A stretch of DNA of 34,407 bases from a virus: the IMG/VR virus record IMGVR_UViG_3300031553_000019, positions 1 to 34,407 of that record; one strand, written 5' to 3'. Positions 1 through 34,407 of this stretch are shown in pieces (position 1 is the first letter of the stretch; each line of letters begins with the position of its first letter). The notes beneath the pieces were generated by a model, which was not told the origin of the DNA, made no database searches, and saw only the letters and a list, made by a program, of their open reading frames with translations. Position numbers and translations under genes: made by a program.

Positions 1-2
1 CC

Positions 3-101
3 TGTATGGGCAAGTTCGAGAGAAACCTCTCAGAGATAACTATAGACAACGGGCTGGTGACCTGGATGGATAGCAACGTACTCTATACACTTCGGAAGTA
101 A
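3..101 (+). CDS. C-terminal end of an unidentified protein (cut by window edge)
   Basis: An open frame runs from the left edge to a TAA at 99-101 and would encode about 32 residues ending in VLYTLRK. An internal ATG at 6 has no convincing ribosome site inside the window, so I read this as the tail of a gene that begins outside it. GAG and AGA codons are used, unlike the phage genes that follow. The product is not recognised. It could also be non-coding. Confidence 0.3.
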   Translation, partial: CMGKFERNLSEITIDNGLVTWMDSNVLYTLRK

Positions 102-118
102 ATGAGGAGTAGGCAAAC

Positions 119-303
119 ATGAAGGCAGTCGTTGTATTTCGGACGATGACTTCGAGAATGAGGGCTTCGCCTGGATGGAAGAAAAGGGCCTTCTTATCCG
201 TGGAATAACCCCGCGCCAGTTCTTCAAAAACTGGCGGGCTTCTGACGAAATACTGTACGTCGTCCGCTTCCGGCTGGTTGCGGTCGAAGGGACGGTAAAA
301 TGA
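119..303 (+). pseudogene. Small gene interrupted by an apparent -1 frameshift
   Basis: An ATG at 119 is preceded by GAGGAG at 104-109 and begins MKAVVVF. That frame then turns into nonsense and stops at 206-208. The overlapping frame that ends with TGA at 301-303 continues sensibly from DDDFENEGFAWMEEKG. One extra T in the TTT at 137-139 would join the two into a protein of about 61 residues whose TGA overlaps the ATG of the next gene, as is usual in this genome. This is therefore either a one-base sequencing or assembly error in a T run, or a real lesion. The function is unknown. Confidence 0.45.
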
Positions 304-575
304 CTCAGGAACGAATCCGGCATACGAAAAAAAAAGACGAAAAGAAGTTCATTTGCCCCTTCCCCGATTGTGGGAAGACCTTCTGGAAGGAACCAGGAAA
401 ACCCGACGCATGCCCAGCTCATCGGCAACTTATCGCCGACGTCGTTCACATATTGAATCATCTAAAACCGAAATCCGAAGGGGCCGTGGAAGGGCCTTCA
501 TTATTGATTCCGCGGCCAGGAATGGAAGGGAAGGCGATTCAAGAAGCCTTAGATCAAAGGGGGAAGATAAAATGA
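300..575 (+). CDS. Small Cys/His zinc-finger-like protein
   Basis: This encodes 91 residues. Near residues 19-42 it has CPFPDCGKTF followed by ACPAH, which is spaced like a C2H2 or treble-clef zinc knuckle. The N-terminus is strongly basic (HTKKKDEKK). The start overlaps the TGA of the preceding reading frame (ATGA) and its own TGA overlaps the ATG of the peptidase gene, so it is translationally coupled on both sides. The last third of the gene carries one copy of a 37-bp inverted repeat shared with 6595-6631. DNA or RNA binding is an inference from the knuckle; no family is recognised. Confidence 0.65.
   Translation: MTQERIRHTKKKDEKKFICPFPDCGKTFWKEPGKPDACPAHRQLIADVVHILNHLKPKSEGAVEGPSLLIPRPGMEGKAIQEALDQRGKIK
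514..550. repeat. 37-bp exact inverted repeat, copy A1 (partner 6595-6631)
   Basis: The stretch beginning GGCCAGGAATGG and ending AAGAAGCCTT occurs again in reverse complement at 6595-6631 with no mismatch over 37 bases. The flanking base differs on each side, so the match is exactly 37 bases. It lies in frame in the 3' part of the small zinc-finger gene. Confidence 0.9.
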
Positions 576-1732
576 TAACGCGACTTGATACCTTCGGACG
601 TCCCATATATGAAGCCGGCGATATTATCGCCGTTGCCAATTATAACTTCCTGGGACGGGCAAATCAGTTCTTATTCATGCCAAGAACCTTCTTTTACCAT
701 TACGGTCTTATCGACAAGTATATCGAAAGCGAAGATGATTACTCGATAATCGAATCCGTCAACAAGGGCCCGACAATGGGCCGGTTGTCATGGTACACGA
801 AAAAGGATTATCGAATTTATCGAGTAAACCAGGACGCAAAGGTCTTCAAATCTATAATCGAAGATTGGAACCATACTTTCACTAACCCGATCGGTGAAAT
901 CGCCGTCGACAAGGCGTCGAAGTTTGGCCGGCATGGGTACGACTTCTTACTTTTCGTCAAGTTATTCCTGGGTATCCTGGTTCACCAGGGGGGCCGATTG
1001 ATTCGCTTCCAGAAGCCCGAACGAATGACACCGGACGAAATCCCTTACGGGCGCGACAAGGCCCTTTGCTGTACTGAACTGGTTTTCGAAGCCTGGAATA
1101 CCGTCGGTATCCGGCTTCGGGCTTCGGGCCATGCCCCGTTACCCGCGGAATTCGAACTGGCGATAATGCGAAACGAACTGATTGGAATTGATTCGCATTG
1201 GGGCAAGAAGGGCAAGCCCTGGCGACCACATAGACTATATACTTTGTCACGTCCCCAGGTTGCTTCGCTGGAAACCCCGCCGCGGCCGTATATGGACCGC
1301 GCACGAAGCGACGTAACGCTTCACGAACCGACGACGGGGGAAGTCGAAGAACTGGCGGCTTTCGGGACGACCGCGCCTTCTGAAGCCGACGATATGCCGA
1401 CGTTCGCGAAGGCCACGGCTGAATTAGAAAAAGAACGACCTGGTCGCGACATTATCGCCCGCCAGGGGGGACAAAAGCGGAATCGTGTTCACCTATACGA
1501 GCAACCGTTCGGCTATCCGGTACGGCTTTGCGATTGGGTTGCTGAAGGTGAAATTGAAAAGATGTTCACCTGTGCGACGCGTGAAGAAACGAAAGCGACC
1601 ATAGCGACGTTAATTGAAGCGGGCGAAGTATCAGTTTGTAAGCATTGCCAGGCAATCGTTGAAGGGAAGCGACAACCGCCGATATACGATTCCCAGGTTC
1701 CCAAAGGCGGCGGGGGCGGCGGTGTAGCATGA
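572..1732 (+). CDS. Permuted papain-like (YiiX/NlpC-P60-type) cysteine peptidase or amidase
   Basis: The protein has 386 residues from an ATG at 572 with SD AAAGGGGGAA just upstream; a longer reading upstream of this lacks support. The N-terminal half has the circularly permuted papain-fold order: a GD-I strand near residues 16-20, a His in FYHYGL (H43), a YD pair (123-124) and then a nucleophile Cys in ALCCTELV (C166/C167). Families of this fold cleave peptide or acyl bonds, often in cell-wall material. The C-terminal part has a charged linker and a CKHC pair near residues 362-365, and ends in a Gly-rich tail. It sits directly before the small terminase gene and is coupled to its neighbours by ATGA overlaps. 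It could be an endolysin, a virion-associated lysin or an injected enzyme; I cannot choose. The gene is certain and the enzyme class is an inference. Confidence 0.65.
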   Translation: MITRLDTFGRPIYEAGDIIAVANYNFLGRANQFLFMPRTFFYHYGLIDKYIESEDDYSIIESVNKGPTMGRLSWYTKKDYRIYRVNQDAKVFKSIIEDWNHTFTNPIGEIAVDKASKFGRHGYDFLLFVKLFLGILVHQGGRLIRFQKPERMTPDEIPYGRDKALCCTELVFEAWNTVGIRLRASGHAPLPAEFELAIMRNELIGIDSHWGKKGKPWRPHRLYTLSRPQVASLETPPRPYMDRARSDVTLHEPTTGEVEELAAFGTTAPSEADDMPTFAKATAELEKERPGRDIIARQGGQKRNRVHLYEQPFGYPVRLCDWVAEGEIEKMFTCATREETKATIATLIEAGEVSVCKHCQAIVEGKRQPPIYDSQVPKGGGGGGVA

Positions 1733-2010
1733 CAAAGGATAAGACGGCTTTCAAAACAGAAGGCAACAAGCCCTTCGCGCTTCTTCAGGTTCCGGAATAT
1801 CTCATGGCCGACATAGTCGAAAACCCGCATATCGTCGACGAAATCAAGCGGTTAATCGGTATTGACGTCCTGATTGTTCGCCAGGATATTAAACTGACGA
1901 CCGGTAAAATGGCCCTGGAAGAAGCACAGCGGTTACACGACGAAATAGGCCGGTTCCTGGCTGAAGTTGGGGGAAGCGAAGATGCCGAATCAGAAGAAAA
2001 AGAAGACTGA
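1729..2010 (+). CDS. Hypothetical acidic small protein upstream of terminase
   Basis: The product has 93 residues, and its ATG overlaps the TGA of the peptidase gene. The centre is predicted alpha-helical (DEIKRLIGIDVL, then EEAQRLHDEIGRFL) and the C-terminus is an acidic run of Glu and Asp. The 3' end overlaps the start of the next gene, whose SD GGGGGAAG is embedded in this coding sequence. No cysteine motif or membrane segment is present. The product is not recognised; its place in the packaging operon suggests an accessory to terminase or head assembly, but nothing in the sequence proves it. Confidence 0.7.
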   Translation: MTKDKTAFKTEGNKPFALLQVPEYLMADIVENPHIVDEIKRLIGIDVLIVRQDIKLTTGKMALEEAQRLHDEIGRFLAEVGGSEDAESEEKED

Positions 2011-2656
2011 CAAAAGCCCCGCTTGGAATAGATTACGCGCAGAAGAACGGTCGCAAGCCTTCTTCCTGATATACGAACAAATGGGGACGACACGCACCCT
2101 GAAGCGATTATGGGGCCTTGTCCGTGGTATAGGGGTAGATATATCACTGAAGACGCTTGAACGCTATTCCGCTGAATATGGCTGGCAATCGAAGATACTG
2201 GAACGGTCGGCCCGCCTGGAAAGTGCCGAATTCGTGGAAATCAAGGACGCGGTCGACCGTATGAACGAAGAACATGCGAAGACTTTCCAGGATATAGGGG
2301 CGCTGGTCAAAGCCGGCGTTCGTGCATACCAGGACGAAATAATGAAGAAGGTCGAAATCGGGCTTCCGCCGACACTTGATATTGATTTAGTCACACTTGG
2401 TAAGCTGGCACAAACTTATCAATATGGCGAACGGCTGGCGCGGGGGTTGGCGACGTCGAAGGCCCAGGTAATTATCGAAGTGCTTCCGCCCCTGGTCAAA
2501 GACATATACGCCGTCTTCCTGGCTGTCAACGTGATTACGAACGACCCGCCCGAGCTGGTACAACGGCGCGAAGCCGAATTCATATCCCGCGGCGACCAGA
2601 TTCTTATTCAATACTACGGTCAAACTACTCCGGAACTGCCGGAAGGGGGCGGTTAA
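1982..2656 (+). CDS. Terminase small subunit (putative)
   Basis: The start chosen is the ATG at 1982, seven bases after SD GGGGGAAG, rather than an upstream in-frame TTG; this gives 224 residues. A helix-turn-helix-like segment lies near residues 30-75 (RTLKRLWGLV, SLKTLERYSAEYGW), matching the pattern of phage small terminases, which bind the packaging site and hand DNA to the large subunit. The middle is rich in long helices (DAVDRMNEEHAKTFQDIGAL), as expected for the oligomerisation region. It lies 2 kb upstream of the large terminase, with a damaged methylase and a PAPS-reductase-like gene in between. The assignment rests on architecture and position rather than a clear signature. Confidence 0.6.
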   Translation: MPNQKKKKTDKSPAWNRLRAEERSQAFFLIYEQMGTTRTLKRLWGLVRGIGVDISLKTLERYSAEYGWQSKILERSARLESAEFVEIKDAVDRMNEEHAKTFQDIGALVKAGVRAYQDEIMKKVEIGLPPTLDIDLVTLGKLAQTYQYGERLARGLATSKAQVIIEVLPPLVKDIYAVFLAVNVITNDPPELVQRREAEFISRGDQILIQYYGQTTPELPEGGG

Positions 2657-2844
2657 TGGAAATCATCGTCTTATCAATCTTCCCGGGTATCGACTTACTA
2701 GGCTGTGGATTCGAAGCCGAAGGGTACTGTGTGGTCAGGGGGCCCGACCTACTTTGGGGCGGTGACATTCGTCGGTTCCACGTTCCCGCCGGTCGATTCA
2801 ATGGAATAATCGCCGGCTTTTCTTCTGGCAGAAGGCGGCCCTGA
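2656..2844 (+). pseudogene. Truncated DNA cytosine-C5 methyltransferase (N-terminal remnant)
   Basis: The 62-residue frame begins with the SAM-binding motif I of C5-cytosine methylases in its phage form (LSIFPGIDLLGCGFEAEG), then GPDLLWGGDIRRF and GRFNGIIAG. In intact enzymes the last element is followed by GGPPC(Q), the catalytic-cysteine motif IV; here it becomes AGFSSGRRRP and stops. In another frame from about 2811 there is a sensible C-terminal-looking peptide (FFWQKAALTKLLDVMG) ending at 2892-2894. This looks like an internal deletion joining the methylase N-terminus to an unrelated or distal end. The remnant cannot methylate DNA. Its ATG overlaps the stop of the preceding gene, so the reading start is intact. 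Confidence 0.75.
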
Positions 2845-2926
2845 CGAAATTACTGGACGTAATGGGAATGAAACCGCGGGCGGATAAATGTTAATATGGC
2901 TATTAAGAAAACTTTGGGGGTGTATC

Positions 2927-3286
2927 GTGGAACTATTTAGTTTCCTGGTAGATTGGACGATTGTCGTCGGTGAAAAGACCGTCAAACTATATGTCGACGA
3001 AGAATGTACGACGCCGATGGTCGGGGCCGTCCATTTCGGCCAGATTCCACAGGGCGAAACCCGGGACTTCGAATTCTTCGTCAGGAATGAAGGCTTGATT
3101 CCGACCAATGTGGTCTTAACCTATACGCAACCGCCGGCTTACATGGCCGTAACTATGAACCCTGAAGCCCTGGTAAGCCTTCAGCCGAACGAAGTACGGC
3201 CCGTGACATTGACCCTGGTTGCCACAGCCGACGCACCGGTAGACGCTCAGGATAGCATTACAGTTACCGGTGACGATGGTACATAA
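2927..3286 (+). CDS. Small Ig-like/beta-sandwich protein
   Basis: This encodes 119 residues from a GTG at 2927, which has GGGGG six bases upstream; an in-frame ATG at 2888 would add a hydrophobic leader (MLIWLLRKLWGC) but has a weak ribosome site. From about residue 17 the sequence is a beta-rich Ig-like domain of the bacterial DUF11/CARDB/NEW3 style: HFGQIPQGETRDFEFFVRNEG, then VTMNPEALVSLQPNEV, ending in DSITVTGDDGT. Such domains decorate capsids or tails or bind carbohydrate. If the longer start is used, the leader could be a membrane anchor. The exact family is not identified. Confidence 0.6.
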   Translation: MELFSFLVDWTIVVGEKTVKLYVDEECTTPMVGAVHFGQIPQGETRDFEFFVRNEGLIPTNVVLTYTQPPAYMAVTMNPEALVSLQPNEVRPVTLTLVATADAPVDAQDSITVTGDDGT

Positions 3287-3292
3287 TAGGTT

Positions 3293-3320
3293 ACTTTGGT
3301 AAACCGCGGTAAACCAAAGT
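3293..3320. promoter_or_regulatory. Dyad symmetry (possible operator or hairpin)
   Basis: Arms ACTTTGGT (3293-3300) and ACCAAAGT (3313-3320) are perfectly complementary, and the centre CCGCGG (3304-3309) is itself palindromic on the same axis. The octamer GGTAAACC also occurs twice as a direct repeat inside it. The element sits just after the stop of the Ig-like gene and overlaps the start of the next small frame. It could be an operator or an RNA hairpin affecting translation. No function can be shown. Confidence 0.5.
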
Positions 3321-3469
3321 TGCCCGAAGTGACCCTGGACGAATGGCTTCAGATATGGGTCGCGCAGAAGATCGCCGATCGCGCTGGCATGAAGTTGTCC
3401 GTGACACGCGCCGGCGCTGGTCTTATAATCGGAATGGGAAGAACGAATGTCGAAAAGGTACAAAGTTAA
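3296..3469 (+). CDS. Hypothetical 57-residue protein
   Basis: An open frame from TTG at 3296 to TAA at 3467-3469 reads LPEVTLDEWLQIWVAQKIAD and then a Gly-rich segment (RAGAGLIIGMGRTN). Its 3' end overlaps the start of the PAPS-reductase gene at 3447. The start is uncertain because the region is taken up by a dyad repeat and lacks the usual AAGGGGG. Codon choice resembles the rest of the phage. The product is not recognised. Confidence 0.4.
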   Translation: MVNRGKPKLPEVTLDEWLQIWVAQKIADRAGMKLSVTRAGAGLIIGMGRTNVEKVQS

Positions 3470-4637
3470 CCTTCTTGACGAATTGAAGCCCCATGTCGAT
3501 ATTCCGTTCAGCGATAAGTACGTCATAACGAAGTCGATTATCGCGCGGAATCTTCGAGAACACAGGGGCAAAGCCGTCGTCGCTTGGTCGGGGGGCAAGG
3601 ATAGCACACTGGTATTATACCTGGTTCGCCAGCTCGAGCCCGATGTATCCGTGGTTTTCAACAACACCGGTGTCGAATATCCGGAAACCGTCGCCTATAT
3701 TCGCGAATTGGCGGATGCCTGGAAACTGAACTTCTTTGAAACGCACCCGGATACTACCTTCTGGAAGGTCGGCGAAAAGTTCGGTTATCCAGGCGGAACC
3801 AAACACGGGCAGAAGAAGATTCGGCGCGGTACGGCTTCCCCGCATTGTTGCTATTACCTGAAGGAAAAGCCGATGTTCGACATAATCCGCGAAAAGGGCT
3901 TTACGTGTTCATTCGACGGAGTAACCGCGGTCGAAAGTTGGGTCCGTATGTTCGTCGCCCGCGATAAGGGCACTTGTTACACGAACAAACATTGGGATAT
4001 TAAGAAGGTCAAGCCGATATTGTACTGGACTGAAGACGAAGTATTCCAGTTCTTCCACGACGAACGAATCCTTCTGAACCCGCTATACGAAAGGGGTATG
4101 ACCAGGGTTGGTTGTATGCCCTGCACTTCGTATAAGACCTGGGAAGAAGATTTGCGACGTGAGAATCCGAAATTGTATTCTATTGTCAAGTTCCGGAAGG
4201 ACGGGTATTATCAGCTTACCCGTCAGGCAATCGAAACCCTTCATTCTTCCGGGTTGAAAGTCGCTTTGTTGACAAAGGCGGGCCCGCTGGCGGCCAGGGA
4301 CTTCGACCTTCTGGAACGCGTCAAATTAACGCAACTTCGATTCGCCTTCGACGAACCTGGAATGGCGACTATCTTCACTGAAAAGATTCGACTGGTTCAA
4401 GAAACCGGATTGTGCAAACAGCCTTTTATTTATGTTTTGGTTGGCTTCAATACGACGTTTGACGAAGACCTGGAACGGTTGAATCTAATACGACGACTTG
4501 GTTGTCGTGCTTATGTAATGCGTTACGATACCGTTCGACTTGAACGACGTTATAATGAATTAGCGCGTTGGGCGAATATGTTTTGGTCATTTGCTAAGTA
4601 CGACTTCCAAGAATTCGTAAGAGTAGTTAGACAATGA
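3447..4637 (+). CDS. Chimeric protein: PAPS-reductase-like (PP-loop) domain fused to radical-SAM fragments
   Basis: Of 396 residues, 1-252 form a phosphoadenosine-phosphosulfate reductase/CysH-like ATP-pyrophosphatase domain: PP-loop SGGKDS at 48-53, CC at 134-135 and CMPC at 223-226, the CC...CxxC pattern that holds a [4Fe-4S] cluster in APS reductases. Phage homologues normally end soon after this. Residues 253-291 are nearly identical to the middle of the SPL-type radical SAM protein encoded at 32896-33678. Residues 292-396 (LRFAFDEPGM, IYVLVGFNTTFDEDLERL, RRYNELARWAN) look like the C-terminal half of a different radical SAM family. No CxxxCxxC cluster motif accompanies them. The N-terminal domain could act in sulfur transfer or DNA modification; the C-terminal part is probably inert. 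A real fusion and an assembly join are both possible. Confidence 0.75.
   Translation: MSKRYKVNLLDELKPHVDIPFSDKYVITKSIIARNLREHRGKAVVAWSGGKDSTLVLYLVRQLEPDVSVVFNNTGVEYPETVAYIRELADAWKLNFFETHPDTTFWKVGEKFGYPGGTKHGQKKIRRGTASPHCCYYLKEKPMFDIIREKGFTCSFDGVTAVESWVRMFVARDKGTCYTNKHWDIKKVKPILYWTEDEVFQFFHDERILLNPLYERGMTRVGCMPCTSYKTWEEDLRRENPKLYSIVKFRKDGYYQLTRQAIETLHSSGLKVALLTKAGPLAARDFDLLERVKLTQLRFAFDEPGMATIFTEKIRLVQETGLCKQPFIYVLVGFNTTFDEDLERLNLIRRLGCRAYVMRYDTVRLERRYNELARWANMFWSFAKYDFQEFVRVVRQ
4205..4320. repeat. 116-bp direct repeat, copy 1 (partner 33156-33271)
   Basis: This segment matches 33156-33271 in the same orientation with two mismatches (at 4211 and 4237); the last 83 bases are identical. The match ends abruptly at CTGGAACGCG on the 3' side. 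It marks the join between the PAPS-reductase part and the radical-SAM part of the chimeric gene. Confidence 0.95.
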
Positions 4638-6115
4638 CGATAAAAACACCGTTTTTGTTGAAGGATGCCGCGACCGTGGTCGGCAGACGGAAGCGCGAAG
4701 ACCTGGCGAACTGGACGAAGACGCCGTCGTCCCTAGCCGAGCATATATCCCGCGGTTCTTACACACGACCGAAGCATATCGAGTACCTTTCGAATCGCAT
4801 TTCGGAGATAGGCGAAAGGCAATGCTTCTTCGTATTCAATCTTCCGCCCCAACACGGGAAAAGCGAACTGGTTTCACACTGGACACCGGTATGGTTCCTT
4901 CGGAAGTTCCCCTGGAAGAAGGTCGGCCTGGCTTCTTACGAAATGGGATATGCTTCCGAATGGGGCGGTAAAGCGAAGGAAACGATAAACGACAATTACG
5001 ACGAACTTCGTCTTCAACTTCGCCAGGACACGAAAGCGAAGGGCCGGTGGAACCTTCGCGGTTACGGCGGTGGCATGTTCGTCGCGGGAATCGGCGGGCC
5101 CTTCACCGGTCGGGGTTTTGACCTGGTCATTATCGATGACCCAATCAAGAACGATGCCGAAGCCCTTTCCGATGTTTACCGCCGGCGGAACTGGAACTGG
5201 TATCGAACGGTTGCGCGGACCCGGCTTGCCCCTGGCGGTTCGATTATCGTCATTATGACCCGCTGGCATGAACAAGATATGGCCGGCGCATTGTTGGGGA
5301 ATCCGCCCGAAGAAGAACAAGAAGGTGTCCTGGACGAAGACGTGCAACCCGATTCCTGGGAATGTATCAATCTTCCCGCGCTGGCGGAAGAAAACGACAT
5401 CCTGGGACGGCGTCCAGGCGAAGCCCTTTGGCCCGAACGGTACAATGAAATCGCCCTTCGTCAAGTTCGAATATCGTCCGGCCCGTTTTGGTGGTCGGCG
5501 CAGTACCGCGGAAAACCACAACCGGAAGGCGGGGGAATCATAAAATTACCCTGGTTCCGTTCATACAAAGACGAAGATTTACCGCCCATGTTTTCGCGTA
5601 AAATCCAGGTGTGGGATACAGCTCACAAGGAACTTCAACGACACGACCGGTCGGCGTGTCTGACGATAGGATACCAGCGAAAACCGCCCAGATACTATTT
5701 GCTTGACTTGTACGTTGCCAGGCTGACGTTCCCCGACCTGATTCGCGCGTCGACGTCGCAGTACGATAAATGGCAACCGGAACGGGTATTGATTGAAGAT
5801 AAGTCTTCCGGAATATCTCTTATTCAGCAATTGCGACGCGATACCACGGTTCCGATTCGAGCGATTAAAGCGATTGACGATAAGGTCACGCGGGCCCATA
5901 CCGTGACCGGTATTATCGAAGCCGGCCAGGTGCTTCTTCCGGAACGGGCCCCGTGGTTGGCCGACTTCCTGAAGGAAATCGGGGACTTCCCGACCGGCGC
6001 GCATGACGATATTGTGGACGTCCTTGTCCACGGGCTTCGTTTTCTACGGCCCAGGTTGGGCGGCGTGGAAGCCGGCGTAATGGGTGAAGAAAAGACGTCG
6101 CACTGGCGCGAGTAA
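4634..6115 (+). CDS. terL: Terminase large subunit (ATPase and nuclease)
   Basis: The 493-residue protein is the packaging motor that pumps DNA into the prohead and cuts it. The ATPase domain has a Walker A in PPQHGKSE (71-78), a Walker B in LVIIDDP (164-170) and coupling motif MTRWHEQD (208-215). The C-terminal RNase-H-like nuclease has its acidic residues in VWDTAHK (D328), LIEDKSSG (E388, D389) and HDDIVD (457-462). Length and motif order are normal for the family. It starts at ATG 4634, overlapping the end of the chimeric gene, with SD-like AGAG only; the coupling may drive initiation. An AT-rich intergenic region follows it. The assignment is certain. Confidence 0.97.
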   Translation: MTIKTPFLLKDAATVVGRRKREDLANWTKTPSSLAEHISRGSYTRPKHIEYLSNRISEIGERQCFFVFNLPPQHGKSELVSHWTPVWFLRKFPWKKVGLASYEMGYASEWGGKAKETINDNYDELRLQLRQDTKAKGRWNLRGYGGGMFVAGIGGPFTGRGFDLVIIDDPIKNDAEALSDVYRRRNWNWYRTVARTRLAPGGSIIVIMTRWHEQDMAGALLGNPPEEEQEGVLDEDVQPDSWECINLPALAEENDILGRRPGEALWPERYNEIALRQVRISSGPFWWSAQYRGKPQPEGGGIIKLPWFRSYKDEDLPPMFSRKIQVWDTAHKELQRHDRSACLTIGYQRKPPRYYLLDLYVARLTFPDLIRASTSQYDKWQPERVLIEDKSSGISLIQQLRRDTTVPIRAIKAIDDKVTRAHTVTGIIEAGQVLLPERAPWLADFLKEIGDFPTGAHDDIVDVLVHGLRFLRPRLGGVEAGVMGEEKTSHWRE

Positions 6116-6347
6116 ATTGAAATTACACTATATTGAACTTTTTCGTAAAATATAATTGACTGAATTAGCTGGAAATCCGTAACTATATTTGAATTTATAA
6201 AAAACAAATTGTTTTCTGAAGGTGCGCAAAACGACTTTTTAAGTGGTTCGCAATGGTACGGGTTATTGTGAACCCGCGGTCACTAGAAAACGAACCGTGA
6301 CATAAAAACATATTGACATTAAAACATAAAAACATATTGACGTTAAA
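6116..6347. other. AT-rich non-coding region after terL with hairpin and repeats
   Basis: No gene with a ribosome site is visible in these 232 bases, which are much richer in A and T than their surroundings. They contain a hairpin at 6259-6276 (CGGGTT, loop ATTGTG, AACCCG), further inverted pairs GGTTCG (6245-6250)/CGAACC and GTCAC/GTGAC, and at the end a 24-bp tandem repeat. Such a region next to terminase could be a packaging site, a regulatory region or a second origin. Nothing in the sequence decides. Confidence 0.6.
6300..6347. repeat. Two tandem 24-bp AT-rich repeats directly before a start codon
   Basis: The units 6300-6323 and 6324-6347 each begin ACATAAAAACATATTGAC and end in TTAAA, with one mismatch (A/G at the base after TTGAC). 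The second unit abuts the ATG at 6348. Each contains a TTGAC hexamer-like element that resembles a -35 box, but no correctly spaced -10 is clear. Confidence 0.85.
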
Positions 6348-6635
6348 ATGTTTATAGTGCCGCCGAAGATTGTTGATGATTGGTTCCGCGATATAGGAAT
6401 CGACGTTGAATCCTGTTATCGGGTCCGGATAGACCACGATAATTTCAAGGCCCGCGTATGGTTGTATGTCCGGGAAGACGGTCTTATCAAGTTCGATCGT
6501 GAAATGAATTGCCTTGTGACCTGGCCGCCGTACGACGTTGACCTGGACGCTATTCCACGATTTGTCGACCGCGAGATATACGGCGATATTCCCGAAGGCT
6601 TCTTGAATCGCCTTCCCTTCCATTCCTGGCCATAG
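6348..6635 (+). CDS. Hypothetical 95-residue protein
   Basis: It reads from an ATG at 6348 immediately after the tandem repeats, without a visible SD. The product has mixed alpha/beta character (KIVDDWFRDIGIDVESCY, RVWLYVREDGLIKFDREM) and is not recognised. Its last 13 codons and stop region lie in the second copy of a 37-bp inverted repeat, so the C-terminus (EGFLNRLPFHSWP) is the reverse-strand reading of the tail of the gene at 300-575. The native C-terminus may therefore have been replaced. Confidence 0.55.
   Translation: MFIVPPKIVDDWFRDIGIDVESCYRVRIDHDNFKARVWLYVREDGLIKFDREMNCLVTWPPYDVDLDAIPRFVDREIYGDIPEGFLNRLPFHSWP
6595..6631. repeat. 37-bp exact inverted repeat, copy A2 (partner 514-550)
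   Basis: This is the perfect reverse complement of 514-550 over 37 bases, with different flanking bases. It covers the 3' end of the gene at 6348-6635 and stops eleven bases before the -35 box of the head-operon promoter. Confidence 0.9.
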
Positions 6636-6642
6636 TATCAAC

Positions 6643-6672
6643 TTGACACAATCGGGAAAACGGTCTTAATAT
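6643..6672 (+). promoter_or_regulatory. Sigma70-like promoter before the head genes
   Basis: TTGACA at 6643-6648 is followed after 18 bases by TAATAT at 6667-6672 (or TTAATA after 17). Both boxes are close to consensus, and the promoter points at the portal and head genes. A transcript would carry a leader of about 190 bases with two GGGGG clusters. Confidence 0.7.
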
Positions 6673-6735
6673 ATCAGCAACCAGGGGGCCCAGGTAGCCA
6701 GGGGGAAATAAAAAAACACCCTTTGGACGGGGGAC

Positions 6736-6858
6736 TTGACAAAACGCAGTAAGGACAATCCGCCAAGTAGTTTCATATTCAAGCCGAAGTCGAAATGCTG
6801 GCACATTTCGGAAAACGTACTTCACCCTTGCGCCGTCATCCTGGGCCCTATTGAATAA
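6736..6858 (+). CDS. Possible 40-residue leader-encoded peptide
   Basis: A frame from TTG at 6736 to TAA at 6856-6858 reads MTKRSKDNPPSSFIFKPKSK and continues to a HPCAVILGPIE end. A GGGGG cluster lies only three bases before the TTG, which is closer than normal. The stop overlaps the SD of the portal gene, as for coupled genes here. It may be real or simply leader RNA. No function can be suggested. Confidence 0.3.
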   Translation: MTKRSKDNPPSSFIFKPKSKCWHISENVLHPCAVILGPIE

Positions 6859-6870
6859 GGGGGTTTGACC

Positions 6871-8292
6871 ATGACGAACGATAGGCCGAATAACCCGTCA
6901 AATACTCAACGAAGACGTACCAAAGACCGCCTATCTGGGCGGTCTTTTCGCAGATTCCAGGGCAACGGTCAAAACGACGGAAAGTTTACGGTGATAGGTG
7001 TCACCGGATTAAAACATATGGGCGGACGCATTCGGGAAGAATACCTGAATGCAATGAAGAACTGGTCGACCGAAATCAAGTTGTATCTGGAAATGAGGGA
7101 CGACCCGATAATCGGCGCACAGCTCGACGCGATTAAACTTCCGCTTCAGGCCGCCGGATTCGACGTTGAACCGTCCCCTGGCGGGGCCCCGAATGACGAA
7201 GCCGCCGCCGAATGGCTTTGGGATTGCCTGAATAAAATGGACGGCCAAACCTGGAATTCTCATGTCGAAGACGCCCTGGAATTACTGGACTTCGGGTTTT
7301 CGCTTGGTGAAATCGTCCTGGAAAAGCGCGTCGACGGTCGGCTTTGGTTGAAGAATATCGACCCGCGGGGCCAGGAAAGCCTTGTGAATTGGGATTACGA
7401 CCCGAACGAAACCGACAAACTGGTCGCCTTCGTTCAACAAGACCCGAACGGCCAAGGAACCTTCGAGATACCGATTGATAAGTGCGTACATTTCAAATTC
7501 CGCGGTCGGAAGGGAAACCCACAGGGCCATTCTGTACTTCGGGCCCTGTACCGGCCCTATAAGTTCGTTCGTAACCTGGAAGACCTGGAAGGAATCGGTA
7601 TCGAACGTGACGTCGGCGGAATGCCGATCGCTAAACTGAAGGAAGGCGGTTACGAATCGAACGACATTACCGAATTAAAAAAGGTGCTGAAGGGCCTTCG
7701 CAAAGACGAAGAAGTTTACCTTATCGAGCCCGAAGGTATCGACATTCGCGCTTATTCCGGCGGATCGAAGATATACGACGTCAACCAGGTTATTGACCGC
7801 TGGCACAAAGTAATGCTCATGCGGTTCTTTTCACAGTTTCTTATCCTGGGAATGGGAAACGTCGGGACACAGGCCCTTGTCAAAGGGTCCCATGACTTCT
7901 TCGCGCTGGCCCTGGAAGCCGTCCAGCGATATCTTCTGGAAACCTGGAATCTTCAACTTGTACCGTACCTTTTCCAATTCAACGCCTGGACTGGAATATC
8001 CGGATACCCGTCGATTGTTTGGGAAAAGCCGGGCAAGGTAGACCTGGGTGCTATGATTAACTTCCTGAATACCGCGATCGGCGCGAAGGTCATTACCCCG
8101 ACCGATGTTGACGAAGACCATTTGCGGTCAATCGCCGATTTACCCGATCTTCCGGAAGACGAACGCGGGATGCCCCGCGACGTCGAATCGCCGCCCCTGG
8201 GCGGTCTTTTCGACCTTCCGGATAAGTTCGACAAATTGGACAAAACTATGAACAATATCGAAAGGGAACTGGAACTGGCGGGTAAGCAATGA
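6871..8292 (+). CDS. Portal protein, Mu gp29-like (DUF935 type)
   Basis: The start is the ATG at 6871, seven bases after AAGGGGG; an in-frame TTG six bases earlier is less likely. The 473-residue product forms the dodecameric ring at the head vertex through which DNA enters and leaves. Family features visible are the RDDPIIGAQLDAIKLPLQAAGFDVE region (about 75-100), the FGFSLGEIVLEK strand, RHSVLRALYRPY-like GHSVLRALYRPYKFVRNLEDLE (about 220-240) and the later helical wing with GSHDFFALALEAVQRYLLETWN. The C-terminal tail is acidic and ends in a predicted coiled coil. It overlaps the next gene by four bases (ATGA), and a gpF-like gene lies one small gene downstream as in Mu. The assignment is confident at superfamily level. 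Confidence 0.88.
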   Translation: MTNDRPNNPSNTQRRRTKDRLSGRSFRRFQGNGQNDGKFTVIGVTGLKHMGGRIREEYLNAMKNWSTEIKLYLEMRDDPIIGAQLDAIKLPLQAAGFDVEPSPGGAPNDEAAAEWLWDCLNKMDGQTWNSHVEDALELLDFGFSLGEIVLEKRVDGRLWLKNIDPRGQESLVNWDYDPNETDKLVAFVQQDPNGQGTFEIPIDKCVHFKFRGRKGNPQGHSVLRALYRPYKFVRNLEDLEGIGIERDVGGMPIAKLKEGGYESNDITELKKVLKGLRKDEEVYLIEPEGIDIRAYSGGSKIYDVNQVIDRWHKVMLMRFFSQFLILGMGNVGTQALVKGSHDFFALALEAVQRYLLETWNLQLVPYLFQFNAWTGISGYPSIVWEKPGKVDLGAMINFLNTAIGAKVITPTDVDEDHLRSIADLPDLPEDERGMPRDVESPPLGGLFDLPDKFDKLDKTMNNIERELELAGKQ

Positions 8293-8582
8293 AATGTCCG
8301 CGTGACCATTGCGGGGGCGATCTATCGTTCGACCGTGAAGACGAAAAGTGGAAATGCTCATTATGTGAACGCAGTTGGACACCGGAAGAGCTGAAGGAAT
8401 TGACCAAAGATAAACAGTCGAAGACACCCAGGCGGAAAAAGGCGCAACGTGAACCGGTCGGCTTTTATTATTTTACCGACGTCGATCTGGACATTCTGAA
8501 CGACGAAGAATTCTGGCCCTTCTGGACGGCGCTTGGACGTGTTCTTCGAGCCCGAATAAAACGTGAAAGGAAGGCCGAATAA
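8289..8582 (+). CDS. Zinc-ribbon protein inserted between portal and gpF-like genes
   Basis: The N-terminus of this 97-residue protein has a clear zinc ribbon: CPRDHCGG (residues 3-10) and CSLCERSW (about 23-30). A basic linker (KQSKTPRRKKAQRE) and a second helical part follow. The ATG overlaps the portal stop and the stop overlaps the next ATG, so it is made in step with the head proteins. Zinc binding is well supported by the four cysteines. The role is unknown; it may be a small connector or nucleic-acid-binding protein. Confidence 0.75.
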   Translation: MKCPRDHCGGDLSFDREDEKWKCSLCERSWTPEELKELTKDKQSKTPRRKKAQREPVGFYYFTDVDLDILNDEEFWPFWTALGRVLRARIKRERKAE

Positions 8583-9406
8583 TGGCAACAACGGTACGTC
8601 GTCGCGGCGCGCATGGCCGACGTCCAGCGGGTCAGAAGCAACGTATCGGTTCGGGTGATTGGGAAAAGTCGACGAACCGACAGCAACGTAAAATCGTCCG
8701 GACATATGACGAATGGGTCGCCGCCCTGAAGCGTGAATTGAACCGCCTGGCAAAGCGGGGGGCCAGTCTTCCGGAACTTCACGCGCACATAGATTCACAG
8801 ATTCCCGTCCTGGAAGAATGCCTGGTCGAAGTAATGACAAAGGGCGTCGAATCGGCTGTAAAACAGACTGCCGGCCAGCGGGCCGAACTTCCCCAAATCC
8901 GCGCGAAGGCGCAACGTATGATTGAAGAAAACGTGACCCTGGTACGCCGGAATCTGATTCCCCATATTCACGAAAAAATATCCCTGACACTGGCCGCCGC
9001 CGTTCCCGGGCTTATCCTGGGCGGGTTGGCCCTTGAACAACAAAAGGCGGTTGCAATGGCGATTCGAAATGCTTCAGCAGCGACCAGGTCAGCGCCGGCG
9101 CAATTCGCCGGCGGGTATTGGGTTGCCATATTCGAAACACAGAAGTCGCTTGGTGAAGTCCGCGAAGACGAACGGGCTTCCCAGGGCCTAGAGCCGGAAC
9201 CGGTACGCTGGAACCTGGACCCGAGGGCTGAACATTGCAAACCTTCGCCTGGATTCTTCGGGTGCCCGCAAATGGCAAAGGATTATAAGTCATGGCGCGA
9301 CCTTCCGACGGTTCCAGGCGGACAGGTAACTTGCCGCGGGAACTGTCGGTGTTATCTGACCGTATTCCGTGACGGCCAATGGCAAAGGGGCGTATATGAT
9401 GACTGA
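8582..9406 (+). CDS. Head morphogenesis protein, Mu gpF/SPP1 gp7-like
   Basis: The protein has 274 residues. The C-terminal part (about 209-260) shows the typical pattern of the gpF/gp7 minor head family: RWNLDPRAEHCKPSPG, a second Cys at 228, DLPTVPGG and then CRGNCRCYL. The central region has a hydrophobic helix pair near LTLAAAVPGLILGGLALEQQ. In Mu and SPP1 the family member binds the portal and is taken into the head in few copies, where it is needed for DNA to stay or be ejected correctly. Its position right after the portal fits. The N-terminus is very basic (VRRRGAHGRRPAGQKQR), consistent with DNA contact. Confidence 0.85.
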   Translation: MATTVRRRGAHGRRPAGQKQRIGSGDWEKSTNRQQRKIVRTYDEWVAALKRELNRLAKRGASLPELHAHIDSQIPVLEECLVEVMTKGVESAVKQTAGQRAELPQIRAKAQRMIEENVTLVRRNLIPHIHEKISLTLAAAVPGLILGGLALEQQKAVAMAIRNASAATRSAPAQFAGGYWVAIFETQKSLGEVREDERASQGLEPEPVRWNLDPRAEHCKPSPGFFGCPQMAKDYKSWRDLPTVPGGQVTCRGNCRCYLTVFRDGQWQRGVYDD

Positions 9407-9428
9407 CGACGAACAAGGGGGTAATAAA

Positions 9429-9695
9429 ATGCCGGAACCAAATCAACTTCGTATCAAGTGTAAAGGCGGGAAATTGACCGAAGTCCTGGTAACGAACGAA
9501 GACGGCAAAGTTAAGAATGTGACTTCCGCTTTGCGTAGCTGTACGGGTATTACTACACCACACGAATGTTCAAATGAATTTATAGCACAAAAAAACGGGA
9601 CTTCAACCACGATTCGTTATGTAGCATTATTGAAGCAATTGGATTATACTCTGGAACCCGAAACCGCGAAGCAAATTTACGCCCTGGGAGACTAG
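9429..9695 (+). CDS. Hypothetical 88-residue protein
   Basis: I chose the ATG at 9429 because AAGGGGG lies seven bases upstream; ATGs at 9396 and 9399 also have an AAAGGGG and would lengthen the protein by about ten residues. The product is beta-rich (LRIKCKGGKLTEVLVTNEDGK) with two further cysteines (RSCTGITTPHEC). It lies between the gpF-like and zinc-knuckle genes and is not recognised. Confidence 0.65.
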   Translation: MPEPNQLRIKCKGGKLTEVLVTNEDGKVKNVTSALRSCTGITTPHECSNEFIAQKNGTSTTIRYVALLKQLDYTLEPETAKQIYALGD

Positions 9696-9698
9696 CCA

Positions 9699-9902
9699 TT
9701 GATTGACGGTAATACCGTATATTGTGATTGTTGCGGTACCGAAAAAATGGCCCAGGTTGTCGGTGATAATCTGGTAATTAAAGACCGGCGACACGGGCAA
9801 AGGCACGTCGTTGTTATTAGAATTAGTGACCTTCTTGACATATTAAAAAAGAAGTCCGATAATGTCCCCAAAGACCAGGCCGTCGAAATAACGGCAGATT
9901 AA
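9699..9902 (+). CDS. Small Cys-rich protein
   Basis: This frame starts at TTG 9699, with GGGAG nine bases upstream, and gives 67 residues. YCDCCGTEK near the N-terminus is a metal-binding knuckle, followed by a beta-rich part (VVVIRISDLLDIL) and an acidic end. The start codon is the less certain part. The transcription terminator at 9946-9987 follows. It is one of many small cysteine-pair proteins in this window; function is unknown. Confidence 0.55.
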   Translation: MIDGNTVYCDCCGTEKMAQVVGDNLVIKDRRHGQRHVVVIRISDLLDILKKKSDNVPKDQAVEITAD

Positions 9903-9945
9903 CAACTGAATACAGGCGGCGCGATCGCCCGAAAGTTGGCCCGAC

Positions 9946-9987
9946 CGACCCCGCTGGACGGTTATCCGTCTCTCGGGGTCGTTTTTT
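9946..9987 (+). terminator. Rho-independent terminator
   Basis: The outer stem CGACCCCG (9946-9953) pairs perfectly with CGGGGTCG (9974-9981), an inner stem GACGG/CCGTC closes on a TTAT loop, and six T follow at 9982-9987. It separates the portal/gpF block from the protease/capsid block, yet the next genes have no obvious promoter of their own, so termination may be partial. Confidence 0.9.
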
Positions 9988-10016
9988 ATTATCGGCTTGG
10001 TCGGGGGCTGAAGGAA

Positions 10017-10220
10017 ATGGAGTGCCCGAATTGCAACAATCAGTTGGAAGAATTGACCGAAGAATCCCGCGGAATGGGGAATCAGGCATTGGCCCGTTGC
10101 CCCGTATGCGGGCTTCATGCGTTGTTTTCGGGCGACGTACTAACGCAATACTGGCCCGACGGCCAGGAAGGGGGCGGTAAATGCCTTTCGGACCGTACGT
10201 TGACTTCAACGATTGTGTAG
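10017..10220 (+). CDS. Small zinc-ribbon protein
   Basis: The ATG at 10017 gives 67 residues; a longer reading from 9936 would pass through the terminator and is not accepted. CPNCNN at the very N-terminus and CPVCGLH near residue 29 form a classic two-knuckle zinc ribbon. The 3' end overlaps the start of the protease gene by 40 bases. It is probably translated together with the protease. The role is unknown. Confidence 0.65.
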   Translation: MECPNCNNQLEELTEESRGMGNQALARCPVCGLHALFSGDVLTQYWPDGQEGGGKCLSDRTLTSTIV

Positions 10221-11935
10221 CAAAGAACGGCGACAAATCAAATCCGAAAGCCTTCTGCGCTTGGCTTCACCACAAGATAGTCGGAACTTGGCCCGGTGAA
10301 ATGAGCGCCGACACATACCCCGAACCATTCTGGACGGCATACGACGAAGCAATGACGAAAGGTAAAACCGAAAAAGACGCCTTCATTGCTGGCGACGATG
10401 CCGCGAAGAAAGCCGGCTGGAACCAATCACGATTCGGCTGGTTGCGCGAATTGCAAGCGCCTGAAATGAAGGAAATTACCGGCGTTCGAATCTTCGGCGA
10501 AGGAACCTGGACTGACAGCGCCGGATTCGAAAAGACCTGGTCACACGAAGAACTTCAGTCAATGGTCGACGCGTTCGAAGCGGGGGTCCCCGCAATTGTA
10601 CCGATAAAATGCGGGCATACTTCGGACGAATTCAACGAACGCATAGCGGAAGCCCTGGGCGTTCCGGTAGATGTTGTTACCGGAGAAAAGGGCCAGGGAC
10701 AAATTTCGTTAGGCAAAGCAACTGCCCTTCAATTGAAAGGAAGCTGGATAATTGCTTCCTTCGATAAAATCCCCGAACCGATAGCCAACCTTATTGAAGG
10801 CGGCCAATACTCGACCGTATCGGTCGAGATTGAAGACAAGGTCGGGGAATATGGCCCGGTGATTACCGGTGTCGCATTGTTAGGCGCGGAAGAACCCGCG
10901 GTCGCGGGGGCGACACTGGAAAGGGCCCTGGTATTCGGCGGTAAAAGGCAAGGCGCGCGGGTATATTCGTTCCAGGTTGGCGACGATATACCAGTATCAG
11001 AGCTGAAAGCCGAATTTGAAGACATACAGGCCAAACTATCCGAAATAGTGAAGGGGAAAAGAGGCGCGCCATTATTCAGGGCGTTGTTCGGGAATCTGAA
11101 CGACATATTCGACCGCTTGACGGCGGGCCGGCATTCGGCTTCGTCGGGGGACTCCGCGGAAGTCCCCGCGGAAATCCGCGCTTTAGTCGACCAGGAATAC
11201 CAGGGGAATATCGGGCCCCTGATTGCCTGGGCCGGACGTGTCGGCTTCGACGCTTGCGTCGCCGAGCTGACCGGAAAGCCTGGTATCACCGACCCCGTCC
11301 GCGTGTGTGGTTGGTTGAAAGGTCAGGCACATTCTCATTCTGAAGAAGGGGGTAATTACCAAATGCCAGAAGAATTGAAAGCGATTGCCGAAGCCCTGGG
11401 TTTGGGCGAAGATGCCACAATCGAAGACATAATCGCCGCTATTCAAGCCCTGGCGGAAAAGGCCGCCGCACCCGCCGAAGGTGAAATGAAGGAAGGCGAT
11501 AACAACGACGATGCCGAAAAAGGCGAAGGCGCAATGGCCGAAGAGCTGAAGAAGGCAAACGACAGAATCGCCGCCCTGGAAGCCGAAAAAGTACAGCGGG
11601 ATTCAATGGCCGCATGGCAGAAGAAGACGTCGAAACTGACGTCGATTCCTGGAACGGCGGACGAATACGCGATAAGCCTGGCCGAAATCGAAACCAAAGC
11701 CGGCAAGGAAGCCGCGGAATCACAGTTCAAGGCGCTGGAAAAGGCGAATGAACTGGCCGAAAACGCGACGAAGATTGTCGGGACTTCCCGAACGACCGGC
11801 CCAAGCGACTTCGACAATGAAGTGTCCAAATACATGAAGGATCACCCGGACAAAACCAAAGTCGAAGCAATCGAAGCCGTAATGAAGGAACACCCGGAGT
11901 TGTACTTTGCCAGGCGTGACGGTTGGGAACAATAA
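10181..11935 (+). CDS. Prohead protease (Mu gpI-like) with C-terminal scaffold
   Basis: This 584-residue protein combines several parts. Residues 1-32 hold a Cys/His motif (FNDCVAKNGDK...AFCAWLHH). Residues 42-90 resemble a ChaB-like helical unit. Residues 97-245 form a Mu gpI-like serine protease, with the likely catalytic His in KCGHTSDE (H146) and Ser in YSTVSVEIE (S214). From 395 onward lies an acidic coiled-coil scaffold. A second copy of the Cys motif (FDACVAELTGK...RVCGWLK) occurs at 356-380. The protease is expected to mature the scaffold and other head proteins inside the prohead. SD GGGGG lies upstream of ATG 10181. The product is confidently a protease-scaffold; the job of the Cys motifs is unknown. 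Confidence 0.85.
   Translation: MPFGPYVDFNDCVAKNGDKSNPKAFCAWLHHKIVGTWPGEMSADTYPEPFWTAYDEAMTKGKTEKDAFIAGDDAAKKAGWNQSRFGWLRELQAPEMKEITGVRIFGEGTWTDSAGFEKTWSHEELQSMVDAFEAGVPAIVPIKCGHTSDEFNERIAEALGVPVDVVTGEKGQGQISLGKATALQLKGSWIIASFDKIPEPIANLIEGGQYSTVSVEIEDKVGEYGPVITGVALLGAEEPAVAGATLERALVFGGKRQGARVYSFQVGDDIPVSELKAEFEDIQAKLSEIVKGKRGAPLFRALFGNLNDIFDRLTAGRHSASSGDSAEVPAEIRALVDQEYQGNIGPLIAWAGRVGFDACVAELTGKPGITDPVRVCGWLKGQAHSHSEEGGNYQMPEELKAIAEALGLGEDATIEDIIAAIQALAEKAAAPAEGEMKEGDNNDDAEKGEGAMAEELKKANDRIAALEAEKVQRDSMAAWQKKTSKLTSIPGTADEYAISLAEIETKAGKEAAESQFKALEKANELAENATKIVGTSRTTGPSDFDNEVSKYMKDHPDKTKVEAIEAVMKEHPELYFARRDGWEQ
11363..11935 (+). CDS. Internal-start scaffold protein (nested in the protease gene)
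   Basis: An in-frame ATG at 11363 is preceded by AAGGGGG at 11346-11352, the same ribosome site used by almost all genes here. It would make a 190-residue protein that is only the coiled-coil scaffold, beginning MPEELKAIAEALGLG and rich in Ala, Glu and Lys. The nested arrangement matches lambda C/Nu3 and Mu I/Z, where free scaffold is needed in excess over protease. The SD sequence is itself translated in the long form as EEGGNYQ. Production of the short form is inferred. Confidence 0.75.
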   Translation: MPEELKAIAEALGLGEDATIEDIIAAIQALAEKAAAPAEGEMKEGDNNDDAEKGEGAMAEELKKANDRIAALEAEKVQRDSMAAWQKKTSKLTSIPGTADEYAISLAEIETKAGKEAAESQFKALEKANELAENATKIVGTSRTTGPSDFDNEVSKYMKDHPDKTKVEAIEAVMKEHPELYFARRDGWEQ

Positions 11936-11977
11936 CGGCGGGTTCCTGAATAATATCAAGTAAGGGGGAATGCTCAC

Positions 11978-12370
11978 ATGGGCGCAAACGAAAAACTTGT
12001 GTTCACAGATAGCCACGAAGTCGATGCAACCTTCGCTTCAAAGCAATACTACGGCTGTAAATATAGCGCCGACAACCACGTTTCCGTAATGGCGGCTGAT
12101 ACCGACGTGCCCGCCGGAATTATGTTAGAGAATCCGGCCAGCGGTAAAGTCGGCCTTGTCCTGAAGGTTGGCAGATGCCCCGGAGTGGTATCCGAAGCGA
12201 TTACTTACGGCCAGAAGGTGCGTATCGACAGCGACGGTAAGGTTGCCCTTTGCGAACCTGGAACCGACACAACGACTTACCTGGTCGGAACCTGTGTCCA
12301 GGGGGCCGATGCCGACGGGGAAACCGGCGTCTTCGACTTTTGCTTCCCGAATGCTGGACGGGCGGCCTAG
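11978..12370 (+). CDS. Head decoration-like protein (DUF2190 type)
   Basis: The 130-residue protein is beta-rich and lies directly before the major capsid gene, the normal place of the small DUF2190/decoration proteins that bind the outside of the capsid. Typical features are the DTDVPAGIMLENPASGKVGLVL region and GQKVRIDSDGKVAL, followed by a repeating GTCVQGADADGETGVF segment. SD TAAGGGGGAA lies thirteen bases before the ATG. The family call is from pattern and position. Confidence 0.75.
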   Translation: MGANEKLVFTDSHEVDATFASKQYYGCKYSADNHVSVMAADTDVPAGIMLENPASGKVGLVLKVGRCPGVVSEAITYGQKVRIDSDGKVALCEPGTDTTTYLVGTCVQGADADGETGVFDFCFPNAGRAA

Positions 12371-12407
12371 AGCCCGAAGCCTAATTACGAAGGGGGAATA
12401 ACGAACA

Positions 12408-13367
12408 ATGAAACGACACTTTGGAAATCCGACGCTGTCAGACGTTCATATTGATTCGGCCTTGTCCGAAATCGCTATCGCGTATCAGAACAAGGCGTTC
12501 ATTGCCGACCAGGTATTACCACTTGTGACCGTGGACAAACAGTCGGACTATTTTTTCGTATGGGATAAGGGTTCCTGGCTGACTAACCAGGTAGAAAAAC
12601 GGGCACCGGGCGACACCTATCCCGAAGGTCGCATGAAGCTGTCAAACGACACCTATTATTGCGACGTTTATCACCTGGGTTACGCGATACCCTGGGAAAA
12701 GAAGAAGAACGCCGACACCGCCATTAACCTTGAAAGGTCGGGTACTAACTGGCTGGCACACCAGTTCGCCCTGAACCGTGAAATCCAGATCGCGGCGGCA
12801 ATTATGGGCGACAGTATATGGGACAACGACCTGGACGGCGGAACCGACTTCACCCAATGGGACGATTACGACAATTCCGATCCGCCGGATGATGTCGACA
12901 CCTATTGCGACACCGTCCTTCAGAATACCGGTGTCAGGCCGAACACCCTGGTCATCGGTCGCCAGGTCTTCAGCAAACTACGCCGACACCCGTTGCTTCT
13001 CGATATGTTCAAGTACACGGGGGCCGGAATCCTGACTGAAGACCAGGTTCGTCAAGCCCTGGACATTGAAAAACTTCTTATCGGTACAGCCGTCCAGCGT
13101 ACTTCGAATGAAGGCGCGACGGCAGTCCAGGCGTTCGTATGGGGCAAGGATGCACTTCTGCTATACGTGCCTGACAGCCCCGCAATCAACGAACCATCGG
13201 CGGGATATACCTTCGTGTGGAACCTGGAAGATACCGGTTTCACAACCGCCATTGTCCCGACAATTCAGGAAGACCGCGATCGTGACTTCCTGAAGGGCAA
13301 ACACGCTTACGACTTCAAAGTCACCGGGTCCGACCTGGGCGTCTTCTTCGACGACGCCGTGGGATAG
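12408..13367 (+). CDS. Major capsid protein
   Basis: The 319-residue protein follows the protease, scaffold and decoration genes and is the expected shell subunit of the HK97 fold. The N-terminus (NPTLSDVHIDSALSEIAIAYQNKAFIADQVLPLV) is typical of the Mu/environmental-phage capsid group that starts without a cleavable delta domain. The P-domain and E-loop parts fit KRAPGDTYPEG and HLGYAIPWEKKKNADTA; RPNTLVIGRQVFSKLRRHP lies in the A-domain. SD AAGGGGGAA precedes the ATG. A strong hairpin follows the stop. The assignment is confident from context and sequence pattern. Confidence 0.88.
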   Translation: MKRHFGNPTLSDVHIDSALSEIAIAYQNKAFIADQVLPLVTVDKQSDYFFVWDKGSWLTNQVEKRAPGDTYPEGRMKLSNDTYYCDVYHLGYAIPWEKKKNADTAINLERSGTNWLAHQFALNREIQIAAAIMGDSIWDNDLDGGTDFTQWDDYDNSDPPDDVDTYCDTVLQNTGVRPNTLVIGRQVFSKLRRHPLLLDMFKYTGAGILTEDQVRQALDIEKLLIGTAVQRTSNEGATAVQAFVWGKDALLLYVPDSPAINEPSAGYTFVWNLEDTGFTTAIVPTIQEDRDRDFLKGKHAYDFKVTGSDLGVFFDDAVG

Positions 13368-13378
13368 CGAAACCTTAT

Positions 13379-13407
13379 CGGGCGGCCCTGGTTCGCTAGG
13401 GCCCCCG
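13379..13407 (+). other. Stable hairpin after the major capsid gene
   Basis: CGGG (13379-13382) and GGCCCT (13384-13389) pair with AGGGCC (13398-13403) and CCCG (13404-13407), leaving one bulged C and an eight-base loop. There is no T run, so it is more likely to stabilise the capsid mRNA 3' end or cause processing than to terminate. Confidence 0.6.
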
Positions 13408-13439
13408 AAATCGAATAATCGAAAAGGGGGAATAGAACA

Positions 13440-14372
13440 ATGACCGTCCGTTGGAGAGGACGACACGTATTCGATACCCTGGTCGCGAATTCCGTTGAAG
13501 GAATACTGGCGGGTTATGCTTCGAACCCGCTGGCGACGCATTATTACGTTGACGACCAGAATGGAAGCGACAGCAATTCGGGGCTTTCCCCGAATGAAGC
13601 GAAATTGACCCTTCAGGCCGCGATTGACCTTTGCACAGACTGGAAAGGGGACATAATTCACGTTACCAGGGGAACCCAAACGGTAACGACTTCAGTCCTT
13701 TTCAATAAAAAGGGGATTATGGTCATTGCCGACCAGCTTGGCAATCCGTATGCAATGGGCGAAAGTCATGTAATTTACGGGTCGCATACGGACGGGCCCG
13801 CGGCGACAATACTTCAGCCTTGCGCCTTAATTGGCCTGGGCTTCTGCGGTTCCCAGGCGGCGGGGCCTTCCCTTCTCATAGATTGCGACGAAGAAGGTTC
13901 CTGGTCGGGGGGCTTTTCCCTGGTCAAAGCTTGCCGCTTTTCCCATTGGGGGATTGCCAAAGCTTACGCCGTCCAGGTCAAAGGAACGGGCGACAACCAG
14001 ATTGAAGACTGTATGTTCGACGGTCTTTGGACTGGTTACACGGGCGCGGCGATTTACGCCCAAGATAGCGGGGCAATGGGTGTCTGGAACCTGGGCGTCG
14101 AACGGAACCGCTTCTTCAACATTGGTTCGGGGAAATACTGTATCGAAATCAAGTCTTCTTCACACCTTCGCCAATGTATCTTGAAGGACAATCTGAACAT
14201 CGGTCCCGTTGCAACCAGAGCAAAGTTTTTCAAGTCCAATTCAAACAGTGGCGACGGTCTTATCGCGGGCAATTACACGGGCCTAGCGACCGATACGGGT
14301 TCCTATGACCGAACCGTCGCACAGCTTGAAACCCAGGGCTTCGCCGTATCGAACAACCATTACCTTGAATAA
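13440..14372 (+). CDS. Beta-helix (pectate-lyase-like fold) structural protein
   Basis: After a short N-terminus the protein (310 residues) has the common beta-helix entry motif YYVDDQNGSDSNSGLSP followed by TLQAAIDLC. Short repeating strands such as NQIEDCMFDGL, VERNRFFNIGSG and RQCILKDNLNIG come next, the ladder pattern of right-handed parallel beta-helices. Phage proteins of this fold are spikes or capsid fibres that bind or cut polysaccharide. It is placed among head genes, not at the tail end, so a capsid-associated fibre is likely. SD AAAAGGGGGAA precedes ATG 13440. No catalytic residues can be assigned. Confidence 0.7.
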   Translation: MTVRWRGRHVFDTLVANSVEGILAGYASNPLATHYYVDDQNGSDSNSGLSPNEAKLTLQAAIDLCTDWKGDIIHVTRGTQTVTTSVLFNKKGIMVIADQLGNPYAMGESHVIYGSHTDGPAATILQPCALIGLGFCGSQAAGPSLLIDCDEEGSWSGGFSLVKACRFSHWGIAKAYAVQVKGTGDNQIEDCMFDGLWTGYTGAAIYAQDSGAMGVWNLGVERNRFFNIGSGKYCIEIKSSSHLRQCILKDNLNIGPVATRAKFFKSNSNSGDGLIAGNYTGLATDTGSYDRTVAQLETQGFAVSNNHYLE

Positions 14373-14407
14373 TCCCTGGGCGAACGAAGAAAACGAAGAG
14401 GGCTCGA

Positions 14408-14521
14408 ATGAGCAATCCGAAGAAGTTCCCGAAAATCGACCGGCCGAAGGCGGTGAAGGGCAGTCAGCCGATGCCCGCGCCTTTGGTTGACATGGCCGCC
14501 GAAATGAAGGCGGCGAAATAG
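14408..14521 (+). CDS. Possible 37-residue basic peptide
   Basis: An ATG at 14408 with AGAGGG five bases upstream opens a frame MSNPKKFPKIDRPKAVKG that ends in a short Ala/Met/Lys helix and a TAG at 14519-14521. An overlapping acidic frame (14305-14490) exists but lacks a ribosome site. Similar tiny Pro/Lys-rich peptides occur among head genes of environmental phages, by my recollection. Low certainty. Confidence 0.4.
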   Translation: MSNPKKFPKIDRPKAVKGSQPMPAPLVDMAAEMKAAK

Positions 14522-14584
14522 CCATCCTGGGGGCTCTGGTACGGTTTCCAGGACAAAGTATATGACCTGATAATAAAGACGCGT

Positions 14585-14626
14585 GGGGCGGGGAAGCCGT
14601 AAAAGCGGTTCTATCTTCCCCGCCCC
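14585..14626 (+). other. 12-bp GC-rich hairpin in a gene-free stretch
   Basis: GGGGCGGGGAAG (14585-14596) is perfectly complementary to CTTCCCCGCCCC (14615-14626), and the loop contains a small CCG/CGG stem. There is no T run after it. It lies in a 180-base gap (14522-14701) in which I see no gene. It may be an RNA-stability or processing element, or a weak terminator inside the structural operon. Confidence 0.65.
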
Positions 14627-14701
14627 TGAAAACAGAATACGGGTTACTGGTCCGCCGCCTTTGGGGGTCGTCCCGAATAAAAACGTAGGGGGTAACTGGC
14701 A

Positions 14702-15106
14702 ATGTCACAACAACCGCGGGACCGGTTGAACTATCGCCAGGTAATGCGAAAGGCGATACCGCTTGAAAAGGCGGAAATCCACGATACGGCTTATACAGCC
14801 GATGAAGATTTCCTGGAAGAAGACCTTGTTGTATCCAGTTTTGAAGATAGGGATGGTGATACCGTCTATCTGCCGGCATTATTCCGGATACTTGTCTGTC
14901 TGGATACGGCAGCCGTCTTCAAAGTCATAATAGACGACGGCACTACTGAAGTCGATATGGAAATGAACGGGGGCAGCCAACTTGCCGCACAGTCCGCTTA
15001 TATATTCGAAGTCATGGTCCACGGGGGGGATACAATCAACTTCGAAGCCGACCAGAATTGCCAGATTGAAAAGTTCATTGTTCACGAAATCAATTGGGGC
15101 GTATAG
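14702..15106 (+). CDS. Small virion-type beta-rich protein
   Basis: The 134-residue product reads like a small virion beta-barrel: DTVYLPALFRILVCLDTAAVFKVIIDDGTTEVDMEMNGG, then QSAYIFEVMVHGGDTINFE, a pattern seen in phage head- or tail-fibre-associated proteins. SD GTAGGGGGTAA lies upstream. It starts a run of three structural genes with short gaps. No exact family is recognised. Confidence 0.65.
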   Translation: MSQQPRDRLNYRQVMRKAIPLEKAEIHDTAYTADEDFLEEDLVVSSFEDRDGDTVYLPALFRILVCLDTAAVFKVIIDDGTTEVDMEMNGGSQLAAQSAYIFEVMVHGGDTINFEADQNCQIEKFIVHEINWGV

Positions 15107-15138
15107 TCTGCCCTGAGTAATAAAAGGGGGATACTGAT

Positions 15139-15975
15139 ATGGCTGGATTTCCGCCACAAGGCAATAAAGCCGACGTTTCGGATTTGGCAACTATTGACAC
15201 AAATGTCGATACCTTACTTACCAGGTTATCTGCCGATCGTGCTGGATACCTGGACAATCTATCAGCGGGCGCAGTCGCCCTGAATTCCAATCTAGCGACA
15301 GTCCTTACCAGGCTTTCCGCTACGCGGGCCGGTTATCTCGAACAACTCGATTTCAATTTACAGGAAGCGATTGCAGCCATTCCGACGACAGCCATGCGGG
15401 GAACCGACGGTGCTGCTTTGGCTTCTTCCTGGACGGCTGCACTAGCGACGGCACTTGGTAATTACAATGCGACCAGGGCGGGATACCTTGACCATTTGAA
15501 CCGTGACCGGCCCGATATGATATTCCCGTCTGCACCAGCGGCTATTGTCGTCATTCCTGGTACCGGCGCCGATCTTAACTTCCCGAACGTAACCGTTGAA
15601 GACCTTCCTTCCGGACTCTCGATTGCTCGAGCTGATTATGTCCTAATAATTGGGGCACTACTCGACACTTCCGGGTCCGAAAATCAAATTAAGACCGGTA
15701 CGACCGATGGTATTTATGTCCAGGCGAACGGGGGCGATTGGAGTTCCGGACTTCTGGCCCTGACCTTCACCGCGCTTGGTTTACAGGTCGACGGAAACGC
15801 CTATCGGGGGGGTACTGTGATATTTGGTGCCATAGATATTTCCGCGACTGTCACCGGAAACGGTACTTATAACTTCCGTTCTGACGAATCGGTTAAGAGT
15901 AAGGGCGTCGAGGCGACGGCCGGCACTATCGAACTGCTTGACGTGACTTCTATTATTCGTATCTGGTTCAACTAG
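15139..15975 (+). CDS. Repeat-containing fibre or virion protein
   Basis: The product has 278 residues. The N-terminal 125 carry three copies of a helical repeat with the core RAGYLD/E (LLTRLSADRAGYLDNL, VLTRLSATRAGYLEQL, NYNATRAGYLDHL), a motif common in phage structural proteins and likely to form a trimeric coiled coil. The C-terminal 140 residues are beta-rich (YVLIIGALLDTSGSENQIKT, GGTVIFGAIDISATVTGNG), like a knob or jelly-roll head. SD AAAAGGGGGAT precedes the ATG. A fibre attached to the head or neck is the best guess. Confidence 0.65.
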   Translation: MAGFPPQGNKADVSDLATIDTNVDTLLTRLSADRAGYLDNLSAGAVALNSNLATVLTRLSATRAGYLEQLDFNLQEAIAAIPTTAMRGTDGAALASSWTAALATALGNYNATRAGYLDHLNRDRPDMIFPSAPAAIVVIPGTGADLNFPNVTVEDLPSGLSIARADYVLIIGALLDTSGSENQIKTGTTDGIYVQANGGDWSSGLLALTFTALGLQVDGNAYRGGTVIFGAIDISATVTGNGTYNFRSDESVKSKGVEATAGTIELLDVTSIIRIWFN

Positions 15976-15984
15976 GGGGTTATC

Positions 15985-17214
15985 GTGCATCAAATAATGT
16001 TCATAGGGCCATTTACGCCTGATACTACGCAGACTACGTATAAATACGCTCCATTACCTCATAGTATCAGTTATGCTGATTCCAGCAACGAGTCGTTTAT
16101 CGTAGCTGTCGATGGAAAGTTAAGCCATTTAAGATTCAGGGCTTCGGCGGCTCCCGGAGCGGATAAATCGTGGACGTTCACTATCTATAAAAATGACATT
16201 GCTACTAATTTAGCGGTTACTATCGCTGATGACGCTACGACTGGCGAGGATACGATTCACCCGATTTCTGTATCTGCGGGTGATAGAATTCTCATTCTAT
16301 CTACCCCGTCGAATACCCCTGCGATTGCTTATGTGTCAGGCTGTATGCGCTTTACTGGCTCGGGTAATCAGAGTATATTCGGTGTCAGTAGCCCTAATCC
16401 CCTTAATAATGGTGCTACTGAGTATAGTAATGTTCATGGTCAGAATACAAGCTGGGATGCTACCGAGTCGCTTCGTAGACAGGTTATCGGAGCATCTGGG
16501 ACTATTAGCGACCTTCACGTCAGGCTCTTTCAGGCTGACCCCGGTACGTCTCCCGATGCATATAGATTTACACTTCGTAAAGGGGGAGCAAGCCAAACAC
16601 TTACAGTAACCATCACAGCCGACGATACAACGGGCAGTGATACAGAACACAGCTTCCATGTAGACGCGGGAGATATCCTGACTATTATGTGCGAGCCTCT
16701 TGAAGGGCCCGCCAATACTCCGAGGGCCAGTTTCGGATGGTGCTTTACTGCTGATAATGACAATGAGTTTCCTACGATTGCTGGAGGTGATAGTAACATG
16801 GATGAGGCTAAAACCAAGTATGCGCAGATATCAGTCTGTGAAAACTCTATGTTTCGATGGTGGAATACAGAGACCCTTGCCTGTAATGGGAACCTTGATG
16901 CTATGACCGTTAAGGCGCTGTACATGACTTTATCTGCCGCTCCCGGCGCTGGCAATAAATATGACTTCACCCTGAGAAAGAATAGTCAGGATACCGAAAT
17001 TGCATTCGCCATATCAGACTCCGATACCGAGGGCAGTGATACCGGGACGGTAATCGTAGAAGCTGGCGATTATCTTGCGCTTGAAACTGACCCTGACAGT
17101 TTACCCACAGAGGTAGCAGCCCTATACGGCTTCCTTTGCGAAACAGTACCCGAAGAAGTTCCTGGCGGTAGTGGCGGACCCGCGGCTTTGTTGATAGCGA
17201 CGGGCCAAATATAA
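15985..17214 (+). CDS. Three-repeat beta-sandwich virion protein with foreign codon use
   Basis: Starting at GTG 15985 (SD GGGGGTT), this encodes 409 residues with three similar domains of about 120-130 residues, each ending in an AGD strand: VSAGDRILILSTPS, VDAGDILTIMCEPL and VEAGDYLALETDPD. The domains look like jelly-roll modules of phage adhesins. Codon choice differs from neighbours: about half of Glu codons are GAG by eye, AGG/AGA and CTC occur, and A+T is higher, whereas flanking genes almost always use GAA. Only the last few codons return to native style. This suggests recent acquisition of a host-range or decoration module. Copy B1 of a 37-bp inverted repeat lies in domain three. Confidence 0.7.
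   Translation: MHQIMFIGPFTPDTTQTTYKYAPLPHSISYADSSNESFIVAVDGKLSHLRFRASAAPGADKSWTFTIYKNDIATNLAVTIADDATTGEDTIHPISVSAGDRILILSTPSNTPAIAYVSGCMRFTGSGNQSIFGVSSPNPLNNGATEYSNVHGQNTSWDATESLRRQVIGASGTISDLHVRLFQADPGTSPDAYRFTLRKGGASQTLTVTITADDTTGSDTEHSFHVDAGDILTIMCEPLEGPANTPRASFGWCFTADNDNEFPTIAGGDSNMDEAKTKYAQISVCENSMFRWWNTETLACNGNLDAMTVKALYMTLSAAPGAGNKYDFTLRKNSQDTEIAFAISDSDTEGSDTGTVIVEAGDYLALETDPDSLPTEVAALYGFLCETVPEEVPGGSGGPAALLIATGQI
17054..17090. repeat. 37-bp exact inverted repeat, copy B1 (partner 28082-28118)
   Basis: Beginning TCGTAGAAGCTGGCG and ending GCTTGAAACTGA, this matches 28082-28118 in reverse complement with no mismatch over exactly 37 bases. It encodes VEAGDYLALETD of the third beta domain, where its sequence fits the domain's own repeat pattern. 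Confidence 0.9.
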
Positions 17215-17229
17215 CCGAAAGGGGGCAAT

Positions 17230-17760
17230 ATGAGCCTTGACGAAAATACATACGCTGCCGTAACCGATATTGAAAGGTTAATCGGCGATATAGCTGAAGA
17301 CCGAACCTTTGATGATGATACAGTTCCTTCATTGGCCCAGGTAGAAACTGAACTGGACAATGCCGCCGCCGATTTGAACCGCGAACTTGACCAGGTCGGA
17401 TACACGGTTCCGGTGAACGAAACCGATTGGCCGGTCGCTTATCAATTCCTGAAGGCGGCCAATGCTTACGGGGCCGCCGCCGTTCTATTGTCGACCGTCC
17501 CGTCGGAAGGCTTCGAGCCGACCGAAGAAGTCGAAGCGCCGGCAAATACCAGGGCCCAAACGTACGCGAATAAATTCAAGTCGGCATTGAAATCTATCAG
17601 GGAAAACCGGCTTAGAGCCGGAAGACGCAAGTATCGCCTGGGTGACGTCTTCGCGGGGTCCCAGGAAGACGAAAACGGTTATACGAAGGAACCGATATTC
17701 AAACGCGGGCAAAGTGATTATCCAGGTCGAAGAAGTCTGACCAAAGAAGACAGCGAATAG
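17230..17760 (+). CDS. Head-tail connector/adaptor-like protein
   Basis: At 176 residues, this protein opens with a DIERLIGDI helix followed by DLDRELDQVGYTVPV-like sequence (NRELDQVGYTVPVN), then a helical core (AYQFLKAANAYGAAAVLL). This is the pattern of small all-alpha adaptor proteins (Mu gp36, HK97 gp6 type) that sit under the portal. The C-terminus is basic and charged. It is the first of four genes in standard neck order (adaptor, completion, joining, tail tube). SD AAAGGGGGCAA precedes ATG 17230. The exact family is uncertain. Confidence 0.65.
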   Translation: MSLDENTYAAVTDIERLIGDIAEDRTFDDDTVPSLAQVETELDNAAADLNRELDQVGYTVPVNETDWPVAYQFLKAANAYGAAAVLLSTVPSEGFEPTEEVEAPANTRAQTYANKFKSALKSIRENRLRAGRRKYRLGDVFAGSQEDENGYTKEPIFKRGQSDYPGRRSLTKEDSE

Positions 17761-17768
17761 GGGGGATT

Positions 17769-18212
17769 ATGTCCGACCAGCGAACAATCGAAGATGCAGT
17801 CGTCGCGACAATAAAACTTCACGCCGACTTCGACGATACAAATTGCTTCGCTTACGACGGGCGGGCCCTGGGAAAAGGTTTGCCCCGCCTTGTTCGCGTT
17901 TCCTATGCTTCACACCGGCGCCAATCCCTGACCCTTCAGGTTGACCGGCGGATATGGTCGTTCAATGTCGACGTCCTGGTTCCCTGGCGGGGCCAGCTCG
18001 CCGAAATGGACGAACGGGTCGGAACTGAAACGCAGAAGGTTATCGACACGCTGGCAAAGTACCCGCGATTGAATGGGACTGCCGACGTCCAGCGTACCGA
18101 TATGACAGTGTCGAATACACCGGACGTTTTATTGGAAAGGCGGGGTACTTACCGTGGACGACGTCATGTCCTGGACGTCCTGGAAGTGTACGACCCGCAA
18201 AGGGCGGAATAA
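17769..18212 (+). CDS. Neck or tail-completion protein
   Basis: The protein (147 residues) mixes strands and helices: RRQSLTLQVDRRIWSFNVDVLV and WRGQLAEMDERVGTETQKVIDTLAKYPRLNG match the alpha/beta layout of tail-terminator/completion proteins (lambda gpU type), with DVLLERRGTYRGRRHVLDVLEVY as the last strand. Its position between the adaptor and the gp10-like protein supports a role in joining head and tail. It overlaps the next ATG. SD TAGGGGGGAT lies before ATG 17769. Confidence 0.6.
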   Translation: MSDQRTIEDAVVATIKLHADFDDTNCFAYDGRALGKGLPRLVRVSYASHRRQSLTLQVDRRIWSFNVDVLVPWRGQLAEMDERVGTETQKVIDTLAKYPRLNGTADVQRTDMTVSNTPDVLLERRGTYRGRRHVLDVLEVYDPQRAE

Positions 18213-18709
18213 TGTCTGAAATCGAATATGACTATACGGAATTGGCAGCATTAAACCAGCGGGTAAATGAAGCCGGCAGTACAATCACGCGAATAACCCT
18301 GAACGAAGGGCTTCGTAAAATAGGACGTCTTTTTGTACCAGCGACCGGAACCGGCCCAATGGCAAATGAAACGCCGGTTCGTACCGGAAAACTTCGCCGA
18401 ACGACTGTCTTCCAGATTATCGGCGGGGCCATGCACCAGGTTCTTGAAATTCGTCAGGCCGCCAGATCGCCGGAAGGTGTCTTTTATGGCTATATCGTCA
18501 GGGAAGGTCGCGGAGTGGTCAGGGCAATAAACGCGAAAGCCCTTCATTTCTTCATAGGCGACCAGGAATTCTTCCGGAAATCGGTCGGGCCGGCAGAAGC
18601 CAATCCGTATCACCGTCGGGTATTGGCCCGCTTGATGCCGATGGTTCAAAAAATAGCTGACGAAATGGGCGAAAAGATCGGGGCCTATATCAGCGGCAAA
18701 GCAACGTAA
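18212..18709 (+). CDS. Head-tail joining protein, HK97 gp10-like
   Basis: Of 165 residues, the segment TPVRTGKLRRTTVF near 52-65, the following YGYIVREGRG strand and the C-terminal NPYHRRVLARLMPMVQKIADEMG helix are the recognised landmarks of the gp10/neck family, in which proteins attach beneath the adaptor ring. It follows the completion-like gene with a four-base ATGA-type overlap and precedes the tail tube. The order fits the head-tail joining module of siphoviruses. Confidence 0.75.
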   Translation: MSEIEYDYTELAALNQRVNEAGSTITRITLNEGLRKIGRLFVPATGTGPMANETPVRTGKLRRTTVFQIIGGAMHQVLEIRQAARSPEGVFYGYIVREGRGVVRAINAKALHFFIGDQEFFRKSVGPAEANPYHRRVLARLMPMVQKIADEMGEKIGAYISGKAT

Positions 18710-18724
18710 AAGGGGGAATGACAA

Positions 18725-19150
18725 ATGCAACCATTCGATAGTCAGCAATCAATCTTCCAGATAACCGACACGGGGGCCGTCCTTCGGGACATATCCGCTT
18801 ACTTAATAGGTGTTGACGGACTTCCAGGCCGGCGCGAATTATCCGAAGCAACGACACTCAATTCCACGGGTCGCGAATGGTATCCGACCGTTCAAAGTGC
18901 AACGATTACCCTTGAATTGCTTTGGTCGGATGATGCCAGCGTCGGGACTGATACCGTCCTGGGCCCGCTTCGAACGCATGGTTCGGCGGTTGCTTTTGAT
19001 TACGGTCCTGAAGGTAAAACCGCTGGTGATATTAAATACTACGGTAACTTGTGGGTCGATGAATTCGTCAATGTATCGAGGGTCGGCGACCTGGTTAAAA
19101 GCCGGTGTACGCTTCAGGTAAACGGCGTGGTAACACGCGGGACATACTAA
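18725..19150 (+). CDS. Major tail tube protein (putative)
   Basis: The 141-residue product is almost all beta, with SATITLELLWSDDASVGTDTVLGP followed by a GSAVAFDYGPEGKTAGDIKYYGNLWVDEF section typical of tube proteins, and a final strand in CTLQVNGVV. Tail tube subunits are small beta-barrels of this size. The place just before the chaperone pair and the tape measure is the usual one. No sheath gene or contractile parts are seen, so the tail is presumably non-contractile. SD AAAGGGGGAATG lies upstream of ATG 18725. Confidence 0.7.
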   Translation: MQPFDSQQSIFQITDTGAVLRDISAYLIGVDGLPGRRELSEATTLNSTGREWYPTVQSATITLELLWSDDASVGTDTVLGPLRTHGSAVAFDYGPEGKTAGDIKYYGNLWVDEFVNVSRVGDLVKSRCTLQVNGVVTRGTY

Positions 19151-19191
19151 TTGTTGACGATTGACAACTAATTCGAAAGGGGGTTTTAGTC

Positions 19192-19347
19192 ATGGCAAAG
19201 ACACAGCCTGTAACATTGGGGCCATATCCCGAAGACGGGGCCGACTACATAGTTGAAGTCTACCAGGCGAAGGGCGATGTCGCGATCAAGAAGCCGCGTC
19301 CTGGTCGGGAAGGTCAGTTCGTGGTCGAAGTCAATATGAACGATTAA
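19192..19347 (+). CDS. Small basic/acidic 51-residue tail-region protein
   Basis: ATG at 19192 with AAAGGGGGTT upstream opens a frame that reads MAKTQPVTLGPYPEDGADYI and ends VEVNMND with TAA at 19345-19347. It lies between the tail-tube and chaperone genes in a separate translation unit. It is too short for a family call, but the ribosome site and codon style support it as real. Confidence 0.6.
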   Translation: MAKTQPVTLGPYPEDGADYIVEVYQAKGDVAIKKPRPGREGQFVVEVNMND

Positions 19348-19389
19348 ACTATTGCCGGCCGGCAGTAGTTCCGGAAGGGGGAAGAAGAC

Positions 19390-19812
19390 ATGACATACGA
19401 ACCGAAAACAATCAAGGTCGAACTAAACGGTTACGGGGGCGTCTTACCGTGGAAGAAGGGCGAATGGGCCGAATTATACCAGGAACTTCTTCACGGTACA
19501 CAGCGCGCCGTTTCCGCCATAACACGACGATACCTGGACGTCCAGGGGGAAAAGAAGATGACCCTGGGCGGAAAAGACGGGGCCCTGGCAATCGAAGGGA
19601 ATGCTCAGCTCGAGGTCGACTTGACAAAAGTCGATTGGGAAGAAGTCAACGATACGATTCTATTGGGCCAGATAAAAGAATGGTCGTTCGGGCCGGTTGA
19701 CCAGGAAACGCTTGACAGAATTCCCGAAGCACTTCGGGCAATCTTGATTGAAAGGTGCAATGAACTGTACGGGACTGAAATCCCTTTAGCAAAAAGCGGC
19801 GTCGGGAGTTAG
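19390..19812 (+). CDS. Tail assembly chaperone, zero-frame product (gpG-like)
   Basis: It starts at ATG 19390 with SD GGAAGGGGGAAG, giving 140 residues. The product is helical and acidic (GEWAELYQELLHGTQRAVSAITRRYL, QETLDRIPEALRAILIERCNELYG). It lies between the tail tube and tape-measure genes, the invariable position of chaperones that wrap the tape measure. Its end overlaps an open -1 frame reached through a run of five A at 19791-19795; the long form is listed separately. Confidence 0.75.
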   Translation: MTYEPKTIKVELNGYGGVLPWKKGEWAELYQELLHGTQRAVSAITRRYLDVQGEKKMTLGGKDGALAIEGNAQLEVDLTKVDWEEVNDTILLGQIKEWSFGPVDQETLDRIPEALRAILIERCNELYGTEIPLAKSGVGS

Positions 19813-20009
19813 GCGAAGGTCTTTTCCTGACCTTCGAATTACCGAATCGACACCGATTGCCGCCGGAAATGGAAGAACCAATGTTAATAACTGAAACCGG
19901 TTTCCCGCCCGACATACTCGATAAGATGCCACAGGCCCTTATCGAACGGCTTCTGATATATAAGGGTGTGAAGAACGTCGCCATGTACGGCGGGAACTGG
20001 CAACCGTAA
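19390..20009 (+). CDS. Tail assembly chaperone, predicted -1 frameshift product (gpGT-like)
   Basis: In zero frame the ribosome reads GCA AAA AGC at 19789-19797. Slipping back one base keeps perfect AAA pairing and enters a frame that is open without a stop from 19794 to TAA at 20007-20009, adding 71 residues (KRRRELGEGLFLTFELPNRH...YGGNWQP), total about 206. A hairpin CGAAGGTC/GACCTTCG at 19814-19836 lies 18 bases downstream and may stimulate slippage. This is the lambda G/GT arrangement. An independent start at ATG 19869 has only a weak ribosome site. The slip is inferred; spacing to the hairpin is longer than the usual five to nine bases. Confidence 0.7.
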
Positions 20010-20019
20010 GGGGGGGGCT

Positions 20020-20562
20020 ATGGCAGACGCAGCGACAACAGTTGTGCTTCGAATGAGGGACGAAGCCAGCGCGGGCATGCAACAATTCGGGCAAACGACC
20101 CAGGAAGCCCAAATGCAGTCTTTACAGTTCAACACAGCATTGACGGCAATGGGTAGCGCGCTGACCGGTGTCGGGTCTTTATTGAACCAGCTTGACGTCC
20201 CCGCGGCGAAGATAGCTGGAACTTTCATTACAACCGCCGGCGCTATCATGTCAACAACGTCGGCGATTATCATTGCCTTACCGCAAATCCGCCAGTTGAT
20301 AACTTGGCTTCGAAATCTCGCGGTCGCTCAGACATTGGTCGCCGCCCTTTCGGGCCCCGTCGGTTGGGCCCGAATCGGAATCGGTTTAGGCGTCGCAGCA
20401 GCGGCGACTGCTGGAATTGTGGCGGCGACCGGCGGAATCGGGGGCGGGGGAACCACGGTCAATATAAACACCCAGGCGTTCGTCGGGAATGATGCCAATG
20501 CAAGGCAGTTCGCTTCGAAGGTTCAGAGATTTACCAGGGAAAGCGACCGAATAGGAAGGTAG
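20020..20562 (+). CDS. Very short tape-measure protein
   Basis: The protein has 180 residues. Its N-terminus (VVLRMRDEASAGMQQFGQTTQEAQMQ) is the characteristic opening of phage tape-measure proteins, followed by hydrophobic helices (AGTFITTAGAIMSTTSAIIIALPQI, GWARIGIGLGVAAAATAGIVAA) and a Gly-rich stretch before NINTQAFVGN. Tape measures set tail length at about 1.5 angstrom per residue, so this one predicts a tail under 30 nm, far shorter than usual. The position after the chaperone pair supports the call. SD AAGGGGGGGCT lies upstream of ATG 20020. It could be an intact mini form, as it has its own start and stop. Confidence 0.7.
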   Translation: MADAATTVVLRMRDEASAGMQQFGQTTQEAQMQSLQFNTALTAMGSALTGVGSLLNQLDVPAAKIAGTFITTAGAIMSTTSAIIIALPQIRQLITWLRNLAVAQTLVAALSGPVGWARIGIGLGVAAAATAGIVAATGGIGGGGTTVNINTQAFVGNDANARQFASKVQRFTRESDRIGR

Positions 20563-20565
20563 CAG

Positions 20566-23142
20566 ATGGCCATATTCGGGGACGTTATATTTCAGTGGGG
20601 TATTGCCGACCATAAATATGCGAAAGTCAGTTGCGTCGTCAAGAACGGCGATTACCTGATTATCGGCGGAGGGGACTACATTGACATTGTGGATATATCT
20701 ACGCCTTCAGCGCCGGTCGTATGCGACAGGTATGATACTCCAATCGAAAGCGGCTGGCATTTACTTATCGATGAAGATGACCCCGACCTGTTTTATGCGG
20801 CGGGAGAGGTCTGCGATAGGCTTTTGGTTCTGGATATGTCAGACCCCGACAATCTTGTTCTTAGAGACTCTTTTAGCAACCTTTCGTCAACGGGCGGACC
20901 AAATGGATTGGTGAAGGTCGGTAATTACCTATACATAACAGGCTGCCGTGATTCCGCAAGCGAATATGGTGTGCGAATACTCAATGTAGCCGACCCTGAC
21001 AATGTAGTTGACGAAGGCATGTTCAAAGACCCGACGAATTGTCCTGTCTTATGGAGTCTAGCTGGAATAGCCTCGCTGAGTAACGGCTCTTTTATATTCT
21101 GCGGTGCCTATGGCATATACATATACAATCCAGTAGGCTCGCCGACTGCGCCCGTGTTTGTTGGAAAGTGCAACTGGTCGAAGACGGGCCAGCTGACCAA
21201 TAAAATCGCCGTAGACGAAGAAGAGACTTATGCCTATTGTCCGCGTTACACTGAGGACCGTGTCGAGATTATCGACATCTCCGACCCCGCAAATCCGTCG
21301 GCTGAAACGCCCCTGACCGGTGCGGAATACGTTAGCGAATGTTATACGGCTCAGGTCATCGGTGACCATCTTTTTGTGTCAGTTCGAGACCTTAGCAATG
21401 ACGATTACTACGTCAGCGTGTTTGACATATCGACTAGGAATAGTCCTGTATGGCTGGAAGCCTTAGACTATAGCACAAAGTTTTCCAGCGCCTGGGACGG
21501 CGTTCGCTGGGGTTGGCTGGTCGACGAGGACGACGGCTCGATGCTTTACATCGGCCGATTCGAGGGGACGGCCGATTACGGCTTCGGGCTTGTTGGCGTG
21601 GACTTGCCAACCGACGGGATATACGTCACAGTCGACGGGACCAGGATTGATTCGAAGGTGCTTTCCGCCAGGACTGAACGCGGGCGTGACGAAGAATTGG
21701 GCCAGGCCCAAACTGGAATCGCCGAAATCACCTGTGATAATTCCGAAGGTGACTTCAGTCCCGAAAATGCGGGCGGGGCTTATTATGGAACCCTTGTCCT
21801 GGGCGTCGAAATGGTTATCTATGAAATATACAAAGGCGTGACGTATAATCACTTCAAGGGGAAAGTCGACAAGATTCTTCCCCATGCCGAATGGGATAAT
21901 CGGGTTGCATATATCGTCGCCCTGGACGGAATGGACGATATGGCCGGAACTGAAATCAGGACGGTACTTCGCCAGGATACAGATACGGGGGAACTATGCG
22001 AAGACGTCTTGGACGCCGTCGGCTGGCCCGCGGGCGACCGTGACATTGATACTGGCGTCGACGTCCTTCAATATGGCTGGTTTCACAGGAAGACGGGACT
22101 GGCGGCAATCCAAGACCTTGAACAAATCGAAAAGGGCTTCTTTTATGTCGACGTCGACGGGACGGCTATATGGGAAAATCGTCACCATAGATTGACGGGC
22201 GACGGCCTTATTTCCCAAGCGGACTTCGAAGACACAATGGTCGAATTGGGATATGAGTTTTCGAAGCGTCAGGTTCGAAACCAGGTAACGATTACGGGCC
22301 GGCGGTACTTTGCCGGCAGCGTGACCCTTTGGTCGGGTTACGACCTGGCGACCCTGGACGACGACTTGATTTGGTCAGCTCACACGGGCGACGTCCAGGC
22401 CCCGTATATCCCCCAAGCGACCACGGTCACGTTATGGGCGGAATGGCGCGAAGCCCTGGCGACATACGACGCTCTGGTCAAAGGGACACATTGGAACGCG
22501 AATACTAAAGGGGATAAGACGGGGGCTGACGTTTCCGACAATATCACCATAACGGCGACACAGTACGGCCAGTGTATCAAGTTTGAAATAGCGAACGCGG
22601 GTACGGTCGGGGCTTATATGGTCGTCCCGGATAGCCCGCCAGTCGGGGCCCCCGCCGGCCGAACGCTTCTGGTCTACGGGGCGTTGTTTGGCTCTGAAAA
22701 TATCATAATCACGAAGGAAGACGGAACCAGTCAAACAGATTATGGCGTCCGAAGCCTTCCAGTCGACGCGCCTTTCAAGTCGAACCCGAACGATATACGG
22801 GCCCTGGCCGAATACCTATTGGCCCGATTCAAAGACCCGGTTCCTGACGCCGTCTTTGTGAAGCTGATTGCCCGAACCGGCTGGCCGGACGATACAATCC
22901 GTATTGAATGCCTTTCCCGGGCGATAAGTGATAGAATTACGTTGAAGTCGACGCTTCTTGGTTTCGACCGTGACTTCTTCATTAACAAGGTCATTCAGGA
23001 ATATATCTTCCAGGAAGGCGGAACTGTGCATGAAACTACCTGGTACGTTGAACGGGCGGAAGGGGCATACGAACATCTATTCTGGTTGTTGGGGGTCGCC
23101 GGCTTCGGTGAATTGGGCGAAGCGACCTATCTTGGAATATAA
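20566..23142 (+). CDS. Tail hub/tip protein with N-terminal LVIVD-type beta-propeller
   Basis: The 858-residue protein has two unlike halves. Residues 1 to about 345 contain repeats of the form YIDIVDISTPSAPV, LLVLDMSDPDNLV, GVRILNVADPDNVV, RVEIIDISDPANPS and YVSVFDISTRNSPV, the LVIVD pattern of secreted beta-propellers. From about 345 (GIYVTVDGTRIDSKVLSA, then AEITCDNSEGDFSPENAGG) it reads like a siphovirus tail hub or baseplate protein to the end. Codon use changes with the domains: the propeller part uses many GAG, AGG and AGA, the hub part almost only GAA. A propeller acquired by recombination and used as receptor-binding head is the natural reading. SD AGGAAGG lies before ATG 20566. Confidence 0.75.
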   Translation: MAIFGDVIFQWGIADHKYAKVSCVVKNGDYLIIGGGDYIDIVDISTPSAPVVCDRYDTPIESGWHLLIDEDDPDLFYAAGEVCDRLLVLDMSDPDNLVLRDSFSNLSSTGGPNGLVKVGNYLYITGCRDSASEYGVRILNVADPDNVVDEGMFKDPTNCPVLWSLAGIASLSNGSFIFCGAYGIYIYNPVGSPTAPVFVGKCNWSKTGQLTNKIAVDEEETYAYCPRYTEDRVEIIDISDPANPSAETPLTGAEYVSECYTAQVIGDHLFVSVRDLSNDDYYVSVFDISTRNSPVWLEALDYSTKFSSAWDGVRWGWLVDEDDGSMLYIGRFEGTADYGFGLVGVDLPTDGIYVTVDGTRIDSKVLSARTERGRDEELGQAQTGIAEITCDNSEGDFSPENAGGAYYGTLVLGVEMVIYEIYKGVTYNHFKGKVDKILPHAEWDNRVAYIVALDGMDDMAGTEIRTVLRQDTDTGELCEDVLDAVGWPAGDRDIDTGVDVLQYGWFHRKTGLAAIQDLEQIEKGFFYVDVDGTAIWENRHHRLTGDGLISQADFEDTMVELGYEFSKRQVRNQVTITGRRYFAGSVTLWSGYDLATLDDDLIWSAHTGDVQAPYIPQATTVTLWAEWREALATYDALVKGTHWNANTKGDKTGADVSDNITITATQYGQCIKFEIANAGTVGAYMVVPDSPPVGAPAGRTLLVYGALFGSENIIITKEDGTSQTDYGVRSLPVDAPFKSNPNDIRALAEYLLARFKDPVPDAVFVKLIARTGWPDDTIRIECLSRAISDRITLKSTLLGFDRDFFINKVIQEYIFQEGGTVHETTWYVERAEGAYEHLFWLLGVAGFGELGEATYLGI

Positions 23143-23154
23143 CCGAAGGGGGAC

Positions 23155-23583
23155 ATGGTGAAGATACCGAAAGGCGAACTTGTAACTGGTAATACCTGGT
23201 TCCGAACGAGCTGGCCCGAATTCGCGAAGGGATTCCTGGGACGGTTCCGTGTAAAGTTCCACTATCCCGAAACCGGTTACGACGAAAACCTGGAACCCGT
23301 CCATGCGTTCGTGAATCATGGGAACTGGCTTGTCCGATGCCCCTATTGTAACGGTGCGGAATATGCCTTCGAAGAAGGTTGGTTCTTTTGTTGTTCGTGT
23401 AAGAATTCGTACATAGGTCACAAATACCAGCGCTTGGTTTTCCCTGAAGAACGGGCGGAAATCGAAGCATTGCTGGCATATCGACCGTTACTGAACCGGA
23501 ACTGGAATCCAGGCGAAACCCTGGAAGACCTTCAACGTGAGAATGAAGAACACGCCGGCGAATTGCTGGAAAGGGGGTTGTAA
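23155..23583 (+). CDS. Tail-region zinc-ribbon protein
   Basis: ATG 23155 follows GAAGGGGG; 142 residues. The centre holds CPYCNGAEY and CCSCKNSY (about residues 62-85), a zinc ribbon with an extra Cys. The N-terminal part (NTWFRTSWPEFAKGFLGRFRVKFHYPETG) is beta-rich, and the C-terminus is a charged helix (EDLQRENEEHAGELLE). It lies between the tail hub and the fibre. It may be a small tail-tip subunit stabilised by zinc; no family is recognised. Confidence 0.65.
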   Translation: MVKIPKGELVTGNTWFRTSWPEFAKGFLGRFRVKFHYPETGYDENLEPVHAFVNHGNWLVRCPYCNGAEYAFEEGWFFCCSCKNSYIGHKYQRLVFPEERAEIEALLAYRPLLNRNWNPGETLEDLQRENEEHAGELLERGL

Positions 23584-24438
23584 ATGAGTTGGACAACACC
23601 GACAGTTCGGGCGACCGGATACCTGGTCACAGCTTCCGATTGGAATACCGACATTGTCGATAACCTGGCTTACCTGAAGGGGGAAGCCGGCGAAGATATA
23701 GCATTCGAAGACGACGTCGTTCCTTCAGCCGGAACCGAAAAGGTCGGCTTATCAACGAATCCCTGGGACGAAGGTCATTACGACAAACTATTCGCGGGGC
23801 CCCGATACAGCATTCACAGGTTCGTTCGGGAAGTTCTTCTGACCTGGCCGAATAAAGACATAGGCGAAGACCAGGTCGAAAGTCACGAAAGCGTCGCGAA
23901 TTCTTCAATCGGGGCCGACGGAACGGGGCAAATTGTACTCACTTCCGTCGATAACGCTTCTGCATATATTTACGTTCAAACTGAAGCTGAAACCAACGGC
24001 CAGGATAACAGCTTCAACGCGTCCAGGTCCCCATACTATCGCCAGGAATTCGCTGTCAGCCAAAACGTGTCGGACGCGGGAATCTTTATTGGCCTTCGTC
24101 AAACGCCAGGCGATTCACTTCCTGACTATTCCGCCGAACACTTCTTCGGCTTCGTGTGGACGGGGGCAATTTGGATATTCCAAACGGGCAACGCTTCAGC
24201 CCAGGACGTTTCGGGAACCCAAACGATAACCGCTAACAAGCGGTACGTCGTGGAATTCCTTCTGACTTCGACCGTGTCGGTTGAATGTTACTTGAACGGG
24301 GTCCTAATTGACACGCTGACCGTGGTCCCGACGGGCGACCTGGAATGGTCGGTCCTTCTGGAAACCGACGGCGGCGGCGGGGCGACTGAAACACATTTGA
24401 CGCTAGGAATGGGTATTATTCAGGAAGACCTTCAGTAA
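23584..24438 (+). CDS. Tail fibre with lectin-like C-terminal domain
   Basis: The N-terminus of this 284-residue protein, MSWTTPTVRATGYLVTASDWN followed by TDIVDNLAYLKG, is the common fibre-attachment opening of phage tail fibres. From about residue 110 it is an all-beta domain (RQEFAVSQNVSDAGIFIGLRQ, EHFFGFVWTGAIWIFQTGN, YVVEFLLTSTVSVECYLNGVLIDTL), which looks like a concanavalin-A/LamG lectin sandwich. It is the last structural gene and is likely to bind a host-surface sugar. Its ATG follows AAAGGGGGTTG. Confidence 0.7.
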   Translation: MSWTTPTVRATGYLVTASDWNTDIVDNLAYLKGEAGEDIAFEDDVVPSAGTEKVGLSTNPWDEGHYDKLFAGPRYSIHRFVREVLLTWPNKDIGEDQVESHESVANSSIGADGTGQIVLTSVDNASAYIYVQTEAETNGQDNSFNASRSPYYRQEFAVSQNVSDAGIFIGLRQTPGDSLPDYSAEHFFGFVWTGAIWIFQTGNASAQDVSGTQTITANKRYVVEFLLTSTVSVECYLNGVLIDTLTVVPTGDLEWSVLLETDGGGGATETHLTLGMGIIQEDLQ

Positions 24439-24453
24439 TCAAAGGGGGATAGA

Positions 24454-24759
24454 ATGTCAGTCGAAATCATTGTCGCGGGGTCTTCATTGGCCGTTGCCGT
24501 TGTTGCCGTCGGCGGCGTTATTAAAACCTTACGGGCGAACGGGAAATCGGCCGCGGCCAGGGACGAACGCCTGGCATTGAACCAGGAAAACATAATGGAG
24601 AAATTGGACGACCCGAAACACGGGCTGACCGCAATCAATGACAAGGTCAACGATATGGTCAACAATTGCGGTCGAATATCGACTGGATTGGACGGACGTG
24701 TTATCGCGCTGGAACGGGACGTGAAGGAAGTTAAAGCGCGCCAGAATAAAGCCCCATGA
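24454..24759 (+). CDS. Small membrane-anchored coiled-coil protein (holin-like?)
   Basis: The product has 101 residues. A hydrophobic segment at about 4-23 (IIVAGSSLAVAVVAVGGVI) is followed by basic residues and then a long amphipathic coiled coil (RLALNQENIMEKLDDP, DGRVIALERDVKEVKARQ). Single-span proteins of this shape after the fibre gene are often holins or spanin partners in phages. A weak terminator follows directly. The lysis role is an inference from topology and place; no lysin lies next to it. Confidence 0.6.
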   Translation: MSVEIIVAGSSLAVAVVAVGGVIKTLRANGKSAAARDERLALNQENIMEKLDDPKHGLTAINDKVNDMVNNCGRISTGLDGRVIALERDVKEVKARQNKAP

Positions 24760-24764
24760 GTGGG

Positions 24765-24780
24765 CCCGCCAATTGGCGGG
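24765..24780 (+). terminator. Possible terminator at the end of the tail operon
   Basis: CCCGCC AATT GGCGGG forms a perfect six-base-pair stem with a four-base loop, followed by GTCTTCCTTT, a weak T-rich tract. It lies right after the stop of the membrane protein gene. Confidence 0.55.
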
Positions 24781-25086
24781 GTCTTCCTTTCGGATAGGGC
24801 CCTGGGGGAAACGGGCTTCCCCTGGGGCCCGAACTATTTCCAGGAACCCCTTCAGCGGCCGCCAGGTCGCAAATGCGGGCCTTCCCCTGGTCCGCTGGTA
24901 GATTGACACAGAAGACAAAGCCCCGTCCGCCTGGTTGCCCTTCCGCAACCTGGACAACGGTTCCCGACGATTATCACCTGGCGCGGACCGCGGTCCTTCT
25001 TCCTTTTCTTCATGGTAGGACTTTAGTCCTATTACTAAATACTTTCAACCTGAAGCTATTTCCCAGGCACGAAAACGGGCGGGGGC
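24781..25086. other. Gene-free, highly structured stretch between tail and early genes
   Basis: I see no gene here. A long hairpin spans 24797-24830: a 14-base arm GGGCCCTGGGGGAA pairs with TTCCCCTGGGGCCC with two mismatches and an ACGGGC loop. A 12-base palindrome GGACCGCGGTCC (24985-24996) is followed by a T/C-rich run to 25010, which looks like a second terminator. A small dyad AGGACT-TT-AGTCCT lies at 25017-25030. The stretch may encode a small RNA or simply hold terminators before the promoter at 25087. Confidence 0.55.
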
Positions 25087-25115
25087 TTGACACGGGCATT
25101 ACATAGTATTACACT
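25087..25115 (+). promoter_or_regulatory. Sigma70-like promoter
   Basis: TTGACA at 25087-25092 and TACACT at 25110-25115 are separated by 17 bases. The -35 box lies in GGGCTTGACA, a ten-base context shared with the promoters at 26255 and 29703. It drives the membrane-protein gene at 25160 and those after it. Confidence 0.75.
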
Positions 25116-25159
25116 TGATAATGGTCGGGTTGACTAGCCCAGGGAAGGGGGAAATCGAG

Positions 25160-25456
25160 TTGAAGAAGCTGGCAATCATATTCCTGGTCACCCAGGCTAT
25201 CGACTGTTTTCTGACCATGTGGGCGACGAACAACGGCTTCGTCGAAGCGAACCCGCTTATGGCCCCGTTCGCCCATACCTGGGCGTTCGTTCCCTTCAAG
25301 CTTATAATCCCGACGATTGTCGTCGTGGGCGTTGCCTTCCTGGTCCGCAAGTACGCCGCCATTCGGACGGTTGTCCTGGGGGCCCTGGTTGGCGCGAACG
25401 CGTTCCTGATTATCGTCATTGCGTCGAACATTATCGAAATGGCAAAGGGGGTCTAA
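25160..25456 (+). CDS. Small membrane protein, DUF5658-like
   Basis: A TTG at 25160 is placed eight bases after AAGGGGG; an earlier in-frame ATG at 25121 has no ribosome site. The 98 residues contain three hydrophobic segments (LAIIFLVTQAIDCFLTMWA, FKLIIPTIVVVGVAFLV, VVLGALVGANAFLIIVIAS). The signature D-CFLTMWATNNGFVEANPLM (Asp in the first span, EANP after it) matches the DUF5658 family of small bacterial membrane proteins. It may act as a holin or in membrane remodelling; this is unproven. It is first in the transcript from the promoter at 25087. Confidence 0.65.
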   Translation: MKKLAIIFLVTQAIDCFLTMWATNNGFVEANPLMAPFAHTWAFVPFKLIIPTIVVVGVAFLVRKYAAIRTVVLGALVGANAFLIIVIASNIIEMAKGV

Positions 25457-25457
25457 C

Positions 25458-25583
25458 GTGGAAGACTGGACATTCATTCTAACCTGGGGCGACGACCTGG
25501 ACTTGTACGGCAAGGATAACGAACGCAAAGTCGTTGAACGCGAGACCGGTAAGGTCGTTCTGGAATACACGAAAACTAATTGA
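25458..25583 (+). CDS. Hypothetical 41-residue protein
   Basis: A GTG at 25458 has AAAGGGGG six bases upstream, inside the end of the previous gene. The frame reads MEDWTFILTWGDDLDLYGKD and ends with TGA at 25581-25583. Codon style fits the phage. It is a short two- or three-strand beta unit by appearance and is not recognised. Confidence 0.55.
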   Translation: MEDWTFILTWGDDLDLYGKDNERKVVERETGKVVLEYTKTN

Positions 25584-25597
25584 AAGGACGGGAAGAT

Positions 25598-26023
25598 ATG
25601 ACAACGAGTGAAAAGGTGAAAGTCGACAAGGTCACGAAGGACGTATGTCGCAAATTGCGCGAACGTCTAGACGAATGCCTGAAGGGATTGGGCGAAGAAA
25701 TCGGCATGAACGTCGTCAGCCGAAGTGGTACTTACTCCGAAACGCATTTCAACGTCAAGGTGGAATTTGCAGTATTCAGCGAAGATGGTAATGTTATGAC
25801 ACCGGACGCCGAAGCATTCCTTCAGTTGTGTCAATTCGTCGAACTGAAGCCCGAAGACCTTTGGCAGACATTCGAAAGTCGGCAGACATTCGAATGTCAG
25901 GGACATATCTATACCATTATTGGCATGAAGCCGCGCAGTCAGTATTCGATTCTAGGTCGACGCGAAGATGGTCGCGTTTACAAGTGGAAACCCGAAGACG
26001 TCAAAAAACTGCTGAAGCGGTAA
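25598..26023 (+). CDS. Hypothetical 141-residue phage protein
   Basis: The ATG at 25598, after AAAGGACGGGAAG, is preferred to an in-frame TTG at 25580. The product has an N-terminal helix (KDVCRKLRERLDECLKGLGEEIGMNV), a beta part (FNVKVEFAVFSEDGNV) and a C-terminal unit HIYTIIGMKPRSQYSILGR. From memory this arrangement recurs in small phage proteins where a Tyr/Ile-Gly-Lys-Pro-Arg unit follows a short strand. A tandem 18-bp duplication adds six residues (RQTFES/RQTFEC). Function unknown. Confidence 0.65.
   Translation: MTTSEKVKVDKVTKDVCRKLRERLDECLKGLGEEIGMNVVSRSGTYSETHFNVKVEFAVFSEDGNVMTPDAEAFLQLCQFVELKPEDLWQTFESRQTFECQGHIYTIIGMKPRSQYSILGRREDGRVYKWKPEDVKKLLKR
25863..25898. repeat. Tandem 18-bp duplication within a gene
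   Basis: GGCAGACATTCGAAAGTC (25863-25880) is followed at once by GGCAGACATTCGAATGTC (25881-25898), with one mismatch. It keeps frame and adds six residues, and could arise by polymerase slippage. Confidence 0.85.
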
Positions 26024-26036
26024 GCGGGGGCTGGCA

Positions 26037-26258
26037 ATGGTCAGAATGGCGGACTGGTATTCCGATTCCGGATTACTATTCAAGGAAGCGCGGGCTCGAA
26101 AAAACCACGACTGCGTCGTATGTCCCGAACCTATCCTGAAGGGTTCGACATACGAAAGGGCGACCGTACCAAATGCCGGAATAAGCGCCTTCATTCACGC
26201 CGACAGTATTCACAAGGAATGTCACAGCCTGTACGTCGAGAAGTTCAAAAGGGCTTGA
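26037..26258 (+). CDS. Small zinc-knuckle protein
   Basis: The 73-residue frame starts at ATG 26037 after GCGGGGGCTGGCA. CVVCPEPI near residue 26 and HKECH near residue 59 provide a CxxC and an HxxCH pair for a treble-clef metal site, similar to small nucleic-acid-binding proteins. The 3' end contains the -35 box of the next promoter. The function is unknown. Confidence 0.6.
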   Translation: MVRMADWYSDSGLLFKEARARKNHDCVVCPEPILKGSTYERATVPNAGISAFIHADSIHKECHSLYVEKFKRA

Positions 26259-26283
26259 CATGGGCGGTACACCGCCTTACAAT
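26255..26283 (+). promoter_or_regulatory. Near-consensus sigma70 promoter with a dyad between its boxes
   Basis: TTGACA (26255-26260), a 17-base spacer and TACAAT (26278-26283) make the best promoter in the window. The spacer holds an inverted repeat GGCGGT-AC-ACCGCC (26263-26276) placed exactly between the boxes, where a repressor would block polymerase. It drives the recombination-type genes. The Cro/CI-like or ribbon-helix-helix regulators downstream are candidates to bind it. Confidence 0.85.
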
Positions 26284-26309
26284 AGGGGCCAGGGGGGAAC
26301 CTGGCCCCT
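26284..26309 (+). other. 5'-end hairpin of the recombination operon
   Basis: AGGGGCCAGG (26284-26293) pairs perfectly with CCTGGCCCCT (26300-26309) around a GGGGAA loop, beginning at the base after the -10 box. The predicted transcription start falls inside or just before the first arm, so the mRNA would begin with part of it. It may protect the 5' end or, if transcribed whole from upstream, act as a weak terminator with the AAATATATT that follows. Confidence 0.6.
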
Positions 26310-26335
26310 AAATATATTCGAAAGGAAGATTGATT

Positions 26336-27613
26336 ATGAAATGTAAACATGGTGAATTCAACCCCGCCGTCGGTTGCCCGCAATGTATAGCCGAACGGCA
26401 AGCGAATGCCCGACAAGCCGAAGAATCGGCAACAATTCCCGAACGAACGGATGTCTTACCAATGGACGTCGACATGCCCGGCCCTTATATCGTCAAGGTC
26501 AGATATGCTTCAATGTCAACCGGTCAGATAAGCGACCGCGAATACTCTTATTTCAGCGTTGACCAGCTCGAGGTCGGGAACTTCGTCCAGGTTCCGGTCA
26601 ATGACCGCGTTCAACTGGCACAAGTAACCCAGGTAGACGTTCCGTATCGTGAAATTGAATCGTTCGTCGATCGCATGAAAACAATCCCTTCCGGTTCCAA
26701 GCGACCCGCGCCAGAGCCGGAAGAACCAACCCAAAGCGTCCCGACCGCATATCCCGATAATTACGAAGAATCGCCCAAAGACGAACTATTCGAAAAGGAA
26801 GTCGATCAGGAAGAAGGCGCGCCAGGCTTTGAAACTGACTTGCCAACTGAAGCCGAAATTGCGGAAGCGGAAGAAGCGGTATTAGCGGAAGACGTATCCC
26901 GCGAACTGGACCCGCTATCCCGACCCGATTCGTCTTTGCTTCGCAGCGAAACCACGGTCAAGTCCGACGACCAGGACGCCGCGGAAATGTTCGAAGCACA
27001 CAATCAGGGAACCGCGGTCATTGCCGTCCAACCAGGAATTGACGGCGCGATCCTGGCCCTGTATGCCGAAGGTGAAAAGGCGCTGGAATATGCGCGGGCC
27101 CGAATCATTGAAACGAACGACGATCTGAAGTCGGCGACCGACGACCTGGTATCTATTAAGAATCTGCGCGAATCAATGGAAGCGAAGCGCCTGAATTACG
27201 TCCGGCCCATTCGGGCGCACCTGGACGCCGTCAACCTGGCCTTCAAAGATTTAACGGCCCCATTCGAGGAAGCTAACCAAATCACGCGGGGCAAGGTCAA
27301 CGAATTCCGGGCAATCGAAAGGGCCAAAGTTGAACTTCAGGAACGCGAAGCCAAAGCGAAAGCCGGCGCGACTACAATCGAACGACAAGCACCGGTTCCG
27401 GAGATAACGCGAACCGGTTTAGGTACTGCCGGCAGTCGAACCGTTTGGCATTTCGAAATACAGGATTTCGCCCAGGTTCCGGACGAATACAAACTGCCGA
27501 ACGATTCGAAGATTCTGGCCCATGCCAGGACGACGAAAGGAAAGCGCCCGATTCCTGGTATCAAGATGTGGTCGGAAAAGGAAGTCACAGTACGAAGAAA
27601 AGGGGGAAATTAA
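26336..27613 (+). CDS. Recombination-associated coiled-coil protein with N-terminal zinc knuckle
   Basis: The ATG at 26336 follows GAAAGGAAG. Of 425 residues, the N-terminus has CKHGEFNPAVGCPQC (3-17), a metal site. The middle is acidic and low in complexity (EIAEAEEAVLAED). From about 240 a long coiled coil runs through YVRPIRAHLDAVNLAFKDLT and RAIERAKVELQEREAKAKA. A C-terminal domain reads VWHFEIQDFAQVPDEYKLPN and RPIPGIKMWSEKEVTVRRK, the W-x-F...VP-x-EY...IPGI pattern that ends many phage proteins of the recombination region (DUF1351-like). It probably works with the single-strand-binding candidate downstream; the zinc knuckle is an unusual addition. The biochemical role is not known. Confidence 0.65.
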   Translation: MKCKHGEFNPAVGCPQCIAERQANARQAEESATIPERTDVLPMDVDMPGPYIVKVRYASMSTGQISDREYSYFSVDQLEVGNFVQVPVNDRVQLAQVTQVDVPYREIESFVDRMKTIPSGSKRPAPEPEEPTQSVPTAYPDNYEESPKDELFEKEVDQEEGAPGFETDLPTEAEIAEAEEAVLAEDVSRELDPLSRPDSSLLRSETTVKSDDQDAAEMFEAHNQGTAVIAVQPGIDGAILALYAEGEKALEYARARIIETNDDLKSATDDLVSIKNLRESMEAKRLNYVRPIRAHLDAVNLAFKDLTAPFEEANQITRGKVNEFRAIERAKVELQEREAKAKAGATTIERQAPVPEITRTGLGTAGSRTVWHFEIQDFAQVPDEYKLPNDSKILAHARTTKGKRPIPGIKMWSEKEVTVRRKGGN

Positions 27614-27615
27614 GA

Positions 27616-28326
27616 ATGGCAAAGGAAAAGAAGAAGACCACGGACAAGAAGCGGAAGCAACAAAAGAAGCCGTCGGAAACCGTCCAGCGGGTTCAGGTTC
27701 CGAAAGCTGAAGACGAACCGCCCGCACCGACAACCGAGCCCGCGACCCCGCCCGTTATTGTCAACCTGTGCGACGAATGTCTGTACGAATTCGGGGAATG
27801 TGACGGGGTCCCGAAGTTTGCCGGCGAAGGCGACGACCGCGTTATCGAGTGTTCGGTATATGTGAACGTCGAAACTTTACCGACGGCGTCCGAATTAGAA
27901 GGGGCCGCGCAAAGCCCCGCGGCCCCTTCTGGCCAGGGTATAAAATCCGAAATGCGCGTGTGTGACGTCGAACATATCCGCGAATACCCTGGTTGTTATG
28001 AAGAATGTATGAAGGAAGAATGCGACGGCGTCCCGATCGACCAGGTTTCCCAGGAAGAAGAACCCGAAGAACCCGACCAGCTCAGTTTCAAGCGCAAGAT
28101 AATCGCCAGCTTCTACGAGGCGAAAACCCCGATTCCGAATCTTCCGGAAAGGCCGGACATTCACCGGTTCGAAGAAGACGAAACCGATTACGGGAATTGT
28201 CCGGGCTGTGAAACACCACTGAAAAGGACGGCCTACAACCGGTACAATGATGCAATCCGCTGTACGAACCCGCGGTGTCGCCAGTATCGGAATATCGTTC
28301 GTACCATTCCGACGGGGGTCAGGTAA
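27616..28326 (+). CDS. Zinc protein of the recombination module
   Basis: ATG 27616 with AAAAGGGGGAA upstream gives 236 residues; a longer frame begins inside the previous gene and is not accepted. The N-terminus is highly basic (EKKKTTDKKRKQQKK). Two Cys clusters occur in the middle (CDECLYEFGEC and CYEECMKEEC) and a clear zinc ribbon at the C-terminus (CPGCETPLKR with CTNPRCRQYR). Between them, residues encoded by 28082-28118 (LSFKRKIIASFYE) come from the copy of a 37-bp inverted repeat shared with a virion gene. A nucleic-acid-binding role is inferred from the zinc ribbon and basic start. Confidence 0.6.
   Translation: MAKEKKKTTDKKRKQQKKPSETVQRVQVPKAEDEPPAPTTEPATPPVIVNLCDECLYEFGECDGVPKFAGEGDDRVIECSVYVNVETLPTASELEGAAQSPAAPSGQGIKSEMRVCDVEHIREYPGCYEECMKEECDGVPIDQVSQEEEPEEPDQLSFKRKIIASFYEAKTPIPNLPERPDIHRFEEDETDYGNCPGCETPLKRTAYNRYNDAIRCTNPRCRQYRNIVRTIPTGVR
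28082..28118. repeat. 37-bp exact inverted repeat, copy B2 (partner 17054-17090)
   Basis: This is the perfect reverse complement of 17054-17090 over exactly 37 bases, with differing flanks. It codes for a short segment in the middle of the zinc protein. Confidence 0.9.
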
Positions 28327-29195
28327 TGGCTGATAGAAGATTATTGCCGAAGCGAAACCTTGAAATCGTTCATGCTGAAATCGACGTACCTTATAAGCAG
28401 AATACGAAGTACCTTGATCGCGTCCAGGCGAAGGATTGGTCGCTTCCGGATAATAGCCCGCTGGCCGGCAAACCGCTTCGAATGACTATCTTCAGTGATA
28501 CCCTGAAGCATTATGTCAGGGGTAAGACGAATATCATTGCCGACGTCGAAGAACGCGACCGGCCCGACAGCGAATATGGGCCCGATCGGACTATTGTCCA
28601 GGTATATGACGAAGAAGGGGAACCGGTATCGAAGAAGAACCGCGGCGGCGGGGGCGGTAATTATCGCTGGTCGTTGGAAGATGACTTAGCCCTGGAAATG
28701 GTAAAGCGCCGGTCGATTGAAGGGCAAACTGCTATCGCTCAGGTCGGCCAGGTATTGACGAGCCCGTCCGATATTCCAGGGGAAGACCTGGGAATCGACG
28801 AAGAAGGCTGGAAGCGTGTCCTGGGTAAGTATTGGGCGGCGGTCGAAAAGGGGCTTGATAACTACCTGGATGATAGCCCGATAACACCGTCCAAAGCCCC
28901 TGACAGCGCCCAGGATAAACGACAACCGCCGTCCAGGGGGGAAGCGGTATCAAATGACCAGCCGGCAGATTCCGAACCGATAAAACACGTCGGCGACCTT
29001 CTGACCAGGTCTTCAAAGTTAAACCCGCCGGTAAAACGCGACGACCTTTTAATCGCCTGTAACGTCAGCGATCCTTCGGAAATTGTTGACCTTGAAGCGG
29101 CCTGGAAACTGGCGCGTGGAATCAGTGAAACGAAGAAGAATTCCAATTCGAAGGCAACGGTTGACCAGGAAACCGAACAACTGCCGTTTACCTAG
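28326..29195 (+). CDS. Possible single-stranded DNA-binding protein
   Basis: The ATG at 28326 overlaps the stop of the previous gene (TAATG) and has GGGGGTCAGG upstream. Of 289 residues, the first 115 look like a beta-barrel (LRMTIFSDTLKHYVRGKTNI, GPDRTIVQVYDEEGEPVS) and end in a Gly-run. A helical part (EDDLALEMVKRRSIEGQTAI) and a long Ser/Pro/Asp-rich linker follow, and the extreme C-terminus is QLPFT preceded by acidic residues, like the DIPF/LPF tip with which SSB proteins recruit partners. It lies between recombination and regulator genes. The SSB call is an inference from layout and tip; there is no direct OB-fold signature I can prove. Confidence 0.45.
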   Translation: MADRRLLPKRNLEIVHAEIDVPYKQNTKYLDRVQAKDWSLPDNSPLAGKPLRMTIFSDTLKHYVRGKTNIIADVEERDRPDSEYGPDRTIVQVYDEEGEPVSKKNRGGGGGNYRWSLEDDLALEMVKRRSIEGQTAIAQVGQVLTSPSDIPGEDLGIDEEGWKRVLGKYWAAVEKGLDNYLDDSPITPSKAPDSAQDKRQPPSRGEAVSNDQPADSEPIKHVGDLLTRSSKLNPPVKRDDLLIACNVSDPSEIVDLEAAWKLARGISETKKNSNSKATVDQETEQLPFT

Positions 29196-29224
29196 TAGTA
29201 ATATACCGAAAGGGGGATAAAAGA

Positions 29225-29590
29225 ATGGTAACAAGCGAAACCTTACCCGTCGTCGTCCTTCGGGACTTCCTTCGTCGTCAGCTCGAGTTGAAACGTCGGT
29301 TGCCGTCGCAGTTTGCGCGGGATTTGGGGGTATCGCACCCGACCGTCGGGCGCTGGCTGACTGGCGAAGATGTCCCAAACACGAAATGTTGCTGGCGTAT
29401 CGCCGAACTGACGGGCGAACCGCTTCTGTCAGTCCTGAAGATGGCGGGGCACTTACCAGCGGACTTCGCCCATGACCCAACTTACGAACTGCCGGCGTTT
29501 CGCGAATACTTCAATATCAAGTATCCAGGTAAACTTCACCCGATGATTCTCCAAGTGATAGAACGTGAAATCAATTACCATAATGATTAA
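29225..29590 (+). CDS. Cro/CI-like helix-turn-helix regulator
   Basis: The protein (121 residues) has an XRE-type helix-turn-helix at about 28-50 (SQFARDLGVSHPTVGRWLTGED) followed by the usual third helix (KCCWRIAELTGEPLLSVLKMAG). The remaining C-terminal part is short, with no peptidase motif, so it resembles Cro or a small repressor rather than a LexA-like CI. It is followed by a terminator. It could control the promoters at 26255 and 29703. SD AAAGGGGGATAAAAG lies upstream of ATG 29225. Confidence 0.8.
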   Translation: MVTSETLPVVVLRDFLRRQLELKRRLPSQFARDLGVSHPTVGRWLTGEDVPNTKCCWRIAELTGEPLLSVLKMAGHLPADFAHDPTYELPAFREYFNIKYPGKLHPMILQVIEREINYHND

Positions 29591-29629
29591 CGCGCCTCAT
29601 TGACCGCGGGGGGGGGTATGATTCACCAC

Positions 29630-29663
29630 GGAAAAGGTCGCTTCCAGGATAGCGACCTTTTCC
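29630..29663 (+). terminator. Terminator after the XRE regulator gene
   Basis: GGAAAAGGTCGCT (29630-29642) is a perfect 13-base complement of AGCGACCTTTTCC (29651-29663), with loop TCCAGGAT. The core GGTCGCT/AGCGACC stem followed by TTTT acts as an intrinsic terminator, and the A run on the other side makes it potentially bidirectional. Confidence 0.75.
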
Positions 29664-29702
29664 AGTTCCGGGACCCGGTCGAAAACTGGTATCAAATGGG
29701 GC

Positions 29703-29732
29703 TTGACAAAGGCAACACGCGGGCGGTACAAT
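29703..29732 (+). promoter_or_regulatory. Sigma70-like promoter of the replication operon
   Basis: TTGACA (29703-29708) and TACAAT (29727-29732) are 18 bases apart in the context GGGCTTGACA. The sequence GGCGGTAC just at the -10 box (29723-29730, partly) matches one half of the dyad in the 26255 promoter, so the same regulator could touch both. Confidence 0.8.
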
Positions 29733-29760
29733 CTGGAAAACGTGAAAGGGGATTCCGACA

Positions 29761-29967
29761 ATGGTAGTCGATACAACCGCGAAAAAGCGGCATAAGAAGG
29801 GGACGGTTGCCCCTGGTAAGGTGAACCGGAACTGGCGGATATACCAGGGCATTGACGCGCAACTTCAGGAAGAAGCCCGCCGCCTGGGTTTTAATTCGGT
29901 TCCCGCCTTCCTGAACAATCATTTCGTCCGATACTTCAACGGGGAAGTCATTCAAAGGGCATTATAA
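29761..29967 (+). CDS. Ribbon-helix-helix-like small DNA-binding protein
   Basis: ATG 29761 lies 28 bases after the promoter -10 box with AAAGGGGATT upstream. After a basic tail (KKRHKKGTVAPGKVNRN) a strand (WRIYQGID) and two helices (AQLQEEARRLGFNS, VPAFLNNHFVRYF) give the Arc/MetJ ribbon-helix-helix plan in 68 residues. Being first in the replication transcript, it may autoregulate through the GGCGGTAC half-site. The stop lies inside a hairpin. Confidence 0.6.
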   Translation: MVVDTTAKKRHKKGTVAPGKVNRNWRIYQGIDAQLQEEARRLGFNSVPAFLNNHFVRYFNGEVIQRAL

Positions 29968-29985
29968 ATAATCTGCAATGCCCTT
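29955..29985 (+). terminator. Attenuator-like hairpin overlapping the stop codon
   Basis: AAGGGCATT (29955-29963) pairs with AATGCCCTT (29977-29985) around a 13-base AT-rich loop and is followed by CTTCG. A ribosome finishing the small regulator gene would melt the first arm, so read-through into the replication genes could depend on translation. This is inferred from the layout. Confidence 0.5.
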
Positions 29986-30012
29986 CTTCGTATCCGAAAG
30001 GGGGATTACGTC

Positions 30013-30720
30013 ATGGCGAAAAAGAAGGACGACAAATCAATTGAAGTTGTCCAATCACTGAAGGTCGAAATCAACTTCAACCCGATATACGACCTTCAAC
30101 TTCCGATTGGCTTCGACGGCGACGGGAACCTGATTATCGGGGTTCGATTCAAGGCCCGCGTCGACCAGTTCGAAGTCGCCCGTTTGGTAAACCTATTGAA
30201 GCAACCACACGGGGCGCTTTATGCCGTCATTGGTTCCACGCAGTCGGCCCTTGACTTCAAATTCGATTCGAAGCAACTTCGCTTCGAGATATTCAAGGCG
30301 TCGAAGGGAATGGAAGAAAAGAAGCCGGCGAAAGTAATTGAAGATAAGACCGCCGCCCAGGTGGAAGATGCCACGAACCAAGCGGTCAAGATTGAAATTG
30401 TCCGCTTCAATCACATACCCGAAGAAAAGGAACCGTTCGGGGTATTCATTGAGTATTCCGCCGACGGCATGGCTGAAACCCATTCAGCCGCGGGTCGCGG
30501 GAAGAACCCGACCGAAGCCGTCATATCGGGTGTCAAAAATTGCGGGGCCGTGGACGCGTCCCTGAACGAACCGTTTGAAGTCCGCGCCGCCCTGGAACTT
30601 CTGGAACCGTCGACTGAATTGTTCAAACTGATTCGTGTCCTGGACGTCGGTTCGTTCGACGTGGACGAAGGGGGGGAAGGACCCGAAGGGGAAACCGAGC
30701 CCGAAGCCGAAAAGGAATAA
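30013..30720 (+). CDS. Hypothetical protein of the replication operon
   Basis: This encodes 235 residues from an ATG at 30013 with AAAGGGGGATTA upstream. It has a beta-rich N-terminal part (QLPIGFDGDGNLIIGVRFKARV, ALDFKFDSKQLRFEIF), a central linker and a second part with FGVFIEYSADGMAETHSAAGRGKNPTEAV. The tail is very acidic (DEGGEGPEGETEPEAEKE), which is common in single-strand-binding and DNA-mimic proteins. Its stop is four bases before the initiator ATG. It may help the initiator, but no family is recognised. Confidence 0.65.
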   Translation: MAKKKDDKSIEVVQSLKVEINFNPIYDLQLPIGFDGDGNLIIGVRFKARVDQFEVARLVNLLKQPHGALYAVIGSTQSALDFKFDSKQLRFEIFKASKGMEEKKPAKVIEDKTAAQVEDATNQAVKIEIVRFNHIPEEKEPFGVFIEYSADGMAETHSAAGRGKNPTEAVISGVKNCGAVDASLNEPFEVRAALELLEPSTELFKLIRVLDVGSFDVDEGGEGPEGETEPEAEKE

Positions 30721-30723
30721 GTA

Positions 30724-31416
30724 ATGGGGGCCGAAAGTCGATTATTACTCGACGAAAGGCCCCTGGTCGTCATTCCCGAACTGGCTTGTTCTATCGGCTT
30801 GAAGAACGCGATTGTCCTTCAACAAGTCCACTATTGGGTTCGACGGAATCAGCGGGCCGAACGAAACTTTCACAACGGTTACTTCTGGACGTACAACACG
30901 TTCGAAGACTGGCAGAAGCAATTCCCTTTTTGGTCAGTATCGACGATAAAGCGAATCTTCGCCGATCTGGAAAAGAAGGGGCTTTTGATAACCGGACGTT
31001 ACAACCGCCTGAATATCGACCGGACGACCTGGTATCGAATAAATTACGAACGGCTTTCCGATAGTGTCAAATTGACACAATGGTCGTGTCAACTTGACAC
31101 TATGCATAGTGTCAACCTGACACGACCATTACCAGAGACTAACACAGATATATTAAACGATAAGAAGATAGAGATATGGCAAAAAACATTATCTTCTTTG
31201 AAGGGCCAGGTGAACAAATCGAATTTCAATACCTGGCTGGTCGACCTGGAACCGTTATCGTTCGACGGCGAAGTCTTCGTCGTCGGCGCCAAGAATACGT
31301 TTATTGCTGAATACCTGGAAAAGAACCTTCGGTCGCTGATTGAAAAGGAACTGACGACCGCTTCCGAAACGAGCATCCAGGTTTCCTTCCAGGTACGAAC
31401 CGGAAAGGAAGAATAG
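30724..31416 (+). CDS. Replication initiator: winged helix fused to DnaA domain I
   Basis: Residues 1-110 of this 230-residue protein form a winged-helix unit typical of phage replication initiators (LKNAIVLQQVHYWVRRNQ, WSVSTIKRIFADLEKKGLLIT, TWYRINYERL). Residues 149-225 match DnaA domain I: IWQKTLSSLKGQVNKSNFNTW lines up with LWQQCL..LP..EFSMW of E. coli DnaA, then FVVGAKNTFIAEYLEKNL with YAPNRFVLDWVRDKY. Domain I binds DnaB helicase in bacteria, so this protein could bind the phage origin and load host helicase. No AAA+ motor is present. The linker region is encoded by the iterons and AT-rich sequence of a likely origin. The domain calls are strong and the mechanism is inferred. Confidence 0.85.
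   Translation: MGAESRLLLDERPLVVIPELACSIGLKNAIVLQQVHYWVRRNQRAERNFHNGYFWTYNTFEDWQKQFPFWSVSTIKRIFADLEKKGLLITGRYNRLNIDRTTWYRINYERLSDSVKLTQWSCQLDTMHSVNLTRPLPETNTDILNDKKIEIWQKTLSSLKGQVNKSNFNTWLVDLEPLSFDGEVFVVGAKNTFIAEYLEKNLRSLIEKELTTASETSIQVSFQVRTGKEE
31064..31200. other. Probable replication origin inside the initiator gene
   Basis: Three 15-bp dyads lie at 31064-31078 (GTGTCAA-A-TTGACAC), 31086-31100 (GTGTCAA-C-TTGACAC) and 31109-31123 (GTGTCAA-C-CTGACAC), with starts 22 and 23 bases apart, close to two helical turns. Copies two and three belong to a 52-bp near-palindrome (31079-31130) centred on ACTATGCATAGT. From about 31131 to 31200 the sequence is AT-rich (e.g. ACAGATATATTAAACGATAA), suitable for unwinding. 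The arrangement equals iterons plus unwinding region inside lambda O. Confidence 0.8.
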
Positions 31417-31629
31417 ATGCCCTGGCCGAAGTTACCAAAGATTATCGTCCCGGGCGACCCGAACTGCGTCCACAGGGAACGGGTATCACCGGACGGCCTG
31501 ACCGGTACGTGTACCGAATGCGGTCAGGTCAGGGATTACAGCGTTTGCCTGGGCCCCTTCGACGAAGCCGTTCCCCTGACGATTAAAAACCGGCGCGCGA
31601 TTGAAGATTGGGGGGAATATGACGACTAG
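31417..31629 (+). CDS. Small Cys-rich protein in the replication operon
   Basis: ATG 31417 follows the initiator stop directly (SD GGAAAGGAAG) and gives 70 residues. CVHRERVSPDGLTGTCTECG has three cysteines and a histidine in zinc-ribbon spacing, followed by a further Cys (YSVCLG). Its end overlaps the resolvase gene by eleven bases. Zinc binding is likely; function unknown. Confidence 0.65.
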   Translation: MPWPKLPKIIVPGDPNCVHRERVSPDGLTGTCTECGQVRDYSVCLGPFDEAVPLTIKNRRAIEDWGEYDD

Positions 31630-32104
31630 GTTTATCGCCATTGACCCGTCGACGACTATCACCGGCTGGTCGGTCTTCGAAGACATAAAACTGGTGGCAT
31701 GGGGGCGAATCGACACCAGGAAGGTTCAATATGCCGACCGGTTCCGCCTGATAGTTGCCGGCATTGCCGAAGTCTATATGAAGTACCGGTTCGACGAAAT
31801 CGTAATCGAAGACGTATCGTATGCCTGGCATTCGAAGAATCGGAACCGGAATATCGCCGGCCTTCAGTCGGTCTTCCGTTCAATCAAGGATTACGCGATA
31901 ACGTCCGACTTTCCGCTTACGGCTTATAATCCCGCGACCTGGAAGAATTCGGTTGTCGGGGCTCACACCGCGCCGAAGGAAATCACGAAGAACAATATCT
32001 TACTCCGGTTCCCGCGGGTCCCTGATAATTTGACTGATCACGAATACGACGCAATTGGAATCGGGGTTCACCACGGGGCTATAATGGCTTACGAAAGGGG
32101 ATAA
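31619..32104 (+). CDS. RuvC-like Holliday-junction resolvase (RNase H fold)
   Basis: The ATG at 31619 follows GGGGGAAT, giving 161 residues. It has the RuvC order: a first acid in FIAIDPSTTITGWSVF, an acid in EIVIEDVSYAWHS after a strand, a Asn-rich loop and helix (RNRNIAGLQSVFRSI), and a final pair in DHEYDAIGIGVHHGA. Such enzymes cut four-way junctions so that replicated and recombined phage DNA can be packaged. Its length suits the small phage RuvC-like group. It lies between the two DnaA-derived genes, which supports a replication/recombination role. Confidence 0.8.
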   Translation: MTTRFIAIDPSTTITGWSVFEDIKLVAWGRIDTRKVQYADRFRLIVAGIAEVYMKYRFDEIVIEDVSYAWHSKNRNRNIAGLQSVFRSIKDYAITSDFPLTAYNPATWKNSVVGAHTAPKEITKNNILLRFPRVPDNLTDHEYDAIGIGVHHGAIMAYERG

Positions 32105-32105
32105 T

Positions 32106-32261
32106 ATGGAAGAATTGAAGGAACTGGCCCGAAAAGCGTTCCGATCCGAAATCAAGTTTTATCGCGCTTGGTTTCGCCTGAAGCGTTCAGTTCAGATTAT
32201 CAACGAAACGATTTATTGGGGCCCGGGAAATGAAGCGGGATACGACAATGACCGCAGTTAA
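32106..32261 (+). CDS. Hypothetical 51-residue basic protein
   Basis: ATG 32106 with AAAGGGGATA upstream reads MEELKELARKAFRSEIKFYR, then a basic helix (WFRLKRSVQIINETIYWG), and stops at 32259-32261. It overlaps the start of the DnaA-domain-IV gene by 14 bases. Too short for a family call, but ribosome site and codon style support it. Confidence 0.55.
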   Translation: MEELKELARKAFRSEIKFYRAWFRLKRSVQIINETIYWGPGNEAGYDNDRS

Positions 32262-32748
32262 TGCCAACGATCTTCCGGAAGAAGTACTGGAACGAATCGG
32301 CCTATCGAAAAGCAACGGGAAACTGACCGCGGAAGCGAACAATAAGGTCGCGGCCCTGGGTAAAATTCTTCAGATTGTCGGTTCAATGTCGAAGACCGAT
32401 GCCCGTTGGGTACTGGCCGAAGCCATGTCATATTGTCGGGCCGAACGTGATAATTCCGATCCTAGAACGGTAATCCAGGTTGTCGCGAAGTTCTTCAATA
32501 TCCCGCCAGCGGAAATCCTGGGTCGCCGGCGTAATGAAGTCGTTGTTCATGCCAGGCAAATCGTCATGTACTTATTATGGTTGTCGAATCGATATACCCT
32601 TCAGCAGATCGGCGACGCCCTGGGTAATCGGTCGCCGGCGACTATAAGTTACGGTTTCCAGACCGTCGGCCGGCAGATGTCAAAAGACCCCGTCATGGCC
32701 GACTGGCTGAAGCAAATCGCTATCGAATTAGATTGGAGTTTACCATAG
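32248..32748 (+). CDS. Stand-alone DnaA domain IV (DNA-binding) protein
   Basis: The ATG at 32248 with GCGGGA eight bases upstream is preferred; ATG 32230 adds six residues. Of 166 residues, 73-145 match the C-terminal DNA-binding domain of DnaA: VIQVVAKFFNIPPAEILGRRR, then HARQIVMYLLWLSNRYTLQQIGDALG and NRSPATISYGFQTV. The AAA+ domain is missing and the N-terminal 70 residues are an unrelated helical part. Within the signature loop, E. coli GRDHTTV reads NRSPATI, so the residues that contact bases (D433, H434, T435 in E. coli) are changed while the arginines before and RQ are kept. It probably binds DNA with a specificity other than the DnaA box, perhaps at the phage origin. Confidence 0.85.
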   Translation: MTAVNANDLPEEVLERIGLSKSNGKLTAEANNKVAALGKILQIVGSMSKTDARWVLAEAMSYCRAERDNSDPRTVIQVVAKFFNIPPAEILGRRRNEVVVHARQIVMYLLWLSNRYTLQQIGDALGNRSPATISYGFQTVGRQMSKDPVMADWLKQIAIELDWSLP

Positions 32749-32912
32749 TAAACAAAAGGGTAAAATCATATTGGTTGCGTCTACGTGACGGAACCGGCGG
32801 GGCGGTTTCCGAAGGCGTATCACTTGAAGACGCTTGCCGAAGAGCTGGTGTCCGTGTTGAAGACGTTGAAGTTATTAACGTAAAAGAGGTAGACAATGAT
32901 ATACGAGACTAG
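32733..32912 (+). CDS. Hypothetical small protein overlapping the radical SAM gene start
   Basis: An open frame from a TTG at 32733 to TAG at 32910-32912 contains VKSYWLRLRDGTGGAVSEGV followed by SLEDACRRAGVRVEDVEVINVKE, which reads like a genuine small alpha/beta protein. The true start is unclear: AAAAGGG at 32754-32760 lies inside it and a TTG at 32775 is 14 bases further. The 3' end overlaps the radical SAM gene. Not recognised. Confidence 0.4.
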   Translation: MEFTIVNKRVKSYWLRLRDGTGGAVSEGVSLEDACRRAGVRVEDVEVINVKEVDNDIRD

Positions 32913-33678
32913 GGGCAGAGCCCGCGAATACTTCGAACTGGCGGCGAACCTGTATTCCGGTTGTGAACACGGGTGCGTTTATTGCTTTGGGCCCGACATA
33001 TTGAGTAAGAATCGCGCCGACTTTGTCCAGCGGGCGTCACCGCGGAAGGATGCCATAAAGCAACTAGTGCGGGACGCCGACCGCTTATCTAGGCGGGGGG
33101 AAACCCGTCATATCCTTTTATCGTTCGTGACCGATCCGTACCAGCCGGCGGACGTGTATTACCAGCTTACCCGTCAGGCAATCGAAATCCTTCATTCTTC
33201 CGGGTTGAAAGTCGCTTTGTTGACAAAGGCGGGCCCGCTGGCGGCCAGGGACTTCGACCTTCTGGAACGCGACGATTTATTCGGCCAAACGCTGACATTG
33301 ATCGATCAGCGCCGGTCGGTAGTGTGGGAACCGAACGCGGCGCTTCCGGAAGCACGAATGGCAAACCTGAAGGAAGCGTATCTGCGCGGGATAGGAACCT
33401 GGGTATCATGCGAACCGGTAATTGACCCAATGGAAACGCTGGCTTGTATATCCGCGACCGCCGATTATGTCCAGCATTACAAGGTCGGAACCCTGAATTA
33501 TCCACGGAAGATTCCACAGGATTTGCGGCCCGTGGTCGAAAGGATAGACTGGAAAGCGTTCGCGCAGAATGTCGTAATCCTATTGAACCGCCTGGGTAAG
33601 TCGTACTATATCAAGAAGGACTTGGCCCGGTTCCTGAGAAAACCCGACGGAATACTTGTCGGCGGGTTTCCGAAGTAA
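32896..33678 (+). CDS. SPL-type radical SAM protein
   Basis: At 260 residues, this enzyme has the radical SAM cluster motif CEHGCVYC (23-30, C-x3-C-x2-C), typical of the SplB/COG1533 family related to spore photoproduct lyase. ILLSFVTDPYQPAD and LKVALLTKAGPLAARD are conserved strand-loop parts, and VSCEPVIDPMETL a later one. Members use S-adenosylmethionine to start radical chemistry; phage versions have no proven substrate, with DNA repair or modification suggested. SD AGAGGTAGAC lies upstream of ATG 32896. Its central 116 bp recur in the chimeric gene at 3447-4637. Confidence 0.85.
   Translation: MIYETRGRAREYFELAANLYSGCEHGCVYCFGPDILSKNRADFVQRASPRKDAIKQLVRDADRLSRRGETRHILLSFVTDPYQPADVYYQLTRQAIEILHSSGLKVALLTKAGPLAARDFDLLERDDLFGQTLTLIDQRRSVVWEPNAALPEARMANLKEAYLRGIGTWVSCEPVIDPMETLACISATADYVQHYKVGTLNYPRKIPQDLRPVVERIDWKAFAQNVVILLNRLGKSYYIKKDLARFLRKPDGILVGGFPK
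33156..33271. repeat. 116-bp direct repeat, copy 2 (partner 4205-4320)
   Basis: This copy matches 4205-4320 with two mismatches. Here it fits the surrounding radical SAM protein on both sides, so this is the likely parent copy. Confidence 0.95.
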
Positions 33679-33688
33679 GGGGGTAATC

Positions 33689-33898
33689 ATGGCGGAATTC
33701 GTTTTATGCTCACAATGCGGTCTACAAATGGAACGGTTCGAAGAAGTAAACGGCGTCGAAGTTGATTGGGAACGTGAAATCGCTGTCTGTCAGGTGTGCC
33801 GCGGGGTCAAAGGGGCCCGTCGACCTGGGCGGAAGCGGGATATACTTTCCGGCTTCGGCTGGAAGCGGGACAAAGACGGGAATAAGGTTCCGAAGTGA
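33689..33898 (+). CDS. Small zinc-ribbon protein
   Basis: ATG 33689 with AAGGGGGTAATC upstream gives 69 residues. CSQCGLQ (residue 7 on) and CQVCRG (about 34-39) form a zinc ribbon, followed by a basic tail (RRPGRKRD, GWKRDKDGNKVPK). The TGA overlaps the next gene's GTG start. Nucleic-acid binding is likely; role unknown. Confidence 0.7.
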   Translation: MAEFVLCSQCGLQMERFEEVNGVEVDWEREIAVCQVCRGVKGARRPGRKRDILSGFGWKRDKDGNKVPK

Positions 33899-34083
33899 AC
33901 AAATGGGCGAAGCTCGACGAAGAACAACGGGCGAAAGCCCCGCCGTCGACTTGCCGTTACTGCGGGGAACCGATATATTGGGAAACGCTGAAGAATAAGA
34001 AGAAGCGGCCCGTGGACGCGGGTTCGCTCGAAAGTCATATTTGCATAAAAAGACCAGGAAGGGGGACGGGACAATCGACATAA
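33895..34083 (+). CDS. Small zinc-knuckle protein
   Basis: A GTG at 33895 overlaps the previous TGA and gives 62 residues. CRYCGEPIYWE, then ESHICIK gives a CxxC and an HxC, the short treble-clef seen in several small proteins of this window. The 3' end overlaps the methylase frame and contains its AAGGGGG. Confidence 0.6.
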   Translation: MNKWAKLDEEQRAKAPPSTCRYCGEPIYWETLKNKKKRPVDAGSLESHICIKRPGRGTGQST

Positions 34084-34397
34084 TCTTCAAAAGCGACACA
34101 CGATTCAGGAAGCGATTCTTCATACCCGACAGCTTCACGCATCCGGCCAAGATGGACGCGCAATTGCTGATATGGCTGGTTGAAAGGTACACACGTCCAG
34201 GCGAAACGATTCTTGACCCAATGGCCGGTTCCGGTACGACGATGCTGGCTTGTACGGTCGGTCGGAATGTAATCCTGGTCGAACTGGAAAAGCTGCGGTC
34301 CTCCACCCGAGCTGAGAGAGAAGCCGAAATCGTCCGTACGGTAAAGCAACTCAGCCCGACTCAGGATTCTACTCAGAGCCGTGAGGGAGGAGGTTGA
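34041..34397 (+). CDS. Truncated DNA N4-cytosine/N6-adenine methylase
   Basis: The frame runs from an in-frame TTG at 34041, but AAGGGGG at 34059-34065 suggests that translation starts near 34074, where only ATC is available. The core (FTHPAKMDAQLLIWLVERYTR, then DPMAGSGTTMLACTVGRNVILVELE) is the SAM-binding motif I region of phage amino-methylases. In this group the catalytic (D/S)PPY motif follows later. Here the match ends at VELEKL and a 35-residue unrelated tail rich in Arg, Glu, Ser and Gln closes the frame, so the catalytic half is missing. The tail region also differs in codon style (GAG, AGA, GGAGG). Confidence 0.65.
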   Translation: MHKKTRKGDGTIDIIFKSDTRFRKRFFIPDSFTHPAKMDAQLLIWLVERYTRPGETILDPMAGSGTTMLACTVGRNVILVELEKLRSSTRAEREAEIVRTVKQLSPTQDSTQSREGGG

Positions 34398-34407
34398 AGT
34401 GGGTATG
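34296..34407. other. Right-end stretch of unlike composition
   Basis: From about 34296, where similarity to methylases stops, the sequence uses GAGCTGAGAGAGAAG-like runs and has a canonical GGGAGGAGG (34385-34393) before a possible GTG at 34399, unlike the AAGGGGG signals elsewhere. The first 100 bases of the window share this style. It may be a junction with different DNA, a sequence shared across a circular join, or an assembly end effect. Confidence 0.4.

Follow-up and report, generated by a model that had tools for sequence, protein, structure and literature searches.

The open frame at positions 3447-4637 (+ strand) of the window, by which we mean the whole 34,407-nt stretch of viral DNA analysed here, is probably a young illegitimate-recombination scar with a templated filler in the genome of a tailed phage, running in frame into the start of the terminase large subunit gene (TerL). 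Translation of the window gives 396 codons without a stop, and the predicted 396-residue product overlaps the TerL start. At the level of the assembled sequence the chimera is real, with three sources combined in one frame: a PAPS-reductase-like domain, a copied fragment of an SPL-type radical SAM gene and the C-terminal half of a second type of radical SAM protein. This three-part make-up had been proposed in a preliminary description of the DNA, and profile matches together with a direct repeat bear out all three pieces. As we can identify the donated stretch, the locus that received it and the two parental gene forms, the frame would show how one cargo gene is swapped for another by illegitimate joining and a self-copied filler, steps that usually stay invisible because such scars decay. 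Labelling it a PAPS reductase/radical SAM fusion enzyme would be misleading.

The first part (3447-4214, +, residues 1-256) is a complete PAPS-reductase-like PP-loop domain. Profile searches match residues 43-228 to PF01507 (PAPS_reduct, 4e-29) and residues 24-312 to phrog_424 (1e-41), and the PP-loop motif SGGKDS combined with the whole-domain match places the domain in the PAPS/APS-reductase-like family (PF01507, phrog_424). The CC...CxxC cysteines of the APS-reductase type are present (C134, C135, C223 and C226) and invariant among four relatives, and Foldseek matches CysH structures (E = 4.5e-13). The nearest relative, with 60% identity to the PAPS part, is a free-standing gene of 262 aa in a related phage (L020, ending in RKDGHFQPEMKINKASVPE); the PAPS part ends at about residue 256, and only the last few residues of this homologue are missing. 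The earlier reading of residues 1-252 as a full PAPS reductase with PP-loop and CC...CxxC thus holds for the domain but not for its boundary, which was set about four residues early at 252/253: comparison with L020 assigns FRKDGYYQ to the native PAPS sequence. True CysH, the assimilatory sulfonucleotide reductase, is marked by a C-terminal catalytic cysteine motif of the ECG-H type. Because this motif is absent from the translated frame and from the relatives L020, L023 and L024, we name the domain "PAPS-reductase-like". Phage PAPS-reductase-like genes (phrog_424, PF01507) have the PP-loop, the CC...CxxC cysteines and the L020 gene size in common with it, whereas the window protein differs from them by a tail of 140 residues that is foreign in origin.

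The middle of the frame repeats 33150-33279 in direct orientation (95% over 130 nt). Its core, the filler at 4212-4320 (+), equals the donor segment at 33163-33271 (+) except for one mismatch in 109 nt, which is flanked by exact runs of 25 and 83 nt; the 130-nt extent at 95% takes in, on the left side, a local similarity between the PAPS end and the SPL gene. The donor is an intact SPL-type radical SAM gene (32896-33678, +; PF04055, 1e-9, and alignment with relatives) that is syntenic in G001, G002, G004 and G006, and the derivation from this gene of the stretch behind the PAPS end, first described as residues 253-291, is confirmed. In a self-BLAST the filler matches the donor with E = 2e-54. 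The repeat is far beyond chance, since chance-like dispersed exact repeats in the window and its relatives, leaving aside overlaps at the termini and repeats of the tail or tandem type, end near 20 nt. The single substitution, at 4237, changes Ile to Thr and lies away from the joints; because only this 1 of 109 nt is mismatched, the event appears to be young.

Both joints look illegitimate. At the first, the 13 nt preceding the filler agree with the donor at 11 positions, a stretch of microhomology at which the native PAPS end RKDGYYQ (RKDGHFQ in L020) coincidentally matches SPL codons. At the second, similarity to the donor stops after GAACGCG and 5 of the next 8 nt match; we infer the exact position of this joint, because the native radical SAM sequence to its left is lost. 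When the profiles of both radical SAM families were compared to see whether the second joint falls at structurally equivalent points, the alignment was confined to the Fe-S motif; a local alignment of low confidence places ILHSSGLKV opposite QLFSNGLSV. Judged by eye, the filler might supply the same helix-strand-helix.

The third part (4321-4634, +) encodes a C-terminal portion (105 residues) of a radical SAM protein of the phrog_9298 type, from which the Fe-S half is absent. Residues 286-391 match positions 183-292 of the 305 in phrog_9298 (5e-15), in agreement with the initial assignment of residues 292-396 to the C-terminal part of a second radical SAM group, and identity is 59-63% to the homologues in L003, L012 and L089 and 46% to that in L090. 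The window gene resembles these phage genes in the C-terminal 100 residues and in the place before TerL, but lacks the N-terminal ~190 residues that carry CxxxCPFC. Likewise, no CxxxCxxC cluster motif, which the L003 homologue has at residues 105-112, is present in the frame, just as had been noticed at the outset; the missing N-terminal half of the gene, which the preliminary description suggested looking for, is absent elsewhere in the record.

How these parts came together can be read from the terS-TerL intervals of relatives, which were gathered through TerL. In four of them (L003, L012, L089 and L090) the interval contains a full-length radical SAM gene (~293-304 aa, with CxxxCPFC), while in L020 the 262-aa PAPS-like gene lies directly upstream of TerL and abuts it. 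A cytosine methyltransferase is found in the interval of L019 and L089, the latter with a further methyltransferase gene between radical SAM and TerL, and a different PP-loop gene in that of L013 and L021. Since the relatives carry such varied genes, the interval is a cargo site. In the window, a stub of a cytosine methyltransferase (2656-2844, +; 54 of 231 residues) remains by the terminase small subunit, and the interval has therefore lost DNA more than once. In L003 and L089 a small leader ORF runs into the beginning of the radical SAM gene; here the same leader (3296-3469, +) overlaps the PAPS start, and the final 28 nt leading to the ATG are near-identical (CTTATAATcGGAATGGGAAGaacGAATG precedes PAPS in the window, CTTATAATtGGAATGGGAAGgtcGAATG precedes radical SAM in L003). 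On the 3' side, the radical SAM C-half overlaps its natural downstream neighbour TerL (4634-6115, +; phrog_38, 4e-98), as in L003. Because the context of leader, C-half and TerL is that of the relatives, the PAPS-like sequence and the filler appear to have replaced about the first 190 codons (~570 nt) of the radical SAM gene.

The preliminary description had offered either a double recombination that built a new fusion or an assembly that joined three loci. The parental gene forms and the leader and TerL neighbours seen in relatives support the former. They also speak against a joining of three distant loci, because the leader and TerL are the radical SAM gene's natural neighbours and the donor is intact in its syntenic place; it was at this gene's own locus that the PAPS-like gene and the 109-nt filler displaced its 5' half. 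Overall, the window genome is collinear with the four relatives compared, with TerL and the SPL donor in syntenic places and the leader so placed in the two relatives that have it. An assembly or library artefact, in which PAPS, SPL and radical SAM reads, maybe of several related phages, were joined via a common stretch, is in our judgement unlikely. Such an error might be expected from a repeat that holds an 83-nt exact match and would suit a fusion that occurs in one genome only among the records searched, but it has to contend with the syntenic positions of leader, TerL and SPL gene, with a substitution specific to the filler (4237) that is not located at the joints, and with the fact that a join through a repeat would exchange flanks and not insert a copy. 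The proposed search for the same fusion in other genomes gave no match in phage records, viral contigs, or bacterial and archaeal genomes, a set that possibly left out near-identical records, and the DNA pattern of the junctions likewise had no match in viral contigs.

For the favoured illegitimate-recombination scar, we envisage that PAPS DNA entered at the junction of leader and start codon and that the filler copied from the SPL gene connected its 3' end to a point midway through the radical SAM gene. Template switching may have made the filler, or a short strand may have annealed at microhomology, as happens in short-patch double illegitimate recombination (SPDIR), a process described in Acinetobacter baylyi. 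Alternatively, the PAPS-like gene could have been present earlier, followed by an independent radical SAM gene in the arrangement of L004 and L030. As in events of the SPDIR type, a short intragenomic segment lies between two illegitimate joints, and the window appears to share with SPDIR and other templated insertions the use of short same-genome segments in either orientation; microhomology is clear at the first joint (11 of 13 nt) and weak at the second (5 of 8 nt). It differs in that the genome is that of a phage and that one 109-nt filler sits at a joint which also replaced ~570 nt of a gene. In the literature on SPDIR and on PAPS/radical SAM fusions we found no paper directly on such a case.

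A quite different history, an old tandem cargo of PAPS-like gene, SPL paralogue and radical SAM gene that was eroded via two independent deletions, is very improbable. The decayed methyltransferase gene at 2656-2844 does attest to erosion in the same interval. Against this, a single mismatch in 109 nt separates filler and donor, compared with differences at 36-44% of residues for the SPL genes of relatives; the similarity ends abruptly on both sides; and in none of the relatives compared does an SPL gene lie between terS and TerL. An old SPL duplication is disfavoured by the same near identity and abrupt ends.

The product of the scar most likely works as a PAPS-like PP-loop enzyme with a useless or passive C-terminal tail; the radical SAM part has no cluster motif. 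In an AF2 model built from 14 sequences, the PP-loop domain is predicted with confidence, the filler has pLDDT <50 and the radical SAM half is of moderate confidence (~70-89). The frame may be tolerated or kept, as it is free of stops up to the overlapping TerL start. When random 109-nt fillers were simulated in the chimera's setting, ~10% remained in frame and open, and the open frame is therefore weak evidence of a selective filter. Compared with its intact homologues, the radical SAM C-half has no excess of unique changes and no acceleration, but this selection test cannot speak to use because the event is too young (1/109 nt).

These data also bear on a functional fusion, in which a C-terminal domain under selection (filler plus radical SAM half) was added to the PAPS-like enzyme, perhaps preserving a contact that exists elsewhere between PAPS-like and radical SAM partners. 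We consider it improbable. A frame open through both joints, a C-half as conserved as its intact homologues (59-63% identity to L003, L012 and L089) and predicted at pLDDT ~70-89, and the adjoining PAPS-like and radical SAM genes of L004 and L030 would all fit such an enzyme; its filler, however, is predicted to be unstructured, the Fe-S motif is missing, no second genome among the records searched carries the fusion, and an event with 1 mismatch in 109 nt is too young for conservation to reveal use. In two distant phages, separate radical SAM genes (7142-8047 in L004 and 5737-6630 in L030) lie directly 3' of PAPS-like genes, which suggests a functional pair, and a working PAPS-like/radical SAM partnership in other phages is possible.

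The filler is not the only ectopic copy in this genome. Exact dispersed repeats of at least 25 nt in the window comprise the filler pair and two 37-nt inverted pairs. One of these, at 28082-28118 (+), reproduces the tail-gene repeat at 17054-17090 exactly and in inverted orientation, and lies in frame in a variable linker of a conserved ORF whose homologues in six relatives are without the patch. The other, at 6595-6631 (+), is an exact inverted copy of 514-550, whose original context is a conserved ORF (with the motif PGMxxxAIxEA in L003 and L012); the copy lies immediately ahead of a conserved palindrome and marks the right edge of an extra TerL-portal segment that is unmatched in the compared relatives. 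Dispersed repeats in the window reach E values of 4e-12 and 2e-54, whereas six related genomes, end overlaps excepted, contain none of comparable significance (best E ~7e-5). That all three ectopic copies are near-exact is also what a common technical cause, and hence the artefact considered above, would produce. Set against this, the frame is kept both at the filler and at 28082-28118, where random fillers would keep it in ~10% and, for simulated 37-nt fillers in the chimera's setting, ~19% of trials. Taken together, the evidence from frame, synteny and substitution appears to favour real scars over an artefact.

A broader interpretation, tentative and in our estimate unlikely, is that this phage or its host has an unusual tendency to copy short stretches of its genome into other genes, with the result that fillers time and again bridge cargo-gene exchanges and yield in-frame chimeras. 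If true, the three fresh patches within 34 kb would capture this process in a snapshot. The extra TerL-portal segment itself contains an ORF (6348-6635) and an 18-nt direct repeat at 6300-6341.

Several further features of the genome and its relatives came to light. A conserved palindrome close to GTGTCAAGTTGACAC occurs in the window at 6635, 31064, 31086 and 31109 (4 occurrences versus 0.35 expected per 34 kb, with at most 3 mismatches) and at similar places in G001-G006; the sites fall in the TerL-portal gap in several relatives and form repeats spaced by 22-23 nt near a replication gene of the DnaA_N-like type. It is possible that the palindrome serves as origin iterons and operator. The DnaA N-terminal domain and the DnaA C-terminal helix-turn-helix are found in two separate phage proteins, encoded at 30724-31416 and 32230-32748. 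Finally, TerL of two relatives (L019, 1210-2172; L020, 1624-2544) contains an intein-like in-frame insertion of ~310-320 residues at the P-loop (PPQHGK).

Follow-up and report, generated by a model that had tools for sequence, protein, structure and literature searches.

A predicted phage replication initiator with a C-terminal DnaA domain I, encoded close to a separate protein with DnaA domain IV

Introduction

Two nearby genes of a viral contig (IMG/VR record IMGVR_UViG_3300031553_000019, positions 1-34,407; this whole stretch is referred to as the window) encode proteins, named P1 and P2, which carry opposite ends of the bacterial initiator DnaA. The question raised by this locus is whether the two proteins together constitute a DnaA split in two, or whether domain I and domain IV serve separate functions. 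Both open reading frames were confirmed, 0.8 kb apart on one strand (Table 1). The 34,407-base contig shows no exact direct repeat of 15-199 bases at its ends and may therefore be incomplete.

Table 1. Features of the P1-P2 region (positions in the window)
Feature	Position	Strand	Basis or remark
P0	30013..30720	+	upstream neighbour of P1, shared with 8 of the 9 relatives; bait that found the group
P1, 230 aa, predicted replication initiator with a winged helix and, at the C terminus, DnaA domain I	30724..31416	+	ORF, PHROG, Pfam DnaA_N, model
P1 winged-helix half, model residues 18-122	30775..31089	+	AlphaFold secondary structure, fold matches
Three iterons GTGTCAANNTGACAC	31064, 31086, 31109 (31064..31123)	.	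within P1 gene, spacing 22 and 23
AT-rich stretch, probable unwinding element	31123..31202	.	adjoins iterons; lowest GC over 80 bp in the gene, 0.31
P1 DnaA domain I, residues 147-225	31162..31398	+	Pfam, HMM, fold match
P1-RuvC slot	31417..31618	+	DnaC-like AAA+ loader here in 6 of 10 group members
RuvC-like resolvase	31619..32104	+	Pfam RuvC E 8e-9; downstream neighbour throughout the group (10 members)
P2, small phage module fused to DnaA domain IV, 166 aa	32248..32748	+	upstream ATG at 32230
P2 N-terminal module	32248..32460	+	like free-standing 68-aa L181 protein, 31% identity
P2 DnaA domain IV (Bac_DnaA_C)	32464..32667	+	recognition motif RSPATI

Results and Discussion

DnaA domains and the missing motor

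The sequence-only reading had placed DnaA domain I on P1 and domain IV on P2, with no AAA+ motor, and profile searches and structure prediction bore this out. Residues 150-209 of P1 were identified as Pfam DnaA_N (E=1.1e-10, 41.6 bits, cut-off 24.6), and residues 147-225 matched an HMM built from 89 DnaAs with E=3e-30. In the AlphaFold model this domain had a pLDDT of about 90 and matched the DnaA domain I structure 4tps with Z 15.6 and 1.1 Å over 84 residues. Residues 73-140 of P2 (79-146 when counted from the ATG at 32230) matched Bac_DnaA_C (E=4.1e-17, 62.4 bits, cut-off 31.5), and the P2 model agreed with structures 3pvp and 1j1v to 0.8-0.9 Å. A start at 32248 is preferred, since the alignment with the L181 homologue of the N-terminal part begins at that point.

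DnaA_N and Bac_DnaA_C occur once each in the contig. Neither a DnaA AAA+ core nor a DnaC-like loader was found with custom HMMs (E 0.01) in window frames of at least 40 aa, no AAA+ family was detected by Pfam among 26 window ORFs, and HMMs for the DnaA core and lid gave no match in P1 or P2. A full-length DnaA-like ATPase was likewise not found in the 34.4-kb contig; the NCBIfam DnaA model scored 38 and 67 bits for P1 and P2 against a cut-off of 344.

The N-terminal half of P1 matched the phage initiator families phrog_6493 (E 2.4e-42) and phrog_11233 (E 3.2e-24). Its winged helix resembled the plasmid initiator N-domains 4pql, 4pt7, 5kbj and 4pta (Z 9.5-10.4), the first three of which we take to be RepA of the pSK41 type, and also the DnaD N-domain (Z 8.1). 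Based on Pfam, it is not a member of HTH_36 (E 0.18), whereas the winged helix of the related phage L181 is.

Bacterial lineage of the two domains

The domain I sequences of the window and of two related phages, L180 and L181, formed one clade (0.979) in a midpoint-rooted tree. This clade lay inside a node of 25 (0.884) which otherwise contained Dehalococcoidia DnaAs only and none of the small panel of 16 from other groups. The best bit score of P1 was 80.5 against Dehalococcoidia and 42.7 against other groups, and domain IV of P2 was also placed among Dehalococcoidia DnaAs. For these comparisons 60 Dehalococcoidia loci were chosen by likeness to P1 or P2, 30 by domain IV score, and rows shorter than 400 aa, rows below 150 bits and exact duplicates were left out of the trees. 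Domain I of Dehalococcoidia DnaA is 43-57% identical to the C-terminal half of P1 (ten best matches) and domain IV is 34-42% identical to P2 (best matches). There, however, both belong to one protein with the AAA+ domain III, while the window lacks domain III and encodes each end on a protein of its own.

P1 was matched in 241 of 294 Dehalococcoidia genomes. A fusion of winged helix and domain I in these genomes was considered and rejected, since all of the matches listed fell in the domain I end. Two of 393 Dehalococcoidia genomes matched the phage terminase at E 1e-60, with 35-41% identity, and none was close; Dehalococcoidia are a candidate host.

Candidate origin within the P1 gene

The iterons and the adjoining AT-rich stretch sit between the winged-helix and domain I halves of P1. 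Allowing two mismatches and counting both strands, GTGTCAANNTGACAC was matched 9 times in the window against 0.57 expected; six of the nine matches were the three in-gene sites, and none of 100 shuffles reached 9. The iterons together with the AT-rich stretch are the probable phage origin. DnaA-box-like sites (TTATNCACA, at most one mismatch) were not enriched in the window, numbering 15 against 16.8 expected.

Domain swaps in a group of related phages

The group consisted of the window and nine relatives, seven of them with contigs of 28-36 kb and the other two known from shorter fragments. Two winged-helix types were distinguished, WH-A (window, L180, L003, L004, L005 and L006) and WH-B (L181, L185, L186 and L243). 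The C-terminal half is DnaA domain I in the window, L180 and L181, and in the other seven (L003, L004, L005, L006, L185, L186 and L243) its place is taken by a DPIPNYGKEAKAIDRM-type domain with no Pfam match. All four combinations of the two winged-helix types and the two C-terminal halves occur. The seven sisters with the other C-terminal half have the same gene order, initiator-(loader)-RuvC, with P0 in front in six, and they share with the three domain I phages either the WH-A helix and its iterons or the alternative WH-B pair; they differ in the C-terminal half and in the presence of a loader gene in six. Neither DnaA domain I nor domain IV was found in them (whole contigs of L003 to L006; partial stretches of L185, L186 and L243).

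With motifs taken from the window and from L185/L186, in-gene GTGTCAANNTGACAC-like sites (at most three mismatches) numbered 3, 3, 2, 4, 5 and 4 in the WH-A phages, in the order given above, and 0, 1, 1 and 0 in the WH-B phages. The corresponding counts of AATCGGTA-like sites (at most one mismatch) were 0, 0, 0, 1, 0 and 0 for WH-A, and 2, 3, 3 and 3 for WH-B. The predominant in-gene repeat therefore tracks the winged-helix type in every one of the ten phages, a covariation which supports the earlier proposal that the winged helix is the probable origin binder.

Directly 3' of the initiator gene, a DnaC-like AAA+ loader (Pfam IstB E 5e-14; PHROG DnaC-like loader E 2e-36) is encoded in six of the seven phages with the other C-terminal half and in none of the three with domain I (hypergeometric p 0.033, a value that overstates independence because the ten phages are related). 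The slot in the window holds only one 70-aa ORF (31417-31629). Whole contigs of L180 and L181 gave no match to one loader query, with which a divergent loader could be missed. L243 also had no loader in the slot or in 16.5 of its 34.4 kb, and none was found in the more distant L008 (whole contig) and L191 (14.5 of 23.8 kb), both with the other C-terminal half, or in L007, with yet another one. Loader absence is therefore not special to domain I, and its use as a diagnostic of domain I is weakened by these four phages. One further candidate, L051, was rejected as a full-length relative of P1; the frames examined lack a DnaA_N-like end, and the one DnaA_N match in that genome is a 460-aa frame.

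Proposed function of P1

P1 is probably a phage initiator in which domain I docks host machinery, with P2 as no required part of it. The winged-helix half would bind the three iterons in its own gene and help to open the adjoining AT-rich stretch, and domain I would dock the machinery that it ordinarily brings to oriC; the likeliest partner is the replicative helicase DnaB, contacted either directly or via the host's own loading factor. With such docking, the phage would need neither the DnaA motor nor an AAA+ loader of its own. P2 would most likely act as a regulator or a competitor by binding DnaA sites of the host type.

Since domain I replaces the other C-terminal half and no loader was found with it, it is interpreted as the host-docking, probably helicase-recruiting, half. 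Of the earlier claim that domain I recruits host DnaB, the docking part is thus retained on the strength of the swap and the missing loader gene, while DnaB itself is the presumed partner. An Asn-x-Phe at the position which we take to be that of E. coli Phe46 is kept in the window, L180 and L181 (gapless alignment to 4tps). The residue presumably equivalent to E. coli Glu21 is Asn in P1, as it is in Dehalococcoidia DnaAs, a point against this reading. In E. coli, the residues through which domain I contacts DnaB are Glu21 and Phe46 (PMC5448010). DnaC and DnaI are described as being of phage origin, with one domestication in Chloroflexi (PMC5109545).

Domain I of P1 might instead pair with domain I of full-length host DnaA, so that the origin-melting AAA+ motor would be supplied by the host in trans; we consider this unlikely. 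A Trp which we take to correspond to E. coli Trp6 is kept in P1, L180 and L181. Trp6 is named as a dimerisation residue of E. coli domain I (PMC5448010). Moreover, the initiator gene of Brevibacillus phage Jenst has three clustered TGTGGATAA-like sites (at most one mismatch) beside its 22-bp repeats, which could place host DnaA there. Against this stand the lack of box enrichment in the window, although the site of a SPAT-type DnaA may differ, and the absence of an in-gene box cluster from all six plasmid proteins examined (five without boxes, one with a single box).

It is very improbable that P1 and P2 are one DnaA split in two, in which domain IV would recognise the origin of the phage in trans while domain I recruits the helicase. 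Both domains do lie among DnaAs of the same bacterial class, in genes 0.8 kb apart on one strand, and the unrelated contig L227 offers a parallel. There a replication-type protein carries domain I (DnaA_N E 2.2e-12), while some 2 kb upstream another protein, of 140 aa, carries domain IV (E 9.4e-19), and the stretch contains no DnaA core. However, Bac_DnaA_C is absent from the contigs of both domain I sisters, L180 and L181, so that domain IV does not form a fixed pair with domain I; only L227 among 46 viral contigs with a small domain IV protein also showed domain I in the fetched stretches, using HMMs that were biased to Dehalococcoidia or contained L227 itself; and the winged helix already accounts for the iterons. 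The suggestion of the sequence-only reading that domain IV might act in trans at the origin finds no support, in view of these sisters, the unenriched boxes and the replacement of D-H by SPAT in P2. A broader form, in which phages more than once moved both DnaA ends of a bacterial lineage onto two cooperating proteins as a motor-free initiator, domain I replacing AAA+ loading and domain IV addressing host-type sites in trans, is scarcely more credible. Of the two split examples, the window is of Dehalococcoidia type, and L227 comes from an unrelated phage, with a GC content of 74% in its contig.

The domain IV protein P2

The recognition helix of P2 domain IV carries SPAT, and the DnaA-box signature D-H-x-T is absent. 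This signature is not universal, since D-H is kept in 43 of 73 Dehalococcoidia DnaAs and 14 of 16 others; RSPATI was found in 2 of the 73 and in none of the 16. Flanks of dnaA at 10 loci yielded no consensus for the site of SPAT-type DnaAs.

The N-terminal part of P2 (model confidence 57-76) resembles the free 68-aa phage protein of L181 and not a DnaA lid; the HMM match between the two is by construction, the HMM having been made from them. An interpretation of P2 as DnaA lid plus domain IV was rejected, as a lid-only HMM gave a non-significant 1.4 bits on residues 1-76; a decayed lid is nevertheless conceivable. The lid had been considered on account of many tblastn matches starting at P2 residue 10-18; the NCBIfam DnaA model matched from residue 47. 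P2 appears, from its sequence, to be a phage module with an acquired domain IV of Dehalococcoidia type and not an obligatory half of the initiator.

P2, and perhaps free domain I too, could be a host-takeover factor that occupies host DnaA sites, or a transcription factor, a reading which we regard as possible but tentative. P2 has RSPATI and lacks the AAA+ part, and therefore could bind but not initiate. Small domain IV proteins are common in phages (46 contigs) and mostly lie away from this initiator type, which was near in two of the 46 in the fetched stretches. Phage proteins targeting host initiation exist, an example being YfdR, which binds DnaA domain I (PMC5448010). A SPAT-type binding site, on the other hand, could not be derived from the dnaA flanks. 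Such a domain IV would shut down or retime host chromosome initiation, and this is compatible with P1 as a docking initiator.

Comparison with known systems

Lambda O and the staphylococcal plasmid RepA (pSK41 type) bind iterons in their own genes through the N-terminal half, while the C-terminal half serves later steps. P1, with a fold match of Z about 10 to 4pql, 4pt7 and 5kbj, would work in a similar way, the iterons and AT-rich stretch lying in the initiator gene. Lambda, however, needs its own loader P, whereas no phage loader was found in the window, and the C-terminal halves of lambda O and RepA are not DnaA domain I.

P1 fits a set of fused domain I initiators, comprising PHROG 26369 and proteins of plasmids, which have a winged helix and a C-terminal DnaA_N and lack the DnaA AAA+ part. 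The P1 homologue matches listed were 40 of 154 phage records and 30 of 98 records from plasmids, with 40 of 58 in another list. Among titles and abstract openings, no paper was found on a two-protein split DnaA or on a phage initiator with DnaA domain I. The claim that the two-protein arrangement is undescribed therefore holds for the literature searched, as far as titles and abstract openings go, with L227 as a second example, but initiators joining a winged helix to domain I were already deposited. Fused domain I initiators were thus known from Bacillota plasmids and phage Jenst, and what is added here is a natural domain-swap group.

This group amounts to a natural domain-swap experiment with two origin-binding halves and two docking halves, in which the repeats track one half. 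It suggests that DnaA domain I, once freed of the ATPase, can work as a portable docking module. It also brings within reach of experiment, beyond E. coli, the question of which partner domain I meets when the helicase is loaded; a literature search found no work on these contacts in Dehalococcoidia.

Among Bacillota plasmids, proteins of Niallia, B. licheniformis pCR3, Paenibacillus pAZOPL1 and Terribacillus combine a winged helix with a C-terminal DnaA_N; they are annotated as 'DnaA N-terminal domain-containing protein' or 'helix-turn-helix'. A Rubrobacter TrfA-type initiator has a winged helix with a C-terminal DnaA_N that scored 24.2 bits, narrowly missing the cut-off of 24.6. Within about 3 kb, neither a DnaA core nor domain IV was found in any of these cases. 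Unlike P1, these proteins have winged helices of other families (in Terribacillus, HTH_36 scored 22.5 bits, under the cut-off of 25), and in-gene tandem repeats were absent in the two tested. Together with Jenst, the plasmid proteins suggest that domain I has been joined to unrelated winged helices on several occasions in mobile elements.

The Brevibacillus phage Jenst / SecTim467 initiator (YP_009199065.1, PHROG 26369) resembles P1 in its helix-turn-helix and C-terminal DnaA_N and, where the gene was read (Jenst only), in having in-gene 22-bp repeats and no DnaA core within 6.7 kb. It differs in belonging to the HTH_36 family, in its in-gene DnaA-box-like sites and in having no domain IV protein within 6.7 kb. 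Among viral contigs, Jenst-type domain I was found in Jenst's own contig only. In contrast to that of P1, the Jenst domain I is nearer to Bacillota DnaA (55.5 against 44.7 bits); should each fused domain I prove similar to that of its host lineage, the host could be read off the domain.

DnaA domains on two proteins
The reading frames proposed for P1, the predicted initiator, and for P2 were confirmed to be open, and Pfam placed DnaA_N on P1 (E 1.1e-10) and Bac_DnaA_C on P2 (E 4.1e-17), each exceeding its curated cut-off and each present in one copy in the window contig. Using custom HMMs for the parts of DnaA, made from 89 bacterial DnaAs, domain I was located at residues 147-225 of P1 (E 3e-30) and domain IV on P2 (E about 1e-27), with nothing significant in either protein for the AAA+ core and lid. 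Neither a DnaA core nor a DnaC-like loader was detected in the window contig. The observation of the sequence-only reading, that both ends of DnaA are carried by separate proteins with no motor, stands. AlphaFold modelled P1 as a winged helix (18-122) joined to a domain I fold (141-225) by a low-confidence linker (124-140, pLDDT under 50), and the domain I fold matched the solved DnaA domain I 4tps at 1.1 Å (Z 15.6); the domain IV model of P2 matched solved DnaA DNA-binding domains at 0.8-0.9 Å.

Coordinates of the features discussed, by contig
Feature	Contig	Position	Strand	Remarks
P1, predicted initiator	window	30724-31416	+	230 aa
P2	window	32248-32748	+	166 aa; alternative start 32230
Radical SAM protein	window	32896-33678
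PAPS-reductase-type protein	window	3447-4637		Pfam E 4e-29
Domain IV protein	L227	3319-3741		140 aa; E 9.4e-19; motif RDHTTV
Split domain IV/domain I region	L227	3319-6329
Small domain IV protein	L191	7941-8288
Small domain IV protein	L191	9361-9840
N-terminal domain I gene, downstream of AAA_22 ATPase	L253	1724-3834		Leptolinea plasmid

Initiator and in-gene repeats
The N-half of P1 belongs to a large phage initiator family (phrog_6493, E 2.4e-42). P1 matched 154 phage and 98 plasmid records, and the N-half was the main match region among the best 40 and 30 of these, respectively. Its fold resembles the N-domains of the plasmid initiators 4pql, 4pt7 and 5kbj (Z about 10), as well as that of DnaD (Z 8.1). 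GTGTCAANNTGACAC occurs three times, at spacings of 22 and 23 bp, between the regions coding for the winged helix and domain I, and the most AT-rich part of the gene comes next. The plan is that of lambda O, whose origin lies inside the initiator gene; the probable origin in the P1 gene occupies the linker-coding part and the DNA beside it. The lowest 80-bp GC of the P1-type gene was 0.31, 0.34 and 0.20 in three domain I phages, each 3' of the iterons, and 0.38-0.44, at variable positions, in six loader-type phages; the lower minimum in the domain I phages may reflect composition, as whole-gene GC differs too.

Module exchange and the loader gene
Nine relatives were found via P1, its domain I and the products of the neighbouring genes (P0 upstream, RuvC downstream), and the large terminases of the seven group members compared were 70-81% identical. 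Initiators of the group combine winged helix A or B with one of two C-halves, either DnaA domain I or another, which carries DPIPNYGKEAKAIDRM or a near variant and matches no Pfam model. All four pairings are present: A with domain I (window, L180), A with the other C-half (L003, L004, L005, L006), B with domain I (L181) and B with the other C-half (L185, L186, L243). Repeat type tracks winged-helix type, A-phages having 2-5 in-gene GTGTCAANNTGACAC-like sites and B-phages having 0-1 such sites together with 2-3 AATCGGTA-like ones, with steps mostly of 22 or 45 bp; since the two motifs were derived from the window and L185/L186, these three are not independent cases. The radical SAM protein also occurs near the replication genes in the examined stretches of six of the nine relatives, and the gene for the PAPS-reductase-type protein separates those for the terminase subunits.

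The gene after the initiator codes for a DnaC-like AAA+ protein (about 195 aa) in six phages with the other C-half. The four scanned matched Pfam IstB_IS21 and, more weakly, DnaA ATPase domains, and one scanned against PHROG matched the DnaC-like loader (E 1.8e-36). A single loader query found none in the whole contigs of the three domain I phages. The distribution (6/7 versus 0/3) has a hypergeometric probability of 0.033, uncorrected for kinship, and domain I fits as a docking half with which a phage would need no loader of its own. Loader absence by itself proves nothing, because L243, with the other C-half, has no loader in this slot or in the 16.5 kb examined, and the more distant L008 and L191 (the latter examined in part), also with the other C-half, likewise lack one.

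P2 and separate domain IV proteins
P2 looks like a phage module joined to domain IV, because its N-part is 31% identical to a free-standing 68-aa protein of L181. Small domain IV proteins are frequent in viral contigs; 46 contigs carried them, and no DnaA core was found in the 47 stretches fetched (one contig being represented twice). A P1-type winged helix was near such a protein in two of the 46, L191 and L192, and in L191 a single P1-type initiator gene lies between the genes for two small domain IV proteins. P2 is accessory in this phage group, because no domain IV was found in L180 and L181, the other two members with domain I. In the recognition helix of P2, SPAT takes the place of the DHTT of E. 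coli DnaA, residues involved in DnaA-box contacts, and for this reason P2 may read a site other than the classical box. The recognition site of SPAT-type domain IV was not derivable from dnaA flanks.

A second split was found in the viral contig L227 (74% GC, 11.7 of 11.9 kb examined). Here a protein akin to phage replication and primosomal proteins (phrog_270, E 7e-14), encoded about 2 kb on from the domain IV gene, ends in domain I (E 2.2e-12), and no DnaA core was found in the examined stretch. Neighbouring ORFs presumably resemble Gam and GemA, judging by their look, from which L227 may be Mu-like. It was the only split case among the 46 contigs, a count in which the HMMs could miss a divergent domain I.

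Related fusions on plasmids and phages
Bacillus DnaA domain I matched 58 plasmid records. Among the best 40, 16 were annotated 'DnaA N-terminal domain-containing protein' and seven 'helix-turn-helix domain-containing protein', the remainder being dnaA itself or unannotated. Four of six plasmid proteins examined carried HTH_36 (below cut-off in Terribacillus) and a C-terminal DnaA_N; the Rubrobacter protein was an RPA/TrfA/Rep3 initiator with a C-terminal DnaA_N slightly below cut-off, and that of Leptolinea (Chloroflexota) had DnaA_N at the N-terminus. An AAA_22 ATPase is encoded two genes upstream of the Leptolinea gene, so that here too domain I and an ATPase are carried by separate proteins.

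The initiator of Brevibacillus phage Jenst shares with P1 in-gene repeats (22-bp) and DnaA_N, and differs in having HTH_36 and TGTGGATAA-like sites; SecTim467 gave the same domain I match as Jenst. The Jenst and window fusions look independent, because Jenst domain I scored 55.5 bits with Bacillota DnaA against 44.7 with that of Dehalococcoidia and paired with a Bacillota DnaA in the tree (0.722), apart from that of the window. The P1 architecture is a variant of a kind already deposited, and literature searches, judged by titles and abstract openings, found no paper on it. As far as those searches go, three things are new: a module swap in all four pairings, with which repeats and loader correlate; a domain I of Dehalococcoidia type; and, in two unrelated contigs, the placing of the two ends of DnaA on separate proteins.

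Proposed mode of initiation
Most likely, P1 would bind its own iterons, strain the adjoining AT-rich stretch and use domain I to bring in the host's helicase or a helicase-loading factor. The strongest rival is a pairing of domain I with the host's DnaA, whose motor would thereby be borrowed; the conserved Trp in domain I and the DnaA-box-like sites in Jenst both point to it. The sequence-only reading suggested that domain IV perhaps acts in trans, a possible arrangement that gains a little from L227; for P2 we prefer a putative role as competitor or regulator at host sites.

Origin of the domains and host
P1, used for a pattern scan of a genome collection, matched at 31 loci; five of these were DnaA genes of Dehalococcoidia (four) and Chloroflexi (one), with 40-54% identity to the P1 C-half. 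In single-domain trees, which are weak and used a panel chosen partly by similarity, the three phage domain I sequences formed a single clade (0.979) within a node of 25 (0.884), the remainder of which was solely Dehalococcoidia DnaAs. Domain IV of P2 likewise grouped with DnaAs of Dehalococcoidia; its node of 10 (0.933) also held five bacterial DnaAs, including those of loci L059 and L062 which share the SPATI motif, and four phage sequences (L032, two from L191, and L192). Because both domains group with DnaAs of this class, the host is likely to belong to Dehalococcoidia; a terminase search of 393 Dehalococcoidia genomes found no near provirus. Most DnaAs keep D-H in the domain IV recognition motif, but 30 of the 73 from Dehalococcoidia have drifted away from it (SPATI, SASTV, NPSTV, NASTV, NHATI and others), which predicts altered DnaA boxes in the class.
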